Below are positions 1 to 64,000 of a stretch of DNA of 64,000 nucleotides, piece after piece. Position numbers and translations under genes: made by a program. The notes under the pieces were generated by a model, which worked only from the letters and a program-made list of their open reading frames with translations, was not told where the DNA came from and searched no databases. Each line of letters starts with the position of its first letter. Position 1 is the stretch's first letter. Source of the DNA: Stigmatella aurantiaca DW4/3-1 (lineage in GTDB: Bacteria > Myxococcota > Myxococcia > Myxococcales > Myxococcaceae); contig NC_014623.1 in NCBI RefSeq assembly GCF_000165485.1, forward strand, positions 7,830,893 through 7,894,892, written 5' to 3'.

Positions 1-907
1 CGGCCGGACGCTGGCCCAGGGCCTGGACAAGACGAAGAGCCAGGGCTTCATGGCCCGCCTCAATGGCTTGTTCGGCCAGAACCGCCAGGTGGACGAGTCC
101 GTGCTGGCGGAGCTGGAGGAGATCCTCTTCACCGCCGACATCGGCGTGCGCACCGCGTCGAACCTGGTGGATCTGGCACGCGAGAAGCTCAAGCGCAACG
201 AGCTGAGCAACCCCGAGCGCATCAAGGCCCTCATCCGCGAGGAGGTGGCCCGCATCGTCGACCTGCCCGTGCCGCGCTCGCTGGAGGGCGGGGGCCCGCC
301 CCACGTGGTCATGGTGGTGGGCGTCAACGGCGCCGGCAAGACGACCACCATCGGCAAGCTGGCCGCCCAGCTCACCGGCCAGGGCAAGAAGGTCGTCCTC
401 GCCGCCGGCGACACCTTCCGCGCCGCCGCGACCGAGCAACTCGACGTGTGGGCCGAGCGCGCCCAGGCCGAGCTGGTCAAGGGCGAGGAGAACGGGGACC
501 CCGGGGCGGTGGTGTTCAACGCGGTGAAGCGGGCCCAGGAGATCGGCGCCCACGTCGTCATCGCGGACACGGCGGGACGGCTCCACACCAAGGCCCCCCT
601 CATGGAGGAGCTCAAGAAGGTCAAGCGCGTGCTGGGCAAGGCCCTGGAGGGCGCGCCCCACGAAGTGCTGTTGGTGCTCGACTCCACCAACGGCCAGAAC
701 GCCATCCAGCAGGCCAAGCAGTTCCACGAGGCGGTGGGCATCAACGCCATCGCGCTCACCAAGCTGGATGGCACCGCCAAGGGCGGCGTCATCATCGGCA
801 TCTGCGATGAGCTGAAGCTGCCCGTGGTCTGGGTGGGCGTCGGCGAGAAGATCTCCGACCTGCGCCGCTTCGAACCCCGGGACTTCGTGAAGGCGCTGTT
901 CGACTGA
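1..907 (+). CDS. ftsY: Signal recognition particle receptor FtsY (5' end outside window)
   Basis: FtsY is the membrane-associated SRP receptor GTPase that docks ribosome-SRP complexes at the inner membrane. The frame is already open at base 2, so the N-terminal part lies upstream; the ATG at base 50 is internal. The four-helix N domain is followed by the G domain with the P-loop GVNGAGKTTTIGKL, the DTFRAAA segment, the DTAGRL G3 motif, TKLDGTAKGG (G4) and a closing GVGEKISDLRRFEPRDFVKALF that is diagnostic of FtsY rather than Ffh, since no M domain follows. It converges on the M1 peptidase gene, with a GC-rich hairpin between and partly inside that gene's end. Confidence 0.97.
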   Translation, partial: GRTLAQGLDKTKSQGFMARLNGLFGQNRQVDESVLAELEEILFTADIGVRTASNLVDLAREKLKRNELSNPERIKALIREEVARIVDLPVPRSLEGGGPPHVVMVVGVNGAGKTTTIGKLAAQLTGQGKKVVLAAGDTFRAAATEQLDVWAERAQAELVKGEENGDPGAVVFNAVKRAQEIGAHVVIADTAGRLHTKAPLMEELKKVKRVLGKALEGAPHEVLLVLDSTNGQNAIQQAKQFHEAVGINAIALTKLDGTAKGGVIIGICDELKLPVVWVGVGEKISDLRRFEPRDFVKALFD

Positions 908-924
908 CGCCCGGCGGACGCGGC

Positions 925-950
925 GGGGCCCCTACGGGCTCAGGGGCCCC
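925..950. terminator. GC hairpin between ftsY and the M1 peptidase gene
   Basis: Two GGGGCCCC octamers (925-932 and 943-950) separated by 10 nt can form an 8-bp stem between the convergent genes. The left arm touches the stop codon of the minus-strand gene. There is no clear T-run on either side, so this is a candidate bidirectional terminator only. Confidence 0.35.
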
Positions 951-2698
951 AGGAAGTCCTCCAGCAGCTTCAGCGTCTCCTTGTCGAGCTGGGCGGCATC
1001 CACGCCCCCCATCAGGGCCCCCAGGCTCGGCTTGCCCAGATCCTCGTCGCCGTGGGTCTGCTCCCACCAGCGCTCCTGGAGACGGGCCAGCTCCCGCGCA
1101 TGCGCCGGGGCGGCCTTGCCCAGCTCGCGCGTGAAGCCATCCACGCGGGCCCACTTGTAGCGGTAGGTGTCCACGTACGTGCGCAGCGCGCGCTGGAACA
1201 CCTCCTCGCCCACCAACTTGCGCGCCTCATCGAACATCAACGGCGCCTTGCCATAGACGATGGCGCCGTACTCCATGGAGCTGGAGAACTGCTCGGTGGG
1301 CCGGTGCGCCGGGCCGTCCTCGCCCCCGGACATCCGATACAGGTGGTAGGCGGACACCAACGCCTCTGCCTTCAAGGCCGCGGCGGCGGGCTTGCCGTGG
1401 GCCCACTCGTAATAGAGCACCGCCGCGTACTGGGTGAGCGCCTCGTCGGCCACCGGATCCTGGATGGGGTCCGAGCCCACCAGGCCCGCGAAGTACTGGT
1501 GCCCCACCTCGTGCGCGACGGTGAACTCCACCGTGCGCTCCAGCGTCTTGGCCAGGTTGGCGAAAGGCCCACCGTCCATTCCGGCCCCGCCCATGGCGGA
1601 CAACCCCTTCAACATGTCCTGGAACATCTCGAAGCCCTGCACCCCCGCCAGGATGCTGTTCGGGTCCGTGACGCCCCGGTACAGCGAGCTGCCCACGGTG
1701 ATGAGCCCCTGGAACTCCATGCCGCCGGCCCCATCGGACAGCGGCGCCTCCACCACCCGGAAAGAGCGGTAGGGCAGCGGCCCGAGCCGCCGCTCGAACT
1801 CCGAGAGCGCGGAGGCGGTGTACTTCAGCACGCGCTTGCCCACCGCCGCGTCCTGGGCCGTGAAGACGCTCTCCACGGTGACGCCATTCACCGTGGTGGA
1901 GGCCTTCTGGTACCCGCGCGAGACGAACACCGGAAAGTCGCGCACCAGCGAAGCAGCGAAGGAGAAGCGCGAGCGGCCATCCTTGCCGGGCAGTTCGCCC
2001 AGGGCCTCTCCCGTGGCATGCACCTCCCACCCCGATGGCACCCCGATGGAGCCGAGCACGTTCGACGGCTCGTACAGCGCCAGGTCGCCAATGCCCGAGG
2101 GGCCCTCCCAGGGCTGACCGTCCTCATTCAGCGGGGGCATCATCGGCACCACCCCCACCAGGCTCAGGAAGTCCGCCGAGGCGGCGAAGGACCCATAGTC
2201 CCCCGCGGGCCCCGAAGCACCGATGGCGCCCAGCAGGGAGCCCGCGTTCTTCTTCCCCGGCGGCACCGTGGCCTGGAGTGCCACCTCGATCCGCACCACC
2301 GTGCCCGGCTCCGCGGGGGGCTCCAGGGGAATCCGGACCAGCGTCGGCTCGGGCCGCTCCAGCGCCACCGGCTGGCCGTTGAACCGGGCCTCCGAGAGCG
2401 TCACCCGCCGCCCGGACGCATTGGGCGTCACCCGCAGGAACAGCTCGGAGCGAGTCCGTCCCTTCACGGTCAACTCCACCTGCACCTTGCCCTTGACCTC
2501 CCGCTTCGCCGGGTCCGCGTCGAGCTGAATCCGGTAGAGCGGCAGTTCCTCCAAGGGCCCGAGTTGCTTGACGGCGCGCTCGCGCTCAGCGGGCTTGAGG
2601 TGCTGCAAACACAGTTGCACCTCCGGAGAGCTGCCCGCCAGAGCCGGGGCAGCCAGGAGCAGCGACAGAAGGGTCGACCACCTGAGAGCGCGCGCCAT
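932..2698 (-). CDS. Secreted M1-family (gluzincin) zinc metallopeptidase
   Basis: Predicted exported zinc aminopeptidase-like protein of 588 aa. The N-terminus is a clean Sec signal peptide (ARALRWSTLLSLLLAAPALAG). A beta-rich N-terminal domain follows, then a GGMEFQG segment in the place of the M1 GAMEN exopeptidase loop (about residue 325), then HEVGH (H396, E397, H400) with E419 exactly 18 residues after the second His, the HEXXH-X18-E zinc signature of M1. The C-terminal half is helical. It is shorter than full M1 aminopeptidases (about 850 aa), as often seen in bacterial secreted members. The altered GAMEN loop makes true aminopeptidase activity uncertain. It is divergent from the lipoprotein gene at 2752. 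Confidence 0.88.
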   Translation of the reverse strand: MARALRWSTLLSLLLAAPALAGSSPEVQLCLQHLKPAERERAVKQLGPLEELPLYRIQLDADPAKREVKGKVQVELTVKGRTRSELFLRVTPNASGRRVTLSEARFNGQPVALERPEPTLVRIPLEPPAEPGTVVRIEVALQATVPPGKKNAGSLLGAIGASGPAGDYGSFAASADFLSLVGVVPMMPPLNEDGQPWEGPSGIGDLALYEPSNVLGSIGVPSGWEVHATGEALGELPGKDGRSRFSFAASLVRDFPVFVSRGYQKASTTVNGVTVESVFTAQDAAVGKRVLKYTASALSEFERRLGPLPYRSFRVVEAPLSDGAGGMEFQGLITVGSSLYRGVTDPNSILAGVQGFEMFQDMLKGLSAMGGAGMDGGPFANLAKTLERTVEFTVAHEVGHQYFAGLVGSDPIQDPVADEALTQYAAVLYYEWAHGKPAAAALKAEALVSAYHLYRMSGGEDGPAHRPTEQFSSSMEYGAIVYGKAPLMFDEARKLVGEEVFQRALRTYVDTYRYKWARVDGFTRELGKAAPAHARELARLQERWWEQTHGDEDLGKPSLGALMGGVDAAQLDKETLKLLEDFLGPLSP

Positions 2699-2751
2699 GG
2701 GCCCATGCTAGTTGACCCCCGCCAAAACCGCTCGCTACAAGCCTGGAGGCC

Positions 2752-3339
2752 ATGACGCCTCGCAAACTCTTGCTGACCCTCGCCGCAGCATCCTTCCTGG
2801 CGTGCGTGAAACAGGTGCCACCCGCCCCTACACGGTCCAGCCCGCAGGCGGTGCCCCTGCTGAAGGAAACCGCGGAGCAGGAGACCGAGCAGTTCACGGC
2901 GCTGCGGGAGGACGTGGAGATCGACACGCGAGACTTCAGCCGCACCCCGCACGTGGTGGCCACGGGGGAGACGCCCCTGCTGCGCCTCGAAGGAGCCCGG
3001 GCGCGCCTGGCTGGCAATGCCGCGGGCACCCGTGGCTTCTCGGTGGATAACTTCATCCTGTTCGAAGTGCTCGATGAGAAAGACAAGGTGGTGAACCGGG
3101 CGGCGGTGGGCTTCACCGACAGCGTCCTCATCGGCAAGGAGCAGGTGGACAACGTGGGGCGCATGTCCTTCACCTTCGAGCCGGACGAGGTGGACCTCAC
3201 CGCCCTGCTTCCCGAGAGCGCCTCATTCAAGCTGCGCGCCACCGTGCTGGACTACTCGGGGTTGGGCCGGGTGAGCGACGTCTTCCTCCGGCTCGAGCCC
3301 CGAGGCCTCAGCCACGAGGATGACCTGCGCGGCCACTGA
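2752..3339 (+). CDS. Hypothetical lipoprotein
   Basis: A 195-aa protein starting with a lipoprotein signal peptide whose lipobox ends SFLAC (Cys about residue 18). The mature part has a short polar linker and then a beta-rich segment of about 130 residues with alternating hydrophobic residues. I do not recognise the family. It is divergently transcribed from the M1 peptidase with only about 50 bp between start codons, so the two probably share a promoter region. The downstream gene converges on it. Confidence 0.75.
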   Translation: MTPRKLLLTLAAASFLACVKQVPPAPTRSSPQAVPLLKETAEQETEQFTALREDVEIDTRDFSRTPHVVATGETPLLRLEGARARLAGNAAGTRGFSVDNFILFEVLDEKDKVVNRAAVGFTDSVLIGKEQVDNVGRMSFTFEPDEVDLTALLPESASFKLRATVLDYSGLGRVSDVFLRLEPRGLSHEDDLRGH

Positions 3340-3379
3340 GCCAGGACATTCCGGGTCCAGACGCCCACGGAGCGGGGAC

Positions 3380-4411
3380 TCACCCCACCTGGCGCAGGGA
3401 CTCGCGCCCGGCGCGAAGCTGCTCGTGGACGGCGTCGATCAAGCAGTCCGCGCGCAGGGGCCCTGACAGAAACTCCTGAGCCCCCAGGGCCCACGCCCGG
3501 TCCATGTCGCGAGAGCGGCCCGCCAGCAGCAGCCGGGCCTGGACCCCGCGCCGCTTCACGCTCTCCACGGATTGCAGCGGGGCCAGCACCACCGAGCACG
3601 CGCTCGCCTTGCGCACATCCTCGGTCCGCGCCACCTGCGCCTTCAGGCCCGCGCTGGCCAACAGCTCCATCAACCCCTGGGTGGCCTTGAGTCCCCAGCC
3701 ATACACCCACACCTCGGGCTCACGCGGCTTCGCCTTCCGCCGGCCCACGTCCACCCGTGTCATCTCGGGCTCGGTGGTCCGCGCCGCCACCGGAATGTCC
3801 TCCGTCAGGGGCTTCATCACCGGCAGCCCGTTCTTGAAGGTGTACGCCGACTCCCGGCGCCGGAGGAGCCCGTCGAGCATCAAGCACTCCGCGCGCTCCG
3901 TCACCAGCGGCAACTTCTCGTCGGCCTCGGGAAGAGGGATCGGATCCACTGGCCGCCGGGCATCTTGCAGGTGCGGGTAATAGAGCCGGTCGATGGCCTG
4001 GGAGATGGCGGCGTCGGTCGCCAGCAGCGTCACCACGCGCGTCTTGCCCGTGAGCCGGGCCACCTCGTCCAAGGCGACCGGATCCCCGGGCGCCGCGGTG
4101 GCCACCACCAGCACCGAGTCCCGAGGCCCTTCCTGACGCAGGGGAATCACCCGGCAGGACTCGGCGACCCGCACCGGCAAGACTTCGACCAGTTGGGGAT
4201 CCAGCATCTCGGCGTCCAGATCCACCATGGGCAACTGCGCCTGATTGGCCAGCAGCTCGAGCACCTGCTGCGCGGTGCAGAACCCCAGATCCACCACCAC
4301 CTGGCCCAGGGGCGTGCCCCACTTGTGGTGGAAGCCCAAGGCCGCGCGAAGCTGGAGTTCGTCCACGAGCCCCGCTGCTTGAAGCAGATCCCCCAGCCGT
4401 TTCTTCCGCAT
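3380..4411 (-). CDS. GspE/MshE N-terminal domain protein with degenerate receiver domain
   Basis: I place the start at the internal ATG at 4411 (MRKKRLGDLLQAAGLVDELQ) because a GCGAGGG ribosome site lies about 10 nt upstream and the fold begins there; the frame is open to 4495. Residues about 1-140 match the MshEN/T2SSE N-terminal domain (helical GDLL..G.. repeats, then PMVDLDAEMLDPQLVEVLP), which binds cyclic di-GMP in some family members. The last 110 residues have the receiver (REC) rhythm, but the acidic pocket, phospho-Asp, Thr and Lys positions are replaced (VWVYG, SVVLAPL, LLLAGR, FLSGPL), so this would be a pseudo-receiver. There is no ATPase domain. 343 aa; a likely regulatory or adaptor protein. 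Confidence 0.75.
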   Translation of the reverse strand: MRKKRLGDLLQAAGLVDELQLRAALGFHHKWGTPLGQVVVDLGFCTAQQVLELLANQAQLPMVDLDAEMLDPQLVEVLPVRVAESCRVIPLRQEGPRDSVLVVATAAPGDPVALDEVARLTGKTRVVTLLATDAAISQAIDRLYYPHLQDARRPVDPIPLPEADEKLPLVTERAECLMLDGLLRRRESAYTFKNGLPVMKPLTEDIPVAARTTEPEMTRVDVGRRKAKPREPEVWVYGWGLKATQGLMELLASAGLKAQVARTEDVRKASACSVVLAPLQSVESVKRRGVQARLLLAGRSRDMDRAWALGAQEFLSGPLRADCLIDAVHEQLRAGRESLRQVG

Positions 4412-4526
4412 AGACCGTGCCCTCGCGTGGTGATGTTGGGAGGACCCATTGCGTCCGGCGTGCCAGCCCCGGCACACGGGCCGGCCTTTCCCCACAAGGG
4501 GTTACACGCATGCGAAGGCCCCTGAG

Positions 4527-4567
4527 CTGGTGACGGCCGTCACCAGGCTGGTGACTCGGGTCACCAG
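4527..4567. promoter_or_regulatory. Tandem palindromic operator (two 20-bp sites, 21-bp period)
   Basis: CTGGTGACGGCCGTCACCAG at 4527-4546 is a perfect 20-bp palindrome. CTGGTGACTCGGGTCACCAG at 4548-4567 has the same arms around a different 4-nt centre. The centre-to-centre distance is 21 bp, two helical turns, so two dimers would bind the same DNA face. The pair lies between the divergent starts at 4411 and 4673. A TATACT hexamer at 4629-4634 could be the -10 of the rightward gene. The binding protein is unknown. Confidence 0.7.
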
Positions 4568-4672
4568 GCCACGGCCCAAACCCTCACACCCATTTCCTGG
4601 AAGACCGTGAAAGCCTTTTTTCCGAAGCTATACTCCGCGCCGCTCGGCCTTCGACCCTCAGGGAGTTTTTCC

Positions 4673-6163
4673 ATGTCAGCGTCTCATCTCCGCCAGGAGG
4701 GCTTTCAGCGGCTCCTGCCCGGCCTCACGGCCCTCCTCCTGCTCGGCGCGTGTGGCGTCACCGGTGAGCCCGAAGAGGCCTCGCTCGACACCCAGGAACA
4801 GCCACTGGCCCTGGTGGACACCTGGGCCGCGAAGGCCGCGCGCATCCAGCAGCGGGATCTCCAAGCCAACGTCCCGCTCAACCGCTGGCAGCGGCTGGGA
4901 ACCCATAACTCCCACGTCGCCACGACGTACACGAAGTGTGGCGCCGGGTTTTGCTACTACGTCCGCGCCAATCAGCACCGGAGCCTCTCGGCCCAGCTCG
5001 ACATGGGCATCCGGACCCTCATGCTGGATGTCTACGACTACGGCTGTCAGTGGGGCTGGGGGGTCTGCTTTGGCCACGAGGGCGAGCAATTCGTCCAATG
5101 GAGTGTCTCGCTCGAGGATGAGATCGCCCAGTGGATCAACACGCCTCAGAACCAGGACGAGGTGCTCTTCCTGATCCTCGAGGACTACTTCAACGACGAT
5201 GCCCGCAAGCGCCAGTTCTTCAGCGAGATTCGCTACCGCTTCGACCGGGATTACTGGCCCAACGCGAACACGCCGGTGGGGGTGACCTCGGGAGACCTGA
5301 TCTTCCGGCCTGTCGACAAGGAGCGCCTCTTCCCCTCGCGGTGGCCCACCCCGGCGGAGCTGGTCCAGCAGGGCAAGCGCATCGTCATCGCCGTCAAGGA
5401 CCGCTCGAAGTACGAGGTGTCCCTGAGCGCCGAGGGCTACGCGGGCCCCATGAAGGACTGGTTCTTCTCGGTCAACTCCGTGGGCTACCCCTCGGTGCAA
5501 TATCCCTGGTACAGCGCCAACTTCGCTCCGGCGTTCGATGGCGCGCGGTGTGGCTCGACGGACATCAAGGACGGCTCCGGCAACACCAGCCCCCTGGGCC
5601 TCCAGTTCACCCAGTTCGAAGAGCTGAAGATCTGCGATCACTTCGAGGCATGCTCGGGCCTGTACGACACGAGCCCCTTCAACAAGCGCCTCGACGTCAA
5701 GGCGGTCGTGGACTGCGGCTTCAGCGTGGCGATGGATCAGGCCGAGGGCGACCCCAGCTACACCGGGCAAGGCTACGACTACTACTCCCGCACCCTGAAG
5801 CAGGCCATCTGGAGCTTCGCCGAAGGCGAGCCCAACGATGCCGGCGGCAACGAGGATTGCGCGCAGATGACGCCGGGCGGCCGCTGGAATGACCTGTCCT
5901 GCACGGGCTCTTCGCGCCGCTATGCCTGCAAGAAGAAGGATGCCTCGTGCGATCCCGCCTCCTGCCCCTCGGACTTCTGGACCGTGTCGTCCTCCGCGGG
6001 CGTCTGGGCCAACGGCTCGACGGCTTGCCCACAGGGCTACGCCTTCGGCGTTCCGCAGAACGGCTACGAGAACCGGAAGCTGCGCGAGCGCATTGGCAAT
6101 GAGGACGTGTGGCTGAACTTCACGGATCGCGACGTGGAGGGGCGCTGGAAGATCGTCCCCTAG
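4673..6163 (+). CDS. Lipoprotein PI-PLC-like phosphodiesterase with C-type-lectin-like segments
   Basis: I chose the ATG at 4673 because CAGGGAG lies 7 nt upstream and a lipoprotein signal (LLLLGAC) follows; the frame is open to 4607. The catalytic region shows WQRLGTHNSH and LDMGIRTLMLDVYDY, then FGHEGE and a DEIAQWINTPQNQDEVLFL block, as in the PLC-X-like TIM-barrel family, which cleaves phosphodiester bonds in phospholipids. The C-terminal 130 residues contain the EPN...C...WND...C half of a C-type lectin domain, followed by a Cys-rich linker and a segment like the other half (CPQGYAFGVPQ...VWLNFTD...EGRW). Predicted extracytoplasmic. 496 aa; its 3' end overlaps the convergent tetR gene by 44 bp. 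Confidence 0.82.
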   Translation: MSASHLRQEGFQRLLPGLTALLLLGACGVTGEPEEASLDTQEQPLALVDTWAAKAARIQQRDLQANVPLNRWQRLGTHNSHVATTYTKCGAGFCYYVRANQHRSLSAQLDMGIRTLMLDVYDYGCQWGWGVCFGHEGEQFVQWSVSLEDEIAQWINTPQNQDEVLFLILEDYFNDDARKRQFFSEIRYRFDRDYWPNANTPVGVTSGDLIFRPVDKERLFPSRWPTPAELVQQGKRIVIAVKDRSKYEVSLSAEGYAGPMKDWFFSVNSVGYPSVQYPWYSANFAPAFDGARCGSTDIKDGSGNTSPLGLQFTQFEELKICDHFEACSGLYDTSPFNKRLDVKAVVDCGFSVAMDQAEGDPSYTGQGYDYYSRTLKQAIWSFAEGEPNDAGGNEDCAQMTPGGRWNDLSCTGSSRRYACKKKDASCDPASCPSDFWTVSSSAGVWANGSTACPQGYAFGVPQNGYENRKLRERIGNEDVWLNFTDRDVEGRWKIVP

Positions 6164-6761
6164 CCCGCGGCCGGGGCTGGACGCTCTGCCAGGCAATCCT
6201 GGGCAGGGTGGCGCGCATCCAGCCCGGGTCGAGCGGAGCCCCCGCCAGAAAGCGGCGGCAGGCCTCGTGGCTGGGGCCGAGGAGCACCACGTCGAGTTCC
6301 AGCGGCGTCCAGGCGGGCAACGTCCCGCCGGAGACGAAGCGGTGCAGGTGGAGGACGACGGGCGCCAGCATCTCGGCCTTCCGGGCCTGCAAGGCCTCCT
6401 GGGCGCCGGCATCGAACTCGAGTGCCGTCGCCTGGTACATGAAGCGCCCTTCGTCCGGATGGCCGAGAATCCACTCCAGATGGCCCTCCACGAGGGCCTC
6501 CACGGCGTCCTCCGCCTCCTCCGTCCGCACCACCCTGGCGGCCAGGTGCGCGAACAGACGCTCGAAGGTCCGCGTCAGCAAGGCGAGGGTCAGGCCCGGG
6601 AGCCCATCGAAGAGGTTGTAGACGCTCGACGGGCTCGCGCCCGCGGCCTTCCGGATCTCCTCGATGCCCGTGCCGAGCACCCCCCGCTCCACGAAGCACC
6701 GCAGCGCCGCGTCCAGGAGCGCCTCATGCCGTTTCATGCCGTCACGCCGAGTAGGCCCCAT
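6120..6761 (-). CDS. TetR/AcrR-family transcriptional regulator
   Basis: 213 aa with an N-terminal TetR helix-turn-helix (ALLDAALRCFVERGVLGTGI, then EEIRKAAGASPSSVYNLF), followed by a ligand-binding helical domain in which an ILGHPDEGRFMY stretch is visible. TetR proteins repress as dimers and release DNA on ligand binding. It is convergent with the phospholipase gene and divergent from the methyltransferase gene at 6835, with about 70 bp between them that could hold its operator. An alternative start is the in-frame ATG eight codons in. The ligand cannot be predicted. Confidence 0.9.
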   Translation of the reverse strand: MGPTRRDGMKRHEALLDAALRCFVERGVLGTGIEEIRKAAGASPSSVYNLFDGLPGLTLALLTRTFERLFAHLAARVVRTEEAEDAVEALVEGHLEWILGHPDEGRFMYQATALEFDAGAQEALQARKAEMLAPVVLHLHRFVSGGTLPAWTPLELDVVLLGPSHEACRRFLAGAPLDPGWMRATLPRIAWQSVQPRPRARGRSSSAPPRRDP

Positions 6762-6834
6762 GCCGCCCCTACCCTATGCGCGGCACGCTCCAGGATCGAC
6801 CGCCGCGCGGGCACCATGGCATCTTCCGCCGGCC

Positions 6835-7641
6835 ATGCATCGCCCCCTGACCCGGCTGTCTTCCGATGCCCCCCTGCTCCACCGGTTCATCCATTCGCTG
6901 GCGGACTGGCGCCTGAGCCCTCTGCCGACGTCCTGGAAGCTCGCCCACGGGCTGGTCAAGGCGCCCCGCTCCGCCACGGTCCTCGTCAACGGAGAGCACC
7001 CGCTGAGCCTGAGCCTGGATGCGCAGACCGAGTGGCGCATCTACCAGGGTGTGCATGAGCAGGCCGGCCTGTTCCTCGCCTCCCGGCTGGCGGCTTTCGG
7101 AGGTCTCTGCGTCGACCTGGGCGCCCACATCGGCCTGCACTCGGTGCTGCTGGCCTCGCTCGTGGGGCCCGGGGGCCGTGTCATCTCCTTCGAGCCTTCC
7201 CCCCCTGTTCGCGAGCGGCTTCTGGCCAACACCCGCGCGCTGCCCCAGGTGACGGTCCTTCCCTGGAACGAAGTCCGCAGCCTGGATGAGCTGCCCGAGG
7301 TGCGGACACCCCGCGCCATCGATCTGCTCCGGATCAACGGCGCGGGATGGGAGCCCAAGGTGTTCGAGGGCGCCCCGGAGCTGCTCCGCTCCCACCGCCT
7401 CCAGGCACTGCTCATGGAGGTAGGCCCTGGCTTCGTCCAGCCGGGCCTCCTGGTGCCGCTCTTCCCCCTGAAGCAGTACGCCCTCTTCAAGGTGCTCGTG
7501 CCGCCGTCACGCACCCACTGGCGGCTTCGGCCTGCCCTGGCCCCCGTGGACCTCCAGCGGGCGGACAACACGCGGTTCCACCTGCTGGCGATCCGCCGGG
7601 AATGCATTGGCCGGGTCGTGGACCTCATGGCCCGCGGATGA
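6835..7641 (+). CDS. FkbM-family methyltransferase-like protein
   Basis: 268 aa from the ATG at 6835; the frame is open upstream, but that part overlaps tetR and shows no domain. The Rossmann core is clear: LCVDLGAHIGLHSVLLA is the SAM-binding motif I and VISFEPSP is the post-I acidic motif. The FkbM signature normally reading KIDVEGAE is here LLRINGAGWEPKVFEGA, losing both acidic residues. The protein may therefore bind SAM without typical O-methyltransferase activity, or use another geometry. The substrate is unknown. The SDR gene follows after 48 bp and may be co-transcribed. Confidence 0.78.
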   Translation: MHRPLTRLSSDAPLLHRFIHSLADWRLSPLPTSWKLAHGLVKAPRSATVLVNGEHPLSLSLDAQTEWRIYQGVHEQAGLFLASRLAAFGGLCVDLGAHIGLHSVLLASLVGPGGRVISFEPSPPVRERLLANTRALPQVTVLPWNEVRSLDELPEVRTPRAIDLLRINGAGWEPKVFEGAPELLRSHRLQALLMEVGPGFVQPGLLVPLFPLKQYALFKVLVPPSRTHWRLRPALAPVDLQRADNTRFHLLAIRRECIGRVVDLMARG

Positions 7642-7662
7642 AGTTGGAATAAACTTCCACTT
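7641..7662. promoter_or_regulatory. AT-rich inverted repeat upstream of the SDR gene
   Basis: AAGTTGGAA and TTCCACTT form an 8-bp imperfect inverted repeat (one bulged T) around TAAAC, between the methyltransferase stop and the SDR start. It could be a repressor operator or a weak 3' hairpin. It stands out for its low GC. Confidence 0.3.
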
Positions 7663-7689
7663 GCGAGGGAGGCCTGTCAGGCTCGGGTC

Positions 7690-8505
7690 ATGGCGGACCT
7701 GATTCTCACTGGCGCCTCGCGCGGCATCGGCCACGCCCTGAGCCTGTCCCTCGCGGGGCGGCAAGAGGGCCGTCTCCTGCTCGTCGCACGCGACCGGGCC
7801 CGGCTGGACGCCCTCGTCACCTCCATCGAGCAGCAGGGCGGCCACGCCATCGCGGTGCCAGGGGATCTCTCGTCCCTGGCCGGGGCCCGGGAACTCGGCG
7901 AGCGCCTCGCCCGGACCGTCCGCCCCGGGGCAACGCTCATCCACAATGCCGGGCTCTGGCCATCACGGCGGGTGCTCACCCCGGAGGGCCTGGAGGCCGC
8001 CTTCGTCATCAACCACCTGGCGCCCCTGGTCCTGCAACGGGGGCTGCTCGGCACGGGACACGTGCGCCGCGTCATGGCGGTGAGCGCGGGGTTGATCTTC
8101 AAGGGGCGCTTTGACGCGGCCCGCACGCCCACGGGCGAAGACTTCTCCAGCATCCGCACCTACTGCACCACCAAGCTCTGCTTCGCGCTGGCCATGCGCG
8201 ACGTGGCGGCGGCCCACCCTGAAATGGATGCCGTCGTCCTGCACCCCGGCGTGGTGCGCACGGACCTGGGCGCACGCCCCGGGCCCCTCGGGTGGCTGCT
8301 GTCGCTGGTGAAACGCGGCTGGGAAGCCCCCGAAGTCTGCGCCGCGCGCCTCACGCGGATCCTGCACCGCGAGCGGTGGTCCCCGCCGGGCGAGGCCCGC
8401 TGGCTCGTAGAGGAGGCGGAGCAACCTTGGCCCCCCATCGCCGAGGACGAAGCCACACGGCGCGCGGTGCGGGAAACCACGGACCGGCTGCTCGCTTCGG
8501 TGTGA
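7690..8505 (+). CDS. Short-chain dehydrogenase/reductase
   Basis: 271-aa classical SDR. The cofactor motif TGASRGIG is at residues 7-14, HNAG near residue 86, catalytic Ser about 132 (AVSAGL) and the YxxxK pair Y158/K162 in TYCTTKLCFA. Arg residues after the second beta strand (ARDRAR) favour NADP(H). It is an NAD(P)-dependent alcohol/ketone oxidoreductase with unknown substrate. The family normally has about 250 residues, so it is full length. It follows the FkbM-like gene and converges on a MaoC-like gene with an 18-bp gap, which hints at lipid or acyl metabolism. Confidence 0.9.
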   Translation: MADLILTGASRGIGHALSLSLAGRQEGRLLLVARDRARLDALVTSIEQQGGHAIAVPGDLSSLAGARELGERLARTVRPGATLIHNAGLWPSRRVLTPEGLEAAFVINHLAPLVLQRGLLGTGHVRRVMAVSAGLIFKGRFDAARTPTGEDFSSIRTYCTTKLCFALAMRDVAAAHPEMDAVVLHPGVVRTDLGARPGPLGWLLSLVKRGWEAPEVCAARLTRILHRERWSPPGEARWLVEEAEQPWPPIAEDEATRRAVRETTDRLLASV

Positions 8506-8523
8506 GGAACGCCCTCAAGCCGC

Positions 8524-9396
8524 TCAAGCCGGGGCCAGGGCTCCTACGAGGTGGACGGTGGCCTCGTCCGAGGAGACGCGAAAGGCCACGTCCCCTTCCT
8601 GCCGCGCCGTCTGGAACTGTACCTGGGAGCCCAAAAAGAGCGGGCGCCGGAACTCGCACGTGAGCGTGAGGGAGGGCACCTCGCCGGCCTCTCCCATCTC
8701 CGCCAGGCACCGGCTCAGCGTCCACATCCCATGGGCAATGGCGCGGGGGAACCCGAAGGGCCGCGCGGAGAGCGTCGAGAGGTGAATGGGGTTGTAGTCC
8801 CCCGAAGCCTGGGCGTAGCGCCGCCCCATGTCGGCCGGGACCGTCCAGCGCGCGGGCCGGCTGTCACGAAACCGCCCATCCTCTTCTGGCGCGGTCCGCG
8901 CCTTGCGAGAGGCCTCCCCCGCTCCAGGCAGCCGGCGAAGCATGGTGGTGACGGATTCCCAGGCCAGCACGCCTTCGGATTCCACACGGGTCGACAGGTC
9001 GAGTTCGCGGCCAAGGCGCACTTCGCGCTGCCCCTCCAAGACGCAGGAGATGGCAAGCGGCGCGCCTTCGGGCAACCGGCGGAACTGCCGGATGACATTG
9101 CGGACATGAATGAGCCCCAGCAACCGGTAGGGGAACTCGGGGCGGTTGAGCAATGCCATGTGCAGGGGCATGGCCAGCACCTGCGGAAAGGAGGCGGGCA
9201 GGAAACCATCGGCCTCGAAGCCACACACGGCGCGGTAGCGCGAGAGCCGCGGAGGTTCGGCCACCACATGGCGCACGCGCAATTCCAACCGGGGGACCTC
9301 GGCGGCACGGGCGGGCTTGCGCGCCACGGCGGCGCGCACCAGTTGGAGGCCGAGCGACGGCAGGGCGTCGAGTTCGCGAGAAAACGGGGAGGACAT
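8524..9396 (-). CDS. MaoC-like hotdog-fold dehydratase
   Basis: 290 aa from the ATG at 9396; an in-frame GTG at 9405 is the alternative. The C-terminal half carries the MaoC hydratase-2 signature YAQASGDYNPIHLSTLSA followed by AIAHGMWT, where Asp and His are the catalytic residues that hydrate trans-2-enoyl thioesters. The N-terminal half resembles the non-catalytic second hotdog of double-hotdog enoyl-CoA hydratases and FAS-type dehydratases. Likely role: (R)-specific enoyl-CoA/ACP hydration in fatty-acid or polyketide metabolism. It is convergent with the SDR gene. Confidence 0.85.
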   Translation of the reverse strand: MSSPFSRELDALPSLGLQLVRAAVARKPARAAEVPRLELRVRHVVAEPPRLSRYRAVCGFEADGFLPASFPQVLAMPLHMALLNRPEFPYRLLGLIHVRNVIRQFRRLPEGAPLAISCVLEGQREVRLGRELDLSTRVESEGVLAWESVTTMLRRLPGAGEASRKARTAPEEDGRFRDSRPARWTVPADMGRRYAQASGDYNPIHLSTLSARPFGFPRAIAHGMWTLSRCLAEMGEAGEVPSLTLTCEFRRPLFLGSQVQFQTARQEGDVAFRVSSDEATVHLVGALAPA

Positions 9397-9506
9397 TGGC
9401 TGCACTTACTTATCAATGATGAGGGCGAAAGTGCCTGCTCACCGGGCACCCCCCACCTGGACCGGCTGCCGCCCGGGGAGTGAATGCGGGAAGGCAGGTA
9501 AGCCCT

Positions 9507-10172
9507 TCAGGGGCCACTGGGGCCTGGAATGACGGCGGAGGTGTAGAGCGAGTGCAGGCGCCAACCGAGCGTTTCGTAGAGGGCGCGGCCGTCCGTCGTG
9601 GCCACCAGCACACCTCGCCGCCCCCCCTGCTCCCATGCGGCTGCCTCCAGTGCCATGAGCAGGGCGCGCGCCAGACCGCGGCGGCGATGGTCCGGCTCGG
9701 TGACGATCCGGTCATAGATGGCATGGTCACCCACACACACCATCCGGCCGATCGCCGCCTCCCGGCCATCGGCGGCGGTGATCCGGGCAACGATCGCCGG
9801 CGTGCCGCCGGTCAGTTCGAGCGCATAGCCTGAAGGGAGCCGGCCATGACCCACCATCGGCCCGTCGCAACGCATCATGAAGCCGGGAGGGCGCAACACC
9901 CACCGCGGCGGCAACGCCGGCATCACCCGCTCTGGCGCCGCGCAGACCTTCAGGAAGCACCAGGGGTCCACGATGCGCTCGGCTCGCTGCGCCACCTCGC
10001 TGGACCCGCGCGCGTACACATAACGCAGCCACTGGTCTGGCAAGCCCACATCCACCCGCAGCGCCTCGCCGTCGCGGACCGGCGGTGCCGTTCCTCGCGT
10101 GAGGGCCCAGCCGCGCACCCAGATTTCGACGAGCGCGGGATCGGCACACAAGGCGGCTTCGGGGGTTGTCAT
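9507..10172 (-). CDS. GNAT-family N-acetyltransferase
   Basis: 221 aa from an ATG at 10172 (MTTPEAALCADPAL); the frame is open to 10343, but the extra 57 codons show no domain. The C-terminal GNAT core is visible: RMVCVGDHAIYDRIVTEPDH (beta4) then RRRGLARALL, the R/Q-x-x-G-x-A acetyl-CoA pyrophosphate loop, and LYETLGWR near the end. The N-terminal 90 residues are an extension seen in some GNATs. Neither candidate start has a strong ribosome site. The substrate is unknown. It is divergent from a second GNAT gene about 250 bp away. Confidence 0.82.
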   Translation of the reverse strand: MTTPEAALCADPALVEIWVRGWALTRGTAPPVRDGEALRVDVGLPDQWLRYVYARGSSEVAQRAERIVDPWCFLKVCAAPERVMPALPPRWVLRPPGFMMRCDGPMVGHGRLPSGYALELTGGTPAIVARITAADGREAAIGRMVCVGDHAIYDRIVTEPDHRRRGLARALLMALEAAAWEQGGRRGVLVATTDGRALYETLGWRLHSLYTSAVIPGPSGP

Positions 10173-10403
10173 GGGAAGAGGGACGGAATCCCAGCCGTGC
10201 CCACCGCTGTTTTGTATGCCATCAAGGCGCGATTCGAGACAGCGTGGCAACGGCAACGTGAGGTGTCCTTCAAAGCACGGCCCATCGATCTGTCCAATAC
10301 AAGCGCTTGCAGGACCGGATTCATCCCTCTCACGCAAGGCCAACCACGCAGCCGTGATGGGTCACGTCATGCCAACACTCTTGATCGCCGCGCACCTGGA
10401 CAT

Positions 10404-10418
10404 GGGAGTAGAACTCCC
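10404..10418 (+). promoter_or_regulatory. Hairpin covering the ribosome site of the GNAT gene at 10422
   Basis: GGGAGT-AGA-ACTCCC is a 6-bp stem with a 3-nt loop ending 4 nt before the ATG. The left arm GGGAG is the only Shine-Dalgarno-like stretch, so folding would hide it. The 249 bp between the divergent GNAT genes otherwise show no recognisable element. Confidence 0.4.
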
Positions 10419-10421
10419 GCC

Positions 10422-11063
10422 ATGAGCACACCGGGCGAACTGGCCACGACGAACCCTCCCTACCTCCTGAAAACGCCCCGGCTCCTGCTGCGTTGCCTGG
10501 AGCCGGACGATGCGGCGCGTCGAAGGGAGGCGGTGGACTCCAGCGGAGCCCACCTGGAGCACTTCTTCCTCCATACCCCCGAGTGGCCCATCCCCCTGAG
10601 CACCCATGCGGCGCTCATCCGCAAGTCCCGGGGCCGCTTCGATCTGGATCAGGATCGCTGCTACGGCGTCTTCGAGCCAGACACGGGCCGGATGATGGGA
10701 GAGACAGGCCTCCTCAAGCGCGCCGGCATCGAGGCCCTCGAGCTGTTCTACTGGCTCCGCCGTGACGCGCTCGGTCAAGGCATCGCCACCGAGATGGCCT
10801 CGGCGATGGTCAAGACCGCCTTCGAGTCCGACCAGGTGAAGCGCATGGACGTGATGTGCTCGCCCGAGAACGAGCGAAGCGCCGCCGTGGCGCGGCGGCT
10901 GGGGTTCACCTTCGAAGGGCGGCTGCGCGACCGGCAGCTCGCGCCCCACCACCCGAGAAGCGACCTGCTGTGTTTCACCCTGCTGGCTTCCGAGTATCCC
11001 CAGACGTCCGCCTGCCAGCTGCCCCTCCAACGCTTTGATTTCCTCGGGAAGTCCCTCGTCTGA
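10422..11063 (+). CDS. RimJ/RimL-type GNAT acetyltransferase
   Basis: 213 aa starting MSTPGELATT at the ATG at 10422; the open frame extends far upstream but there is antisense to the other GNAT gene. LKTPRLLLRCLEPDDA is the typical RimJ/L start, YGVFEPDTGRMMGETGL is beta4, and RRDALGQGIATEMASAMV is the acetyl-CoA-binding motif A. CSPENERSAAVARRLGFTFEGRLRD is the classic N-x-x-S-x-x-V-x-x-K/R-x-G-F motif. This family acetylates N-terminal amines of proteins or small molecules. The OpgC-like gene follows after about 160 bp. Confidence 0.88.
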   Translation: MSTPGELATTNPPYLLKTPRLLLRCLEPDDAARRREAVDSSGAHLEHFFLHTPEWPIPLSTHAALIRKSRGRFDLDQDRCYGVFEPDTGRMMGETGLLKRAGIEALELFYWLRRDALGQGIATEMASAMVKTAFESDQVKRMDVMCSPENERSAAVARRLGFTFEGRLRDRQLAPHHPRSDLLCFTLLASEYPQTSACQLPLQRFDFLGKSLV

Positions 11064-11225
11064 ACCCCCCAAGGGAGCATGGCAATTCGCGTGGGCCGGC
11101 GTGGCGTTCTGCCACAGTGCGGCCCTGGCGGACCGGCCACCCCCAGGCGACGCCCCAGAGGCATGTGCCTTGCTCCGGACACCCGGAACGCAGGGGACAG
11201 CGCCCCGGCGGAGATCTGGTGGGCG

Positions 11226-12410
11226 ATGCAACGGCTGGAGGTTCTCGACGGACTGCGGGGCTACTTCCTCGTCTTCATGGTGCTGAACCACCTGACCTTC
11301 TCGGGCGGCTATCTGCTCGTGAAGCTCAACCATGGCGAGCTGGGCTACGTCCAGGACGCTCCCGGCTTCGTGTTTCTGTCCGGCCTGCTCATGGGACAGG
11401 TCTACGGCGCTCGCATGAAGAAGCACGGCTACAAGGCCGGGGCGTCGAAGATCTACCACCGCGTCTTCGAGCTCTACCGGTACACCGCGGGCTGCCTCCT
11501 GGCCATCATCGCCCTGGGCTTTCTCCTGACCGAGTCCTCTGTCTACTGGGAGCCCTGGCTCTGGCAGTTGGCCCGGAATGACTGGGGCTTCGCGCTGGCC
11601 GCGGCGGCGCTGCTCTACCAGCCGACCTACATGGACATCCTGCCTCAGTACATCGTCTACCTCGCGCTGTCGCCTCCCCTCGTGTGGCTGTGCGTGACCG
11701 GCCGGTGGAGAAAGGTGGTGATCGGCTCATGGATGCTGTGGCTCGGCGTGCAGTTTGGCATTCACTTGCCGCTCGCCAGCGCCATTGACGCCGTGATGGG
11801 CGCCCTGTACCCCGGGCTGGTCTTGCGCGCCCACTTCAACGTGCTTGCCTGGCAGATCGTCTTCGTGGGAGGCCTGGTCCTGGGATGTCTGGCTTCAACC
11901 GGCCAGCTGAACTGGCAGCGTGTCTTTGATCCCACACGGCGGGGGCTCGTCGAAGCGTCCCTCTGCATCGTCCTCTTCTTCATGATCTGGCGTCTGGGCA
12001 TGACCTGGGAACTCTTCCCCGAGGCCATGCAGGCGCGCCTGCGGACCTTGGAGATCCGGGCGGAGTTCAGCATGATGTTCCTGCTGAACTTCGCAGCCCT
12101 GTCCTATCTGGTGGCCTGGCTCATCATCGGAGGGGTTCGCTCGGATTCCCCCCTGGCGCGCCAAGCCGGTGAGGGGCTCCGCGCCCTCTTCACCCTGCCC
12201 TTCCTGAGGCTGATCGGCCGTCACTCCCTCCAGGTCTACGCCTGGCACGTGCTCGTCATCTACCTGCTGAAGGCGGTGGATTACCACCAGGGGCCCTTCA
12301 ACGAGCTGACCAAGACCGCCATCGCCGCGTCTGCCGTTGCATCCCTGGCCATTCCTGCCCTGCTCAAGGAACACCGGGCCGCCGCCGCGGCGGTCATCGC
12401 GGAGCCCTGA
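11226..12410 (+). CDS. OpgC-like integral membrane acyltransferase
   Basis: 394 aa from the ATG at 11226 (MQRLEVLDGLRGYFLVFMVL); an upstream in-frame ATG at 11079 adds residues without a domain. The protein has about 10 hydrophobic membrane segments. The opening R-x-E-x-x-D-G-L-R-G plus NHL and the APGFVFLSGLLMG segment fit the OpgC/acyltransferase-3 superfamily, which moves acyl groups such as succinyl from cytoplasmic donors to periplasmic glucans or other glycans. The acceptor here is unknown. The gene converges on the secreted-protein gene at 12440. Confidence 0.8.
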   Translation: MQRLEVLDGLRGYFLVFMVLNHLTFSGGYLLVKLNHGELGYVQDAPGFVFLSGLLMGQVYGARMKKHGYKAGASKIYHRVFELYRYTAGCLLAIIALGFLLTESSVYWEPWLWQLARNDWGFALAAAALLYQPTYMDILPQYIVYLALSPPLVWLCVTGRWRKVVIGSWMLWLGVQFGIHLPLASAIDAVMGALYPGLVLRAHFNVLAWQIVFVGGLVLGCLASTGQLNWQRVFDPTRRGLVEASLCIVLFFMIWRLGMTWELFPEAMQARLRTLEIRAEFSMMFLLNFAALSYLVAWLIIGGVRSDSPLARQAGEGLRALFTLPFLRLIGRHSLQVYAWHVLVIYLLKAVDYHQGPFNELTKTAIAASAVASLAIPALLKEHRAAAAAVIAEP

Positions 12411-12439
12411 GTCAGACGCGTGGACAGTGCGGAGGTCTG

Positions 12440-13147
12440 TCAGCGCGCGGTGTATGTCTGTCGAATCACCTGGAAGGTGACCGACGGCTCCACCTTCTCG
12501 CCCTGGAAGTTCGTCAGCGCGTACCAGATGTTGCGCGTCGCGGTCGGATTGGCCACCGTGGCGTAGCCCGAAACGGAGGCGAGCTGCGCGCCGGTGCCGT
12601 CATGGGTCAAGCCAGCCGTCACCGCGCACAGATTGCCAGAGCACTTGATGGACAAGCTCAGCAAGACCGTCGTGTTTGACGCCAGCAACGACTTGCGGAA
12701 GTTCGTACACGCCGTGATCTTCGAGGCGAAGGGATCCCGCCAACCGAACTGCTCGATGCCCAGCTCGACATATTCGGATGCGGTGTCTTCCGGGCACGCG
12801 TCATGAGACGCTTTGTCGATCCTGCCCAGCGCGATGCCAACCCCTCCATTGGAGGCGTCTGGGGAAAAGGTCCCCCCCGGGCGGAAGGGACGTCCGGACG
12901 CCATGCCACTGATCGCGATGTGTTCGCTCGCCGAGCGCATCAAGACCGCGGCGTCCAGCCGCACCTGGATGAAGTGCTCCTCGAACAAGGCGCTCCCCGG
13001 CTTCGTCCAGACCGGACCGAGGTAGTCTTGGCCGCAGGGGGTCTTGCAGACAGAAGTCAGCGTGAAGGTCTGGGCGTCCGCAGGCGCAGCCCCGAGCAGC
13101 ACCAGGGGGACGACAAGCCACAAGCACATCGCGGTCAAGGATCGCAC
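12440..13147 (-). CDS. Secreted hypothetical protein
   Basis: I place the start at the GTG at 13147 because AAGGGAG lies 8 nt upstream; an in-frame ATG-initiated frame reaches 13252 but overlaps the preceding gene. The 235-aa product has a signal peptide (LWLVVPLVLLGAAPADAQ) and a mature beta-rich domain with at least seven Cys in pairs (CKTPC, CPED, CTNF, CSGNLC), suggesting disulphides. Family not recognised. It lies about 70 bp behind the PEGA gene in the same direction and is probably co-transcribed. Confidence 0.65.
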   Translation of the reverse strand: MRSLTAMCLWLVVPLVLLGAAPADAQTFTLTSVCKTPCGQDYLGPVWTKPGSALFEEHFIQVRLDAAVLMRSASEHIAISGMASGRPFRPGGTFSPDASNGGVGIALGRIDKASHDACPEDTASEYVELGIEQFGWRDPFASKITACTNFRKSLLASNTTVLLSLSIKCSGNLCAVTAGLTHDGTGAQLASVSGYATVANPTATRNIWYALTNFQGEKVEPSVTFQVIRQTYTAR

Positions 13148-13215
13148 GTCGACTTCTCCCTTGGAAAAAAGGTGCGCGAGCCTCCGCGCGGGATCCAGCA
13201 GCCCTGGCTCAGGTA

Positions 13216-14172
13216 TCAGAACGGGCGAGCCCCGTTGATGACCGCGTCGCACTCCCTTCCGCAGACGGTGGTGGGCGCCAACGGATCACCGCCCGAGCCC
13301 TGGGTGGCCACCACCGCGCCCACCGCAGCCGCCGTCACCACCGCGCCCACCCCCGCCCAGACGTACCAGCGCTTGAACCACGGGCGTGAGGCACTCGCCT
13401 CCGCCTCTTGCGGAAGGGGGGCGAGCGGCGACGGGTTGGAGGTAACGGCCGATTCGGGAGGCAAGAGGTTCGTCTCCTTGGGGGTATCCGCACGGGCCAC
13501 GGGCGCACTCGGCGCCCCGGGCAGGGGCCGCAGGTAGGCGGTCACCGTGTAGTCCTTGCCCGCCCGCACGGTGATGCGCTGCTTGTCCGGCTCGAAGCCC
13601 TCTCGGCTGACCACGATCTCGTGGGAGCCCGGCTTGAGCACGATGCCCGTGAGCGGCACCGCCCCCTTGGGCTGGCCGTCGATGGCCACCTGGGCGGAGG
13701 CCACATCCGAATTCACCGCCACCACCCCCGCCACGGCATTCAGTGAGACGGCCACCTCGGTGGTCTTCCCCGGCGCGACGGTGACGCGGCGGATGAAATC
13801 GGCATACCCGGGCCTGCGGACCGCGACGGTGTGCTCTCCGGGGGTCACCTCCAGCACCTCCAGGGGAAGCGCGCCCACCTCCGTGCTGTCCAAGAAGAGG
13901 CGCGCGCCCTTGACGCCGCCCCCCAGCTTCACGAAGAGCTGCGTCTTCTGGGCCACCATGGGAACGGCCAGATCGTCGTCGGCCTCGGCGGGCTTGGGCG
14001 GCGGCTTCTTCGCCGGGGGCGTCTTCTTGGCGCGCCGCTTGGCGGGCTTCGACTTGGGCTTGGACAGGGACTCGGCCGGCTCCAAGGGCACGAAGAGATC
14101 ATCCTGGGCAAAGGCCCCAGGGGCCCACAAGGCAGCCAGGACAGCGACGAAGGCGACGCGGCGGAGGGACAT
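13216..14172 (-). CDS. PEGA-domain membrane-anchored protein
   Basis: 318 aa from the ATG at 14172 (MSLRRVAFVAVLAALWAPGAFAQ), a standard Sec signal peptide; the frame is open to 14211. A Lys/Pro-rich linker leads to two or three tandem PEGA-type beta repeats (LFLDSTEVGALPLEVLEV.PGEH, VAIDGQPKGAVPLTGIVLKP), each about 70 residues. One C-terminal transmembrane helix (WYVWAGVGAVVTAAAVGAVV) follows. PEGA domains are found in surface-layer and envelope proteins and probably bind proteins or wall polymers. The function is not predictable further. Confidence 0.8.
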   Translation of the reverse strand: MSLRRVAFVAVLAALWAPGAFAQDDLFVPLEPAESLSKPKSKPAKRRAKKTPPAKKPPPKPAEADDDLAVPMVAQKTQLFVKLGGGVKGARLFLDSTEVGALPLEVLEVTPGEHTVAVRRPGYADFIRRVTVAPGKTTEVAVSLNAVAGVVAVNSDVASAQVAIDGQPKGAVPLTGIVLKPGSHEIVVSREGFEPDKQRITVRAGKDYTVTAYLRPLPGAPSAPVARADTPKETNLLPPESAVTSNPSPLAPLPQEAEASASRPWFKRWYVWAGVGAVVTAAAVGAVVATQGSGGDPLAPTTVCGRECDAVINGARPF

Positions 14173-14255
14173 GAGGGGCAGAAGGTTAGAGAGTCGTAAT
14201 TGGAGGGTCAAACACCGTACCGCCCCGCCCGGGCGTGGTGAAAGATGCGCCCCCC

Positions 14256-14813
14256 ATGTCTCGATCCGTCGCCTCGGCCCTGGTCCTTGGAGCCCTTGCC
14301 GTCTCCGGGCTTGCTGCCTGTCCCTCCCACCCCCCCGCGCCCGGGGTTCGAACCGAGCCTCCCGTGCGCATCCCCCCTGGCTGCGGCCAGGACCTGTCGG
14401 GCGAGTACCACCACACGGAAAACCCCGCCTTCCACTACCGGGCGCAGGATGACGGGCACACCCTGTCGCTCACCCTGCTGCGGACCCGGGCGGATGGAGG
14501 GGTGGAGCAGGCCCCGGACCCGGGAGCCATCTCCCTGACGTTGACCCGGACCCCGGACGGCTTCGTGGGGGTGACGCACGCCACGGGCTTCAATGTCTCC
14601 GGCAGCCCCTGCCCGGTGACGTTCCCCACGGAGATCACCGCTTGCGGTGGAGACACCCTCACGCTGCGCACGGTGCCGAGCACCGCGATCGACGAGGCAT
14701 GCCAGTCGCCCTCGAGTGGGCCCGTGCCCCAGCGCGTGGAGCACGTGTTGCGCCGGAGCAGCCCTCCCAGCACGGATGTGCCGGACGCGGGCCCCTCCGA
14801 TGCGGGGACGTGA
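14256..14813 (+). CDS. Hypothetical lipoprotein
   Basis: 185 aa from the ATG at 14256 (MSRSVASALVLGALAVSGLAAC), a lipoprotein signal with lipobox LAAC; an in-frame start at 14235 is less likely. The mature part reads like a small beta-barrel or lipocalin-type domain (LSGEYHHTEN.AFHYRAQDDG, TLSLTLLRTR, ISLTLTRTPDG) with Cys near both ends, and a low-complexity Pro/Asp/Ala tail. No family recognised. It is divergent from the PEGA gene with about 80 bp between starts. Confidence 0.7.
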   Translation: MSRSVASALVLGALAVSGLAACPSHPPAPGVRTEPPVRIPPGCGQDLSGEYHHTENPAFHYRAQDDGHTLSLTLLRTRADGGVEQAPDPGAISLTLTRTPDGFVGVTHATGFNVSGSPCPVTFPTEITACGGDTLTLRTVPSTAIDEACQSPSSGPVPQRVEHVLRRSSPPSTDVPDAGPSDAGT

Positions 14814-14822
14814 GCGGGATGC

Positions 14823-16337
14823 TCAGGCCACCCGGCGGGCCTGCTCCTCGGAGGACTTGAGCGTCGCGGAGGCCTCGGCGGTCTTCAGCCGGCCGCGCAG
14901 CAGGCTGGAGAGCCCCACGTACAGGAAGCCCGCCTGGAAGAGGATGATGAAGGGCACCGAGGTGTAGATGCGCGCGTCGATGGCGAACCAGAGCGCGCCG
15001 GTGAAGTACGCCGCGAAGAGCAGTTCGATGAAGGGCATCAACGTCTTGGCGCCCAGGTAGCTCTTCTGCACGCGCTTGAGGCTCTTGCCCTCGGAGCCCG
15101 TCTTCGGCGTCCGCGCGAAACCCGACTGCTGGTTGAGCAACGCCTCCAGCACCGCCTTGGCGTTGTTGATGGCCAGGCCGATGCCCAGGCTCATCAGGAA
15201 CGGCAGGTACTTGAGCCGGGCCCAGCCGCTCACGCCCTGCTCGCGCTGGGTGGCCACATAGAAGACGCACACGCTGGCGGTGGCGGTGACGAAGAAGGGC
15301 AGGTCCAGGAACAGCGTCCCGTAGAGCCCATGGTGGAAGCGCACCACCATGGACATCGGCATCAGCACCGACAGCAGCACCATCAACAGGTAGGCCATGT
15401 TGTTGGTGAGGTGGAAGAAGGCCTCGCGCTTCACCACGAACGGCAAGTCGCTCTTGAGGATGGTGGGCAGCAGCTTCTTGGCCGTCTGGATGGACCCCTT
15501 GGCCCAGCGGTGCTGCTGGCTCTTGAAGGCGTTCATGTCCACCGGCACCTCCGCGGGGGAGATGACCTCCGGCAGGAAGATGAACTGCCAGCCCTTGAGC
15601 TGGGCGCGGTAGCTCAGATCCAGATCCTCGGTGAGCGTGTCGTGCTGCCAGCCGCCCGCGTCCTCGATGGTGGCCCGGCGCCAGATGCCCGCCGTGCCGT
15701 TGAAGTTGAAGAAGCACCCGGAGCGGTTGCGCGCCGTGTGCTCGATGATGAAGTGCCCATCCAGGAAGATGCTCTGGGCCTGCGTCAGGATGGAGAACTC
15801 GCGGTTGAGGTGGCCCCAGCGCACCTGCACCATCCCCACCTTCGCATCCGCGAAGAACGGCACCGTGCGCTGCAAGAAGTCGGGGCTTGGCACGAAGTCC
15901 GCATCGAACACCGCCACGAACTCACCCGAGGCCACCTTCAGCCCGTGCTCCAGCGCGCCCGCCTTGAACCCCTGCCGGTTCTCCCGGTGGATGTAGACGA
16001 TGTTGAGACCCTTGTTGCGGTGGCGCTCCACGCACGCCCGGGCAATGCCACACGTCTCATCCGTGGAGTCGTCCAGCACCTGGATCTCCAACAGCTCCCG
16101 CGGGTAGTCGATGCGGCACACCGAGTCCACCAACCGCTCCACCACGTACATCTCATTGAAGATGGGCAGCTGAATGGTGACGCGCGGCAAGGCAGGCAAC
16201 ACGCCCCGAGGCGTGGGCAGCTTGAACTTGTGGCGGTAGTACAAGTACGCCATCCGGTACCGGTGTGAGCCGTAGACGGCCAACACGCACAGGACGGTGA
16301 AGTACACGCCCAAGAAGATGATCTCGACGGTGGTCAT
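14823..16337 (-). CDS. Family 2 membrane glycosyltransferase (CSLA/cellulose-synthase-like)
   Basis: 504-aa processive-type glycosyltransferase. One N-terminal membrane helix is followed by the catalytic domain: VLDDSTDET (nucleotide site), FDADF (D-x-D metal site), FNGTAGIWRR, TEDLDLSYR (catalytic Asp) and QQHRWAKG (the Q-x-x-R-W acceptor motif). Four or five C-terminal membrane helices follow. The family makes beta-linked polysaccharides such as mannan, glucomannan or cellulose-like polymers. It stands alone, without PilZ or BcsB partners, so the product is unknown. It could add to capsule or exopolysaccharide. Confidence 0.9.
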   Translation of the reverse strand: MTTVEIIFLGVYFTVLCVLAVYGSHRYRMAYLYYRHKFKLPTPRGVLPALPRVTIQLPIFNEMYVVERLVDSVCRIDYPRELLEIQVLDDSTDETCGIARACVERHRNKGLNIVYIHRENRQGFKAGALEHGLKVASGEFVAVFDADFVPSPDFLQRTVPFFADAKVGMVQVRWGHLNREFSILTQAQSIFLDGHFIIEHTARNRSGCFFNFNGTAGIWRRATIEDAGGWQHDTLTEDLDLSYRAQLKGWQFIFLPEVISPAEVPVDMNAFKSQQHRWAKGSIQTAKKLLPTILKSDLPFVVKREAFFHLTNNMAYLLMVLLSVLMPMSMVVRFHHGLYGTLFLDLPFFVTATASVCVFYVATQREQGVSGWARLKYLPFLMSLGIGLAINNAKAVLEALLNQQSGFARTPKTGSEGKSLKRVQKSYLGAKTLMPFIELLFAAYFTGALWFAIDARIYTSVPFIILFQAGFLYVGLSSLLRGRLKTAEASATLKSSEEQARRVA

Positions 16338-16530
16338 CGGTGACGCTCAACCCCTCCCGCGAGATCCGCCTCGCGGTCCTTCCTTGCGCGGCCGAGAAAC
16401 TGCGACTCACGCTGACCGCCGCTACCGGATCCGCTGAGCCCTCGCCACGTATGTGCCCGGAAAGACTGGGATTTTACATTCAAGGCACAGGAGTGGCGCC
16501 GGACAATAGGGAGGCGTCAAGGGCCTGTCA

Positions 16531-16574
16531 AACAAAACCCCCCGGAAGATGGTCCCTAAAGACCCCCTTCCGGG
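16531..16574 (-). terminator. Rho-independent terminator after ddl
   Basis: On the minus strand CCCGGAAG pairs with CTTCCGGG (8 bp), with an inner GGTC/GACC stem, and is followed by GGGGTTTTGTTTG. It lies 19 bp beyond the ddl stop codon, in the right orientation. The remaining roughly 190 bp to the glycosyltransferase start hold no gene I can see. Confidence 0.7.
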
Positions 16575-16592
16575 ACGGTGGCTGACCCCGTG

Positions 16593-17573
16593 TTAGCCCG
16601 CGACCGCTCGGAGCGACACGGGCTGCACGGCGGAGGCCATGCCGGGCATGCCGGCCACCCCGGCCTCGTCCCGGGTGGCCAGGCCGAGAATGCGCTCGAC
16701 GAGCTGGGCGAAGCCAATGCCCCGCTGCGCGGCAATCTTGGGCAACAGGCTGGTGGGCGTCAGCCCAGGCAGCGTGTTCACCTCCAGGACAAAGTCGTTC
16801 TGCTCCTCGGAGCAGATGAGGTCCACCCGGCCGTAGCCGCGGCAACCCAGGGCGCGCCAGGCCGAGAGCGCCAGCGACTCCACGTTGGCCAGGCGCGTGG
16901 CGGACAGCCGCGGGGGCAGGAAATAGTTCGTGCCCCCCTTGTACTTGGCCTCGTAGTCGAAGCCTTCCCGGGGAGCGGCGATCTCACAGCTGCCGAGCAC
17001 CTCTCCTCCGAGGATGCCCACCGTCACCTCGCGGCCGCGCACGAAGCGCTCCACCAGCGCTTCGCCCCCATACCGGCAGGCCTCGGCCACCGCGGGGGCC
17101 AGGGCCTCGGGCTCGCGCACCAGGGCCAGGCCCAGCGAAGAGCCGCCACAGGCGGGCTTCACCACGCACGGAAAGCCCAGGTCGCCATGGCGCTCCTCGA
17201 GCAGCGCGAGCTCGTCCCGGCCGATCCGGTAGCCCTGGGGCGTGGGCAGGTTGTGAAGCCGGAAGAGCTTCTTGGCGAAGGGCTTGTTCATCGCCAGCGC
17301 CGAGGCCAGCACCCCCGAGCCCGTGTACGGCAACTCCAGCAGTTCCAGCAGCCCCTGCACCTTGCCGTCCTCGCCCATGCGCCCGTGCAGCGCGAGGAAC
17401 GCCACGTCCAGCTCCGCCGTCCGCAGGATCCGATCCAGGCCCGGCCCGGCGAAAACCCGGGTCACGGTGTGACCCTCGGCCTCCAGCGCGGCCACCGCGG
17501 CCTCTCCGGTCTTCAACGACACTTCCCGCTCCTCGCCCCACCCGCCCATCAGCACTCCGACGCGCTTGCCCAT
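16593..17573 (-). CDS. ddl: D-alanine--D-alanine ligase
   Basis: Ligates two D-Ala with ATP to make the dipeptide for peptidoglycan precursors, in the cytoplasm. Start at the ATG at 17573 (MGKRVGVLMGGWGEEREVSL), with AGGAGG upstream; the frame is open to 17747. Motifs: GGWGEEREVSL, ALHGRMGEDGKVQGLLEL, YTGSGVLASALAMNK, the ATP-grasp KPACGGSSLGL, and EVNTLPGLTPTSLLP with the catalytic and magnesium residues. 326 aa, normal for Ddl. The isolated position with its own terminator suggests monocistronic expression; murI elsewhere in the window serves the same pathway. Confidence 0.96.
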   Translation of the reverse strand: MGKRVGVLMGGWGEEREVSLKTGEAAVAALEAEGHTVTRVFAGPGLDRILRTAELDVAFLALHGRMGEDGKVQGLLELLELPYTGSGVLASALAMNKPFAKKLFRLHNLPTPQGYRIGRDELALLEERHGDLGFPCVVKPACGGSSLGLALVREPEALAPAVAEACRYGGEALVERFVRGREVTVGILGGEVLGSCEIAAPREGFDYEAKYKGGTNYFLPPRLSATRLANVESLALSAWRALGCRGYGRVDLICSEEQNDFVLEVNTLPGLTPTSLLPKIAAQRGIGFAQLVERILGLATRDEAGVAGMPGMASAVQPVSLRAVAG

Positions 17574-17786
17574 GTTGATCCACTCCTCCTGGGTCAGTCC
17601 CTCAGCACGCCGGATGCCAACACCACTTGTGCTACAGGTCACGAAAACTGCCGCCGGGAGTGGCCGTAACCCTGTCATTTCACGGGGCTGCGGGTTCCGC
17701 CCCCCGTGGGCTCGGAGCCACGGCGCGGTTGGCCAGCCACGGCCCACGGAGCAGGCAAGCAGACGCGCGTGCCCCCAGGCGAAGGC

Positions 17787-18071
17787 CTATCTGCCCCCGT
17801 CTCCCCCGTCGGCTCCCGCGTCCGGGCCGGCATCCTCCCGCCCCGCGCCGGGCCCTGCGTCCGCGCCCGCCCCGCCATCCGGGCCTCCCAAGCCTCCGTC
17901 TCCGCCCGGCGGCGCCTCGCCCGAGACGCAGGAGCCGTTCTCACAGACGTAGCCCGCCAGGCACTGGTTCTGCGAATCGCAGGGCTGCCCCTCGGCGTCG
18001 AAATCAACGAGCAGGCTGCACGCGGTCAGGGCCAGGGCCGCGAGCACCCAGAAAGAGCGAAGGAAGCGCAT
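17787..18071 (-). CDS. Small Cys-rich lipoprotein with Gly/Asp/Ala tail
   Basis: 94 aa. Signal peptide with lipobox LTAC, then a Cys-rich knot-like stretch of the kind common in myxobacterial surface lipoproteins (PCDSQNQCLAGYVCENGSCV), then a low-complexity tail of Gly, Asp and Ala. It begins 2 bp after the stop of the PEGA/charged-helix gene, so the two are almost certainly one operon and perhaps partners in the envelope. Function unknown. Confidence 0.75.
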   Translation of the reverse strand: MRFLRSFWVLAALALTACSLLVDFDAEGQPCDSQNQCLAGYVCENGSCVSGEAPPGGDGGLGGPDGGAGADAGPGAGREDAGPDAGADGGDGGR

Positions 18072-18073
18072 GG

Positions 18074-19936
18074 TCAGTAGTTCCGGAGATCGTCTTCGTC
18101 GAGTGCAGGCCGTTTTTTCCGTTCTTCTTCGCGCTTGCGGCGCTCTTCCTCGCGCTTGCGCTGCTCCTCTTCCTGGCGCTTGCGCTGCTCCTCTTCCTCC
18201 CGCTTGCGGCGCTCTTCCTGGCGCTTGCGCTGCTCCTCTTCCTGGCGCTCGCGCTGCTCGGCCTCTTCACGCTCGCGCTTCTCGGCCTCCTCGCGCTCGC
18301 GCTTCTCTTGTTTGGCCGACTCCTCGCGGGTCCGCCGCTCCTGCTTCGCGGCCTCCTCGCGGGCCCGCCGCTCCTCTTCTGCACGCTTCTTCGCGGACGG
18401 CTTGTCCGAAGTGGGCTCCGCGGGCTTCGCCTGAGGCGTCACCACGGGCTCCGGCGGCGGCGGCGCCACTTCCGGAGGAGGCGGCTCGGTGGCAGGCGCC
18501 GGAGCGGGGCTCGCGGGGGCAGCCTTCTTGCTACCGCCCCCTTCCGAGAAGGCCAGCCAAGCCCCCGCGCCCGCGGACCCCAGGCCCGCCAGGATGCCGA
18601 GATCCGCGATGAGCGCGAACGTCTTGCCATCGGACCGGATCGACTCGCCGCGCGCGGAGGTCTGAGGGGTCTCTTTGAACTGATCCGACTTCGAGGAGGC
18701 CTCCAGGCCGAAATAGATTCCTCCGGCCAGCAGCGCGGCCCCCGTGGCCATCAGCACGTAGCCCGCGGTCCGGCGGCTGGTGCTGGCCGAACCAGCGCTG
18801 AAATGGCGCACCGGCTTGCCGCCGTTGCGCGGCGCATCTCCCGTCAGCACGCTGGCCAGCAACCCTTGGATTCCCGCCTCCATCGCCTCGCCCGAGGCCG
18901 TCACCGGCCCCGCCGCGTAGCCCAGGTTGTGGCCATCGAGCACCTCCAGCCGCAGCGCGATGGCATCCTGCGCGCCCGCGCCCGGGGTGCCCCGCACGAG
19001 CAGCGCCAGCACCTGCTGCGTCCCCGCCAAGGTGCCCAGCGCCTTGAGCGCTTCGTCCCTGCCCTTGGCCTCGGGGCCGTCCTCGATGCGCTCCACCATC
19101 TCCCGCAGCCGCTTGGCCGTGGGGGTGGGCTGCAGGGTGAAGCTCGCCTCGGAGCCACTCACCCGCTGCTGGTCCAGCGCATACCCCGGGGCGATGACGG
19201 TGACGAAGTGGTCCGCGCGTGACAGGCCGGAGAGCTTCAGGGGCGTGCTGCCCTGGAACTGCCCATCCAGGAACACCTGCGCGGGCACCGGCTGGGTCTT
19301 GATCTCCAAGGCCTTGTCGGCCTCCGCGAGGACCGCCTTGCGCGTCTTCTCGGCCAGCGCGCGCTCATCCGCGGGGAAGTAGTTGGAGGAAAACTCGGCC
19401 CGGGGATTGCGGGCCAACACATCCGCCATCTCCTTCGCCGCGGCCTTGTTGTCGCCGTTGGCCACGTGCGAGGCGACCTTCATCACCCGTGCCCGGCTCA
19501 TGTCCGTGAAGTGCTGGGACAGATCGCTGGCCTCGTAGGCCTTCACGGCCGCATCGAACTGCTCGAGCGCCTTCTGGGTGTCCAGCTCGTCGTAGGCCTT
19601 CTGGCCCTCGGCGAACGCGGCGGAGGCCTGGGCGGCCTTCTCCTCCCGGCTCCGGAAGCCCCCGGACTCCAGCGCATCGGCCAGACGCACCAGCTCGAAG
19701 CGGCCCGTTCCCACCACGGCCTGCTCGGCCAGGTAGGTCAGCCGAGGCCCCTGCGCCCGGGCCGCCGCATCCAGCGGCACCACCACCACGGTGAGCGTGG
19801 GCGCGGCCGCGGCGGGAAGCGCACGGGGCAGCAGGCGCAGGGGGGGTTGCTGCGCGAAAGCCGGACCGGCGGCGAGCAAGCCCACCAGCAGGCCACTCAG
19901 CGCCGCGTCCAGGACGCGGATCCAGGGTCGTCGCAT
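18074..19936 (-). CDS. PEGA-domain protein with C-terminal charged single-helix tail
   Basis: 620 aa from the ATG at 19936, with AGGAAGAG just upstream. Signal peptide (LLVGLLAAGPAFAQ), a helical region of TPR-like character (KAYDELDTQKALEQFDAAVKAY), a PEGA unit (AQVFLDGQFQGSTPLKLSGL), two hydrophobic segments (GYVLMATGAALLAGGIYFGL and LIADLGILAGLGSAGAGAWL), a Pro-rich linker, and about 90 residues made almost only of E, R, K and Q in roughly 8-residue units, ending DEDDLRNY. The tail looks like an ER/K single alpha-helix rather than a heptad coiled coil. Envelope or cytoskeleton-linked role inferred only. Followed at once by a small lipoprotein gene. Confidence 0.72.
   Translation of the reverse strand: MRRPWIRVLDAALSGLLVGLLAAGPAFAQQPPLRLLPRALPAAAAPTLTVVVVPLDAAARAQGPRLTYLAEQAVVGTGRFELVRLADALESGGFRSREEKAAQASAAFAEGQKAYDELDTQKALEQFDAAVKAYEASDLSQHFTDMSRARVMKVASHVANGDNKAAAKEMADVLARNPRAEFSSNYFPADERALAEKTRKAVLAEADKALEIKTQPVPAQVFLDGQFQGSTPLKLSGLSRADHFVTVIAPGYALDQQRVSGSEASFTLQPTPTAKRLREMVERIEDGPEAKGRDEALKALGTLAGTQQVLALLVRGTPGAGAQDAIALRLEVLDGHNLGYAAGPVTASGEAMEAGIQGLLASVLTGDAPRNGGKPVRHFSAGSASTSRRTAGYVLMATGAALLAGGIYFGLEASSKSDQFKETPQTSARGESIRSDGKTFALIADLGILAGLGSAGAGAWLAFSEGGGSKKAAPASPAPAPATEPPPPEVAPPPPEPVVTPQAKPAEPTSDKPSAKKRAEEERRAREEAAKQERRTREESAKQEKREREEAEKREREEAEQRERQEEEQRKRQEERRKREEEEQRKRQEEEQRKREEERRKREEERKKRPALDEDDLRNY
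18120..18310. repeat. Short degenerate tandem repeat encoding the E/R/K helix
   Basis: About eight degenerate copies of a 24-bp unit related to cgcttgcgctgctcctcttc on the plus strand. It lies inside the coding region above and encodes the charged tail. Such repeats are prone to length change by slippage. Confidence 0.6.
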
Positions 19937-20001
19937 CACTCTTCCTGCCATTCACTGAGCATTACCCGGACTGCCCGGCGAAAAGCCAGTTGGGAAAGCA
20001 A

Positions 20002-21333
20002 CTACTGCTGCCCCGCACCGGCCGAGGCAGGGCCCGGGACGCCCGCCACCCCGTGGAGGTAATCCAGGGCGACTTTGAGCGGGTAGTCCTTGAGCTTCGC
20101 GGTGAGTTCCCAGGGCGCGAGGTTCGCTGGCAGTGCGCGTGCCCCGGTGCCCTGAGCGGTCTCCACCGTCCCCGCCACGGGCTCCGCCTTGAAGTGCCGC
20201 TTCAGATCCTTCTCGCGCGGCGCCTCCGTGCCCGGCTTGGCCCCCGGCTCGTCCGGAACCACGAAGTCCGGCGTGATTCCCCGCTCCTGGATGCTGCGGC
20301 CCAGGGGGGTGTAATACCGGGCAATCGTCAGCTTCAGCCCCGAGCCATCCTCCAGCTCGATGACGGTCTGCACGCTGCCCTTGCCGAAGGTCTGCGAGCC
20401 CATGACGACCGCGCGCCCGTGGTCCTGGAGCGCCCCGGCGACGATCTCCGAGGCCGACGCGCTGCCGGCGTTCACCAGCACCACCATCGGGTAGTTGGGC
20501 TCCGTGTCGCGGTCCTTGCTGCGCTCCTCGGTGGCATTGCGCCCGTTGCGCCCGCGTGTGCTGACGATGGGGAGATTGCCCGGCAGGAACCGGTCGCTCA
20601 TCGCCACCGATTGGTCCAGGAGCCCCCCGGGGTTGTTGCGCAAGTCCAGCACCAGCCCGCGCAGCTCCTTGCCCCCGTTGAGGGCGCGCAGCCGGTCCAG
20701 CTCCTTGCGCAGGTACAGGTCCGTGCGGTCCTGGAAATTCTTCACCTTCACGTGCGCGATGCCGCCGTAGAGGGCCCCTTCCACGGACACGATGCGGATG
20801 TGGTCCCGGATGATGGCGATGTCCCGAGGGGCGTTGAAGCCCTCGCGCATGAGGGTGAGCAGGACGCGCTTGCCCGCGGGTCCCCGCATCTTCTGGAGCA
20901 CCGCGGCCAGGTCCAACCCCTGGATGCTCTGCTCGTCGATGCGGAGAATCTCATCGCCCGCGCGCAGGCCCGCCCGCGCCGCCGGGGTGTCGTCGATGGG
21001 CGCCACGACGATGATGCGTTCGCCCTTGCGAGCGATTTCGATGCCCAGCCCCCCGAACTCCCCCGAGGTGTCGATCTTCATCTCCTTGAAGACCTCGGGC
21101 GGCATATAGAGGGTGTGGGGGTCCAACGTCTCGAGCATGCCCTTGATGGCGCCTTGCATGAGCCGGGTGTTGTCCACCGGCTCCACGTAGTTGTTCTCCA
21201 CGTAGGAGAGCACCCGCGCGAACACCTCCAGGTTCTTGTAGGTGTCGTCCTCGCGATCCGCGAGCGCAGCGGGGGCGGCGAGCAGCAGGGCCACCGCGAG
21301 CGCCGCGCGCCACGAGGGGAGCTGGCGGTTCAC
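20002..21333 (-). CDS. ctpA: S41 carboxyl-terminal processing protease
   Basis: 443-aa CtpA-type periplasmic serine protease. Signal peptide (ALAVALLLAAPAALA), an N-terminal helical region with LDPHTLYMPPEVF, a PDZ domain (GLGIEIARKGERIIVVAPIDDTP... about residues 95-165), then the S41 catalytic core with NAGSASASEIV (Ser about 293) and TFGKGSVQT (Lys about 318), spaced 25 residues as in CtpA/D1P. It degrades or trims envelope proteins, including peptidoglycan hydrolases in other bacteria. Its position behind ftsEX-envC, on the same strand, suggests a link to wall remodelling at division. Confidence 0.95.
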   Translation of the reverse strand: MNRQLPSWRAALAVALLLAAPAALADREDDTYKNLEVFARVLSYVENNYVEPVDNTRLMQGAIKGMLETLDPHTLYMPPEVFKEMKIDTSGEFGGLGIEIARKGERIIVVAPIDDTPAARAGLRAGDEILRIDEQSIQGLDLAAVLQKMRGPAGKRVLLTLMREGFNAPRDIAIIRDHIRIVSVEGALYGGIAHVKVKNFQDRTDLYLRKELDRLRALNGGKELRGLVLDLRNNPGGLLDQSVAMSDRFLPGNLPIVSTRGRNGRNATEERSKDRDTEPNYPMVVLVNAGSASASEIVAGALQDHGRAVVMGSQTFGKGSVQTVIELEDGSGLKLTIARYYTPLGRSIQERGITPDFVVPDEPGAKPGTEAPREKDLKRHFKAEPVAGTVETAQGTGARALPANLAPWELTAKLKDYPLKVALDYLHGVAGVPGPASAGAGQQ

Positions 21334-21378
21334 GTCAAGCGTCCTTTCCCGAGTTACCCGGACACTCTACACCCGCGC

Positions 21379-22239
21379 CTACAACCCTGCCTTGTCGGCG
21401 AAGCCCACCAGGCGGGCGACCAGCTCGTCCGGCCGCTCCATCTGGGGCACATGGCCAAAGCCCTTCACCACCTGGACCTGGGCATGGGGGGGCAGGTGTG
21501 CCCGGAAGTAATCCAGCGTCTCGGAGGGAAGCAGCCGCTCGCTCCCCCCCCACAAGAGCAGCACCGGCATGGTGAGGCGCTGGAGCACCTCCGGTGTCAG
21601 GCTGGCGCGCGTGGCCCGGGCATCCGCCGTCAGGGCCTGCACGGCGGGGGTGGCATAGAACTTCCGCATCTCGCTGGAGAGCAACAGCAGGGGCAAGGGG
21701 GCCTTGTGGAAGAGGCGCCGGGTGAGGGCGCGCGCCTCCTCGGTGGTCTCGACGGCGAAGGAGGACAGCAGCGCGTCGAAGGTCTCCTGCGGCAGGGCGG
21801 CCCCGGCGGGCGCCACCAGCCCCAGGGCCCGGACGAGCCCGGGCACCTCGGCGGCCAGGTTGACGGCCATGGCGCCACCCAGGGAGTTGCCCACCACGAA
21901 GGCGGGCTCCCCGGCCACCTGCTCGAACCAGGCCCGCAGGGTGTCGAACTGCCCGCGCACACACCCGGGCCCCGCGCAGAACTCCGTGGAAAAGCCATGC
22001 CCGGGCAAATCCATCGCCAGCACTCGGGAGAAACGCCGTCCCAGGGGGAACATCACCCGGGAGAAGCCGTTGGCCGAACCGCCCAACCCGTGCACGAGCA
22101 CCACCGGGGGCCCTTTGCCCTGCCCCTTCAGCTCGTAGGAGTGCACGGACTGGCCCGCCACGGTCCTCACCGTCGACCGCACCCCCCGCGCCACCAGCAT
22201 CTGGCGCGTCATCTTTTGCACTCCACCCATCAAGTCCAC
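21379..22239 (-). CDS. Alpha/beta-hydrolase fold protein
   Basis: 286 aa starting at a GTG with AAGGAG 8 nt upstream. Motifs: VVLVHGLGGSANGF (oxyanion loop), MDLPGHG, the nucleophile elbow VGNSLGGAMA, LLLWGGSERLL (acid region) and GFGHVPQMERPDEL (catalytic His). A typical esterase, lipase or C-C hydrolase size. No signal peptide, so cytoplasmic. It lies between envC and ctpA, all on the minus strand with gaps of 45-70 bp, and may be co-transcribed. The substrate cannot be inferred. Confidence 0.88.
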   Translation of the reverse strand: MDLMGGVQKMTRQMLVARGVRSTVRTVAGQSVHSYELKGQGKGPPVVLVHGLGGSANGFSRVMFPLGRRFSRVLAMDLPGHGFSTEFCAGPGCVRGQFDTLRAWFEQVAGEPAFVVGNSLGGAMAVNLAAEVPGLVRALGLVAPAGAALPQETFDALLSSFAVETTEEARALTRRLFHKAPLPLLLLSSEMRKFYATPAVQALTADARATRASLTPEVLQRLTMPVLLLWGGSERLLPSETLDYFRAHLPPHAQVQVVKGFGHVPQMERPDELVARLVGFADKAGL

Positions 22240-22308
22240 GGCGGCTGCTCCTTAGGTCGGAAGGCTGTCCCCCCCAGGATAATGGCGTCCCACGATTTGC
22301 GCAGCGCG

Positions 22309-23425
22309 TCAGGAGGCGGGAACCAACCAAGGCTTCGGGTCCACGGCGCGCCCGTCCTGCCGAATCTCGAAATAAAGGTAGGCCCCCTTCAAGGAGCCGG
22401 TGTCGCCCACGGTGCCCACCTCGTCCCCTGCCTGGAGTTCCGCGCCGACCTCGGGGGAAACATTGTCCAGGTGGGCCATGAGCGAGTGATAGCCGCCCCC
22501 AAGGGTCGAGAATGAGCAGGTTGCCATAGCCGCGCAGCCACCCGGCATAGACGACCTTGCCGGGGGCCACGGCGCGAACGGGCGCGCCCGCGGCGGCCCG
22601 GATGTCCAACCCCTTCTGCACCGTGACGGTGTTGAAGCGGGGGTTGACCACGCGGCCAAACCCCACTTCCACGATGCCGGGGGTGGGAAAGGGCAGCTTG
22701 CCCCGGAGCGAGCGGAAGCCGGTGGCCGGAATCCCCGCCTCCATGTCGTCGATGATGCGCGTCAGCTCCGCGTCCGCCTGCTCCAGCTCACGGACCACCC
22801 GCCGGGCCAGCTCGGCTTCGCCCGCGAGGTTGGCCACCACCTCCTGCATCGCCTCCTGCTGCCGCTCGGCCAGCACGGACTGCTCCTTGATGAAGGCCAC
22901 GCGCGTGGAGAGCGACGCCTGGAGCCGCTTGAGCTCCCGCAGGGCCCTGCCCTGAAGCCGCGCCACGTGCTGCACGGCGCGCAGCAGCTCCAGGTCGCTC
23001 TTCATCGTCGCCTCCAGCGTGCGCGCACGCCAGACGAGCGAGGAGAAGTCCTGGGAGGACAGCAGGACCTCCAGCGGCTCGCGGCGCGTGAGCCGGTACA
23101 TGGCGCGCAAGCGGGGCGACAGCCGGTGGAGCTGCCGACGAAGCACTTCTCGCGCCACCGCCTCCTCGCGCTCGGCCACGGTCACCCGCTTGCGGAAGAC
23201 CGCCAGGTCCTTCTCCAGCGCCTGCATGCGCTTGCGCGACAGGCGCACCATCTGCTCCAGCAGCTCCACCCCTTCCAGGACGGAGACCCGCTTTGACTCG
23301 ATGAGGGCCACGGTGGCCCGCTGCGCGGCGAGCTGCTCGCGCACGGTGGCCCGCTCCGCCGCCTCGTCCTGCGCGAGCGCGGCGGTGGTGCACGTCACCA
23401 GCAGCAGGAGGAGTGCCCGGCTCAT
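22309..23425 (-). pseudogene. envC: EnvC-like amidase activator, frameshifted in the LytM domain
   Basis: Start ATG at 23425 overlaps the ftsX stop (ATGA). The first about 307 codons give a signal peptide (MSRALLLLLVTCTTAALA), a long coiled coil (about residues 20-220) and the beginning of the LytM/M23 domain (PGIVEVGFGRVVNP...GLDIRAAAGAPVRAVAPGKVV...GNLLILD). The reading frame then breaks near 22493-22505, and the rest of the domain (GGGYHSLMAHLDNVSPEVG to DGRAVDPKPWLVPAS) continues in the +1 frame to a TGA at 22309. One extra base at the CCTTGGGGG run explains it. LYFEIR replaces the zinc-binding LHFEVR, as in non-catalytic EnvC that activates amidases at the septum under FtsEX control. Mutation or sequencing error. 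Confidence 0.85.
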
Positions 23426-24324
23426 ACCCGAAGGAAGCGCCCCACCGCGATGAAGCTGCCCACCAGCCCGAGTCCGCCGCCCGCCGCCACCAGCTCCAGC
23501 GCCAGCCCCGGCCGCACCAGGGGCTCGCCCGAAGAGGGCCCCAGCACGAAGGAAAATAGGGACGCCAGCGAGGGGCCCACCAGTTGGCCAAACAGCCACA
23601 GCCCCGCGAGCGCCACCCCCGCGCCCAGCAGCCCCTGGAGGAGCCCTTCGATGAGGAAGGGCGCCTTGACGAAACGGTCCGTAGCCCCCACCAGCTTCTG
23701 GATTTCAATCTCCTCTCGCCGCGCGTAGATGGCGAGTTGGAGCGTGGCGGACACGATGATGATGGTGGCGAAGAGCACCACCGCGAAGGCCACCACCCCG
23801 CCATACCGCAGTGCCCGGGCGATGGCCGTCAGCCGCTCCACCGCCTCTTGGCCATAGTCCACGCCGGTCACGCCCGGCAGCGTGCGCACCTGCTGGGCCA
23901 GTGCCTCCAGCCCCTCGGGGGTCCGCCGCTCGGGGGCCACCGCCAGCTCCAGGGAAGGAGGCAGCGGGTTCTCGGGCAGCTGCGCGAGCGCCTCTCCCAG
24001 GTCTCCCAGCTCTCGCGCCAACCGGCCCAGGGCCTCGTCCGGATTCACCAGCACGGCGCGGCCGCCACTGGCGGTTTCCAGTTGCCCGCGCATGGCCTCC
24101 ACCTGCTCCGGGGACAGCTCCGGCGCCAGGTACACCGTCACCTCGACCTCTCCCCCCAGCGAGGCGAGCAGCCCATCCAGGGCGTGCCCCGCGGTGCGGG
24201 TCAGCCCCGCGGCGAACAGCGCGATGGCGATGGTGGTGATGGCGATGAAGTGGACGAACGGAGAGTGCTTCAGCCCTCCGGCCGCCGAGCGCCAGAAATA
24301 GGAGACCTTGGACAGCGTGGTCAT
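23422..24324 (-). CDS. ftsX: Cell-division ABC-transporter-like membrane protein FtsX
   Basis: 300 aa with four membrane helices: one near residues 25-45, then a periplasmic domain of about 120 residues (EVTVYLAPELSPEQVEAMRGQ..., GVTGVDYGQEAVERL), then three C-terminal helices (VVAFAVVLFATIIIVSATLQ and following). FtsX with FtsE transmits ATP hydrolysis to EnvC-type coiled coils in the periplasm. RREEIEIQKLVGAT is the conserved cytoplasmic loop of FtsX. It overlaps ftsE upstream by ATGA and envC downstream by ATGA, so the three are translationally coupled. Confidence 0.96.
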   Translation of the reverse strand: MTTLSKVSYFWRSAAGGLKHSPFVHFIAITTIAIALFAAGLTRTAGHALDGLLASLGGEVEVTVYLAPELSPEQVEAMRGQLETASGGRAVLVNPDEALGRLARELGDLGEALAQLPENPLPPSLELAVAPERRTPEGLEALAQQVRTLPGVTGVDYGQEAVERLTAIARALRYGGVVAFAVVLFATIIIVSATLQLAIYARREEIEIQKLVGATDRFVKAPFLIEGLLQGLLGAGVALAGLWLFGQLVGPSLASLFSFVLGPSSGEPLVRPGLALELVAAGGGLGLVGSFIAVGRFLRV

Positions 24325-25016
24325 ACCGCCGCCATCCTCCGGGCCGCCTTGACGCCGTCCTCGTCCGACACGATGAACCCACGCTCCAGCCGCACCGTGC
24401 GCTTCTGGTAGCGCGCCAAGAGCGTGCTGTCGTGCGTGGCCACCATGACGGTGGTGCCGCGGATGTTCACCTGGTTGAGCAGGTCCATGATCTCCACGGT
24501 GAGCGCCGGATCCAGGTTGCCGGTGGGCTCATCGGCCAGGAGGATGGTGGGATCATTGACCAGCGCGCGCGCGATGACCACGCGCTGCTGCTCTCCACCG
24601 GACAGGCGCAGCGGGTACGAGCGGGCCTTGTGCTCGAGCCCCACCAGTTTGAGCATGCGGTGGACCTTCTCGCGCGCCTCGTCCCGGGGCACGCCCAGCA
24701 CATCCAGGGTGAAGGCGACGTTGTCCTCCACCGTGCGGTGGGGCAGCAGCTTGAAGTCCTGGAACACCACGCCGATGTTGCGCCGCAGGTAGGGCACGGC
24801 CGACTCGCGGATGCGCGCGATGTTCCGCCCCCCCACGAGGATCTGCCCCTTCGTTGCCTTCTCCGCGCAGAACAGCAGCTTCAGCAACGTGGTCTTCCCC
24901 GCGCCCGAGGGGCCCGTCAGGAAGATGAACTCCCCCTTCTCGACGTGCAGGTTGACGTCCGAGAGCACGGGGGGATCCCCCGGGTAGGCTTTGTACACGT
25001 GGAAAATCTGGATCAT
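24321..25016 (-). CDS. ftsE: Cell-division ATP-binding protein FtsE
   Basis: 231 aa from the ATG at 25016 (MIQIFHVYKAYPG), the standard FtsE start; the frame is open to 25061. Walker A GPSGAGKTTLL, the FtsE-type Q-loop VFQDFKLLPHRTVEDN, signature LSGGEQQRV, Walker B ILLADEPTGNLD and switch VATHD are all intact. It forms the cytosolic ATPase of FtsEX that gates septal peptidoglycan hydrolysis. It begins 96 bp after the stop of the PYP-like gene on the same strand. Confidence 0.97.
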   Translation of the reverse strand: MIQIFHVYKAYPGDPPVLSDVNLHVEKGEFIFLTGPSGAGKTTLLKLLFCAEKATKGQILVGGRNIARIRESAVPYLRRNIGVVFQDFKLLPHRTVEDNVAFTLDVLGVPRDEAREKVHRMLKLVGLEHKARSYPLRLSGGEQQRVVIARALVNDPTILLADEPTGNLDPALTVEIMDLLNQVNIRGTTVMVATHDSTLLARYQKRTVRLERGFIVSDEDGVKAARRMAAV

Positions 25017-25112
25017 CGGCCAGCGGATTGTGGACCCAACCGGCCTCTGGCTCCACTCCACGGCGCTCCCCTGCCTGCCTCCAGGGCGTGCGCCCCAGGG
25101 AAGGGGGCCCGC

Positions 25113-25520
25113 TCAGCCCTCGCCGAGGGGGATCAGCGCCGTCAGCACCGCCGTCACGAAGACCCAGCGGGAACCGTCCCCCAGCACCATCAGCCGGATG
25201 CGCACGTTGCGTGTGCCCCAGCGGAATCGGAACTGGAAGTCGAAGCTCTCCGTGCCATGCCCTCGCTCGACGAGCGTGTCGAAACGCCCCCGGAAGCTGG
25301 CCACGTTGGTACAAGGGGCAACCTCCTCGAAGAAGCGGCGGCCGAGCACGGACACGGGCTTGCGCCGGGAGAACGCGGACTCCGCCGCGTTGTAGATGAG
25401 CACCCGTCCCTCCGCGTCCAGCTTGATGGCGCCAAACGGCAACGCATCAAACTCCTCGGGCGACAGCTGGCCCAGCCGATCCTCTGTCAGCGACTCCGCT
25501 TCCAGAATCCCATGCCGCAT
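25113..25520 (-). CDS. pyp: Photoactive yellow protein homologue (PAS photoreceptor)
   Basis: 135-aa single PAS domain with strong resemblance to Halorhodospira photoactive yellow protein: LPFGAIKLDAEGRVLIYNAAE, FFEEVAPCTNVASFRGRF and WVFVTAV align with PYP almost without gaps. Y43, E47 and C70 correspond to PYP Tyr42, Glu46 and the chromophore-bearing Cys69, and R53 to Arg52; Thr50 is Ser51 here. PYP binds p-coumaric acid through the Cys and photocycles under blue light. No tyrosine ammonia-lyase or coumaroyl-CoA ligase gene is in this window, so chromophore supply is open. Start ATG at 25520 with AGGGGGGA 8 nt upstream. ftsE follows downstream; an unknown gene and divergent carF lie upstream. 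Confidence 0.88.
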   Translation of the reverse strand: MRHGILEAESLTEDRLGQLSPEEFDALPFGAIKLDAEGRVLIYNAAESAFSRRKPVSVLGRRFFEEVAPCTNVASFRGRFDTLVERGHGTESFDFQFRFRWGTRNVRIRLMVLGDGSRWVFVTAVLTALIPLGEG

Positions 25521-25535
25521 GTGACAATCCCCCCT

Positions 25536-25564
25536 GGCCGTCCGCCCCTACAGGGGGAACGGCC
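25536..25564 (-). promoter_or_regulatory. Hairpin in the leader of the PYP gene
   Basis: GGCCGT and ACGGCC (25536-25541 / 25559-25564) with an inner CCCCT/AGGGG stem form a GC-rich hairpin about 15 nt before the pyp start codon, directly next to the AGGGGGGA ribosome site. It may end the upstream transcript or control pyp translation. No T-run follows. Confidence 0.4.
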
Positions 25565-25627
25565 TGCCAGGCAGTGTACAGGGAGTGTTCTGACCTTGTC
25601 ACAGCCCCTGCACAGGGGGGCACGGGC

Positions 25628-26185
25628 CTACGGAGGATCGCCCTCGCCCGCCAGATAGCTGAGGATGACCTCGTCGAGGCTCTTCTCGGAAATCAAATCC
25701 TCGCCAAAGAGGGTCTCCACACCCACCTCGTTGATCTTCGGCTGGATCTTCATGGCGCGGGCCGCCGCCACTTCGGGCGGCATGTGCACCGCAGCGGGTG
25801 CGGCCGGCGGAAGCGGCTTGACGGCCGGCGCCACCTGGGCAGGGGCCTTCACCAGGGGTGGGTCGATATCGGAGGCAAGCTGCCCGGGCTGGTAGTGGCG
25901 TGCGCCCGCCTCGTAGCTGTCGTAAACCCCGTTGATGAGGTTGCGCAGCATCTCCTTGTGCTGCTCCTCCATCAGCTCCCGCACGACTTCGGCGAGATTC
26001 TCGGCGTTGAGGATGTCGGCGTAGGAGGTCTTCTTCGAGGCGAGGATGTTCCCACCCACGAACAGGTGGGTGATGATGTGGGGGTTGTTCACGCCCGAAT
26101 CCTCGGTCTGGACGTGGTAAACCTTCCCCTTGTGCTTGATGTTGTGGTTGAAGCCGGTGACGGCTTTCTCGAAGGTTTTCGACAT
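25628..26185 (-). CDS. Conserved hypothetical protein
   Basis: 185 aa from the ATG at 26185 (MSKTFEKAVTGFNHNIKHKG). The first 100 residues are well ordered, with GFNHNIKHKGKVYHVQTEDSG and HIITHLFVGGNILASKKTSYA, a pattern I recall in uncharacterised proteins of Myxococcota and other delta-proteobacterial lineages. A Pro/Ala linker and a short C-terminal segment (KIQPKINEVGVETLFGEDLI) follow. No catalytic motif is recognisable. It is divergent from carF and lies upstream of pyp on the same strand, about 107 bp away. Confidence 0.75.
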   Translation of the reverse strand: MSKTFEKAVTGFNHNIKHKGKVYHVQTEDSGVNNPHIITHLFVGGNILASKKTSYADILNAENLAEVVRELMEEQHKEMLRNLINGVYDSYEAGARHYQPGQLASDIDPPLVKAPAQVAPAVKPLPPAAPAAVHMPPEVAAARAMKIQPKINEVGVETLFGEDLISEKSLDEVILSYLAGEGDPP

Positions 26186-26199
26186 GCCGAAGGCGCCGG

Positions 26200-26228
26200 A
26201 AGCTAGCAGCGCCCCCCGGGGGAGACAA
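26200..26228 (-). promoter_or_regulatory. Candidate sigma-70-like promoter for the gene at 26185
   Basis: On the minus strand TTGTCT (26223-26228) and TAGCTT (26200-26205) are separated by 17 bp. The predicted transcript start would be close to the ATG at 26185, leaving almost no leader; the gene also lacks a clear ribosome site. Confidence 0.4.
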
Positions 26229-26269
26229 GTTAGCGTCACACAGTTCGTGCGCATTGCGCCCCGGCCGGA

Positions 26270-26302
26270 CGAATTTCCCATCCCCTGGGACGATGGGATT
26301 CG
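26270..26302. promoter_or_regulatory. Long inverted repeat upstream of carF
   Basis: CGAATTTCCCAT (26270-26281) and ATGGGATTCG (26293-26302) pair over 10 bp with a 2-nt bulge; the centre carries a further TCCC-CT-GGGA dyad. It lies between the two divergent candidate promoters, so it cannot be a terminator for either gene and is a plausible operator. Confidence 0.5.
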
Positions 26303-26339
26303 TGCCTGCCCAGGGTGCGTCCAAGCCCAGTGCTCATTC

Positions 26340-26369
26340 TTGAAAACCCGAGCACGCCTAGGCTACGTA
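26340..26369 (+). promoter_or_regulatory. Candidate sigma-70-like promoter for carF
   Basis: TTGAAA (26340-26345) and TACGTA (26364-26369) are separated by 18 bp, about 50 bp upstream of the carF ATG. This is an unusually AT-rich stretch for the region. Confidence 0.4.
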
Positions 26370-26422
26370 CGTCATGCTGTGAACATCCGTGCCCCCCTGC
26401 GACGGCCTCTACCAGGTGTCCG

Positions 26423-27247
26423 ATGAAGAACAACCCCACGAACCCGCTGCGACAGCAGGATGCCCAGGTCTTGGCCCAGGGCTACTCCCGGGCCATCCGC
26501 CTGATGGACATCGGCAGCATCGTCATCTTCGTGTCCCTGGAGCTGGCGCTGGCATACATGCTGTGGGGCAACTCCCATGTAGGCCCATGGCTGCTGCTGA
26601 CCGCGATCATCCTGGGGTACCTGGCGGCGGACTTCGTCTCGGGCTTCGTGCACTGGATGGCGGACACCTGGGGCTCCAGCACCATGCCCGTGCTGGGCAA
26701 GGCCTTCGTGCGGCCCTTCCGCGAGCACCACGTGGACCAGAAGGCCATCACCCGTCACGACTTCATCGAGACGAACGGCAACAACTGCGCCATCTCCATC
26801 CCCGTGGGCATCGCCACGCTGGTGATGCCGCACAGCAGCCCCACCTGGGTGTTCCTGGCGGCGTTTCTGGGGTCGATGATCTTCTGGGTGATGGCGACCA
26901 ACCAGTTCCACAAGTGGTCGCACCAGGATGAGGCAGGCCCGCTCGTGGGATTCCTGCAGCGCGTGCACCTCATCCTGCCGCCCGACCACCACCGCATCCA
27001 CCACACGGCGCCCTTCAACAAGTACTACTGCATCACCGTGGGCTGGCTGAACAAGCCGCTGTCGATGATCGCCTTCTTTCCCACGATGGAGCGAATCGTC
27101 ACCTGGGCCACCGGCATGCTCCCCCGCCAGGACGACATCGGCACGGAGGCGGCGAAGGCCGTGCTGCAAACCTCGGAGGAGAATGTCCTCATGGTTCAGG
27201 CCGCCAAGGTCCTGCTGGAGGGCACCGAGGAGCCGAAGTCGATCTGA
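26423..27247 (+). CDS. carF: CarF-type plasmanylethanolamine desaturase
   Basis: 274 aa from the ATG at 26423 with AGGTG upstream. It has the CarF/TMEM189 lipid-desaturase layout: membrane helices, then FVHWMADTWGS, RPFREHHVDQ (HH 102-103), TRHDFIETNGNNC (H112), NQFHKWSHQ (H163, H167) and PPDHHRIHHTAPFNKYYCI (H189-H194), a histidine-rich di-iron site. In Myxococcus xanthus CarF introduces the vinyl-ether double bond that makes plasmalogens, and is needed for the blue-light/singlet-oxygen carotenoid response. Length is close to M. xanthus CarF. It converges on murI with a 15-bp gap. The nearby PYP homologue adds to the light-related context. Confidence 0.94.
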   Translation: MKNNPTNPLRQQDAQVLAQGYSRAIRLMDIGSIVIFVSLELALAYMLWGNSHVGPWLLLTAIILGYLAADFVSGFVHWMADTWGSSTMPVLGKAFVRPFREHHVDQKAITRHDFIETNGNNCAISIPVGIATLVMPHSSPTWVFLAAFLGSMIFWVMATNQFHKWSHQDEAGPLVGFLQRVHLILPPDHHRIHHTAPFNKYYCITVGWLNKPLSMIAFFPTMERIVTWATGMLPRQDDIGTEAAKAVLQTSEENVLMVQAAKVLLEGTEEPKSI

Positions 27248-27262
27248 CCTTCGCCAGACGCC

Positions 27263-28075
27263 TCAGAAGCTCAGGTCCACCTGCTCGGCCGAGGCAATGG
27301 GACGCCCGAGGAACCGGGCCCCCACCTCCATGAACCGCTCGGGCACGTCCGTCACGAAGTACCCGTGGACGGGCACCCCACCCGGAGGCGCCAACCCCTG
27401 GGTTTGCTCCAGGAGCAAGGCCACCGCCTCCGCCGTGGCCTCCGCCGAGTCCACCAGGCTCACCCGGGGGCCCACCACCTGGGCGATGATGTCCTTGAGC
27501 AAGGGGTAGTGGGTGCACCCCAGCACCAGGGTGTCCACGCCTTCCCGGGCGAAGTCCGCCAGATACTCGCGCGCCACCAGCGCCGGGACTTCGCCCTGGG
27601 TCCACCCCTCCTCCGCCAGGGGAACGAAGAGCGGGCAGGCGCGCGCTTTGACCTGCACCTTCGGGTCCGCCGCCTGCAATTCACGCTGGTAGGCCCCGGA
27701 ACGGATGGTTCCCGGCGTGCCGATGACCCCCACGCCGCCCCCCCTCGTCCTGCGCAGGGCCGCCTGAGCCCCCGGCGCAATCACCCCCAGCACCGGCACG
27801 GACAGCGCCGCCGACAGGGCAGGCAACGCCACCGCCGAGGCCGTGTTGCACGCCACCACCAGCAGCTTGATGCCCTTCTCGAGGAGGAACTGCGCGTTCT
27901 TGAGCGAGTAGCGGGTCACCACCTCGCCGGACTTGGTGCCGTAGGGCACCCGCGCCGTATCCCCCAGGTAGAGGGTGTTCTCGTGGGGAAGGCGTTCCAT
28001 CAACGCCTTGAGAACGGTGAGCCCTCCAACGCCTGAGTCGAACACCCCAATGGGACTGTGGCTGCCTTGCCGCAT
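27263..28075 (-). CDS. murI: Glutamate racemase
   Basis: 270 aa from the ATG at 28075, with AGGGAG 7 nt upstream; the frame is open to 28105. It interconverts L- and D-glutamate for peptidoglycan stem peptides. IGVFDSGVGGLTVLKAL is the opening motif, VACNTASA and LGCTHYPLL carry the two catalytic Cys residues, and YLGDTARVPYGTKS is the substrate loop. Complete by length. A minus-strand lipoprotein gene ends upstream behind a terminator, so murI probably has its own promoter. Confidence 0.96.
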   Translation of the reverse strand: MRQGSHSPIGVFDSGVGGLTVLKALMERLPHENTLYLGDTARVPYGTKSGEVVTRYSLKNAQFLLEKGIKLLVVACNTASAVALPALSAALSVPVLGVIAPGAQAALRRTRGGGVGVIGTPGTIRSGAYQRELQAADPKVQVKARACPLFVPLAEEGWTQGEVPALVAREYLADFAREGVDTLVLGCTHYPLLKDIIAQVVGPRVSLVDSAEATAEAVALLLEQTQGLAPPGGVPVHGYFVTDVPERFMEVGARFLGRPIASAEQVDLSF

Positions 28076-28131
28076 GCCGGGGCTCCCTATCACGTTTGAT
28101 GCCAACGCCCACCTCCCCTCAAAAGCGAAGA

Positions 28132-28157
28132 GGGCCGGAGCAAGCCCCGGCCCTCCT
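28132..28157 (-). terminator. Terminator after the three-repeat lipoprotein gene
   Basis: GAGGGCCGG (28132-28140) and CCGGCCCTC (28149-28157) form a perfect 9-bp stem with an 8-nt loop. Reading on the minus strand the hairpin is followed by TTCGCTTTTGAGG. It lies 21 bp after the lipoprotein stop at 28179. Confidence 0.7.
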
Positions 28158-28178
28158 GCTGCCTCTTTCCGCCCTCCG

Positions 28179-29177
28179 TTACTGGCGGAACATCGTCACT
28201 TCCAGCGCGTCGTTCGGGCCCGGGAACTGGTGGGCACGGACCAGGATGGGCGCCATGTTGCTGTTGGAGCGGTACTCGGTGTTGCCGTTCTTCGCGTACA
28301 GCGAGACCTTGTAGGTGCCCGGCCGCAGGAAGCTGTAGGTGATGGGCTTGTTCTGGCACAGCTGCCAATCGCCCAGCGCCCCGTAAACCCACTCGCCCGT
28401 CGCCGTGTCCTGGAAGTTGACGCCCACCTCCATCCTGCCCGACGGATCGACCTGCGCGCAGTCCCTCGTCACCGAGCCATCCGAGAACCGCCAGGAGATG
28501 GCCGCCCCGCCCACCGCGTACAGGTTGTAGGTGGCGGAGACGGGGTTGTAGGCCTGCGTCACCAGTCCACCGTTGTAGTAGTAAAGCGGGTGGCCACTCG
28601 CGTCCCGGGCAATGAACTCGATGAAGTGCTCGCCCGGCGCCAGGTCCGGCGTCTGCAGGCCCGGCGTCCGCTGGCCCTCGAAGCAGGGGAAGTTCGCCGG
28701 CTCCTGGTCATCCAGGGTGATGTCCACCGAGGCCACCCCCGCCTGGCCGCAGTTCGCGTTGCCCGGGAACGTCCAGTTCAAGAGCGCGTAGGAAGCCGGG
28801 TCGCCCTGGCCCATCAGGTCGGCACGCACCGTCACGTTGCCGTCGATCCGGAAAGTCCCTCGGGCCTCGTAGACCACCCGGTTCGACACATCCACGGCCG
28901 TCAGGATGTAGGTGTACGAGCCGGGGCGGAAGTCGTGCAGGGTGATGCCGTCCACGCCGCCGGTGTTGCAGGCATAGCGCCCGCCGTTGTGCAGGCTCTC
29001 GCCGGGGATTTCCACGTTGACGCCGAACACCTCACGCGACTGGTCGCAGCGCAGCCCCTCGAAGGTCCACAGAAACGAGACATCTCCAGGGTACGCGCGA
29101 TCATTCTCATCGACGACGATACAGCCGGTGGAGAAGGAGGCGAGGCAGAGGAATGCCAGCAGCAGTCGGGAGTTCAT
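28179..29177 (-). CDS. Lipoprotein with three Ig-like repeats
   Basis: 332 aa from the ATG at 29177; a TTG four codons upstream is possible. Lipoprotein signal with lipobox STGC. The mature part contains three homologous units of about 100 residues, each starting with a W-x-F pattern and a Cys pair: VSFLWTFEGLRCDQ, ALLNWTFPGNANCGQ and AAISWRFSDGSVTRDC, each ending with a PGxYxxxxxA-like strand (RPGSYTYILTAVD, APGEHFIEFIARD, RPGTYKVSLYAKN). This looks like a tandem Ig/PKD-type fold. Function unknown. It is divergent from the tol operon. Confidence 0.72.
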   Translation of the reverse strand: MNSRLLLAFLCLASFSTGCIVVDENDRAYPGDVSFLWTFEGLRCDQSREVFGVNVEIPGESLHNGGRYACNTGGVDGITLHDFRPGSYTYILTAVDVSNRVVYEARGTFRIDGNVTVRADLMGQGDPASYALLNWTFPGNANCGQAGVASVDITLDDQEPANFPCFEGQRTPGLQTPDLAPGEHFIEFIARDASGHPLYYYNGGLVTQAYNPVSATYNLYAVGGAAISWRFSDGSVTRDCAQVDPSGRMEVGVNFQDTATGEWVYGALGDWQLCQNKPITYSFLRPGTYKVSLYAKNGNTEYRSNSNMAPILVRAHQFPGPNDALEVTMFRQ

Positions 29178-29325
29178 AGGTGCGTCCAAGCTTTTCGGTA
29201 GAGGCGGACGGGCGTTCAGCCCGTTGTGCCATGTCGGACGCTGCCCCCTGAGTTTTATTCAGGCAACCTGACGAGCTTCGGGCTTTGTTTGACCACCCCG
29301 GATCGGAGTGTTACGGCCTGCCCCC

Positions 29326-30033
29326 ATGATGTTCCGCTTGCCCCTGGCGCTGGGCGCCATGAACTACCTGGAGATCATCCGAGGCGCGTCCTTCATCGAG
29401 CTGGCCGTGCTGACACTGCTGATGGGGGTGTCCGTGGCCTCCTGGGGCCTCATCGTCATGAAGGCCACCCAGCTCTCCCGGGCGCGCTCACAATCTCTCA
29501 CCTTTCTCGACACGTTCTGGAAGGCCACCCGGCTGGAGGGCATCTACCAGACGGCGCAGGGGCTGGAAGGCTCGCCCCTGTCGAAGGTGTTCTGCGCGGG
29601 TTACGAGGAGCTGTCCAAGCTGGCCCAGGCCAAGGAGGGCACGGACGGGGCGATGAGTGACCGGCTGGGTGGAATCGAGAATGTGGAGCGGGCCCTGCAC
29701 CGGGCGGCCACGACGCAAATCACCGAGTTGGAGGCGCGCGTCCCTTTCCTGGGCACGGTCGGCGCGGCGGCCCCCTTCGTGGGGCTGTTCGGCACGGTCA
29801 TCGGCATCCTCAATGCCTTCAACGAGATCGCCGACAAGGGCAACGCCACGCTGTCCACGGTGGCCGCGCCGGTGGGCAATGCGCTGTTCGCCACGGCCGC
29901 GGGGCTGTTCGCCGCCATCCCGGCGGTGGTCGCCTACAACTCGTTCGTCAGCCGCATCAAGATCTTCGACACGGAGATGTCCAACTTCTCCGCCGACTTC
30001 CTGAACATCATCAAGCGGCACTTCTTCAAGTAG
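29326..30033 (+). CDS. tolQ: TolQ-type proton-channel subunit
   Basis: 235 aa if started at the ATG at 29326; a GTG at 29308 and an ATG at 29359 are alternatives and none has a strong ribosome site. MotA/TolQ/ExbB family: an N-terminal membrane helix (ELAVLTLLMGVSVASWGLIV), a cytoplasmic loop, then two helices with the conserved VPFLGTVGAAAPFVGLFGTVIGI and STVAAPVGNALFATAAGLFAAIPAVVAYN. It forms, with TolR, the proton-driven motor of the Tol system in outer-membrane constriction. First gene of tolQRAB. Confidence 0.93.
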   Translation: MMFRLPLALGAMNYLEIIRGASFIELAVLTLLMGVSVASWGLIVMKATQLSRARSQSLTFLDTFWKATRLEGIYQTAQGLEGSPLSKVFCAGYEELSKLAQAKEGTDGAMSDRLGGIENVERALHRAATTQITELEARVPFLGTVGAAAPFVGLFGTVIGILNAFNEIADKGNATLSTVAAPVGNALFATAAGLFAAIPAVVAYNSFVSRIKIFDTEMSNFSADFLNIIKRHFFK

Positions 30034-30047
30034 GAGCCAGGCGCGCC

Positions 30048-30533
30048 ATGGGCATGGGTGGAGGCAACAAGGGCCAGGGCCGCGTCACCATGAGTGAGAT
30101 CAACGTCACGCCCATGGTGGACGTGATGCTGGTGCTCCTCATCATCTTCATGGTGACCGCACCCCTCATCCAGCAGGGCGTCAAGGTCAACTTGCCCGAG
30201 GCGAAAGCCGCCCCGGTGGAGGCCGCCGAGAAGAAGCTCGTGCTCTCCATCGACGCCGGGCGCCGGGTGTTCATCGGGGACGCGGAAGTGCTCCTGGAGG
30301 AGTTGGAGAAGAAGCTGGCCGCCAACGCCAAGGCGCAGGCCGAAAAGGAGCTCTACCTGCACGCGGACCGTGACGTGCCCTACGGGGTCGTGGTGGAGGT
30401 CATGGCAGCCGCCCAGCGCGCTGGCATCACCAATGTGGGGATGATCACCGACCCGGCCGCCAAGGGCCCCCGGACGGACCCGGCGCCCGGGGCCACGGGG
30501 TCCAAAGGGGGAAAGAAGGAAGCCAAGCGCTAG
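30048..30533 (+). CDS. tolR: TolR/ExbD-type motor subunit
   Basis: 161 aa. A short cytoplasmic N-terminus is followed by one membrane helix with the essential Asp: INVTPMVDVMLVLLIIFMVT. The periplasmic domain shows the ExbD/TolR fold (KVNLPEAKAAP, LVLSIDAGRRVFIGD, ELYLHADRDVPYGVVVEVMA, AGITNVGMIT). It ends with a Pro/Gly/Lys tail. It sits 14 bp after tolQ and 3 bp before tolA, so co-translation is likely. Pairs with TolQ to use the proton gradient. Confidence 0.94.
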   Translation: MGMGGGNKGQGRVTMSEINVTPMVDVMLVLLIIFMVTAPLIQQGVKVNLPEAKAAPVEAAEKKLVLSIDAGRRVFIGDAEVLLEELEKKLAANAKAQAEKELYLHADRDVPYGVVVEVMAAAQRAGITNVGMITDPAAKGPRTDPAPGATGSKGGKKEAKR

Positions 30534-30536
30534 CCC

Positions 30537-31313
30537 ATGACCCTCCACCCAGCCGTCTCCCAGAGCATGCTCGCGGCCCGCCCCTCGCGGATGGGACTGT
30601 TCATCGGGCTCTCCATCGCGGGGCATGTCCTGCTGCTGGCCATCGCGATGGTCTACACGCAGCTGACCTCCCGGCCGAAGGTCGATCCCAACCCGCCCGT
30701 CATCCGCGCCACGCTGGTGCGCCAGGGCAAGCCGCGCGATCCCAAGTTGCTGCCCCGCAAGGAGCAGCTCCCGCCCCCGCCCAAGGAAGTCAAAGCGCCC
30801 CCTGCCCCGCCTCCCCAGACGCCTCCCCCCGTGGAGAAGGTGTCGGTGCCCGTACCGGGGCTGCAACCCGCCCCCCCGCCCCCTCCCCAGAAGGGAGAAA
30901 CTTCGAGCGAGGACCGGCGCAAGCGGCTCTTCGGCGCCTTCGACAAGACGTCGCAGAAGCCCACCGAGCCCGAGGAACTGGAGGGCGCCGAGGATGGCGA
31001 TCCCGATGGCGACTCCGCCACGGCCGAGGGCGAACGCTACTACGCGCTCCTCTCCACCCAGGTGCGCCGCAACTACAACGTCGCGGACACCATCCCCGAG
31101 ACCGAGCGCCTCCACCTCAAGGCCCAGGTCCAGATGCGCTTGGGCCGCACGGGAGAGGTGCTGGAGACGCGCCTGGTGGCCCCCAGCGGCAACGATCTCT
31201 TCGACTCCTCCGTGCTGGCCGCGGTGAAGAAGGCCTCTCCCTTCTCTCCTCCCCCTGATCATCTTCGTGACGCGCTCCAGAAACAGGGCGTCGTCCTGGA
31301 GTTCCGTCCATGA
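30537..31313 (+). CDS. tolA: TolA/TonB-like energy transducer
   Basis: 258 aa. One N-terminal membrane anchor (about residues 19-41, LFIGLSIAGHVLLLAIAMVY), a Pro/Lys-rich periplasm-spanning stretch (about 50-125), and a C-terminal TonB/TolA-type domain (YYALLSTQVRRNYNV, LKAQVQMRLGRTGEVLETRLV, NDLFDSSVLAAVKKASPF, VVLEFRP). In place of the long Ala/Lys helix of E. coli TolA there is a proline-rich spacer, more TonB-like. It overlaps tolB by ATGA. Position in the operon supports the TolA role. Confidence 0.9.
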   Translation: MTLHPAVSQSMLAARPSRMGLFIGLSIAGHVLLLAIAMVYTQLTSRPKVDPNPPVIRATLVRQGKPRDPKLLPRKEQLPPPPKEVKAPPAPPPQTPPPVEKVSVPVPGLQPAPPPPPQKGETSSEDRRKRLFGAFDKTSQKPTEPEELEGAEDGDPDGDSATAEGERYYALLSTQVRRNYNVADTIPETERLHLKAQVQMRLGRTGEVLETRLVAPSGNDLFDSSVLAAVKKASPFSPPPDHLRDALQKQGVVLEFRP

Positions 31314-32584
31314 AAGCCCTGCTCCTCCCGCTGCTGCTCCTGCCCCTGGCGGCCTTCGCCCAGGCCCCGGTGATTCAGATCTCCGGCGCCAACTTCCGCC
31401 CCCTGCCGCTGGCCTACCCCGCCCCCCTGCCCGTGGACGACGGGGGAAAGAAGTCCTCCGCGGACTTCGACGAGCCCTTCCTGTTCGACCTGCGGGCCTC
31501 GGGCCTCTTCCAGGTGCTGGACCGCGCCAGCTTCACGGCGGACGCCAAGGAGGGCATCACCGCGGGCAGCATCAACTTCACGCGCTGGTCGGACGTGGGC
31601 GCCGAGTCGCTCGTGAAGGTCCAACTGGGCGCCGAGGGAGGCACCCTGCGGGGCGAGCTTCGCCTGTTCAACGTGGGCTCTGGCCGGGAGGACTTCAAGG
31701 CCAGCCATGCCGTGCCCACCTCGGAGCCTCGCCAGCTCGCGCACTTCCTCGCGGACGCCCTCTACCGCCACCTCACCCGCGAGCCGAGCCCCTTCCTGTC
31801 CCGCATCGTGTTCGTGCGAAAGGCGCGCGACAACCGGGATGTGTGGACGGCCGACTGGGACGGGAACAACGCGCGCGCCCTCACCACCGGCGGCATCAAC
31901 CTGCTGCCCGCCCTGGGCCCGGACGGCACCGTGGCCTTCACCTCCTACCGCCGGGGCCAGCCGGACCTCTACCTCCAGAAGGAGGGCGGCGAGGCCCGGC
32001 CCATCGTCCAGAACGGCCAGATGGCCACCGGCGTGGCCTTCTCCCCCGATGGCAAGCGCATCGCCTACGCGCAGGCCCAGGGCGAGAGCACGCAAATCTA
32101 CGTGGCCAACGTGGACGGCAGTGACGCCAAGCGCATCACCGATACCCCGTATGGCATCAACTCCAGCCCCTCCTGGTCTCCGGATGGCAAGCGTCTCGCC
32201 TTCGTGTCCAACCGGGGCGGCTCCCCGCAGATCTACGTGATGAACGTGGACGGGACGAATGCCCGGCGGTTGACCTTCCAGGGCAACTACAACCAGACCC
32301 CGGACTGGTCGCCCCGGGGAGACCTCATCGCCTTCACCGCTCGCGACGAGCGCAACGCCTTCGATCTGTTCACCGTCAATGTGGACACGGGCAAGATCAC
32401 CCGGCTGACGCAGGATCAAAGCAACAACGAGGAGCCCGTCTTCTCCCCCAACGGACGCCTCATCCTCTTCAGCTCCACGCGCACCGGGACTCCCCAGCTC
32501 TTCGTGATGACGGCGGAGGGCAACAACCCGCTCGCGCTCCCCATGGGCAAGGGGGGCGGACTCACTCCCGACTGGGCCCCATGA
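31310..32584 (+). CDS. tolB: Tol system periplasmic beta-propeller TolB
   Basis: 424 aa with a signal peptide (ALLLPLLLLPLAAFAQ). The N-terminal domain (to about residue 150) is followed by a six-bladed propeller of WD40-like/PD40 repeats, visible as recurring GVAFSPDGKRIAYAQ, SPSWSPDGKRLAFVSNRG, TPDWSPRGDLIAFTARD and EPVFSPNGRLILFSS, alternating with QIYVMNVDG-type strands. TolB normally partners Pal at the outer membrane. Here pal does not follow; an aminotransferase gene overlaps the tolB stop by ATGA instead. Confidence 0.95.
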   Translation: MKALLLPLLLLPLAAFAQAPVIQISGANFRPLPLAYPAPLPVDDGGKKSSADFDEPFLFDLRASGLFQVLDRASFTADAKEGITAGSINFTRWSDVGAESLVKVQLGAEGGTLRGELRLFNVGSGREDFKASHAVPTSEPRQLAHFLADALYRHLTREPSPFLSRIVFVRKARDNRDVWTADWDGNNARALTTGGINLLPALGPDGTVAFTSYRRGQPDLYLQKEGGEARPIVQNGQMATGVAFSPDGKRIAYAQAQGESTQIYVANVDGSDAKRITDTPYGINSSPSWSPDGKRLAFVSNRGGSPQIYVMNVDGTNARRLTFQGNYNQTPDWSPRGDLIAFTARDERNAFDLFTVNVDTGKITRLTQDQSNNEEPVFSPNGRLILFSSTRTGTPQLFVMTAEGNNPLALPMGKGGGLTPDWAP

Positions 32585-33768
32585 GCGCCCCCGCCTTCCG
32601 CGCTCACTGGTCACTCGATCCGGACGTCCACTACCTCAACCACGGCGCGTATGGCGCGTGTCCCACCGCCGTGCTCCAGGTCCAGTCGGAGCTGCGCGCG
32701 CGATTGGAAGCCGGGCCCGTGCGCTTCTTCGTCCGCCAGTACGAGCGGCTGCTCGACGAGGCCCGTGCCACCCTGGCGGCCTTCCTGGAGGCCGGCGCGG
32801 AGGACCTCGCCTTCGTCAGCAACGCCACCTCGGGGGTGAACGCGGTGCTGCGCTCGCTGCGCTTTTCTCCCAGCGACGAGCTGCTCACCACCGATCACGA
32901 ATACAACGCCTCCCGCAACGCGCTGGACTGGGTCGCCAGCCGCACGGGCGCCCAGGTGGTGACCGCGAAGCTGCCTTGGCCCGCGCCCACGCCCGCCGCC
33001 GTGGTGGAAGCGGTGCTCTCCCGCGTCACGCCCCGCACCCGGCTGTTCCTCGTCGACCACATCACCAGCCAGACGGCGCTCGTTCTCCCCATCCGGGAGC
33101 TCGTCCAGGCCTTGCGCGAGCGCGGCGTGGAGACGCTGGTGGACGGCGCGCACGGCCCCGGGCAGGTGCCCTTGTCCCTCCAGGCCCTGGGCGCCGGGTA
33201 CTACACGGGCAACTGCCACAAATGGCTGTGTGCCCCCAAGGGTGCCGCCTTCCTCTATGTGCGGAAGGACCTTCAGGCGGACCTCAAGCCCCTCACGGTG
33301 AGCCATGGGCACAACTCCCCGCGAACGGACCGCTCCCGCTACCGGCTGGACTTCGATTGGACCGGAACGGATGACCCCACCCCCGCGCTCTGCGTTCCGC
33401 ACGCCCTGCGCTTCATGGAGGGCCTGCTGCCCGGCGGCTGGCCCGCGGTGATGGCGGACAACCGGGCCAAGGTCCTCGCGGCCCGCCGCCTGTTGTGCGA
33501 ACGCCTCGGGGTACAGCCCCACTGTCCGGAGGAGATGGTGGGCTCCCTGGCCACCGTGGCCCTCCCGGACGGGTTTCCCTCCCCCCCGCCCCCTCCCTTC
33601 TTCCTGGATCCCCTCCAGGACCGGCTCCTCTTCGAGCACCACTTCGAGGTGCCCATCATCGCCTGGCCCCGGCCGCCCCAGCGCCACCTCCGGTTGTCCG
33701 CTCAGCTCTACAACACCCACACGGAGTACCAACTCCTCGCGGAGACTTTGGAAGCGCTCTTGCGTTGA
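32581..33768 (+). CDS. Class V aminotransferase (isopenicillin-N-epimerase-like)
   Basis: 395-aa PLP enzyme of fold type I, class V. Markers: LNHGAYGACP at the N-terminus, SNATSGVNAVLRSL (phosphate-binding turn), VDHITSQTAL, VDGAHGPGQVPL (Asp that holds the pyridine nitrogen) and GNCHKWLCAPKGAAFLYV with the Schiff-base lysine. This is the CefD/isopenicillin-N-epimerase-like and cysteine-desulfurase-like branch; the substrate is unknown and no beta-lactam genes are here. Its ATG overlaps the tolB stop, which is unusual for a tol operon and implies co-expression. Confidence 0.9.
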   Translation: MSAPAFRAHWSLDPDVHYLNHGAYGACPTAVLQVQSELRARLEAGPVRFFVRQYERLLDEARATLAAFLEAGAEDLAFVSNATSGVNAVLRSLRFSPSDELLTTDHEYNASRNALDWVASRTGAQVVTAKLPWPAPTPAAVVEAVLSRVTPRTRLFLVDHITSQTALVLPIRELVQALRERGVETLVDGAHGPGQVPLSLQALGAGYYTGNCHKWLCAPKGAAFLYVRKDLQADLKPLTVSHGHNSPRTDRSRYRLDFDWTGTDDPTPALCVPHALRFMEGLLPGGWPAVMADNRAKVLAARRLLCERLGVQPHCPEEMVGSLATVALPDGFPSPPPPPFFLDPLQDRLLFEHHFEVPIIAWPRPPQRHLRLSAQLYNTHTEYQLLAETLEALLR

Positions 33769-33782
33769 GTAGTGTGGTGGCA

Positions 33783-34706
33783 ATGCCTCGCTTTGCCACC
33801 ATTGATGTGGGCACCAACTCCGTTCTTCTCCTCGTGGCGGACCGCACCCCGGAAGGCCGCTTCGTGCCCGTGCTCGAACGCGCCGAAATCACCCGCTTGG
33901 GCCGCGGGGTGGACCAGAACCGCCGCCTGTCCCAGGAGGGAATGGAGGCCACGCTCGAGGTCCTGACGGCCTTCGCCCAAGAGGCCCGCGCCCTGGGCGC
34001 CGAGGGCATCGCCGTCTCCGCCACCAGCGCCGCGCGAGACGCTCAGAATGGCCAGGAGTTCCTGGACGCCGCCCAGCAACGCGCGGGCGTATCGGTGGAG
34101 ATCATCTCCGGGCAGATGGAGGCCCAGCTCTCGTTCTCCTCGGTCCACATGGACTTCGCCCAGGAGACGGCGGGCCCCTTGCTCGTCATCGACATCGGCG
34201 GCGGCTCCACCGAGTTCATCTACGGAAACAAGGCCGGCAAGGTGGACTTCCGCGTCAGCCTTGACGTGGGCTCCGTCCGCATCACCGAGCGCTTCATCCA
34301 AAAGGATCCCCTCTCCTCCCGGGAGCGCGAGGCCATCACGTCCTTCTTGCAGACCTCCTTCTCCACCCTGCCCGCCCCGCCCCCGGCCTCGTCCTTGGTG
34401 GGCGTGGCGGGCACGGTGACCACCCTCTTCACGGTGCAGCACCGCATCGAGCCGTATGACGCCCTTCGCGTCCAGGGCGGCACCCTGCTGCGCTCCGAGG
34501 TGGAAGGGCTCGCGGACCAGCTCTGTGGCCTGCCGCTGGAGGCGCGCCGCGCCCTTCCCGGGCTACAGCCCAAGCGTGCCGACGTCATCCCCGCGGGGGC
34601 GCTCATCCTCCTGGAGGCCTTACGGGCCCTGAAGATCGACCGCTGCCGCGTGAGCGACCGCGGCTTGCGCTGGGGGCTGCTGGCACACCGCTTCGGAGCC
34701 GTCTGA
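33783..34706 (+). CDS. Ppx/GppA-family phosphatase
   Basis: 307 aa from the ATG at 33783 (MPRFATIDVGTNSVLLLVAD). ASKHA-fold exopolyphosphatase/guanosine pentaphosphatase family: FATIDVGTNS is phosphate loop 1, AVSATSAARDAQN the central motif, VIDIGGGSTEFIYG phosphate loop 2 and VGVAGTVTTL the adenosine-type motif. At about 300 residues it is the short form lacking the C-terminal HD-like domain of E. coli Ppx. Acts on polyphosphate or pppGpp; which one cannot be told. It is 14 bp behind the aminotransferase and 2 bp before the MFS gene. Confidence 0.9.
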   Translation: MPRFATIDVGTNSVLLLVADRTPEGRFVPVLERAEITRLGRGVDQNRRLSQEGMEATLEVLTAFAQEARALGAEGIAVSATSAARDAQNGQEFLDAAQQRAGVSVEIISGQMEAQLSFSSVHMDFAQETAGPLLVIDIGGGSTEFIYGNKAGKVDFRVSLDVGSVRITERFIQKDPLSSREREAITSFLQTSFSTLPAPPPASSLVGVAGTVTTLFTVQHRIEPYDALRVQGGTLLRSEVEGLADQLCGLPLEARRALPGLQPKRADVIPAGALILLEALRALKIDRCRVSDRGLRWGLLAHRFGAV

Positions 34707-34708
34707 CC

Positions 34709-35971
34709 ATGAGCCTCACCCCCGCGGTGGCTTCCCCCCCTGCGCCGGAGCCGTCCATCCGCGCAGGCTACGCGCTGTTCGTCCTCACCCTCATCAACCT
34801 GGTCAACTACCTCGACCGGTACATCGTCTCCAGCGCGCTGCCCGCCATCCAAGCCGAGTTCGGCATCAACAACACGCAGTCGGGCCTGCTCGGCACCGTT
34901 TTCATCGTGGTGTTCATGCTGGCCTCGCCCCTGGGCGGCTATCTCGGGGACAGGATTCCCCGCAAGCTGCTGGTGGCCGTGGGCGTCCTGTTGTGGAGCC
35001 TCGCCACGGGGGCCTCCGGACTGGCCTCCTCCTTCATTGCCCTGCTCGTGGCGCGTGCCTTCATCGGCATTGGAGAGGCGGGCTACGGGGCAGTCGCCCC
35101 CTCCATCATCTCGGACCTCTACCCCCGGGATCAGCGCACCCGGGTGCTCTCGTTCTTCTACATCGCCATCCCCGTGGGCGCGGCGATGGGTTACGGCTTG
35201 GGAGGGTGGCTCACGACGAGCTACTCCTGGCACGTGGCCTTCTACGCGGGCGGCGTGCCGGGGCTCATTTTGGGGTTCCTGGCCTTCTTCATGCCCGAGC
35301 CCCGGCGAGGGGCCATGGACGAGCCCGGGGCCCGGATCAAGATGCCCTTCAAGGAGGGCCTGGCGGGGCTGGCCAGCAACAAGGCCTTCTGGGCCACCAC
35401 CTTGGGCTACACGCTGATGACGTTCTCGATCGGCGGCCTGGGCTTCTGGATGCCCACCTACATGGAAAAGGCCCGGGGCATGCCAGGGGACAGGGCCAGC
35501 TTCCTCTTTGGCGCCATCACGGCCACGGCGGGCCTGCTGGGCACCTTGGCCGGGGGGTGGCTCGGAGACCGTCTGGACCGCAAGCGCGAAGGCGGTGGCC
35601 TGGGGATGTCCGGCGTGGGGCTGCTGCTCGCGGCGCCGTGCATGTTCGTGGCGGTCAACCTGGAATCGGAGCCGGCGATGTTCGCCACCATCGCCCTGGC
35701 GCAGTTCTTCATCTTCCTCAACAGCGGCCCCATCAACGCGGCCATCGTCAACTGCGTGCCGCCCGCGTTTCGCGCCTTCGCCATGGGGCTCAACGTGCTC
35801 TGCATTCACCTGCTCGGCGACGCCATCTCCCCCACGCTCATCGGGAAGGTCGCCGACCTGTCCAACCTCACCACCGCCATCGAATGGAATGCGCTGCCGG
35901 TGCTGCTCGGCGGCTTCGCGTTGCTGGTTGGCGCCAAGCTGTTTCGCGTGGCGTCGCCCCTGCCGCGTTGA
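34709..35971 (+). CDS. Spinster-like MFS transporter
   Basis: 420 aa with 12 predicted membrane helices. NYLDRYIVSSALPAIQAEFGI is the characteristic start of the Spinster/Spns branch; GGYLGDRIPRK is the MFS loop 2-3 motif and YGAVAPSIISDLYP the helix 4-5 region. Spinster homologues export sphingoid lipids or other amphipathic molecules in eukaryotes; substrates in bacteria are mostly unknown. Coupled to the phosphatase gene (start 2 bp after its stop), so part of one long tol-to-MFS transcription unit. Converges on a small secreted-protein gene. Confidence 0.88.
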   Translation: MSLTPAVASPPAPEPSIRAGYALFVLTLINLVNYLDRYIVSSALPAIQAEFGINNTQSGLLGTVFIVVFMLASPLGGYLGDRIPRKLLVAVGVLLWSLATGASGLASSFIALLVARAFIGIGEAGYGAVAPSIISDLYPRDQRTRVLSFFYIAIPVGAAMGYGLGGWLTTSYSWHVAFYAGGVPGLILGFLAFFMPEPRRGAMDEPGARIKMPFKEGLAGLASNKAFWATTLGYTLMTFSIGGLGFWMPTYMEKARGMPGDRASFLFGAITATAGLLGTLAGGWLGDRLDRKREGGGLGMSGVGLLLAAPCMFVAVNLESEPAMFATIALAQFFIFLNSGPINAAIVNCVPPAFRAFAMGLNVLCIHLLGDAISPTLIGKVADLSNLTTAIEWNALPVLLGGFALLVGAKLFRVASPLPR

Positions 35972-35986
35972 GGGGCCCACGGCCCC
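35972..35986. terminator. Small GC hairpin after the MFS gene
   Basis: GGGGCC-CAC-GGCCCC, a 6-bp stem with 3-nt loop, begins immediately after the MFS stop codon and lies between convergent genes. There is no T-run, so it is a weak terminator candidate. Confidence 0.35.
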
Positions 35987-35998
35987 CGTGAGGAGGGC

Positions 35999-36373
35999 CT
36001 ACCGGGCGCGGCAGACGCCGTCCACCCACTGGGGGCGCGGCCGCCGCGTCAGGCCGCAGTTGGACATGAGGCCCGCCGCCTCCTGCCAGGCTTTCTCGGC
36101 CTTCATCAAGGCATCGAGCCGGGTCTGAAGGGCCTTCGTGTCCGTCGTCCGCGAGCAGTAGACGACGAACTCGCGCGGGCCGCCGCAGGCCTTCTGGCCA
36201 AATCCCGCGACTTCACACTCCTCCACCTTCGAGCAGCCGTTCGGGTTCACCAGCGCCTTCGCCTCCTGGGCAAGCCGCTCCGCGTTCTGCCTCAGGGTCT
36301 TGACGTGCTCCGTCTCCGCCGGGCTCGCCCCCAGCACGAGTGCCACCCACGCATGGCCTGCCAGAACCTTCAT
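35999..36373 (-). CDS. Small Cys-rich secreted protein
   Basis: 124 aa. Short signal-like N-terminus (MKVLAGHAWVALVLGASPAE) and a mature helical domain with six Cys (GCSKVEEC, ACGG, YCSR, NCGL, VCRAR) in CxxxxC-type spacing that fits three disulphides. Family not recognised; the GCSKVEECEVAGFGQKACGG pattern recurs in small myxobacterial exported proteins as far as I recall. It has its own orientation against the MFS gene and is separated from the subtilase gene by that gene's terminator. Confidence 0.65.
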   Translation of the reverse strand: MKVLAGHAWVALVLGASPAETEHVKTLRQNAERLAQEAKALVNPNGCSKVEECEVAGFGQKACGGPREFVVYCSRTTDTKALQTRLDALMKAEKAWQEAAGLMSNCGLTRRPRPQWVDGVCRAR

Positions 36374-36393
36374 GACGTTCCTCCCGAATAAGA

Positions 36394-36430
36394 AAACGCG
36401 CTGGCGGGAGAGCTTCCCACCAGCGCGTTT
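36394..36430 (-). terminator. Rho-independent terminator of the subtilase gene
   Basis: AAACGCGCTGG (36394-36404) and CCAGCGCGTTT (36420-36430) form a perfect 11-bp stem with a further GGGA/TCCC pairing inside the loop. On the minus strand it is followed by TTTTCTTATTC. It lies about 100 bp after the stop of the 1918-residue protease gene. Confidence 0.8.
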
Positions 36431-36528
36431 CGAGAACCTGCTTACACCTCAGGGACCGGGCGGAATGCGCTTCTCCGCCCGGCATCCCCCAGGCCCCCCA
36501 CAGGGGGCACCTGGGGTTGCGTCAGACT

Positions 36529-39500
36529 TCAGGCCGCGAGCTGCCCGCGGCGCCGGCGTCCGAGCGCGTACTTCGCCAGGACCAGCAGCCCCAGGTAGAT
36601 GCTGGCGTCAGTGCCGGAGGTGGCGCTGCAACCCGAGTCGTCGTCATCGTCATCGCCACCACCATCGCCGCCACCGTCGCCGGTGGACGTCGTCGTGGTG
36701 TTGGTCTGCACCGACGCGGACAGGGTCTCGAGGGTCGCGTCCGTCACGGTGATGGTGTTCAAACCACCCGTGGCGAACTTCACCGTGAAGCTGGCCTTGC
36801 CGTCGGCGAACTGCACGTTGGCGGGGAAGGTCGCCGCCGCATCCGTGCTGGTCACCTTGGCCGCACCCGCGTACGGGGTGGCCACGTTGCGGTAGGCATC
36901 GTAAGCCGTGGCCGTGAGCGTCACGTCCGTACCCGCCGGGACGCTCGCGGGGAACGCCAGCTTGTAGGAGGCCGCCGCGGCCGGCGTCACCGTGAACGCC
37001 GCGCTCGTCGCGCTCTGGAACGTCGCGGCGCTCGCCCGCAGCGTGTAGCCGGTGCCGGCCTTGCGCAGCGAGAGGTCGTCGAACGTCGCCACGCCATTGA
37101 CCGTGGAGGCCGAGGTGGCACCCAGCAGCGGCACCCCCGTCGGGTTGACGCCGAGGTGCAGCGTCACGGTGTGCGCGCCGCCGGTGATGACCCGGCCCTG
37201 GGCATCCTGCAGCTCCACCTGAACCGCAGACAGCGTCTCGCCGGCCACGACGGTGCTCGGAGCAGCACGGAAGACCAGCTTGGTCACCGCCCCACCGTCA
37301 CCCGGGGCCACGTTGAAGCCCCTGCTCGTGTCCGGGTAGAGGCCGCTGGCGCCCGCCACCAGGGTGTAGTTGGAGCCCGCGCGATCCACCTCGAGGTCGT
37401 CGAAGACCGCCACGCCATTCACCGGGACGACCGTCGTGACGCCGTTCAGCGAGGCGCCGCTCGGGTTGCTGGCCAGCGCGATGGACACGGGGATCGTGGC
37501 CCCCGTCGAGAGGTTACCGAACTCGTCGTACAGGGTGACCTGCACGGCCGGGCTGATCGGCGTTCCCGCGGTGGTGTTGCTCGGCTGCACCGTGAAGAGC
37601 GCCCGGTACGGAGGCGCCGCGCCCAGATCGAACGGGCTGCTCACCGCCTTGGTGAGCGATCCCGAGGTCGCCGCCAGCGTGTAGCCAGCGCCAATCTTGG
37701 TGATCTTCAGGGTGCTGAAGGTGGCCACGCCCGCGACCGCCGCCACCGTGGTGGTCCCCGTCAGCGTCCCGCCGGCCGGATTGGCATCCAGCGCGATGGT
37801 GACGTTGGCCGTGGAGGTGGTGGTGTGTCCGAACTTGTCCTGCACGGCCACCTGCACCGGGGCCAGGATGCCCACGGGGCCGTTGGCGGGCTGCTGAATG
37901 AAGGCCAGCTTCGCCGCGGGACCCGGGACGACCGAGAACGCCGCGCTGGTGGCAGTCGCCCCTGCGATGCCCTCGACGGTGGCGGTCAGCGTGTAGCCAA
38001 CCCCCACCTTGTCGAGCGACAGCCCCGTGAAGGTGGCCACACCCGCGACCGCCGCCACCGTGGCGGTGCCGGTCAGGTTGGCACCCGTCGGGTTGTTGCC
38101 GAGCGCCACGGTGATCTTGTTCGTCCCGGTGGTCACCGCGTTGCCGAACGCATCCACCAGTCCGACCTTGACGGCCGGCGTGATGGACACACCCGCGCCC
38201 ACGTTGGTGGGCTGCACGGTGAACGTGATGCCCGCGGGAGCACCCGGGGTGACCGTGGTGCTGCCGTTGCCGGTGATGGACGAGGTCGACGTGTCCGTCG
38301 CGGTCACGGTCTGCTTGCCCAGGGTCTTGAACGTGATGCCCACGCCGCTCGCAACGCCCGCGGTGAAGGCCGTGTTGGCCGGGAGCACCGCCTGCGCATC
38401 CGAGCTCTGGAAGGACGCCGTGCCCGTGTAGCTGGTCGCCGTCTGGCCCACGGCATCCAGCGCCGTGACCGTGAAGGTGACCGGCGAGCCCGCCTGAGCG
38501 GTGGCCGGGAGGTCCGTGATCTTGTAGCTCACGGCCGGGCCCGGAGGAGGCGTGCTGGTGGTGCAGCTGGCGATGATGTCCGCGTTGAGGCGAACGTCGT
38601 CCACGTAGACACCCTCGTAGTTGTAGAGGTTGTCCGCGTAGAAGCGGAACGCGAACCACACCTTCTTGCCCGCCAGCGCCTTCAGGTTGACGGTGACCGC
38701 CTTGAGCGCGCCGTTGGCGCCCGTGTTCTGGGTCGTCCAGATGCGGATGGTCGAGTTGCTCCTGAGCGCGCCGTCATAGCCGCCCGCCGCGATGTACGGC
38801 TGGGTGGTGGACACCGTGTCGGAGATGGCCGTCCAGGGGCCATTGGCCGCCGTGGTGCTGTAGGCGAGGTACGCACCGTCGTAGTCCTTCTCGAAGGCGT
38901 ACCAGAGGTTGAACGTCATCTTGGCATCGGAGGCCAGGGCATCGATGTTGAACCCGTTGATGCTGGGGGACACCGAGCCGTTGCCGCCCAGCGACAGGGT
39001 GGCATCCGTGCTGATGGGGTAGGTGCCACCGCACGTGGTGCTCGCCGCGCCGAAGCGGTAGGCGCTGGTGGCCGACTGGTAGTGGCAGCCCGACACGAGG
39101 TTGATCGTGTTCGCGTTGCCCAGGGTCGCCGAGGCAATCCAGTACGCGGCCGCGTTCGCCGGACGGTTGCTGTCCAGGTCGTCGAAGAAGCGAGCGCCCG
39201 GGGTGATGACACCCGTGGGGGCAGCGGACTTCTCAACGGTGTTCGTCTCCTCGACCGGGGTCGCGGCCACGCCCGACTCCACGGCGCGGACCACGTAGTA
39301 GTAGGTGGTCCCCTGGGACAGGTTCGCCGTGTCCGAGAAGCTGGTGCCGGTAACGCCCGAGGCGATGCGGTTGGCACTGGACGGGGTGAAGCCCTGGATG
39401 GTGCTGCGGTAGATGCTGTAGCTCACCGTGCCGCCGCAGGCCGCGCTGCCCGCACCCCAGCTCACCGTGGTGCCGCAGGTGTCCGCCGCCGCGTTGGCCA

Positions 39501-42285
39501 CGGAGGACACGCCCGCGAACGTGGGAGGCAGCGTGCACACGCCGGTGGCGGTGACCGAGGCCTCGTTGGAGTTGGCCGACTCCGCGCACTCGACGCCGCG
39601 GACCACGTAGTAGTACGTGGTGCCGCCCGAGACGGTGGTGTCGGTGTAGGGAGACGCCGTCGCGGAGGCCAGACGGGTGTAGGGCCCGCCCGCCGTGGTG
39701 GCGCGGTAGATGGCGTAGCTGGCGGAGGTGTTCGTCGTCCAGCTCACGTCGATCTTGTTGTCGCCCGACACGGTGGCCGTCACGCCGGTGGGCACTTCGC
39801 CCGCGTCCGTGCAGCTGTTGTAGGCAACGAGCGCGAAGTCCTGGTCCAGCGCCGAGCCATTGGCCGGCACGCCGTCCGAGTTGATGTTCGCCGCCGTCAC
39901 CTTGATGGTGTAGTTGCCCGTCACGCCCGCGGGCAGGAACACGCTCTCGACGTTGTTGCGCTCATCCACCGTGCCACCCACGATGGAGACGCCCTTCTCG
40001 AAGACGTTTCCATTGTAGGTCTTGCCGCCCACGGTGACCGTGAGGTCCAGGTTGTTCTTCCACGCGCTGCCGCTCGTGGCGCCCGGCGCGTCCGTCCACG
40101 CCAGCGTCACGCGGAAGGGCTTGGTCGAATCCGAGATCGTCCCCTCGATGGTGCGGGTCTGACCCGTCGCGGTGAAGAGGTTCTCCGCCGTCTGGTCGGT
40201 CAGCAGACGCTGGGTGCCGTCAAAGGCGAAGCCCAGGTCCATCAAACCCATGCCCTGGCTGTTGGAGAAGAGGTTGTCGTTGGCCCCCGTCCCCGTCATG
40301 TAGCTGGCGGAGTTGAGCAGGTAGGCCTTCGTCATCGCCGCGCTGGGCGGCGTGATGCCCTTGTTGATGAAGTACTGGCGGACCAGCGCCGCGCCACCCG
40401 CCACTGCCGGGGTGGAGTGGCTGGTACCGGTCGAGGCCGAGTACCACTCCTGGCCGGCCGGGTGGAAGTCGCTGTTGTAGCCAGCGCACACGCCGGTGGC
40501 ATCGAAGCAGGGGTTCGCGTCACCCAGCGGCGAGGCCGGGGGGTTGGCGCGCTGGCCTTCGGTCTGGGCCACACCGCCCGAGACGTGGGTACCGGGCGCC
40601 ACGATGTCCGGCTTCTTGCGGCCGTCCGAGGTGGGGCCACGGCTGGAGAAGCCCGCCATGTCGCGCGCGGAGTCCGCCTCGTTGTCACCCGTGGAACACG
40701 CGTCCGCGCCACCGAAGGGGTGGACGTTCTCGGAAGCGCCGACCGTGATGATGTTCTTCGCGGTACCCGGGGTGCCGACCGTGTTCGCGGACGAGCCGGA
40801 GTTGCCCGCGGCGAACAGGATGACCATCTCCTGGTTGCCAGGCGTGGCGTGCGCCGAGCCTTCCGGCTGGGCATCGCGCACCAGCGCGTCGTAGGCCTGC
40901 GCATCCGCGGTGTACAGGTTGGAGCTGGCCCCCCAGCTGTTGCTGCTGACGCGCATGCCATCGTTGTAGGCGCGCGACTGGAGGTCCTCGTACACCGGAT
41001 CCGTGAAGCTGCCCGGGTCGAACACCACCGACGAGCCCACCTTCACGAAGGGCGCCACGCCCAGGCCGTAGGCAAAGCCCAGCGAGTCCGCGTGCGGCGC
41101 ACCGCTCTGGGCGACGTAGCCCATGACGATGTGCGAGTTCAGGGTACCGTGGCCGTCACAACCCTGGATGGTGCTGCCGGAGTTCGGCGTGCCTTCCAGG
41201 CGGTTGTAGGCGACGCGGCTGGTATTGCTGACATTGCCGCTGGCGTACAGGCCGAAGTGGTTGGGCGTCTGCGTGCCGTTGTCGAGGCCGCTGTCGCTCA
41301 CGTCCACGCCGAAGTCGGCGATCTGGGACGTGTTGAACCCCTTGGACTGGAGCCACGCCAGGTAGCCCGGGCCCGTGGGGCCGTTGCCGGTGAGCTGGCC
41401 GGCGAGGATCATGTCCTGCCGCTCGTCGACCTTCTTGGGCGTGAAGTACGGTTGAATGGAGATGACGTCCGGGCGCTCGGCAATTGCGAAGAGATCCTGC
41501 CGGGTCAGGTACGCCACCACGTTGACGTAGCCCTGGCTCTCACGGATCTTCCCACCGCGCGACTGCAGCTGGCGGATGAGCCCCAGCGTCGCCTCGTTCG
41601 CCTCGGCGTCCTTGACGAGCTGGACCTGGAAGGTCGGCGTCTCGGACTTGTAGGCGGTCGGGTCCAGCTTGAAGTCGTTCAGGTAGTCGCTGTTCCACTG
41701 GATGACGCGCGAGGTGCGGATGTGCGAGTCCAGCTTGTTCAGCGCCGCCGCATCCCCGTAGACGATGTACGCGTTGTTGGGGATGTAGGTGACAACCCGG
41801 ACGCCCGTCTGCTCGAGCTCCTTGTACCACTCGGGCTTCACGGGACCGGCGAACTGCACGATGTGCAGGCCCTTGCCGGAGGCCAGCGGCCGCATCCCAC
41901 GCAGGGACTGGCCATGCGCCGAAGCCGTGTTGATGACGCCGGCGTTCAGCAGGATGTCGTTGTAGTTGTCGCGAAGCTGCACATCAGACGACCCGGGCAG
42001 AGCGGCCAGCGTCTGATCATCGGCCTGCACGAGCTTGAAGGAGCCGTAGTCGCCAATTACCTGGAACTTGGCGCCGCTCTTCTCCAGCTGCATGGCCTGG
42101 GCCGCGCTGATCTGCACCTTGTGGGCAGACGCATCCGCCCGGTACCCCTCGGCCTGCTGGTGAGTGGAGGTGGTGTTGCTTGGCCCTTCGCAGGCCAGTG
42201 CCGCCATGATCCATACCGCTCCGAGCGTCTTCGCGCTGCGCGCACGAACGCCCGTTCCGAGCGGACGGGTTACTGATTTCGTCAT
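36529..42285 (-). CDS. Large secreted S8 subtilase with fibronectin/Ig-like repeats and MYXO-CTERM-like tail
   Basis: 1918 aa. N-terminal export signal ending MAALAC (possibly a lipobox), a pro-region of about 280 residues, and the S8 catalytic domain with D331 (DVSDSGLDNG), H379 (GCDGHGTLNSH), oxyanion N495 (FAAGNSG) and S622 (GTSHSTP). Two fibronectin-III-like units with paired Cys (TTYYYVVRGVEC, TTYYYVVRAVE) follow, then a jelly-roll-like segment (SLGGNGSVSPSINGFN) and at least six Big/filamin-like repeats sharing the pattern GVATFxxLxLxKxGxGYTLxA. The C-terminus is an Asp tract, GCS, a hydrophobic helix and RRRR, a MYXO-CTERM-type sorting signal with one Cys. Likely surface-anchored protease, perhaps in predation or matrix turnover. 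Monocistronic. Confidence 0.92.
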   Translation of the reverse strand: MTKSVTRPLGTGVRARSAKTLGAVWIMAALACEGPSNTTSTHQQAEGYRADASAHKVQISAAQAMQLEKSGAKFQVIGDYGSFKLVQADDQTLAALPGSSDVQLRDNYNDILLNAGVINTASAHGQSLRGMRPLASGKGLHIVQFAGPVKPEWYKELEQTGVRVVTYIPNNAYIVYGDAAALNKLDSHIRTSRVIQWNSDYLNDFKLDPTAYKSETPTFQVQLVKDAEANEATLGLIRQLQSRGGKIRESQGYVNVVAYLTRQDLFAIAERPDVISIQPYFTPKKVDERQDMILAGQLTGNGPTGPGYLAWLQSKGFNTSQIADFGVDVSDSGLDNGTQTPNHFGLYASGNVSNTSRVAYNRLEGTPNSGSTIQGCDGHGTLNSHIVMGYVAQSGAPHADSLGFAYGLGVAPFVKVGSSVVFDPGSFTDPVYEDLQSRAYNDGMRVSSNSWGASSNLYTADAQAYDALVRDAQPEGSAHATPGNQEMVILFAAGNSGSSANTVGTPGTAKNIITVGASENVHPFGGADACSTGDNEADSARDMAGFSSRGPTSDGRKKPDIVAPGTHVSGGVAQTEGQRANPPASPLGDANPCFDATGVCAGYNSDFHPAGQEWYSASTGTSHSTPAVAGGAALVRQYFINKGITPPSAAMTKAYLLNSASYMTGTGANDNLFSNSQGMGLMDLGFAFDGTQRLLTDQTAENLFTATGQTRTIEGTISDSTKPFRVTLAWTDAPGATSGSAWKNNLDLTVTVGGKTYNGNVFEKGVSIVGGTVDERNNVESVFLPAGVTGNYTIKVTAANINSDGVPANGSALDQDFALVAYNSCTDAGEVPTGVTATVSGDNKIDVSWTTNTSASYAIYRATTAGGPYTRLASATASPYTDTTVSGGTTYYYVVRGVECAESANSNEASVTATGVCTLPPTFAGVSSVANAAADTCGTTVSWGAGSAACGGTVSYSIYRSTIQGFTPSSANRIASGVTGTSFSDTANLSQGTTYYYVVRAVESGVAATPVEETNTVEKSAAPTGVITPGARFFDDLDSNRPANAAAYWIASATLGNANTINLVSGCHYQSATSAYRFGAASTTCGGTYPISTDATLSLGGNGSVSPSINGFNIDALASDAKMTFNLWYAFEKDYDGAYLAYSTTAANGPWTAISDTVSTTQPYIAAGGYDGALRSNSTIRIWTTQNTGANGALKAVTVNLKALAGKKVWFAFRFYADNLYNYEGVYVDDVRLNADIIASCTTSTPPPGPAVSYKITDLPATAQAGSPVTFTVTALDAVGQTATSYTGTASFQSSDAQAVLPANTAFTAGVASGVGITFKTLGKQTVTATDTSTSSITGNGSTTVTPGAPAGITFTVQPTNVGAGVSITPAVKVGLVDAFGNAVTTGTNKITVALGNNPTGANLTGTATVAAVAGVATFTGLSLDKVGVGYTLTATVEGIAGATATSAAFSVVPGPAAKLAFIQQPANGPVGILAPVQVAVQDKFGHTTTSTANVTIALDANPAGGTLTGTTTVAAVAGVATFSTLKITKIGAGYTLAATSGSLTKAVSSPFDLGAAPPYRALFTVQPSNTTAGTPISPAVQVTLYDEFGNLSTGATIPVSIALASNPSGASLNGVTTVVPVNGVAVFDDLEVDRAGSNYTLVAGASGLYPDTSRGFNVAPGDGGAVTKLVFRAAPSTVVAGETLSAVQVELQDAQGRVITGGAHTVTLHLGVNPTGVPLLGATSASTVNGVATFDDLSLRKAGTGYTLRASAATFQSATSAAFTVTPAAAASYKLAFPASVPAGTDVTLTATAYDAYRNVATPYAGAAKVTSTDAAATFPANVQFADGKASFTVKFATGGLNTITVTDATLETLSASVQTNTTTTSTGDGGGDGGGDDDDDDSGCSATSGTDASIYLGLLVLAKYALGRRRRGQLAA

Positions 42286-42598
42286 CGTTTAGCCCCGAGA
42301 GACGAGCGCGGATCCAGGCAGAGCCCAGAAGGACGCCCGATGTAGAACCGGCAAGGTGGCCACTCTCGTGATGGACAAGTTGTCACGATCGCCGGTTCAC
42401 TAGGGGTAGCACGACCGGCCATCTGTTTTCAAATCATCACCAATAATCCGCAGCCATTGAACTGGGAATAACAGGTCTTGGCCGCCAAACCAGACTCGTC
42501 TGCGGACCGACGCGCCGCGCGCGGACAGCATCCAAGCAAGCATTCCTTGCAAGACAGGCGTCGACGCACGCCGCCCGAAACGCCTATGAGAGGAGGGC
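42286..42598. other. 313-bp divergent promoter region
   Basis: No gene is visible between the divergent subtilase and cytochrome genes. The centre (about 42420-42475) is AT-rich for this genome. I see an 11-bp dyad GACAA-G-TTGTC at 42374-42384 and a GCCGGT/ACCGGC inverted repeat at 42391-42419 that overlaps the candidate subtilase promoter. AGGAGGGC precedes the cytochrome ATG. Confidence 0.5.
42404..42432 (-). promoter_or_regulatory. Candidate promoter of the subtilase gene
   Basis: On the minus strand TTGAAA (42427-42432) and CTACCC (42404-42409) are separated by 17 bp, about 120 bp upstream of the ATG. The -10 is GC-rich, so the call is tentative. Confidence 0.3.
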
Positions 42599-44455
42599 AT
42601 GAAGCCCGCAGGCCCCCTCCTCCGCAGCCCCTATGTCGCGTGGGGCGCCGGTGTGTTGGTGCTCGCCACCCTTGTGGGCCTCGCGCTCCGGGCCACCGCC
42701 GCCGAGGTGGCGGTGCCCGTGCCCCTGGCGCCCGTCGGCTACGCGGGCTCCTCGGCCTGTCAGGCCTGCCATCCCGAGCACTCCGAGAGCTGGCGGCGCA
42801 CCTTTCATCGGACGATGACCCAGGAAGCCACAGCCACCTCGGTGGTGGGAGATTTCAACAGGGCGAGCTTCACCTACGCGGGCATCACCTCCCGCTTCCT
42901 GCGCGAGGGGGAGCACTTCGTCATCGAGACGCTGGATGGCCAGGGCCGCCTGCGCCGGCAGACGGTGGCGCGCACCGTGGGCTCGCGGCGCGTGCAGCAG
43001 TACCTCGTCCGGGAGGGGGACCGATACATCCGCCTGCCGCTCGCTTGGAACATCGAGGACCGGCGCTGGTTTCACCTCACCGGCGGGTTCCTGGACCCCG
43101 ATGGGACGGACTTCAACACCCACCGGGCGATCTGGGATGCCAACTGCATCTTCTGCCACAATGTCAAAGCCCGGCCCGGCTACGACTGGAACCGCGCCCG
43201 GTTCGACAGCCAGGTGGCGGAGCTGGGCATCGCCTGCGAGGCCTGCCATGGGCCGGGCACCGAGCACGCGGCTCGCAATACCCAACCGCTGCGGCGCTAC
43301 TTCCTGCACTACTCGGACAAGGCCGATCCGTCGATCGTCAATCCCTCTCGGTTGAACCCCCTCCAGCAGGTCCAGATCTGTGGTCACTGCCACGGCCAGC
43401 GCCTCCCGGAGCCGATCGGGCGCATCCGCCAATTCCTCTCCGAGGGAGACCCCTACACGGCGGGCGAGAACCTCTCCGCCTATACCCAACCACTCCAGCG
43501 CGACAGCCACCTGGCGGGCGTGGAGGTGACCCTGCGTTTCTGGAAGGACGGGACGCCCCGCCTCAGTGCCTACGAATACCAGGGGCTGCTGATGTCCAAG
43601 GACTTCCAGCGCGGCGGGCTGACGTGCCAGCACTGCCACTCCATGCACGAGGGAGACCCCAAAGGGATGATGACCCAGGCCATGCGAGGGCCCGCGGCGT
43701 GCCAGTCCTGTCACCCGGACACCGTGGCCCGCGCGGCCACGCACAGCCGACACCCGGAAGGTTCCTCGGGAACCGACTGCTACGCCTGTCATATGCCCAA
43801 GATCACCTATGGCATCGGGACGGTGCACCCCACACACCACATCCAGACGCCCGATCCCTCCCGCGCCTGGCGCCACGAGATGCCCGAGGCCTGCACGCTC
43901 TGCCACACCGACCGGAGCGCGCGCTGGGCCGCGCAGACCCTGCGCCAGCAGCAGGGCCTGCCACCCTCCGAGGATCTGCCCAACGATCCAGACTTCGAAC
44001 TGGCCGAGAGCGTGCGGGCCCTGCTCTCGGGAGATGTGGTGCAACGTGCCGTGGCCGCGGCGGCACTGGGGGACGAGCGCAGCGCGCTGACGCACCCCCT
44101 GGCGCGGCTGTGGGCCGTCCCATTTCTGCTGAAGGCCCTCGAAGACAATTACCCCTCCATCCGGCGCCTCTCCTGGCGCTCGCTCCAGTCGCTCGTGGCC
44201 CGTGCTGGCCAGGTGCGGCCATCGCTCGCGGCCTCCGCGCAGCCCCTTCCCCGCTTCGACTTCCAAGCCCCGGAGGAAGAACGGAACCTCGTGGTGCGGC
44301 GCTGGCGGCAATGGTGGGCGGCCATGGCCTCGGGTGATATTCCCCGGCCCGGCCCGGCGGTCCCCCTGGATGCCGCGATGGAGCCGGTCGAATCGGCCGT
44401 CGAGCGGCTCTTGCGGCGGCGCGCCATCCAGCCTCCCATCCAGATAGGCGAGTGA
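42599..44455 (+). CDS. Octaheme c-type cytochrome
   Basis: 618 aa. N-terminal signal/anchor helix (GAGVLVLATLVGLALRATAA). Eight CxxCH haem-binding motifs occur in order: CQACH, CIFCH, CEACH, CGHCH, CQHCH, CQSCH, CYACH and CTLCH, of which the first block (GSSACQACHPEHSESWRRTFHRTM) is typical of the cytochrome c-552/c-554 multihaem family. The last 150 residues have no haem and look like HEAT-type helical pairs (VQRAVAAAALGDER, NYPSIRRLSWRSLQSL). Periplasmic electron carrier or reductase; the substrate is unknown. A GTG-start membrane-protein gene follows 1 bp after the stop, implying a membrane redox partner. Confidence 0.92.
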   Translation: MKPAGPLLRSPYVAWGAGVLVLATLVGLALRATAAEVAVPVPLAPVGYAGSSACQACHPEHSESWRRTFHRTMTQEATATSVVGDFNRASFTYAGITSRFLREGEHFVIETLDGQGRLRRQTVARTVGSRRVQQYLVREGDRYIRLPLAWNIEDRRWFHLTGGFLDPDGTDFNTHRAIWDANCIFCHNVKARPGYDWNRARFDSQVAELGIACEACHGPGTEHAARNTQPLRRYFLHYSDKADPSIVNPSRLNPLQQVQICGHCHGQRLPEPIGRIRQFLSEGDPYTAGENLSAYTQPLQRDSHLAGVEVTLRFWKDGTPRLSAYEYQGLLMSKDFQRGGLTCQHCHSMHEGDPKGMMTQAMRGPAACQSCHPDTVARAATHSRHPEGSSGTDCYACHMPKITYGIGTVHPTHHIQTPDPSRAWRHEMPEACTLCHTDRSARWAAQTLRQQQGLPPSEDLPNDPDFELAESVRALLSGDVVQRAVAAAALGDERSALTHPLARLWAVPFLLKALEDNYPSIRRLSWRSLQSLVARAGQVRPSLAASAQPLPRFDFQAPEEERNLVVRRWRQWWAAMASGDIPRPGPAVPLDAAMEPVESAVERLLRRRAIQPPIQIGE

Positions 44456-44456
44456 C

Positions 44457-44906
44457 GTGACCTCACCCCAGAAAACGCCGGAGCAGCCGGAAGCGGGCCG
44501 CCCCCGCACGCACACCCGCTTCGGTTGGACCCTGCTGCTCATCTCCCTGACGTTCGGAACCACCCTGGAGGCGCTGGAGGCGTTCCGTTGGGTCCCCTTG
44601 ATGTCGGATGCCTTGAAGCACCGGCTGTGGGCGCTCGCCCACTTCCATGGCGCCGCGTTGGGGCTGCTCAACCTGTTCTATGTCCGTTGGGAGAACACGC
44701 AGGCCCTCGGTGAGGGGGCGCGAAGGCGTGCGTCCCTGACCCTGCTGCTGGGCAGCACCGCCATCCCGCTGGGATTCCTGCTGGGCGGCATCGCCCACCC
44801 CGAAGGAGATCCTTCCCTCGGAATCTTCCTGACGCCCCTCGGCGCCCTGCTCGTGCTTCATACGGTCGCCGCCCAGACCTTCGCGGCCTGGCGCGGCCCA
44901 GCCTAG
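44457..44906 (+). CDS. Small four-helix membrane protein
   Basis: 149 aa with a GTG start 1 bp after the cytochrome stop. Four hydrophobic helices (TLLLISLTFGTTLEAL, HFHGAALGLLNLFYV, SLTLLLGSTAIPLGFLLGGI, LTPLGALLVLHTVAAQTFAA). Conserved-looking His residues in LAHFHGAALG and HTV could ligate haem b or bind quinol, so a quinol-oxidising anchor for the cytochrome is possible, but this is inference. Family not recognised with certainty. Its end overlaps the convergent acyltransferase gene by 4 bp. Confidence 0.75.
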   Translation: MTSPQKTPEQPEAGRPRTHTRFGWTLLLISLTFGTTLEALEAFRWVPLMSDALKHRLWALAHFHGAALGLLNLFYVRWENTQALGEGARRRASLTLLLGSTAIPLGFLLGGIAHPEGDPSLGIFLTPLGALLVLHTVAAQTFAAWRGPA

Positions 44907-46231
44907 CCACGAGAGGCCGAAGGAGACTCCAGGCGGACCCGGTACTCGTTGGCCAGCCGCTCGAGTTCCAGGGACAACTGTTCTCCGTCCGCCTGGAGCA
45001 GGGCCTTCAGCCGCGACCGGTTCCCGAGCGAGAAGAACACGGTGATGTCATGCCACAGGACGCTCCACCGCTCGGAGAAGTAGAGCGTGAAGAGCGCCAG
45101 CGGCGGCACGCCCAGCAGCGCCCCCACGCCCCAGCCCCAACTTCCCAGTGCCCAGAACGCCGCCGTCAGGCCGGGCCACCACACCAGGGCCACGGCCAGC
45201 GCCACCAGGAACTTCACCGTGCCCTGAACGTCCAGCTCACTCCGGCGGGCCGCCAGGCGAGGAATCTGGTACGGCACCCCGAAGAGAACGAGCCCCAGCA
45301 GGAACAACGGCAGCCCCAGGCACACCACCCCGAGGTTCTTCACCACGAAGGCGAGCACTCCGCGCCGCTGGTACGTGAGCGCCACATCCTCCGGAGATGC
45401 CTGGATCAGCGCAAGCCGGCGGTGGAACGACATCAAGGCCGAGCGAAGCTGCTCCATGCGCTCTGGCTGCTCGGTCTGGAAGAGGAGCAACCCCCGCGCC
45501 CAGTGCTTCAGGCGCTCGGAGCCCACCTTCTCGCCCTGGCGAAAAGCGTAGAGCCGTTCGGCCATCCGGATGATCGGCAAGTCTTCCCATCGCTCCAGGT
45601 TGACGGTGATGGCCTTGATTTCCGCCGAGATGCGCTCGGTCAGCAGGCGCACCGTCTCCTTCTCCTCCCCGTCCGCCCCTGCTCCCTGGAGAAAAGGCAG
45701 CACCTCGATGGCCGTCCCCACCTCCACGAGGGCCTCGCTGCGAAAGACGTCTTTCTCCTCGTAGGTGAAACCCACCGGGATGATGCGCACCGGGGCGCCC
45801 TGGCGCGCCGCCCCCAAGGCGATCCGCGCGGCCCCCGTCTTCAGCTCCGCCAGCGAGGGCTCCGAGTGGCTCCTCCCCTCGGGAAACAAGGTGATGGCCC
45901 GCCCCTCAACGAGCGCCGACCGCGCCGCATCCAGCGTCCCCTCGTTCTTCGTCATCAGGGAGGGATGGTCCTGCTTGCGGTAGACGGGCAGTGCGTTCAG
46001 CCCCTTGAGGATCCACCCGATCACCGGCATCCGGAAGAGCGGCTCCTTGGCCAGAAAGGTGATGTGGCGGCGGGTGAGGATGAAGACGAGCGCCGGATCA
46101 ATGAGGCTGTTGGGGTGGTTGCCCACGAAGATGAGCGGCCCCTCGAAGCCGGTGGCCGATCCATGCACCTTCACCCGGTAGAAAAGCCGCAGCGACAGGG
46201 ACACCAGACCACGGATGAACGCGTAGAACAC
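44903..46231 (-). CDS. PlsC-like glycerolipid acyltransferase
   Basis: 442 aa. The LPLAT domain (about residues 15-220) shows VGNHPNSLIDPALV, the acyltransferase His/Asp motif with five residues between them, as in this subfamily, and LFPEGRSHSEPSL, the EGxR motif III. The C-terminal half has two or three membrane helices (LAFVVKNLGVVCLGLPLFLLG, FLVALAVALVWWPG). It transfers an acyl chain to glycerol-3-phosphate or lysophospholipid. The extra membrane region makes it longer than PlsC (about 245 aa). No operon partner is evident. Confidence 0.88.
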   Translation of the reverse strand: MFYAFIRGLVSLSLRLFYRVKVHGSATGFEGPLIFVGNHPNSLIDPALVFILTRRHITFLAKEPLFRMPVIGWILKGLNALPVYRKQDHPSLMTKNEGTLDAARSALVEGRAITLFPEGRSHSEPSLAELKTGAARIALGAARQGAPVRIIPVGFTYEEKDVFRSEALVEVGTAIEVLPFLQGAGADGEEKETVRLLTERISAEIKAITVNLERWEDLPIIRMAERLYAFRQGEKVGSERLKHWARGLLLFQTEQPERMEQLRSALMSFHRRLALIQASPEDVALTYQRRGVLAFVVKNLGVVCLGLPLFLLGLVLFGVPYQIPRLAARRSELDVQGTVKFLVALAVALVWWPGLTAAFWALGSWGWGVGALLGVPPLALFTLYFSERWSVLWHDITVFFSLGNRSRLKALLQADGEQLSLELERLANEYRVRLESPSASRG

Positions 46232-46279
46232 GGGCGGGACTGTACACCGTCCCGGGGCAGCGCTTCCCGGGCGTCCTGC

Positions 46280-46822
46280 TCAGGGGAAGCGATCCACCAC
46301 CAAGATGACACCCCGGGCATCCTGGACCACGGCCGTCCCCCGCTCGGGTCCTGGGTAGGAGATGATCCCCTCGCCGTCCTTGTCCCAGCGGGGATCCAGC
46401 AGCACCCCGCAGAAGGGAACCTCGTAGAAATCCCGGACCTTGCCGTCCTCGTAATACCGGACGTAGGCGCGGTCATACCGTCCGAAGACGCGGTGGTTGG
46501 CCACGTACAGGTAGCCCGCGATGCTGACATCCTTGAGTTCGCCCTCCTCCACCTTGGGGACCGACATCACGAACCGGCTCTTGTAGCGGGCCGAGCCAGG
46601 CCGGTTCTGCGTCTCGTCCACGACGACGGGGATGCGGTCTCCCAGCAGCAACCCCATCTTCCTCATCTGCTCGGCGGCCTCCTGTGGGCACTTCATCTCC
46701 GGGGGCATCCAGGCCGGGCGCTGGGACACCGCCACGGACGCCTGCGGGCTGACGCACCCGGTGCCCTGCCAGAGTCCCCAGGCGGCAGCGAGAATCAGCG
46801 GGATGCGACGGCCCCCGGACAT
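46280..46822 (-). CDS. Hypothetical lipoprotein downstream of tamA
   Basis: 180 aa from the ATG at 46822, with GAGGAGG upstream; the frame is open to 46915 inside tamA. Lipoprotein signal with lipobox GTGC. The mature domain is beta-rich (RYKSRFVMSVPKVEEGELKDVSIAGYLYVANHRVFGRYDRAYVRYYEDG is one long strand-turn region) and has two Cys. Family unknown. It starts 13 bp after the tamA stop, on the same strand, so it is probably a partner lipoprotein of the outer-membrane assembly machinery. Confidence 0.75.
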   Translation of the reverse strand: MSGGRRIPLILAAAWGLWQGTGCVSPQASVAVSQRPAWMPPEMKCPQEAAEQMRKMGLLLGDRIPVVVDETQNRPGSARYKSRFVMSVPKVEEGELKDVSIAGYLYVANHRVFGRYDRAYVRYYEDGKVRDFYEVPFCGVLLDPRWDKDGEGIISYPGPERGTAVVQDARGVILVVDRFP

Positions 46823-46835
46823 GCGTGCGGCCTCC

Positions 46836-49800
46836 TCAGAAGACACCAATGCTGAAGTGGAACTGCGTGGTGGGCTCGTTGAAGTCCTCGTCCCGATCCA
46901 AGTTGTAACCCACATCGAACGCCAGAGGCCCCACGGGCGTCACGTACCGCAAGCCCACCCCCGAGGTGTAGCGCAAGGCCCCCAGCTCGAAGTTCGTCCG
47001 GTCTCCCCAGAGGTTGCCCGCCTCGAAGAAGACCCCCAGATCCAGTGAGCTGAACACCGGCAAGCGCAGCTCCGCCTTGCCCAACGTGAACAGCTCGCCT
47101 CCCGGGCTGATGGGGGCCTGTCCATCGAGGAGCGCCCTCAGCTCCGGAGGACACGCGGCGGGGTTGACGAGGGACCGGCAGGACTGGAGCTGCGGCCGGA
47201 CGGCGGTGCGCTGGTCCTGGGGCAGCACCCCATCCTCCCGGAAGCCGCGCAGGCTCGAGGAGCCTCCCAGGTAGAAGAGCTTGGAGCCGATCGACTGCGC
47301 GCCCTCGGTCAAGGGCACGATGGTGCCAGCCCTCGCAGACAGGGCCAGGCTGGCCCGGCGTCCCAGGGGCGCATACAGGGTCACGTTGCCCGCCAGCTTC
47401 ATCCCGTCGATGGGAAAGTCCGGGACCGGGTCTCCTCGCGCGTCGGTGGGGGCGACGCTCAAGTCCCGGGTGAACTCCGTGCTCGCGGAGATCAGCAAGC
47501 CCCTGCGCGGGTTCGTGGGATCGTCCCGGAAGTCCAAGGTGGCGGAGGGGCGCAACGAATGCAGGGAGAACACGCCGTACGGGAAGCGCAGCCGCTCCTG
47601 ATCCGCCCGGTTGAGCTCGCTCAACACGCCGCCTCGCGAACGGAGCCGGTTGTGCTCCACCTCGTACTGGAGGGAGACGCTCAACCACCGTGTCGCCGCC
47701 CAATCGAGCCCCGCGGCAGCGGCGAAGCGCGTGGAGAGGTAAGAGGGCCGGTGGACACGCTCTCCAATGAAGTCCAACCGCGCGCCCACCTCGCGTGAAA
47801 GCCAGGTGTTGAGGCGAGGATAGGAGAAGGACACGCTGCCCCGGCCTCCCAACCCCTCCCAGCCCCGGAGCGCGCTGTCTTCCTCGGCCCCCTCCGGGTA
47901 CCGCCCGGAGATCGCATCCGCGCTCAAGCCCACGTAGTTGATCTTCCCGCGCGCCAGCACGTTGAGCCCGCGTCCGTTCACGTTCGGAAAGGCCGTGTCC
48001 AAGGTCAGCCGGGGCCCATCCACCAGGAAGTACCCGCCGGACACCTCCCCATCCAGGCGGGGCCGCTCCTGGATCGTCACCAGGACATCCTTGATCTCCT
48101 CCCGGCGGCCTGGCTCGCGCAGCTGCACCTCCACCTGCCGGAAGATGTTGAGACGCGCCAGCCGCCTTCGCCCCTCCGCCAGCTTCTCCAGGTCCATCAC
48201 CTGCCCCACCTCCACGTCGAGGTGAGCCCGGACCGTGCGCTCATCCGTGCGGGACTGGCCCTGAAGAATGATGCGGCCCACGCGGACCCGGGGGCCTGGC
48301 TCCACGCGCAAGCGCACGAACATGTCCCTCGGATCGTCTTCGCTGGGAGTTGCCTCCATCTCGACCCGCGCGAACAGGTACCCTGCCCTCGCCAGCGTGA
48401 GCTCCAGCCCCCGGCGGGCACGATCGATCGCTTCCTCGCTCAGGGAGTCCCCTGGTTGCAGCGCCAGGCCGTCGGATCGAACCTCCGGGGGCATGCCCTC
48501 GAGCACCACCTCTCCAACCCGCCGCTCCTGGCCTTCCACCACCTCGAACTCGGCCACCGCCGTGTGCCCGGCCTCATCCAGCTCCAAGCGGAGAAAGCTC
48601 ACCCGCGCATTCGGGAAGCCGCGCTCGCGGTAGGCCTCCGTCAGCACCTCCGCGGCGTCCAGGTACGCTTCCTCCACGAAGACGGTGTGGGGATCCGGCA
48701 CCGGAGGAATGACCCCTCGGCCCTCCTCTTTCCGCCCGTCGAGCCTCAGGGGGTCATCCTGGAGGGGCAGTTCCAGGTCGGGCACCGGCTCGTTGGCGCG
48801 GACCCGTTCGGCGAGCACCTCGCGCAACACCCCGCTCGGCAGGGCCCGGTTGCCCTGGAAGCGAACCTCTCGCACGGTCAGCAGTTGGCCTTCCTCGATG
48901 TCGAAGGCCAGCACCGCCTCCTCTTGATCGGGCTTGCGCACCTCGCGGGGCGTCACACGCACGTCGTGATAGCCGCGGTAGCGGTAGAAATTCGCCACCC
49001 TGCGCGCGAGCTGCTCCGTCATCCCCAGGTCCAGCGGCTCCGAGCCGTCATACGCCAGAACCCGCGTCAGCAACCGGGCGGGAAAGTGGTGGTTGCCATG
49101 GAAGTGAAAGCTGTAGCGAGGGCCTGCCGAGACGGGCAAGGCCACCGTGGCGCGGCCCTCCTCCAGGGAGACGATGGGAGGACCGACGCGCGCGCGGTAG
49201 TGGCGCCGCTCCCGCAGCAGCTTGCGCAGCCGCTCCAAGCTGGCGTCCAGCCGCGCCTGGTCGAAGACCCTGCCCAGCTCCATGTCCAGGGTCTCCAGCA
49301 GCTTGGGCAGTGCCAGCCCGGGGCTGCCGGTGAACGTCACCCGCCCGATCCGGAGGGGCTCGCCCTCCTCGAGCGTGAACACCAGCACCACGCCCTCCGG
49401 CGCGGGCTCCTGCGTGTCCTCTACCCGCGCCTGGCTGTAGCCCTTGCGGCGGTAGGCCTCGACGATGGCCTCCTTCGCCGCGTCCAGCGCGTCCGGATCC
49501 AACGGGGTGCCTTCCTGGAGCCCACTGGCCTCCCGGATCGCCGCGTCACTCAGGACGACGTTTCCCTCGATGACCAGCCGCGTGAGCCGCTGGACCGGCG
49601 TGAGGTAGAACACCAACCGGACGCCGCCGGGCACATCCACCGTCCGGGCCACCACATCGGTGAAGCGGCCGGTGTTCCACAGCCCCTCCACGCTCTGGCG
49701 CACCGCCCGCGGCGAGAGCACCTGGCCTCGCCGCACTTCCACCAGAGCGGCCAGCCCCTGCGTGTCCGAGCCCTTGGGCAGCACCAGCTCCACCGCGACC

Positions 49801-49964
49801 ACATTGGGAGCGGGCGCCGTGGAGAACTCCTCGGGGAGCGCGGGGCTCGCCAGCGCCACCTGGGCGGCGAGCAGGCACACGGCGAGCGCTACTCGACCTC
49901 CCAGCTCAATTTGAGCTCGAGGCCAAGGTTGCCCAACGCCGCTTCGTTGTTCTCGTTGTCCCAC
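46836..49964 (-). CDS. tamA: Omp85-family outer-membrane protein with seven POTRA domains (TamA/BamA-like)
   Basis: Up to 1042 aa; the GTG at 49964 overlaps tamB by 76 bp, and a later GTG at 49880 is an alternative that shortens the signal peptide (VALAVCLLAAQVALAS). I count seven POTRA units in about residues 50-670 from the repeated LxIGxVxFxGxxxL...L...GYxxARV pattern (TRLVIEGNVVLSD, RIGRVTFTGSPGLA, SFHFHGNHHFP, VREVRFQGNRALP, VGEVVLEGMPPEV, VGRIILQGQSRTD). TamA usually has three and BamA five. A 16-strand barrel follows (LGGSSSLRGF lid-lock motif, C-terminal Phe). The neighbour tamB argues for the TAM system, but sequence alone does not exclude BamA function. Confidence 0.88.
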   Translation of the reverse strand: MGQREQRSGVGQPWPRAQIELGGRVALAVCLLAAQVALASPALPEEFSTAPAPNVVAVELVLPKGSDTQGLAALVEVRRGQVLSPRAVRQSVEGLWNTGRFTDVVARTVDVPGGVRLVFYLTPVQRLTRLVIEGNVVLSDAAIREASGLQEGTPLDPDALDAAKEAIVEAYRRKGYSQARVEDTQEPAPEGVVLVFTLEEGEPLRIGRVTFTGSPGLALPKLLETLDMELGRVFDQARLDASLERLRKLLRERRHYRARVGPPIVSLEEGRATVALPVSAGPRYSFHFHGNHHFPARLLTRVLAYDGSEPLDLGMTEQLARRVANFYRYRGYHDVRVTPREVRKPDQEEAVLAFDIEEGQLLTVREVRFQGNRALPSGVLREVLAERVRANEPVPDLELPLQDDPLRLDGRKEEGRGVIPPVPDPHTVFVEEAYLDAAEVLTEAYRERGFPNARVSFLRLELDEAGHTAVAEFEVVEGQERRVGEVVLEGMPPEVRSDGLALQPGDSLSEEAIDRARRGLELTLARAGYLFARVEMEATPSEDDPRDMFVRLRVEPGPRVRVGRIILQGQSRTDERTVRAHLDVEVGQVMDLEKLAEGRRRLARLNIFRQVEVQLREPGRREEIKDVLVTIQERPRLDGEVSGGYFLVDGPRLTLDTAFPNVNGRGLNVLARGKINYVGLSADAISGRYPEGAEEDSALRGWEGLGGRGSVSFSYPRLNTWLSREVGARLDFIGERVHRPSYLSTRFAAAAGLDWAATRWLSVSLQYEVEHNRLRSRGGVLSELNRADQERLRFPYGVFSLHSLRPSATLDFRDDPTNPRRGLLISASTEFTRDLSVAPTDARGDPVPDFPIDGMKLAGNVTLYAPLGRRASLALSARAGTIVPLTEGAQSIGSKLFYLGGSSSLRGFREDGVLPQDQRTAVRPQLQSCRSLVNPAACPPELRALLDGQAPISPGGELFTLGKAELRLPVFSSLDLGVFFEAGNLWGDRTNFELGALRYTSGVGLRYVTPVGPLAFDVGYNLDRDEDFNEPTTQFHFSIGVF

Positions 49965-52900
49965 TGAGCCTGCGCGGAGAGGCGGTTGTCGAAGCGATAC
50001 TCGGCACGGGCACGCGTTCCGCGCCCGCTGACAGGTTGTGACATACCGATCTTAAGCTGGTCACTGAGGATCTTCGACTCCAGTTGTGCAGTCGGCTCCG
50101 CCTGCCGGGTCGCATCGTTGTAGGTGGTGGAGATCTGGAAGGACAAATCCTTCAAAATGGAGTTGCTCGGCAAAAACCGCTTCACCTGCCGATCCAGGCC
50201 CGAGGCGTTGAAGAGGGCCTCCGCGGCGAGGCCGGCGCTGGCCGAGGCCGCGGTCTCCTTGTCCGTGCTGGTCACGCCCAGGGTGAGAAGCGAGAGGACA
50301 TCGCCTTCGGCCAGGGAGGGCTCGGAGGAGAAGAGCACCTGGGGGTCCGCGGGCCGTCCGAAGGCGTGCACCTTGACGGTGTACTCGCGCACCAGCGTCT
50401 GGGCTCGGACGTCGAAGACCATGTCGATGCCGTAGCGCTCCCGGAACTCGACCTGCCCCTCGCTGATGGCGAACTGGTTGTTGCGGAAGGACATCTGGCT
50501 GCCTTCCGCGACCTCCACCCGGCCCAGCAGACCCGGCCGCACGTTGGTGCCCGTCAAGCGCAGATCGCCCAGGAGCCGGGCCCGCGCCAGGTTGTTGTCC
50601 ACCCGCACATCCTTGAGGTGCGTGCGCACATCGAAGGAGAGGAACTCGCGGGGCTTCTCCGCCGAGGTGGGCAGCACGCTGCGCCGGCCCAGGTTCTTGA
50701 GGAGGCTGTCCAGGTCCAACCCCTTCTGGTAGCGCAGCCGGAGGACGTCGACATCTCCGGCGAGCAGCAACGCATTCGGCGTGCCGGTCAACTGCAACGC
50801 GCCGGAGGTCACCACGGGCAGATCATCCAGCACACGGTAGGTGACGTTCTCGAGCTCCGCCACCAGCGACACCTTGTCGAGCTGAAGCTGCTTGAGCACG
50901 AGCTCCCCGCTGGCGGTCACGCTCCCTTCGTTGAGCAAGCCGCGGAAGCCCTTCAACAGCACCCACTGGTCCGTGAAGGTGGCCCGGCCCGACACGCTCC
51001 GGAGCGTGACCGGACGGCCCCGCAGGGAGAGCCGCGCATCGATGACCTCCGCGTCTCCCGCCAGGGAGGGCTTCTCCAGAGGACCCGTGGCCTGAACCTG
51101 GAATGCGACCTGGCCCGCCGTGCGGTCCAGATCGGGGCTCAGCGCCTCGAGCAGCCGCAAGTCGAGCGCGCCCCGCATGTTGAGGTCCAGGGTGCGGGGG
51201 CCTACCCACCCCGTGGCGGACAGCTCCGTGTCCGGCCCCCGGAAGGCGAAGGACTGCACCTCCAGCCTCCCGCCCGCGTAGCTCAACACGATGGGCCCTT
51301 CGTTCTGTCCGCTGAGGGGCCCCTGCGAGAGGGTGAGCTTGTCCACCGTGCCGCTGACCTGCATGGCCTCGAGGTTGCGCATGTTGCCCTGCGCGCTGAG
51401 GAACGCCGAGAGCGCGCCGGACACGCCCTGGGTCATCACCCCCTTGGGCAGCAACGGCCGGATTTCCGGCAGCGCCAGCGTCACGGAGGCCTCGAAGGGG
51501 AACGGCTCCTTGACCTTCATCAACAGCGAGCCACTGCCATCCTGGAAGGGCTTGCCAGAGATCTCCAGATCCCGGCCCTCCAGCTTGCCCTCCAGGAACA
51601 GCTCACCGAGATCCCGGTCCGCGAACGTCACGCGAGGACTGCGCAGGGACGCCACGGTCACCGGCAGTTCGGAAGTGCCCTCCACCCGGCCCTCCAGCGT
51701 GAGCTGCCCCTGCATGCCCATCTGTGCCGCCAGCTCCGGCCCCACCATCTCCGCCAGCGAGAGGTTCTCGCCCCCGAAGCGATAATCCAGCCCCCCCGCG
51801 AAGGTGAAGGTCCCCTCTGCCCAGCTCCTCCCAAGCGGGCCTTCCAGCACGGTGCGCTCCAGCACCATCGCCTTGCCATCCACGAAGCGCAGCCGGGTGG
51901 AGCCATTTCCCATGCGGCGCCCGTAGTACGTGGTGTCCTTGAACTCGAACGCCACCAGCCCTTCGAGGTGATCCACCGGGCTGTCGATCTCCACCCGTCC
52001 CGACGCCGCCCCCGCCAGCGTCCCTTGCAGCAGGGCCATGCTCGGGTGCAGGCCCGCGATGACGTCCAACAGGTCCTCTGTCCGCCCCTGCGGCACGTTC
52101 ACCTCGGCCCGGGCATGCAGCGAAGGGCCGAAGGTGAGCGCCGCCTTGCCGAAATACGGGGTACGTCCTTTCTGCCCCGAGAGCGCCGGGAAGTTCAGCA
52201 CCCCATCCTCGTACGCCACCTTCCCCTGCACGACGCCCAGCCCGAAGCCCCAGAAGGTGAAATCCCGCAGGGAGAGGTTCGCATCCACCCTCACATCGTT
52301 GTACGGCCCCACCACCGAGAAGCCCGCCGTGCCCCGGCCCGCCCAGGCCAGCTCCGCGATGGCGCCGTAGTCCGACAGCTCCAGCTCCCCCTGCCCGTGA
52401 ACCTCCAGCCCCCGGGAGGAGTCGTAGAAGAGCGTGACGTCCGCGCTCATCCGGGAACGGCCTGACTCCAGGTGGGCGTCGGTGAAGGACACGCGATCGG
52501 GGAGGATCTTCAACTGGGTCTGCACGCGTCCCTGCTCGAACGCCAGCAGCGTGAGCCCCTTCTTCTCCGGCGCATCGAACGCACGGGTGGCCAGCACGAA
52601 GCGCCCTGTGCGCACGTCCATTTCACCGGAGAGCTGAAGCCGCGGCAGCAAGGAGCCCGTCAGCCGGCCCGACGTCGTCGCCGGGAAATCCACCCAGGAG
52701 CCCTTGAGCCCCGCTTGCGCCAAGATGCGGCCCAGGGAGGCCTCGTACGTCGCGATGTCCAGTTGCACGGGGAACCCTGGGACGAGGCGTGCCAGACCAC
52801 GGACCTCGATCCGGCCATTGCCCACGGGAACCGTCAGCTGCTCCACCCGGAGCTGCTCGCCCGAATAGAGCAACCTCGCCGACAGGGACGTGGGTCCAAA

Positions 52901-53797
52901 CCGCTCGTAGGCGAGGTTGCTCGCCGAGAGCTCCATGCTCACATGGGGAGCCGCCGGGGCCCCGCTCACGGTGAGCCGTGACCAGAGGTGTCCCGACGCG
53001 GGCCGAGGCAGCACGCCCGTCCGCGACAGCGTGCTCAGCGGCAAGAACACCTGCGCGTCCAGCGCGAGCTGGGGGTCGCAGAGCGACTCCACGCGCCCCG
53101 AGAGGCTCACGCTGGCCTCATCCAGGGTCACCTCCGCGCGGTTGAACTCCACCAGTTCCGAGTCCACATCCAGGCCCCCGGAGAGCACCAGGCGCCGGAC
53201 GGGAACCTCACCGCCCTCTGGACCCAGCCAGAGCTTGCCGCGCTGGGCCTCCACATCGAACTCGGCGACCCCCCAGCGATCCTTCCACTCCACGTCCAGA
53301 TCCGTCACCTCCACCCGCCGTCCACCGGGCAGGGCCAACCGGACCTGAGCCCCCGTGAGCGCCAACCGGGAGATGCGCAGCCGCCCCAGGGGCTTCAGCA
53401 CGCAGGAGGCAGGCTCCTGAGAGGACTTGGCGGACGGCCGGGAGAGATCCAACACCACCCGCGGCCGCTGCACCCGGACCAACTCCAGGGTCAGCTTGCC
53501 GGACAAGGGGCGGATGAAGCCCAGACGCACCTCGGCCATGTCCGCGGCGAACAGCGGCGTCTCGGTGCCGGGGGTGAAGAGGGACAGACCCCTCAGGATG
53601 ACCCGCTGCCCCAGCGGATCCAGCTCGCACTGGCCGATGCCCACGTCCAGTCCGAGCAGCTCGGGCAACTGCCGCCGCGCGAGCGTGCACGCCGCATCCC
53701 AGGCCATGGACGTGCGAAGCACCAGGATCGCCCCCAGAAGCAACAGGAGGATTCCCAGCAGCGCCTTGCGCGCGCCCTGACGGCTCGGGATGGCCAA
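49889..53797 (-). CDS. tamB: TamB-like translocation/assembly protein
   Basis: 1302 aa. A single N-terminal membrane anchor (LLGILLLLLGAILVLRTSMA) is followed by a very long beta-rich periplasmic region of AsmA/TamB type with repeating strands, and a C-terminal DUF490/TamB domain (about residues 950-1302: ARLLGDLRLTGTNVRPGLLGRVEVAEGSQM, IDMVFDVRAQTLVREYTVKVHAFG, EGDVLSLLTLGVTSTD, ARAEYRFDNRLSAQAQWDNEN). TamB bridges inner and outer membranes and moves lipids or helps outer-membrane protein insertion. The last bases overlap tamA. It begins 5 bp after the ATPase gene, so the group is an operon. Confidence 0.92.
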   Translation of the reverse strand: MAIPSRQGARKALLGILLLLLGAILVLRTSMAWDAACTLARRQLPELLGLDVGIGQCELDPLGQRVILRGLSLFTPGTETPLFAADMAEVRLGFIRPLSGKLTLELVRVQRPRVVLDLSRPSAKSSQEPASCVLKPLGRLRISRLALTGAQVRLALPGGRRVEVTDLDVEWKDRWGVAEFDVEAQRGKLWLGPEGGEVPVRRLVLSGGLDVDSELVEFNRAEVTLDEASVSLSGRVESLCDPQLALDAQVFLPLSTLSRTGVLPRPASGHLWSRLTVSGAPAAPHVSMELSASNLAYERFGPTSLSARLLYSGEQLRVEQLTVPVGNGRIEVRGLARLVPGFPVQLDIATYEASLGRILAQAGLKGSWVDFPATTSGRLTGSLLPRLQLSGEMDVRTGRFVLATRAFDAPEKKGLTLLAFEQGRVQTQLKILPDRVSFTDAHLESGRSRMSADVTLFYDSSRGLEVHGQGELELSDYGAIAELAWAGRGTAGFSVVGPYNDVRVDANLSLRDFTFWGFGLGVVQGKVAYEDGVLNFPALSGQKGRTPYFGKAALTFGPSLHARAEVNVPQGRTEDLLDVIAGLHPSMALLQGTLAGAASGRVEIDSPVDHLEGLVAFEFKDTTYYGRRMGNGSTRLRFVDGKAMVLERTVLEGPLGRSWAEGTFTFAGGLDYRFGGENLSLAEMVGPELAAQMGMQGQLTLEGRVEGTSELPVTVASLRSPRVTFADRDLGELFLEGKLEGRDLEISGKPFQDGSGSLLMKVKEPFPFEASVTLALPEIRPLLPKGVMTQGVSGALSAFLSAQGNMRNLEAMQVSGTVDKLTLSQGPLSGQNEGPIVLSYAGGRLEVQSFAFRGPDTELSATGWVGPRTLDLNMRGALDLRLLEALSPDLDRTAGQVAFQVQATGPLEKPSLAGDAEVIDARLSLRGRPVTLRSVSGRATFTDQWVLLKGFRGLLNEGSVTASGELVLKQLQLDKVSLVAELENVTYRVLDDLPVVTSGALQLTGTPNALLLAGDVDVLRLRYQKGLDLDSLLKNLGRRSVLPTSAEKPREFLSFDVRTHLKDVRVDNNLARARLLGDLRLTGTNVRPGLLGRVEVAEGSQMSFRNNQFAISEGQVEFRERYGIDMVFDVRAQTLVREYTVKVHAFGRPADPQVLFSSEPSLAEGDVLSLLTLGVTSTDKETAASASAGLAAEALFNASGLDRQVKRFLPSNSILKDLSFQISTTYNDATRQAEPTAQLESKILSDQLKIGMSQPVSGRGTRARAEYRFDNRLSAQAQWDNENNEAALGNLGLELKLSWEVE

Positions 53798-53802
53798 AAC
53801 CG

Positions 53803-54747
53803 CTACAGCTTACCGAGCCCCTCGAGGTAACGGTCGATCTCCGCGAGGTCCACCTTGGAGCCGCTTGCCCGGCTGGTGGGCATCGCCGCGGTGGCGGCGG
53901 GCTTCGAGGCGCTCTCTGCCGGACTGACGGAACCCTGGAGGCCCAGATTGTCCGCCACCTTGCGAATCAACTCCTCGGAGATGGATTCCTGGCGTGACAG
54001 GAAGGCCTCGAAGAGGGCGTTGTCACACAAGGTATTGATGACGCGAGGGGTTCCCCCCGAGGCCTGATGGACCGCCAGCAGGCCCTCCGGTGTAAAGGGC
54101 ATCCGGGGGCATCCCGCGAGCCGCAGGCGGTGCTTGATGTACGCCTCGGTGGACTCGGCGGTGAACGGCTCGAGCTTGTAACGGAACGCCACGCGCTGGG
54201 CGAGCGGCGGATCCAGCTTGAGGTTCTTCTCGATCTCCGGCAGCCCGAAGAAGACGAAGGAGATGAGCTTGCGCTCGGGAACTTCCAGGTTCAGCAAACC
54301 CCGGAACTCCTCCATCAGCTCCCGGGTCTCCAGCATCTGCGCCTCGTCGATGAGGACGACGGCCTTCTTCCCGGACTCGTAGATCTGCAGGAGCCGCTGG
54401 TAGAGCTGGGACAGGAGCGCCAGCTTCTCCTGGGCGGGATTCTCCACGCCGAGCTGGAGGGCAATGCGGCGCAACAGCCAGTTGGCGGTGATGCCCGAGT
54501 GGATGATGACGAGCAGCGCCGCCTCGTACTCGGCCTCGGGCAGCGAATCGAGCATCCGCCGGGCCAGCGTCGTCTTTCCCGCGCCAATGTCACCGACGAG
54601 GATGGACAGGCCCTTCATGTAGCTGACGGCGTGCATCAACCGGGTGAGGGCCTGCGAGTGCTGGACGGAGTTGTAATAGAACCGGCTCACCGGCGCGTTG
54701 GAGAACGGCTCCGTCGTGAGCTCAAAGAAATCGAGGTAGGTCGTCAT
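53803..54747 (-). CDS. ExeA/MshM-type AAA ATPase
   Basis: 314 aa. Opens with YLDFFELTTEPFSNAPVSRFYY, the ExeA/GspA-family start, then Walker A GDIGAGKTT (52-60), Walker B VVLIDEA (130-136), a sensor-like SFVFFGLPEIEKNL segment, PLAQRVAFRYKLEPFT and SGGTPRVINTLCDNALFEAF. A short Ala/Ser tail has no peptidoglycan-binding domain, unlike ExeA. ExeA-type ATPases help place secretins or pilus machinery in the wall. It lies 18 bp after sgmX, so a role in polar pilus assembly is possible but not shown. Confidence 0.9.
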   Translation of the reverse strand: MTTYLDFFELTTEPFSNAPVSRFYYNSVQHSQALTRLMHAVSYMKGLSILVGDIGAGKTTLARRMLDSLPEAEYEAALLVIIHSGITANWLLRRIALQLGVENPAQEKLALLSQLYQRLLQIYESGKKAVVLIDEAQMLETRELMEEFRGLLNLEVPERKLISFVFFGLPEIEKNLKLDPPLAQRVAFRYKLEPFTAESTEAYIKHRLRLAGCPRMPFTPEGLLAVHQASGGTPRVINTLCDNALFEAFLSRQESISEELIRKVADNLGLQGSVSPAESASKPAATAAMPTSRASGSKVDLAEIDRYLEGLGKL

Positions 54748-54765
54748 AGGCTCCGCCGGACTGAA

Positions 54766-57700
54766 CTAAACGTAGCCTACTTTGCGCGCCTTGGGGGCGC
54801 CCACCCCGGAAGAGGCCGCTCGCGGGGGGACGGCGGGGGGTGGCGTCACGGGATCGTCCTCCGGCTCGGTCAGCTCCGCCAGACGCGCCACCTGAGAGGA
54901 AACGTCCCGGTACTTCGGGTCGAGGGAGGCCACGTGCTGGTAGTGGTAGAGCGCCTTGCCGTTCTCCCCCATGGCCTCGTAGGCGGTGGCCAGCTCGAAG
55001 CCCAGTGCCTTGGAGGCCTCCCCGACGGCGTGCGGGTGGAGCAACCCCTCCCGGAACACCCCCACCGCCTCGGCATGCTCACCCCGCATGCCGTGAAGCA
55101 TGCCGAGCATGGTGATGCAGTCCAGCTCGCGCTTCTTGCCCACGCAGCCCTGACGCGCCACACGGAACTCTCCGAGCGCATCATCGGTCAGGCCCATTTC
55201 CTTGTAGGCGATGCCCAAGTCGTAGTGGGTGTCCACGTCCTCGGGCTTCACCACCTTCTCCAGCCCCTTCTTGAACTCGGCGAACACCTCCTCGACCGAG
55301 TACTGGAAGTCGTCCTCCGCCGCGGGAGCGGGCGCGCCGCCGAGGTTGTCGATCTCCCCGGCCAGCTCTGCCGCCAGGTCGAACGCGTCGCGGCCCTCGG
55401 ACTCCTCGCCCAGGGGCTGGACGGAAGGCACCGCCATCGGCTCGTCCGTCTCGGTCTCCTGGGTCGTCGAGGCCTCTCCACCCGCCTCGAGCGCCTCCAG
55501 CCTCGCCATCAGCTCGCTGGCACGGGCATGACCCGGGAAGGCGATCATCACCGTCTCGAGGATTTCCCGCGCCTCCTCGGTCAGCCCCTGATCGAGGAAG
55601 AAGCTCGCCTCGTCGCACTCCTCGGACGCCGGCTCTTCCTCATCGGCCGGAGCTTCCGCCGCGGGCTCCGCGACCGGCTCTTCGTACTCCGGTGCGTAGG
55701 GCTCATCCGTGGGCGGCTCCATGGCCAGAACAGCGCCCACCACGGTCGTGGCCTCTTCCGGCTCGTCCGGGTAGTCCAGCCCAGCTGGAGCCACCATCTC
55801 GGCCTCAGCGCCGAACGACTCGTCCTCCACCGGCAGCGCTGTCACGCGCGTGGGAACGGCCTCGTCGTCATCCCCGAGCATCGGCTCCGGGGAGGCATGC
55901 TGAAGCAGATGGGCCGAGGGGATGGCGGGACGGGTGGGAGGAGGCTCGTCCTCATCCCCCAGGGCCATGCCCTCCAGACCCGTCTCGGAGACGATGGGCT
56001 CATCGTCCTCGGCGGGTTCCTCCACGAGGTACTCGGAGGACTCAGGCCTCACCTCGGCAAAGGACTCATCGTCCTCGCTGCCCGCCACGAGGGGCTCATC
56101 CACGAAGGTGGACGTGGGCTCGTCGCCGAGCACCAGCCCCTCGTCGGCCAGCGCCTCACCGGTGTCGTCTGCCACCGGGGCCAGCATCTCGTCGTCGGAG
56201 CCATAGAAAGCGCTCTCGCCCGTGACGACCGTTTCGCCGACCAGCGTCTCGTCGCTGATGACCGTCGATTCATGGCCATCGTCGACGATCTCATCGGAGT
56301 CCACCCCGGACAGGGTGGCCAGCGCCAGCTCATCCCCGGGAGGCTGCGCGAGCGCGTCGTCCGGCGGATCCGCGACGACGATCTCCTCGTCGTTCGACTC
56401 GACGAGGATGGCGTCCTCGCCCACGGACTCCACGGGCGCCACGTGCTGCACTTCCTGTGGCTCCAGCCGGAGAACCACGAGGAAGGCGGGCACCTCGGGG
56501 TGGGAGGGGTTCTGCTGAAGGATGGTCGCCAGGTACGGCTGAGCACGCTGCACGTCCGCGCGGCGCGTGCACAACCGCAGCACGTTGAGGAGCTGCTCGG
56601 AAGCTTGCGCCGTGTTCCCGGCGGCGACGTAGATGTTGTACGCCTTCTCGTGCGCGTCGAGGTTCTCGGGATCGACGGCGAAGATCTTCCTCAGGTGCTC
56701 GAGCGCTTTGTCGTGGAGCCCGTACTTGACGTAGACGTCGGTCTCCGTGAGCAGCTTGGCGAGCTGATCCCGGGTGAGCCCCACCGGAGCCGCAGGGGCC
56801 GCCGCAACGGGGGCGGGCGCGGGCCGCGGCGCGGGCGCAGGCGCGGCGGTGGGAGCCGGAATGGGCGCGGGGGTCGCGGGAACGGCAGTGCGCGCCGGAG
56901 CGGGCGCGGGGGCAGGAGCGGGCGCAGGCGCGGGGGCCCGTGCAGGCGCGCGAGCGGGCGCCGGGGGGCGCGCGCTGGCCGCGGCCTGAGTGCTCCGCGC
57001 GAGCAGATCCGAATCCTGCGGATCCAGCTCGGCGATCTTGTCCCAGACGCCGTTGGCCTCTTGAGCGCTGCCGTTGTCCTGATGGACCTTGGCGAGTTCC
57101 TTGTAGACGGAGATCGTCTTGGCGGTCTGTCCCAGCCCCTGGAACGCCTGGGCCAGCATGCCCAGCGTCTCGACGTCACGGCCATCCGCCTTGAAGGCCA
57201 CCTGGAGCTTGGCCAAGGCCCGCTTCTGGTCACCCTTGGCGAGGTAACCGGAGGCCAGCTCCTTGGCGAGAGCGATGTTCTCGGGCTCGAGCGCGGACAA
57301 GCGCTCGGCCACGCGCTGGTAATCATCCGCCCGGGCATTCTTCTTGAGATACTCGGCCGCGCGATTGAACTCCTGCACGGCCTCGGGCGTCATGTTCTCG
57401 CGCGCGTACAGCTCGGCCAGCTTGATCCTCGACGCCACGTTCTCGGGGTCGAGGTCCACCATCCGCTTGAGCGTGTCGAGCGAGGCCTTGGTATCGCCCG
57501 CCTTGTCGTGGTGGTTGGCGACGATCTGGAAGTAGGCCATCGCCTCGGACATCAACCCAAGCTGCTGGTGGAGTTCCGCCAGCTTCAGGTTCACGTCCAG
57601 GAGGTTCGGGTTGAGCTTGAGGACCTGCTTGTAGAGGGCAACGGCCTTCAGGAAGAAGCCATCCGAGGAGTAGCTCTCGGCGACCTTGGTGAAGAAGTGC

Positions 57701-57870
57701 GCGGCCTGGATGTTGTCGTTCTTCTTCTGGTACAGCTCGCCCATCTTCTGGAGGACCCGCACGTCCTTCGGGTCGGCTTCCAGAACCTTCTGGTACTCCT
57801 TGATGGCCTTGTCATAGGCGCCCTTCGCGACGAGCTTCGCGGCGGCTTCGATGATCTTGTTCTTGTCCAT
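54766..57870 (-). CDS. sgmX: TPR protein SgmX (type IV pilus motility regulator)
   Basis: 1034 aa. N-terminal TPR block (about residues 1-290: AYDKAIKEYQKVLEADPKDV, FLKAVALYKQVLKLNPNLLD and more), an Ala/Pro-rich linker (about 295-365), a second TPR block (about 370-480), a long acidic low-complexity stretch (about 480-790), then C-terminal TPRs (HYDLGIAYKEMGLTDDALGE...). The layout and the order pilQ, lipoprotein, roadblock, efp, accB, accC, TPR match what I recall for M. xanthus MXAN_5766 (SgmX), which is brought to the leading pole and links MglA to pilus extension. Cytoplasmic. Not proven by alignment. The ExeA ATPase and tam genes follow. Confidence 0.85.
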   Translation of the reverse strand: MDKNKIIEAAAKLVAKGAYDKAIKEYQKVLEADPKDVRVLQKMGELYQKKNDNIQAAHFFTKVAESYSSDGFFLKAVALYKQVLKLNPNLLDVNLKLAELHQQLGLMSEAMAYFQIVANHHDKAGDTKASLDTLKRMVDLDPENVASRIKLAELYARENMTPEAVQEFNRAAEYLKKNARADDYQRVAERLSALEPENIALAKELASGYLAKGDQKRALAKLQVAFKADGRDVETLGMLAQAFQGLGQTAKTISVYKELAKVHQDNGSAQEANGVWDKIAELDPQDSDLLARSTQAAASARPPAPARAPARAPAPAPAPAPAPAPARTAVPATPAPIPAPTAAPAPAPRPAPAPVAAAPAAPVGLTRDQLAKLLTETDVYVKYGLHDKALEHLRKIFAVDPENLDAHEKAYNIYVAAGNTAQASEQLLNVLRLCTRRADVQRAQPYLATILQQNPSHPEVPAFLVVLRLEPQEVQHVAPVESVGEDAILVESNDEEIVVADPPDDALAQPPGDELALATLSGVDSDEIVDDGHESTVISDETLVGETVVTGESAFYGSDDEMLAPVADDTGEALADEGLVLGDEPTSTFVDEPLVAGSEDDESFAEVRPESSEYLVEEPAEDDEPIVSETGLEGMALGDEDEPPPTRPAIPSAHLLQHASPEPMLGDDDEAVPTRVTALPVEDESFGAEAEMVAPAGLDYPDEPEEATTVVGAVLAMEPPTDEPYAPEYEEPVAEPAAEAPADEEEPASEECDEASFFLDQGLTEEAREILETVMIAFPGHARASELMARLEALEAGGEASTTQETETDEPMAVPSVQPLGEESEGRDAFDLAAELAGEIDNLGGAPAPAAEDDFQYSVEEVFAEFKKGLEKVVKPEDVDTHYDLGIAYKEMGLTDDALGEFRVARQGCVGKKRELDCITMLGMLHGMRGEHAEAVGVFREGLLHPHAVGEASKALGFELATAYEAMGENGKALYHYQHVASLDPKYRDVSSQVARLAELTEPEDDPVTPPPAVPPRAASSGVGAPKARKVGYV
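56770..56990. repeat. Ala/Pro-coding low-complexity DNA inside sgmX
   Basis: GC-rich degenerate short repeats (gcgggcgcggg-type on the plus strand) encode an Ala-Pro linker of about 70 residues between TPR blocks. It is part of the coding frame, not an independent element, but may vary in length between strains. Confidence 0.5.
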
Positions 57871-57992
57871 CGAGCAGGGCTTCCGACCAGGCTAACCCCC
57901 TGAAACTCCTTGGGGTTCCTGCACTCCAAGAGAATGAAAAGCGAGAGGAGAGGAGGCTATCGGAATCCTCCAACGCGGGTCAAGAAATCGAG

Positions 57993-58024
57993 CCTGCCTG
58001 CTCCAATAAGGATCAGCAGGCAGG
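57993..58024 (-). terminator. Terminator of the efp-accB-accC unit
   Basis: CCTGCCTGCT (57993-58002) and AGCAGGCAGG (58015-58024) form a perfect 10-bp stem with a 12-nt loop; the minus-strand exit reads CTCGATTTCTTGA. It lies 26 bp after the accC stop and before the sgmX start. Confidence 0.7.
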
Positions 58025-58049
58025 GTGATGGGCGGACAGGCAGGCAAGC

Positions 58050-59435
<1,386 letters not shown>

Positions 59436-59486
59436 GCTCAGGACTCCTCGCGGCCACCAGGACCGGCCCCAGGCCGGTCCCGAAGG

Positions 59487-60071
59487 CTACGCTGGCTCAA
59501 TGCGAAAGAGCGCTTGACCGAACTCGACCGGCTGCCCGTTCTCTACCAGGATCTCCGCAACGCGTCCGGCCACCTCGGACTCGATCTCGTTCATCAACTT
59601 CATGGCCTCGACGATGCAGAGCACCTGGCCCTTCTTCACCACCGTGCCCACGTCCACGAAGGACGGCTGGTCCGGGGCCGGGGTCCGGTAGAATGTTCCC
59701 ACGAATGGACTGGTAATGACCTGGCCAGGCTTCTGCGCCGCCGCAGCGGGAGCCGCTGAAGCCGGAGCAGGCGCTGCGGCAGTCCCACGCGCGGGCGCGG
59801 GGGCCGCATACTCCACGGCAGGAGCGGGGCTTACCGATGGGCTCACCGGCGCCGCGTGAACAATCGTGGGGGCGGGGCCGTGACCCCGGCGGATGTACAG
59901 CCGCTCATCGCCCCGCTGCCACACCAACCTCGTGACATCCGAGGCCTCCAGCATCTCCACGATCTGCCGGAGCGCTTCCACATCCAGAGACGTCACTGCC
60001 CCTGCTGCCCGCTCTCCGCCGGCAGGCGCGGAGCCACCCTCCGCCCGAGACACCTTGCGCTTCGTCGCCAT
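59487..60071 (-). CDS. accB: Biotin carboxyl carrier protein
   Basis: 194 aa. An N-terminal helix region ([20 protein letters not shown]) links to an Ala/Pro-rich flexible arm (about residues 65-115) and the C-terminal biotinyl domain (about 116-194) with [15 protein letters not shown], where K158 is biotinylated by BirA. It carries the carboxyl group from AccC to the carboxyltransferase AccA/AccD, which are not in this window. Between efp (18 bp upstream) and accC, a conserved gene order. Confidence 0.97.
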
Positions 60072-60089
60072 GAATCCCCTCCCTCCGGC

Positions 60090-60668
60090 TCAACCCGCCG
60101 TGGCCACGCGCGTGAGGTACTTCCCATCACGCGTATCGATTTTCAGCACGTCGCCTTCGTTGATGAAGAGCGGGACGTTGACCGAGTAACCGGTCTCCAG
60201 CTCCGCGGGCTTCAGAGCGCCCGACACTGTATCGCCGCGCACGCCCGGATCACACTTGGTGACCTTCAGGTCCACCGAGTTGGGCAGCGTCACGCCAATG
60301 GCCTTCCCGTTGTAGAAGAGCACCGAGACGTTGATGTTCTCCTTCAGGAAGTTCTTGGCCTCGCCGAGCACCTTCTCGCTGAGGAAGGTCTGCTCGTAGT
60401 TGCGGGTGTCCATGAAGTAGAAGTCGTCGCCCTGGAGGTAGAGGTACTGCATCTCCTTGTCCTCGATGTCGGGCTTGCCCACTTTCTCGCCGGACTTCAG
60501 GGTGGGCTGGAGCACCCGTCCCGTCAGCAAGCTGCGGATCGTCGTCCGCACGAACGCGGAGCCCTTGCCGGGCTTGACGTGCTGGAACTCGACGATTTCG
60601 AACGGCTCGCCGTCGATCTCGATCTTGAGCCCCTTGCGGAACTCGGAGGTATCAATGACACCGGCCAT
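60090..60668 (-). CDS. efp: Translation elongation factor P
   Basis: 192 aa with three beta domains. Relieves ribosome stalling at polyproline, relevant in a genome whose proteins hold many Pro-rich linkers (see tolA, accB, sgmX nearby). GLKIEIDGEPFEIVEFQHVK then PGKGSAFVRTTIR is domain 1; K35 in PGKG is the residue modified by EpmA beta-lysylation in E. coli. The EF-P closing signature GDTVSGALKPAELETGYSVN and IDTRDGKYLTRV are present. Modification enzymes are not in this window. It probably leads the efp-accB-accC operon. Confidence 0.97.
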   Translation of the reverse strand: MAGVIDTSEFRKGLKIEIDGEPFEIVEFQHVKPGKGSAFVRTTIRSLLTGRVLQPTLKSGEKVGKPDIEDKEMQYLYLQGDDFYFMDTRNYEQTFLSEKVLGEAKNFLKENINVSVLFYNGKAIGVTLPNSVDLKVTKCDPGVRGDTVSGALKPAELETGYSVNVPLFINEGDVLKIDTRDGKYLTRVATAG

Positions 60669-60721
60669 GGGACAGCTCCTTCGGACGACTGAAAAAGTCC
60701 GGGGTGTCTAGCCGATGGCGC

Positions 60722-60739
60722 TCCCCTTTGGAAAGGGGA
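60722..60739. promoter_or_regulatory. Perfect 18-bp palindrome between roadblock gene and efp
   Basis: TCCCCTTTGGAAAGGGGA is a perfect palindrome in the 106-bp gap. It could be a weak terminator for the roadblock gene (no T-run on the minus strand) or an operator for efp. Confidence 0.4.
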
Positions 60740-60774
60740 AAGCAGTGGGACAGCGCGTCGGATGCCCGGCTGCC

Positions 60775-61137
60775 CTACAGTTCGGCACGGACTTTCGGGG
60801 CGGTGACCCGCAGGACGTACCGGCCCTTGCCATAGTTGCCCTCGGCCCGAAGCGCCAGGATGAGGAAATACTCCGGCGACACCATGCGGATGAGCGTCAG
60901 CACCTTCTCGCTGTTGACGCTCAGCTCCGTCACGACGCCCGTCTTGAGCACCTCGGCGGCGTTCTTGAGCTGGGTGAGCAGGTTGGCGTACTCCACCCAG
61001 GCCCCCGCCAACTCAAGCTCCGCCGCATCATCCTTTTGATAGGTCTCGACCGAGATGCCGTCGAACCCCATCACGCTGCACGCGAGGGCCCCATCGACCT
61101 GATTGACCACCGACTCCAGGTGTGCACGGAAGGACAT
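60775..61137 (-). CDS. Roadblock/LC7-domain (MglB-like) protein
   Basis: 120 aa, one complete Roadblock/LC7 fold: a first helix (FRAHLESVVNQVDGALACSV), the strand pair MGFDGISVETYQ, a second helix (WVEYANLLTQLKNAAEVL), then the GVVTELSVNSEKVLTLIRMV and YFLILALRAEGNYGKGRYVL strands and helix. In myxobacteria such proteins (MglB and others) act on small Ras-like GTPases such as MglA. No GTPase gene is in the window. Position between pilQ and sgmX suggests a link to polar pilus control. This is inference. Confidence 0.85.
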   Translation of the reverse strand: MSFRAHLESVVNQVDGALACSVMGFDGISVETYQKDDAAELELAGAWVEYANLLTQLKNAAEVLKTGVVTELSVNSEKVLTLIRMVSPEYFLILALRAEGNYGKGRYVLRVTAPKVRAEL

Positions 61138-61146
61138 GTCAGCAGG

Positions 61147-61159
61147 CTCTCAGTGAGAG
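61147..61159. promoter_or_regulatory. Dyad at the ribosome site of the roadblock gene
   Basis: CTCTCAGTGAGAG is a 6-bp inverted repeat with one central base, 9 nt upstream of the ATG at 61137. It contains the GAGAG that is the only Shine-Dalgarno-like stretch there, so a fold could limit translation. Confidence 0.3.
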
Positions 61160-61169
61160 GGAACAGATA

Positions 61170-61189
61170 AGCCGCCTGGCCAGGCGGCT
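61170..61189 (-). terminator. Terminator of the pilQ-lipoprotein unit
   Basis: AGCCGCCTGGCCAGGCGGCT is a perfect 20-bp palindrome that starts 4 bp after the lipoprotein stop. On the minus strand it is followed by TATCTGTTCC. Confidence 0.7.
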
Positions 61190-61193
61190 CGCG

Positions 61194-61784
61194 CTACGAA
61201 CACTGTCCAGGACCCGCGCAGGCGCCCGGCACAAGCGGATTCGAGCACTTATCTATGATCAAAATGGGATAGGTGACCTCGTTCGACTGCACCGAACTTC
61301 CTGAGGAGGTCTTCCCCTTGAACTTCACGGAAACGAACAACGTGCTCCCGGAATCGAGGCCCGCGACGTCCTCTTTCGCGGATCCGTTGATGAGATCCAG
61401 GATGAGGAAATTCTCCGAGGAACTCCCCGGAATATAGAAGGAGATCGGGATGCTCACATCGTCAAAGCTCTCCGATGAGCCATCGCTCTCCACCTTGTAA
61501 CCAAAAATGATCTCGTCCACGTAGACGTCGTTGAGCGCTCCCGTGTCGTCCTCCCGCGAGGCAAGGACCGAGGCGATGTTGAAGCTGGTGTAGAAGCTTG
61601 GGCCAACTCCCGCGGGATCGGGGGCACCGAGCTCCATGGAGCCTCGAACCAGACTCGGCCTGTCTTCAAGCCGGGCACAGTCGGGTCCTACCGGGGTCGT
61701 GCCCAGAATCATGATGCCTTCGTTCCCGTTGACGCAGGACGGGGCCCCCATCATGAGTGCCGCGATAAGCAACAAACGCTTCAT
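61194..61784 (-). CDS. Hypothetical lipoprotein downstream of pilQ
   Basis: 196 aa from the ATG at 61784 (MKRLLLIAALMMGAPSC), a lipoprotein signal with lipobox APSC; the frame is open to 61799. The mature part is beta-rich with three tandem strand blocks (FYTSFNIASVLASREDDTGA, VYVDEIIFGYKVESDGSSES, VSIPISFYIPGSSSENFLIL) and several Cys. Not recognised. Base composition is clearly lower in GC than its neighbours, so recent gain or relaxed selection is possible. It starts 30 bp after the pilQ stop, so the two are likely co-transcribed. Confidence 0.75.
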   Translation of the reverse strand: MKRLLLIAALMMGAPSCVNGNEGIMILGTTPVGPDCARLEDRPSLVRGSMELGAPDPAGVGPSFYTSFNIASVLASREDDTGALNDVYVDEIIFGYKVESDGSSESFDDVSIPISFYIPGSSSENFLILDLINGSAKEDVAGLDSGSTLFVSVKFKGKTSSGSSVQSNEVTYPILIIDKCSNPLVPGACAGPGQCS

Positions 61785-61814
61785 CGAAGTGAACTCCATA
61801 AAGACAGTTCCCGG

Positions 61815-64000
61815 TTACAGCGACTGAGCAATGGTCTGCCGGTTGAGGATCCGGGGCGTGATGAAGATCAGCAGTTCCTGCCGGTCATCGCGCTCCGTGG
61901 TCTGGCGGAAGAAGAAGCCCAGGACCGGGATTTTCGAGAAGAAGGGAATCGACGCGTGGTTGGTGCTGCCCCGGCGCACGTAGATGCCGCCGATGACCGT
62001 GGTGTCGCCGTCCTTGACGAGCACCTGCGTGTTCGCCTCCTTGCGCTGGATGGCCGGCTGGCCGTTGGCACCCGTGTTCGCCGCATCCGGCTGGTTGTTC
62101 TGCGCGATGATGTTCATCAGGATGCTTCCGTCCTGGGTGATGTGCGGGGTCACCTCCAGCGACAGACGCGCTTCGATGAAGGTCGTGTTCGCGCCGTTGG
62201 CGGACGTCTGGCTGAACGGGATGGACACACCCTGGCTGATGCGCGCCGTGTTGTTGTCGAGCGTCGTCACCTTGGGCGCGGAGATGGTCTTCACATAACC
62301 ATCGTTCTCCGCGGCGGACAGACGCAGGTTCAGTCCCAGCGCTCCCCCGGCCGAGCCGAAGGTGAAGCCGAGCGCGCCACCTTGTCCCAGCGTCGTCGGC
62401 GCCGGCAGGTTGACGGCGAAGCCCGGGTCTCCAGAGAAGCCCGCCGGGGTACCACCCCCCGCCGAGCCGAAGCCTCCGATGGTGTTGGGGAAGATGAGGC
62501 CCGTGGCGTTGCCCGTGGCCGCATTCGCCTGTCCCCGGCCACCCCACTGCACACCGATGGACCGGGAGAACGCCGTCGTGGCCTCCACGATGCGGCTCTC
62601 GATCAGCACCTGCGGGGTCTGCGTGTCCAGGTTGCGCACGAGCGCGCGCGCCTTCTCGATGTTGGCGCGCACGTCCTTCACGATGAGCACGTTGGTGCGG
62701 ACATCCACCGTCACCGAGCCCCGGTCCGACAGGATGTCCTTCACGCGCGCCTGCATGTCGTTGGCGACCGCGTAGTTCACCGGGATGAGGTTGACGAGCA
62801 GATCCTCCTGCTGCTGCATCGACTTCTTGCGCTCCTGAGCCAACCGCGCCTCCTCCTCCAGCGTCTTCAGGGGCGCGATGCGGACGATGTTGCCGACCTC
62901 TTCCTTGCCCAAACTTTTGGTGCGCAGGATGAGGTCCAGCGCCTGATCCCAGGGCACGTTGCGCAGACGGATCGTCACCTTCCCGTTCACATCGTCGGCG
63001 ACGACGATGTTCTTCTTGGAGATCTCCGCGATGACCCGCAGCAGGTTCTGGATTTCGATGTCCTTGAACTCGAAGGAGACCCGCTTGCCACGGTAGCGGG
63101 CCTGCTGGGGCGCGCCCTCGGCGGCATAGGCCGGGGCCTCGGCGGAGAAGCCGGCGGTGCGCTGGGAGACGGCCACCTGCTCCGTCTTCACCCCCTGCAC
63201 CGTCAAATTCCAGCTCAGCGAGCCCGAGCCCTGGGTCACCGACTCATCGATGGCCCCATCCGCGGCCACCACCACGCGCACGCGGTGTCCCTCGCCGGGA
63301 ACCGAGAAGGCACTGATCATCTTCACCGGCGTCTCCAGCGCGCTGGTGTCCAGGCTGCGCTCCAGCCGGCGCGGAAGCTTCGCGTTCTCCAGCGTCAGCA
63401 CCGCGCTGCGGGGATCCGGCCGGTCCACCTTCCACGTCACGGCGCTGGACAGCTTGAGCTGCACGCGGCCACCGCTGTCGCTCTCATCGAAGGAGAGCTC
63501 CTTGACCTCGGCCACCGCGGGCTGCGCCGCATTGGCCGCCACGGGCGCCGGACGCAGGGGCGCGCGCTCGGCCAGCATCTCCTGGGGCTCTTCGGCGGAA
63601 GCAGGGGCGGCGGGGGCCGGCTTGCGCGCAACCGCGGCGCCCAGCACCACTTCCAGACCCCGCGTGGCCCGGTCGACACGGTAGGCGGGCATGCCCTTGC
63701 GCGCATCCAGCACCAGGCGGACCTTCTCCGCGTGCGCGGCCACGCGCACACCCTTGAGCGGTCCACCCTTCACGCGCGGCGCGTGGGCATCCAGCCCGAC
63801 CCCGTACACATCCACCGCCAGCCGCGGCGGGTCCGCCAGCTCAAGCACCTCGTAGCGGGAGACCTCCCCGTCGGTGCGCACGGTCAGAATGTCCCGCGCG
63901 AAGGAGAGGCCCGTGATGGACCGGGCCGGATGGGCAACCTCGCGCTCATCCACCTCGGCGGCCACCACGTTCTCGGCGAGTGCCGGAGCCTGGGGCTTGA
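61815..64000 (-). CDS. pilQ: Type IV pilus secretin PilQ (5' end outside window)
   Basis: Outer-membrane secretin through which type IV pili pass. At least 728 residues are inside the window and the frame is open at the edge, so the signal peptide and start lie beyond. In order: AMIN-type beta domains (VSRYEVLELADPPRLAVDVYG; QLKLSSAVTWKVDRPDPRSA), the STN/N0 domain (VSFEFKDIEIQNLLRVIAEI), an N1 domain (LIPVNYAVANDMQARVKDIL), and the secretin core with LIESRIVEA, SLEVTPHITQDGSILMNIIA, VLVKDGDTTVIGGIY and FLGFFFRQ-like IPVLGFFFRQTTE, ending LLIFITPRIL. Two AMIN-like blocks fit peptidoglycan binding. Synteny with M. xanthus pilQ. Confidence 0.97.
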   Translation of the reverse strand, partial: KPQAPALAENVVAAEVDEREVAHPARSITGLSFARDILTVRTDGEVSRYEVLELADPPRLAVDVYGVGLDAHAPRVKGGPLKGVRVAAHAEKVRLVLDARKGMPAYRVDRATRGLEVVLGAAVARKPAPAAPASAEEPQEMLAERAPLRPAPVAANAAQPAVAEVKELSFDESDSGGRVQLKLSSAVTWKVDRPDPRSAVLTLENAKLPRRLERSLDTSALETPVKMISAFSVPGEGHRVRVVVAADGAIDESVTQGSGSLSWNLTVQGVKTEQVAVSQRTAGFSAEAPAYAAEGAPQQARYRGKRVSFEFKDIEIQNLLRVIAEISKKNIVVADDVNGKVTIRLRNVPWDQALDLILRTKSLGKEEVGNIVRIAPLKTLEEEARLAQERKKSMQQQEDLLVNLIPVNYAVANDMQARVKDILSDRGSVTVDVRTNVLIVKDVRANIEKARALVRNLDTQTPQVLIESRIVEATTAFSRSIGVQWGGRGQANAATGNATGLIFPNTIGGFGSAGGGTPAGFSGDPGFAVNLPAPTTLGQGGALGFTFGSAGGALGLNLRLSAAENDGYVKTISAPKVTTLDNNTARISQGVSIPFSQTSANGANTTFIEARLSLEVTPHITQDGSILMNIIAQNNQPDAANTGANGQPAIQRKEANTQVLVKDGDTTVIGGIYVRRGSTNHASIPFFSKIPVLGFFFRQTTERDDRQELLIFITPRILNRQTIAQSL

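Follow-up and report, generated by a model that had tools for sequence, protein, structure and literature searches.

A photoactive yellow protein gene next to romY in Stigmatella aurantiaca DW4/3-1, in a genome with two such genes and no recognisable tyrosine ammonia-lyase

The window analysed here is a stretch of 64,000 nucleotides from the genome of Stigmatella aurantiaca DW4/3-1, which consists of one contig of 10,260,756 bases. It contains a gene, hereafter pyp, whose product is a genuine photoactive yellow protein (PYP) by every sequence test applied except the strict cut-off of the TIGR02373 profile, and which quite probably serves as a single-domain, PYP-type blue-light photoreceptor. 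Since a Stigmatella PYP with a proposed receptor role (PMC6126659) and the Myxococcota as the proposed likely origin of the PYP family (PMC9664959) are in print, the finding as such is already known. What the present analysis adds is the presence of two PYPs in the genome, a subgroup of PYPs with Trp at position 100, the linkage to romY and the lack of a recognisable tyrosine ammonia-lyase (TAL). In the passages of the literature that were searched, we found none of these four points stated.

Gene model, chromophore pocket and predicted fold

The reading frame proposed in the original prediction was recovered exactly, with 135 codons, and it lies on the minus strand, which had been left unstated (Table 1). 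The plus strand of the locus is also open, in frame 1; the minus strand was chosen because both homology and the codon-position GC gene call favour it. Pairwise comparison of the genes from four congeneric genomes (six pairs) gave dN/dS values of 0.20-0.33, and pyp is under purifying selection.

Table 1. Features of the pyp locus (positions in the window)
Feature	Position	Strand	Basis or remark
pyp, 135-aa photoactive yellow protein	25113..25520	-	ATG at 25520, TGA at 25115-25113
Codon of Cys70 (= Cys69, p-coumarate thioester site in known PYPs)	25311..25313	-	alignment
Codon of Tyr43 (= Tyr42)	25392..25394	-	alignment
Codon of Glu47 (= Glu46, proton donor in known PYPs)	25380..25382	-	alignment
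Codon of Trp101 (= Met100 position)	25218..25220	-	Trp in 9/9 subgroup members
romY (co-GAP of the MglA polarity switch in M. xanthus)	25628..26281	-	NF053858, 134.7 bits (cut-off 50); true start near 26185 by eye
ftsE, downstream neighbour of pyp	24321..25016	-	TIGR02673, 302 bits (cut-off 264.85)
carF (plasmanylethanolamine desaturase), divergent from romY	26315..27247	+	NF045946, 531 bits (cut-off 500)
Promoter-like GTGACA-18-TACACT between romY and pyp	25573..25602	-	predicted, consensus match; kept in 4/4 congeneric genomes including the window's

In a profile search, TIGR02373 (photoactive yellow protein) matched the protein with an E-value of 1.7e-29 and 102.4 bits, below the curated cut-off of 143.05 bits. 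We did not take this cut-off as family-defining, because the best match falls short of it in each of the 195 Myxococcota genomes searched (0/195 reach it) and because the profile reportedly recovers about 20% of the homologues of PYP (PMC9664959). The low score, together with a Pfam assignment to PAS and PAS_4, both general families, could be read as a generic PAS domain that carries a cysteine by chance. However, known PYPs mostly fall into the same two Pfam families (PMC9664959), and the profile E-value, the structures, the pocket and the tree all point to a PYP. Specifically, a phmmer search of the PDB returned as best match the PYP domain of Ppr (1mzu, 2.1e-22), followed by the Halorhodospira halophila PYP, and all 33 distinct PDB sequences at E<=1 are PYPs, Ppr PYP domains or FAST/nanoFAST tags derived from PYP.

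The intact pocket and the residue correspondences put forward originally were borne out by the alignment. Cys70, Tyr43 and Glu47 align with Cys69, Tyr42 and Glu46 of H. halophila PYP, the stretch that connects them being free of gaps; one short gap falls near the C-terminal hairpin. All nine residues of the published PYP pocket list (PMC12826048) are kept; Ile31, Phe62, Val66, Ala67, Pro68 and Phe96 are all identical (row L006). Among the 30 positions tabulated (after the removal of 12 loci as duplicates), identity to H. halophila extends, in its numbering, to positions 26, 28, 29, 31, 42, 43, 46, 52, 59, 62, 63, 66-70, 75, 79, 92, 96, 105 and 119. The alignment reference was the mutant chain 1gsv, with which the window PYP shares Ser at position 47.

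An AlphaFold model, computed from a 40-row alignment, reached a pLDDT of 86.3 and a pTM of 0.80. When this predicted model was submitted to Foldseek, PDB ranks 1-40 were all PYP or FAST/nanoFAST, the first non-PYP structure appearing at 8.3e-7; superposition on H. halophila PYP (2phy) gave an rmsd of 1.5 Å over 114 columns and TM scores of 0.78/0.84. The predicted fold is that of a PYP. A phylogeny, suggested at the outset as a check, likewise placed the gene with the PYPs and away from generic PAS domains: 61 PYP rows split from six generic PAS domains that the window's genome also encodes with a support of 96, and the window PYP falls into a nine-row clade with a support of 99. This tree (67 rows, 113 columns, quick method, rows of fewer than 85 residues excluded) has few columns for its rows and very long outgroup branches, and the deep branching order among the PYP clades is poorly supported in it. 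On the basis of the TIGR02373 E-value, the PDB matches, the pocket, the tree and the Foldseek result, the reading as a generic PAS domain was rejected; we regard its probability as negligible.

Two known proteins are instructive for comparison. The PYP domain of Ppr from Rhodospirillum centenum (1mzu; Q9X2W8) has Ser50, Phe94, Phe98 and the full pocket in common with the window PYP; however, it is part of a PYP-phytochrome-kinase protein and has Met100, whereas the window PYP is stand-alone and has Trp at this position. The H. halophila PYP (P16113; 2phy) resembles the window PYP in being a single domain of similar length with Cys69, Tyr42, Glu46 and Arg52. The window PYP differs from it at positions 49 (Phe for Ile), 50 (Ser for Thr), 94 and 98 (Phe for Tyr in both), 97 (Arg for Asp), 100 (Trp for Met) and 102 (Thr) and, unlike it, lacks an adjoining TAL/ligase operon.

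By analogy with the family, Cys70 would carry a p-coumaroyl thioester held by Tyr43 and Glu47. Blue light would isomerise this chromophore, Glu47 would donate a proton to it, and the protein would partly unfold, its bleached state signalling to a partner protein in trans. The serine noted at position 50 is present (Ser51 of the window PYP). The absorbance would lie nearer 430-440 nm than the 440-450 nm foreseen originally, because the two known Ser50 PYPs absorb at 432-434 nm (PMC12826048). The Met100-to-Trp change, absent from the original prediction, may have the greater influence on kinetics; Met100 has been proposed to catalyse reisomerisation (PMC9664959), and recovery takes about 50 s in the R. 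centenum PYP and about 1 h in the S. ruber PYP (PMC12826048). Judged from these residues, the window PYP would be blue-shifted and, owing to Trp at position 100, slow to recover. Precedents for this forecast are few: Ppr-PYP is slow despite its Met100, and the subgroup of the window PYP is itself mixed at position 50 (Ser in 5/9, Ala in 4/9) and at position 42 (Tyr in 7/9, Phe in 2/9).

Distribution in the Myxococcota and a second PYP

PYPs had been described as rare and scattered. This does not hold well for the Myxococcota, where 41 of the 195 genomes contain a match of at least 48 bits; 75 match at E<=0.001, the other 34 of these only below 37 bits. The subgroup to which the window PYP belongs has nine members, all myxobacterial and all with Trp100. 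In the wider set of 60 PYP rows (59 myxobacterial and one from Belnapia), Glu46 is present in every row and Cys69 in 59, the sole exception (L070) being a partial match at a contig end.

The genome encodes a second full PYP at C1:4013988-4014335 (L007:1507-1851), which scores 97.9 bits, the next match having 18 bits. It is about 42% identical to the window PYP and keeps Glu46 and Cys69, with Phe42, Ala50 and His100 at the other positions. It belongs to another, wider myxobacterial clade, in which 25 of the 27 members have His100 and 25 have Phe42. A 2024 paper (PMC11832031) describes S. aurantiaca with a single PYP, whereas the window's genome has two; in a survey, 16% of the analysed genomes had more than one PYP (PMC12826048). 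Four PYP-like matches of 63-115 bits (L015, L043, L067, L068) were observed in a genome of the same order (G028). Next to the second PYP gene lie genes for a 4HBT thioesterase and a deoxynucleoside kinase, and the same layout recurs elsewhere in its clade; a thioesterase adjoining the gene for a thioester-bearing photoreceptor may merit attention.

Chromophore supply

The statement that the window holds neither a TAL nor a ligase gene proved correct: it contains no PF00221 match (E<=1e-3, two in the genome) and no PF00501 match (E<=1e-20, 68 in the genome). The accompanying suggestion that a TAL might lie elsewhere found no support, in that neither of the two PF00221 proteins (E<=1e-3) of this one-contig genome is TAL-like. 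The first is HutH, scoring above both HutH cut-offs and carrying Ser-His at the selectivity site. The second is closest to the ergothionase 6s7j (303 bits; L073:8396-10060) and has Glu-Ala-Asp where the MIO-forming Ala-Ser-Gly triad is expected. By eye, this ergothionase-like protein starts with a signal peptide, and copies 97-98% identical to it occur in G095 and G097.

Lyase selectivity was read according to the His89 rule (PMC8773403, PMC9002059). Because a true Streptomyces TAL has Tyr, not His, at the selectivity site (PMC8773403), lyases with Tyr-His, Phe-His or Tyr-Leu were counted as TAL candidates too; none of these is present among the two PF00221 proteins of the window's genome. The lyases of the 41 PYP-bearing Myxococcota genomes were classified in the same way by their selectivity-site residues, with frames set by tblastn; four pieces without the site (L226, L228, L229, L230) were left unclassified, and L173 is a broken Ser-His piece. 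Where the best lyase copy is full-length, it is Ser-His in all cases (38/38); the remaining three genomes have a Ser-His copy in pieces (G153), a fragment (G026) and nothing (G169, 59% complete). Further copies are of the His-Leu type in five genomes (G060, G073, G074, G100, G110), Tyr-His in 17, Phe-His in one and Tyr-Leu in one (G153). For one Tyr-His lyase and for the Phe-His lyase, the best model in a scan was the BagA/FevW TAL, with scores far below its cut-off. In total, a TAL-type or at least non-HutH-type candidate is found in 24 of the 41 genomes, and none is visible in 17. The congeneric genomes G000, G095, G096 and G097, which carry a PYP of the window type, are all among these 17. 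HutH copies (Ser-His) are present in G095, G096 and G097, together with a second Ser-His lyase in G095, an Ala-His lyase in G096 and G097, and the triad-less ergothionase-like protein in G095 and G097.

The 68 AMP-binding (PF00501) matches of the genome lie in many cases in long NRPS-like frames. Among five stand-alone AMP-binding proteins that were scanned, the best model was a fatty-acid/acyl-CoA ligase for four and malonyl-CoA synthase for one, and only L200 scored above a cut-off. No match at E<=1e-25 to a compact ligase of other myxobacteria was found in the genome, 8 of the 94 candidates having been scored. In G060, G073, G074 and G110 this compact AMP-binding ligase (L183, L184, L185, L186) adjoins the gene of the His-Leu lyase. 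The best PDB match of one such lyase (L166, from G074) is 2o6y, named 'putative histidine ammonia-lyase' by its depositors, which we take to be the TAL of R. sphaeroides. The compact ligase occurs in 7/195 Myxococcota genomes, four with and three without a PYP (Fisher P 0.037, relatedness ignored), and the lyase/ligase neighbourhood in G074 contains a glycosyltransferase/acyltransferase gene and, by eye, a ketosynthase piece. With three PYP-less genomes and such neighbours in G074, the lyase and the ligase may serve a pigment pathway, and the idea of a dedicated PYP chromophore operon in these relatives was not upheld.

The absence of a TAL-like lyase, which extends to G095, G096 and G097 in that no His-Leu or Tyr/Phe-His lyase occurs in these congeners, would be accounted for if the window protein were a PYP-fold sensor that works without p-coumarate, by binding some other ligand, by switching through the thiol of Cys70 or as a constitutive binding partner; neofunctionalised PYPs have been proposed elsewhere (PMC9664959). 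We consider this unlikely. Glu46, which a chromophore needs but a thiol switch would not, is retained within a full pocket in 60/60 rows, and pyp is under selection. Moreover, surveys find TAL near few PYPs, namely in 5% of predicted pyp operons (PMC12826048) and, for at least 10% of functional PYPs, no more than five genes away (PMC9664959), and the 24 genomes with a candidate lyase include one in which it lies close to pyp. The surveys suggest a TAL elsewhere in the genome, other lyases or p-coumarate uptake (PMC12826048, PMC9664959). For a p-coumarate-binding photoreceptor in S. aurantiaca, our guess is that p-coumarate would most likely come from outside (plant debris) or from a side activity of HutH, and that one of the many acyl-CoA ligases of the genome would activate it. 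If fruiting in blue light proved to need p-coumarate from outside, the bacterium would be taking a compound made by plants as a vitamin-like cofactor of its light sensor.

The genome with a lyase close to pyp is G153, which belongs to the same family. Here 1.4 kb separates the pyp gene (L225:3368-3739, 102 bits) from a divergently oriented lyase gene (L225:205-1971), whose product keeps the Ala-Ser-Gly triad intact and has Tyr-Leu as its selectivity-site residues. A gene with an MCP signalling domain lies between the two, and genes for a hybrid kinase, a receiver, a CheA-like protein and CheW follow beyond (L225, G153:C487, 205-13632). A lyase and a chemosensory system can therefore both be linked to PYPs in myxobacteria, and this cluster is possibly a self-contained photo-chemosensory unit. 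The window PYP, in contrast, has neither.

Gene neighbourhood and possible output

S. aurantiaca forms fruiting bodies under light of 450 nm and 750 nm, but not at 700 nm or in the dark, and its PYP gene has been proposed as a possible receptor for fruiting at 450 nm (PMC6126659). The Stigmatella entry mentioned in the original prediction is thus in print (PMC6126659, IUCrJ 2018; PMC11832031), and PYP genes are reported there for Stigmatella aurantiaca and 'C. apiculatus'. No locus is named in the passages cited, and the published S. aurantiaca PYP is probably either the window pyp or its paralogue. We suggest that the output of the window PYP would be one arm of blue-light-stimulated fruiting, shared or divided with the second PYP. 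In a genome without a recognisable TAL, the fruiting response to blue light may require an external supply of p-coumarate. The window pyp is an ordinary member of a well-surveyed family; its value is that a long-standing question of physiology can now be put to the test.

The gene order around pyp is murI, carF (divergent), romY, pyp, ftsE, ftsX, envC-like and ctpA-like (murI, envC and ctpA by eye). No kinase, GGDEF or MCP gene, the usual neighbours of PYP genes, was found among the direct pyp neighbours scanned. This lack of a usual signalling neighbour counts against the photoreceptor reading, as do the missing TAL-like enzyme and the score below the TIGR02373 cut-off. In eight of the nine subgroup genomes, representing three genus codes, pyp lies directly downstream of romY at a distance of 110-281 bp; in G115, romY is only a 47-aa piece at a contig end. 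In four of these eight genomes, 1.6-2 kb of other genes separate pyp from ftsE, with nothing inserted between romY and pyp.

This conserved pairing suggests that the PYP might act on RomY, which in M. xanthus is required for the GAP activity of MglB and for correct reversals. Light would then feed into the RomY/MglB/MglA polarity switch and blue light would change the reversal frequency; we rate this reading as very unlikely. The romY-ftsE site was viewed in 38 family genomes out of 96, namely those with the 30 top-scoring romY loci and eight selected by hand, two of these for their pyp: pyp is present in eight, romY and ftsE are adjacent without pyp in 24, 1.6-1.8 kb of other DNA intervenes in two, and ftsE falls outside the stretch in four. 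Since those 24 genomes have the two genes adjacent without pyp, the place of pyp after romY may be a single inherited insertion. The ninth subgroup member (G110) carries its pyp elsewhere, romY itself is present in 88/96 family genomes, most of them without a window-type PYP, and pyp has a promoter-like element of its own.

This element, a consensus match, lies between romY and pyp in the four congeneric genomes in the form GTGACA-18-TACA(C/A)T. One such promoter-like site was observed in a region of 1.6 kb against 0.2 expected. Similar sites (9-10 of 12) precede pyp in G115, G073 and G074, with a spacer of 19 in the latter two; none was seen before pyp in G138 and G110. As to co-transcription of pyp with romY, no terminator-like site was detected in 24900-26500, whereas the conserved promoter-like element lies between the two genes.

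We found no open-access paper that pairs RomY with a photoactive yellow protein. A combined picture, in which slow Trp100 PYPs of fruiting myxobacteria, which in Stigmatella would obtain their p-coumarate from rotting plants and not from a TAL, feed light into the RomY-MglB-MglA switch and so couple light (and plant material) to motility and fruiting, is offered as a long shot.

The gap between romY and ftsE appears to be a repeated insertion place, given the 1.6-1.8 kb without pyp in G119 and G126 (L180, L176) and the inserts after pyp in L003, L004, L047 and L053. By eye, the pyp-ftsE insert holds an opposite-strand membrane transporter gene in P. fallax (L004) and L047, and genes for a dehydrogenase and a LysR-type regulator in Citreicoccus (L003). 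As these genes differ, a conserved signalling partner between pyp and ftsE was dismissed. On the other side of romY, and one gene from pyp, carF encodes the plasmalogen desaturase of the myxobacterial light response; the order carF-romY is found in many genomes of the family, with or without pyp.
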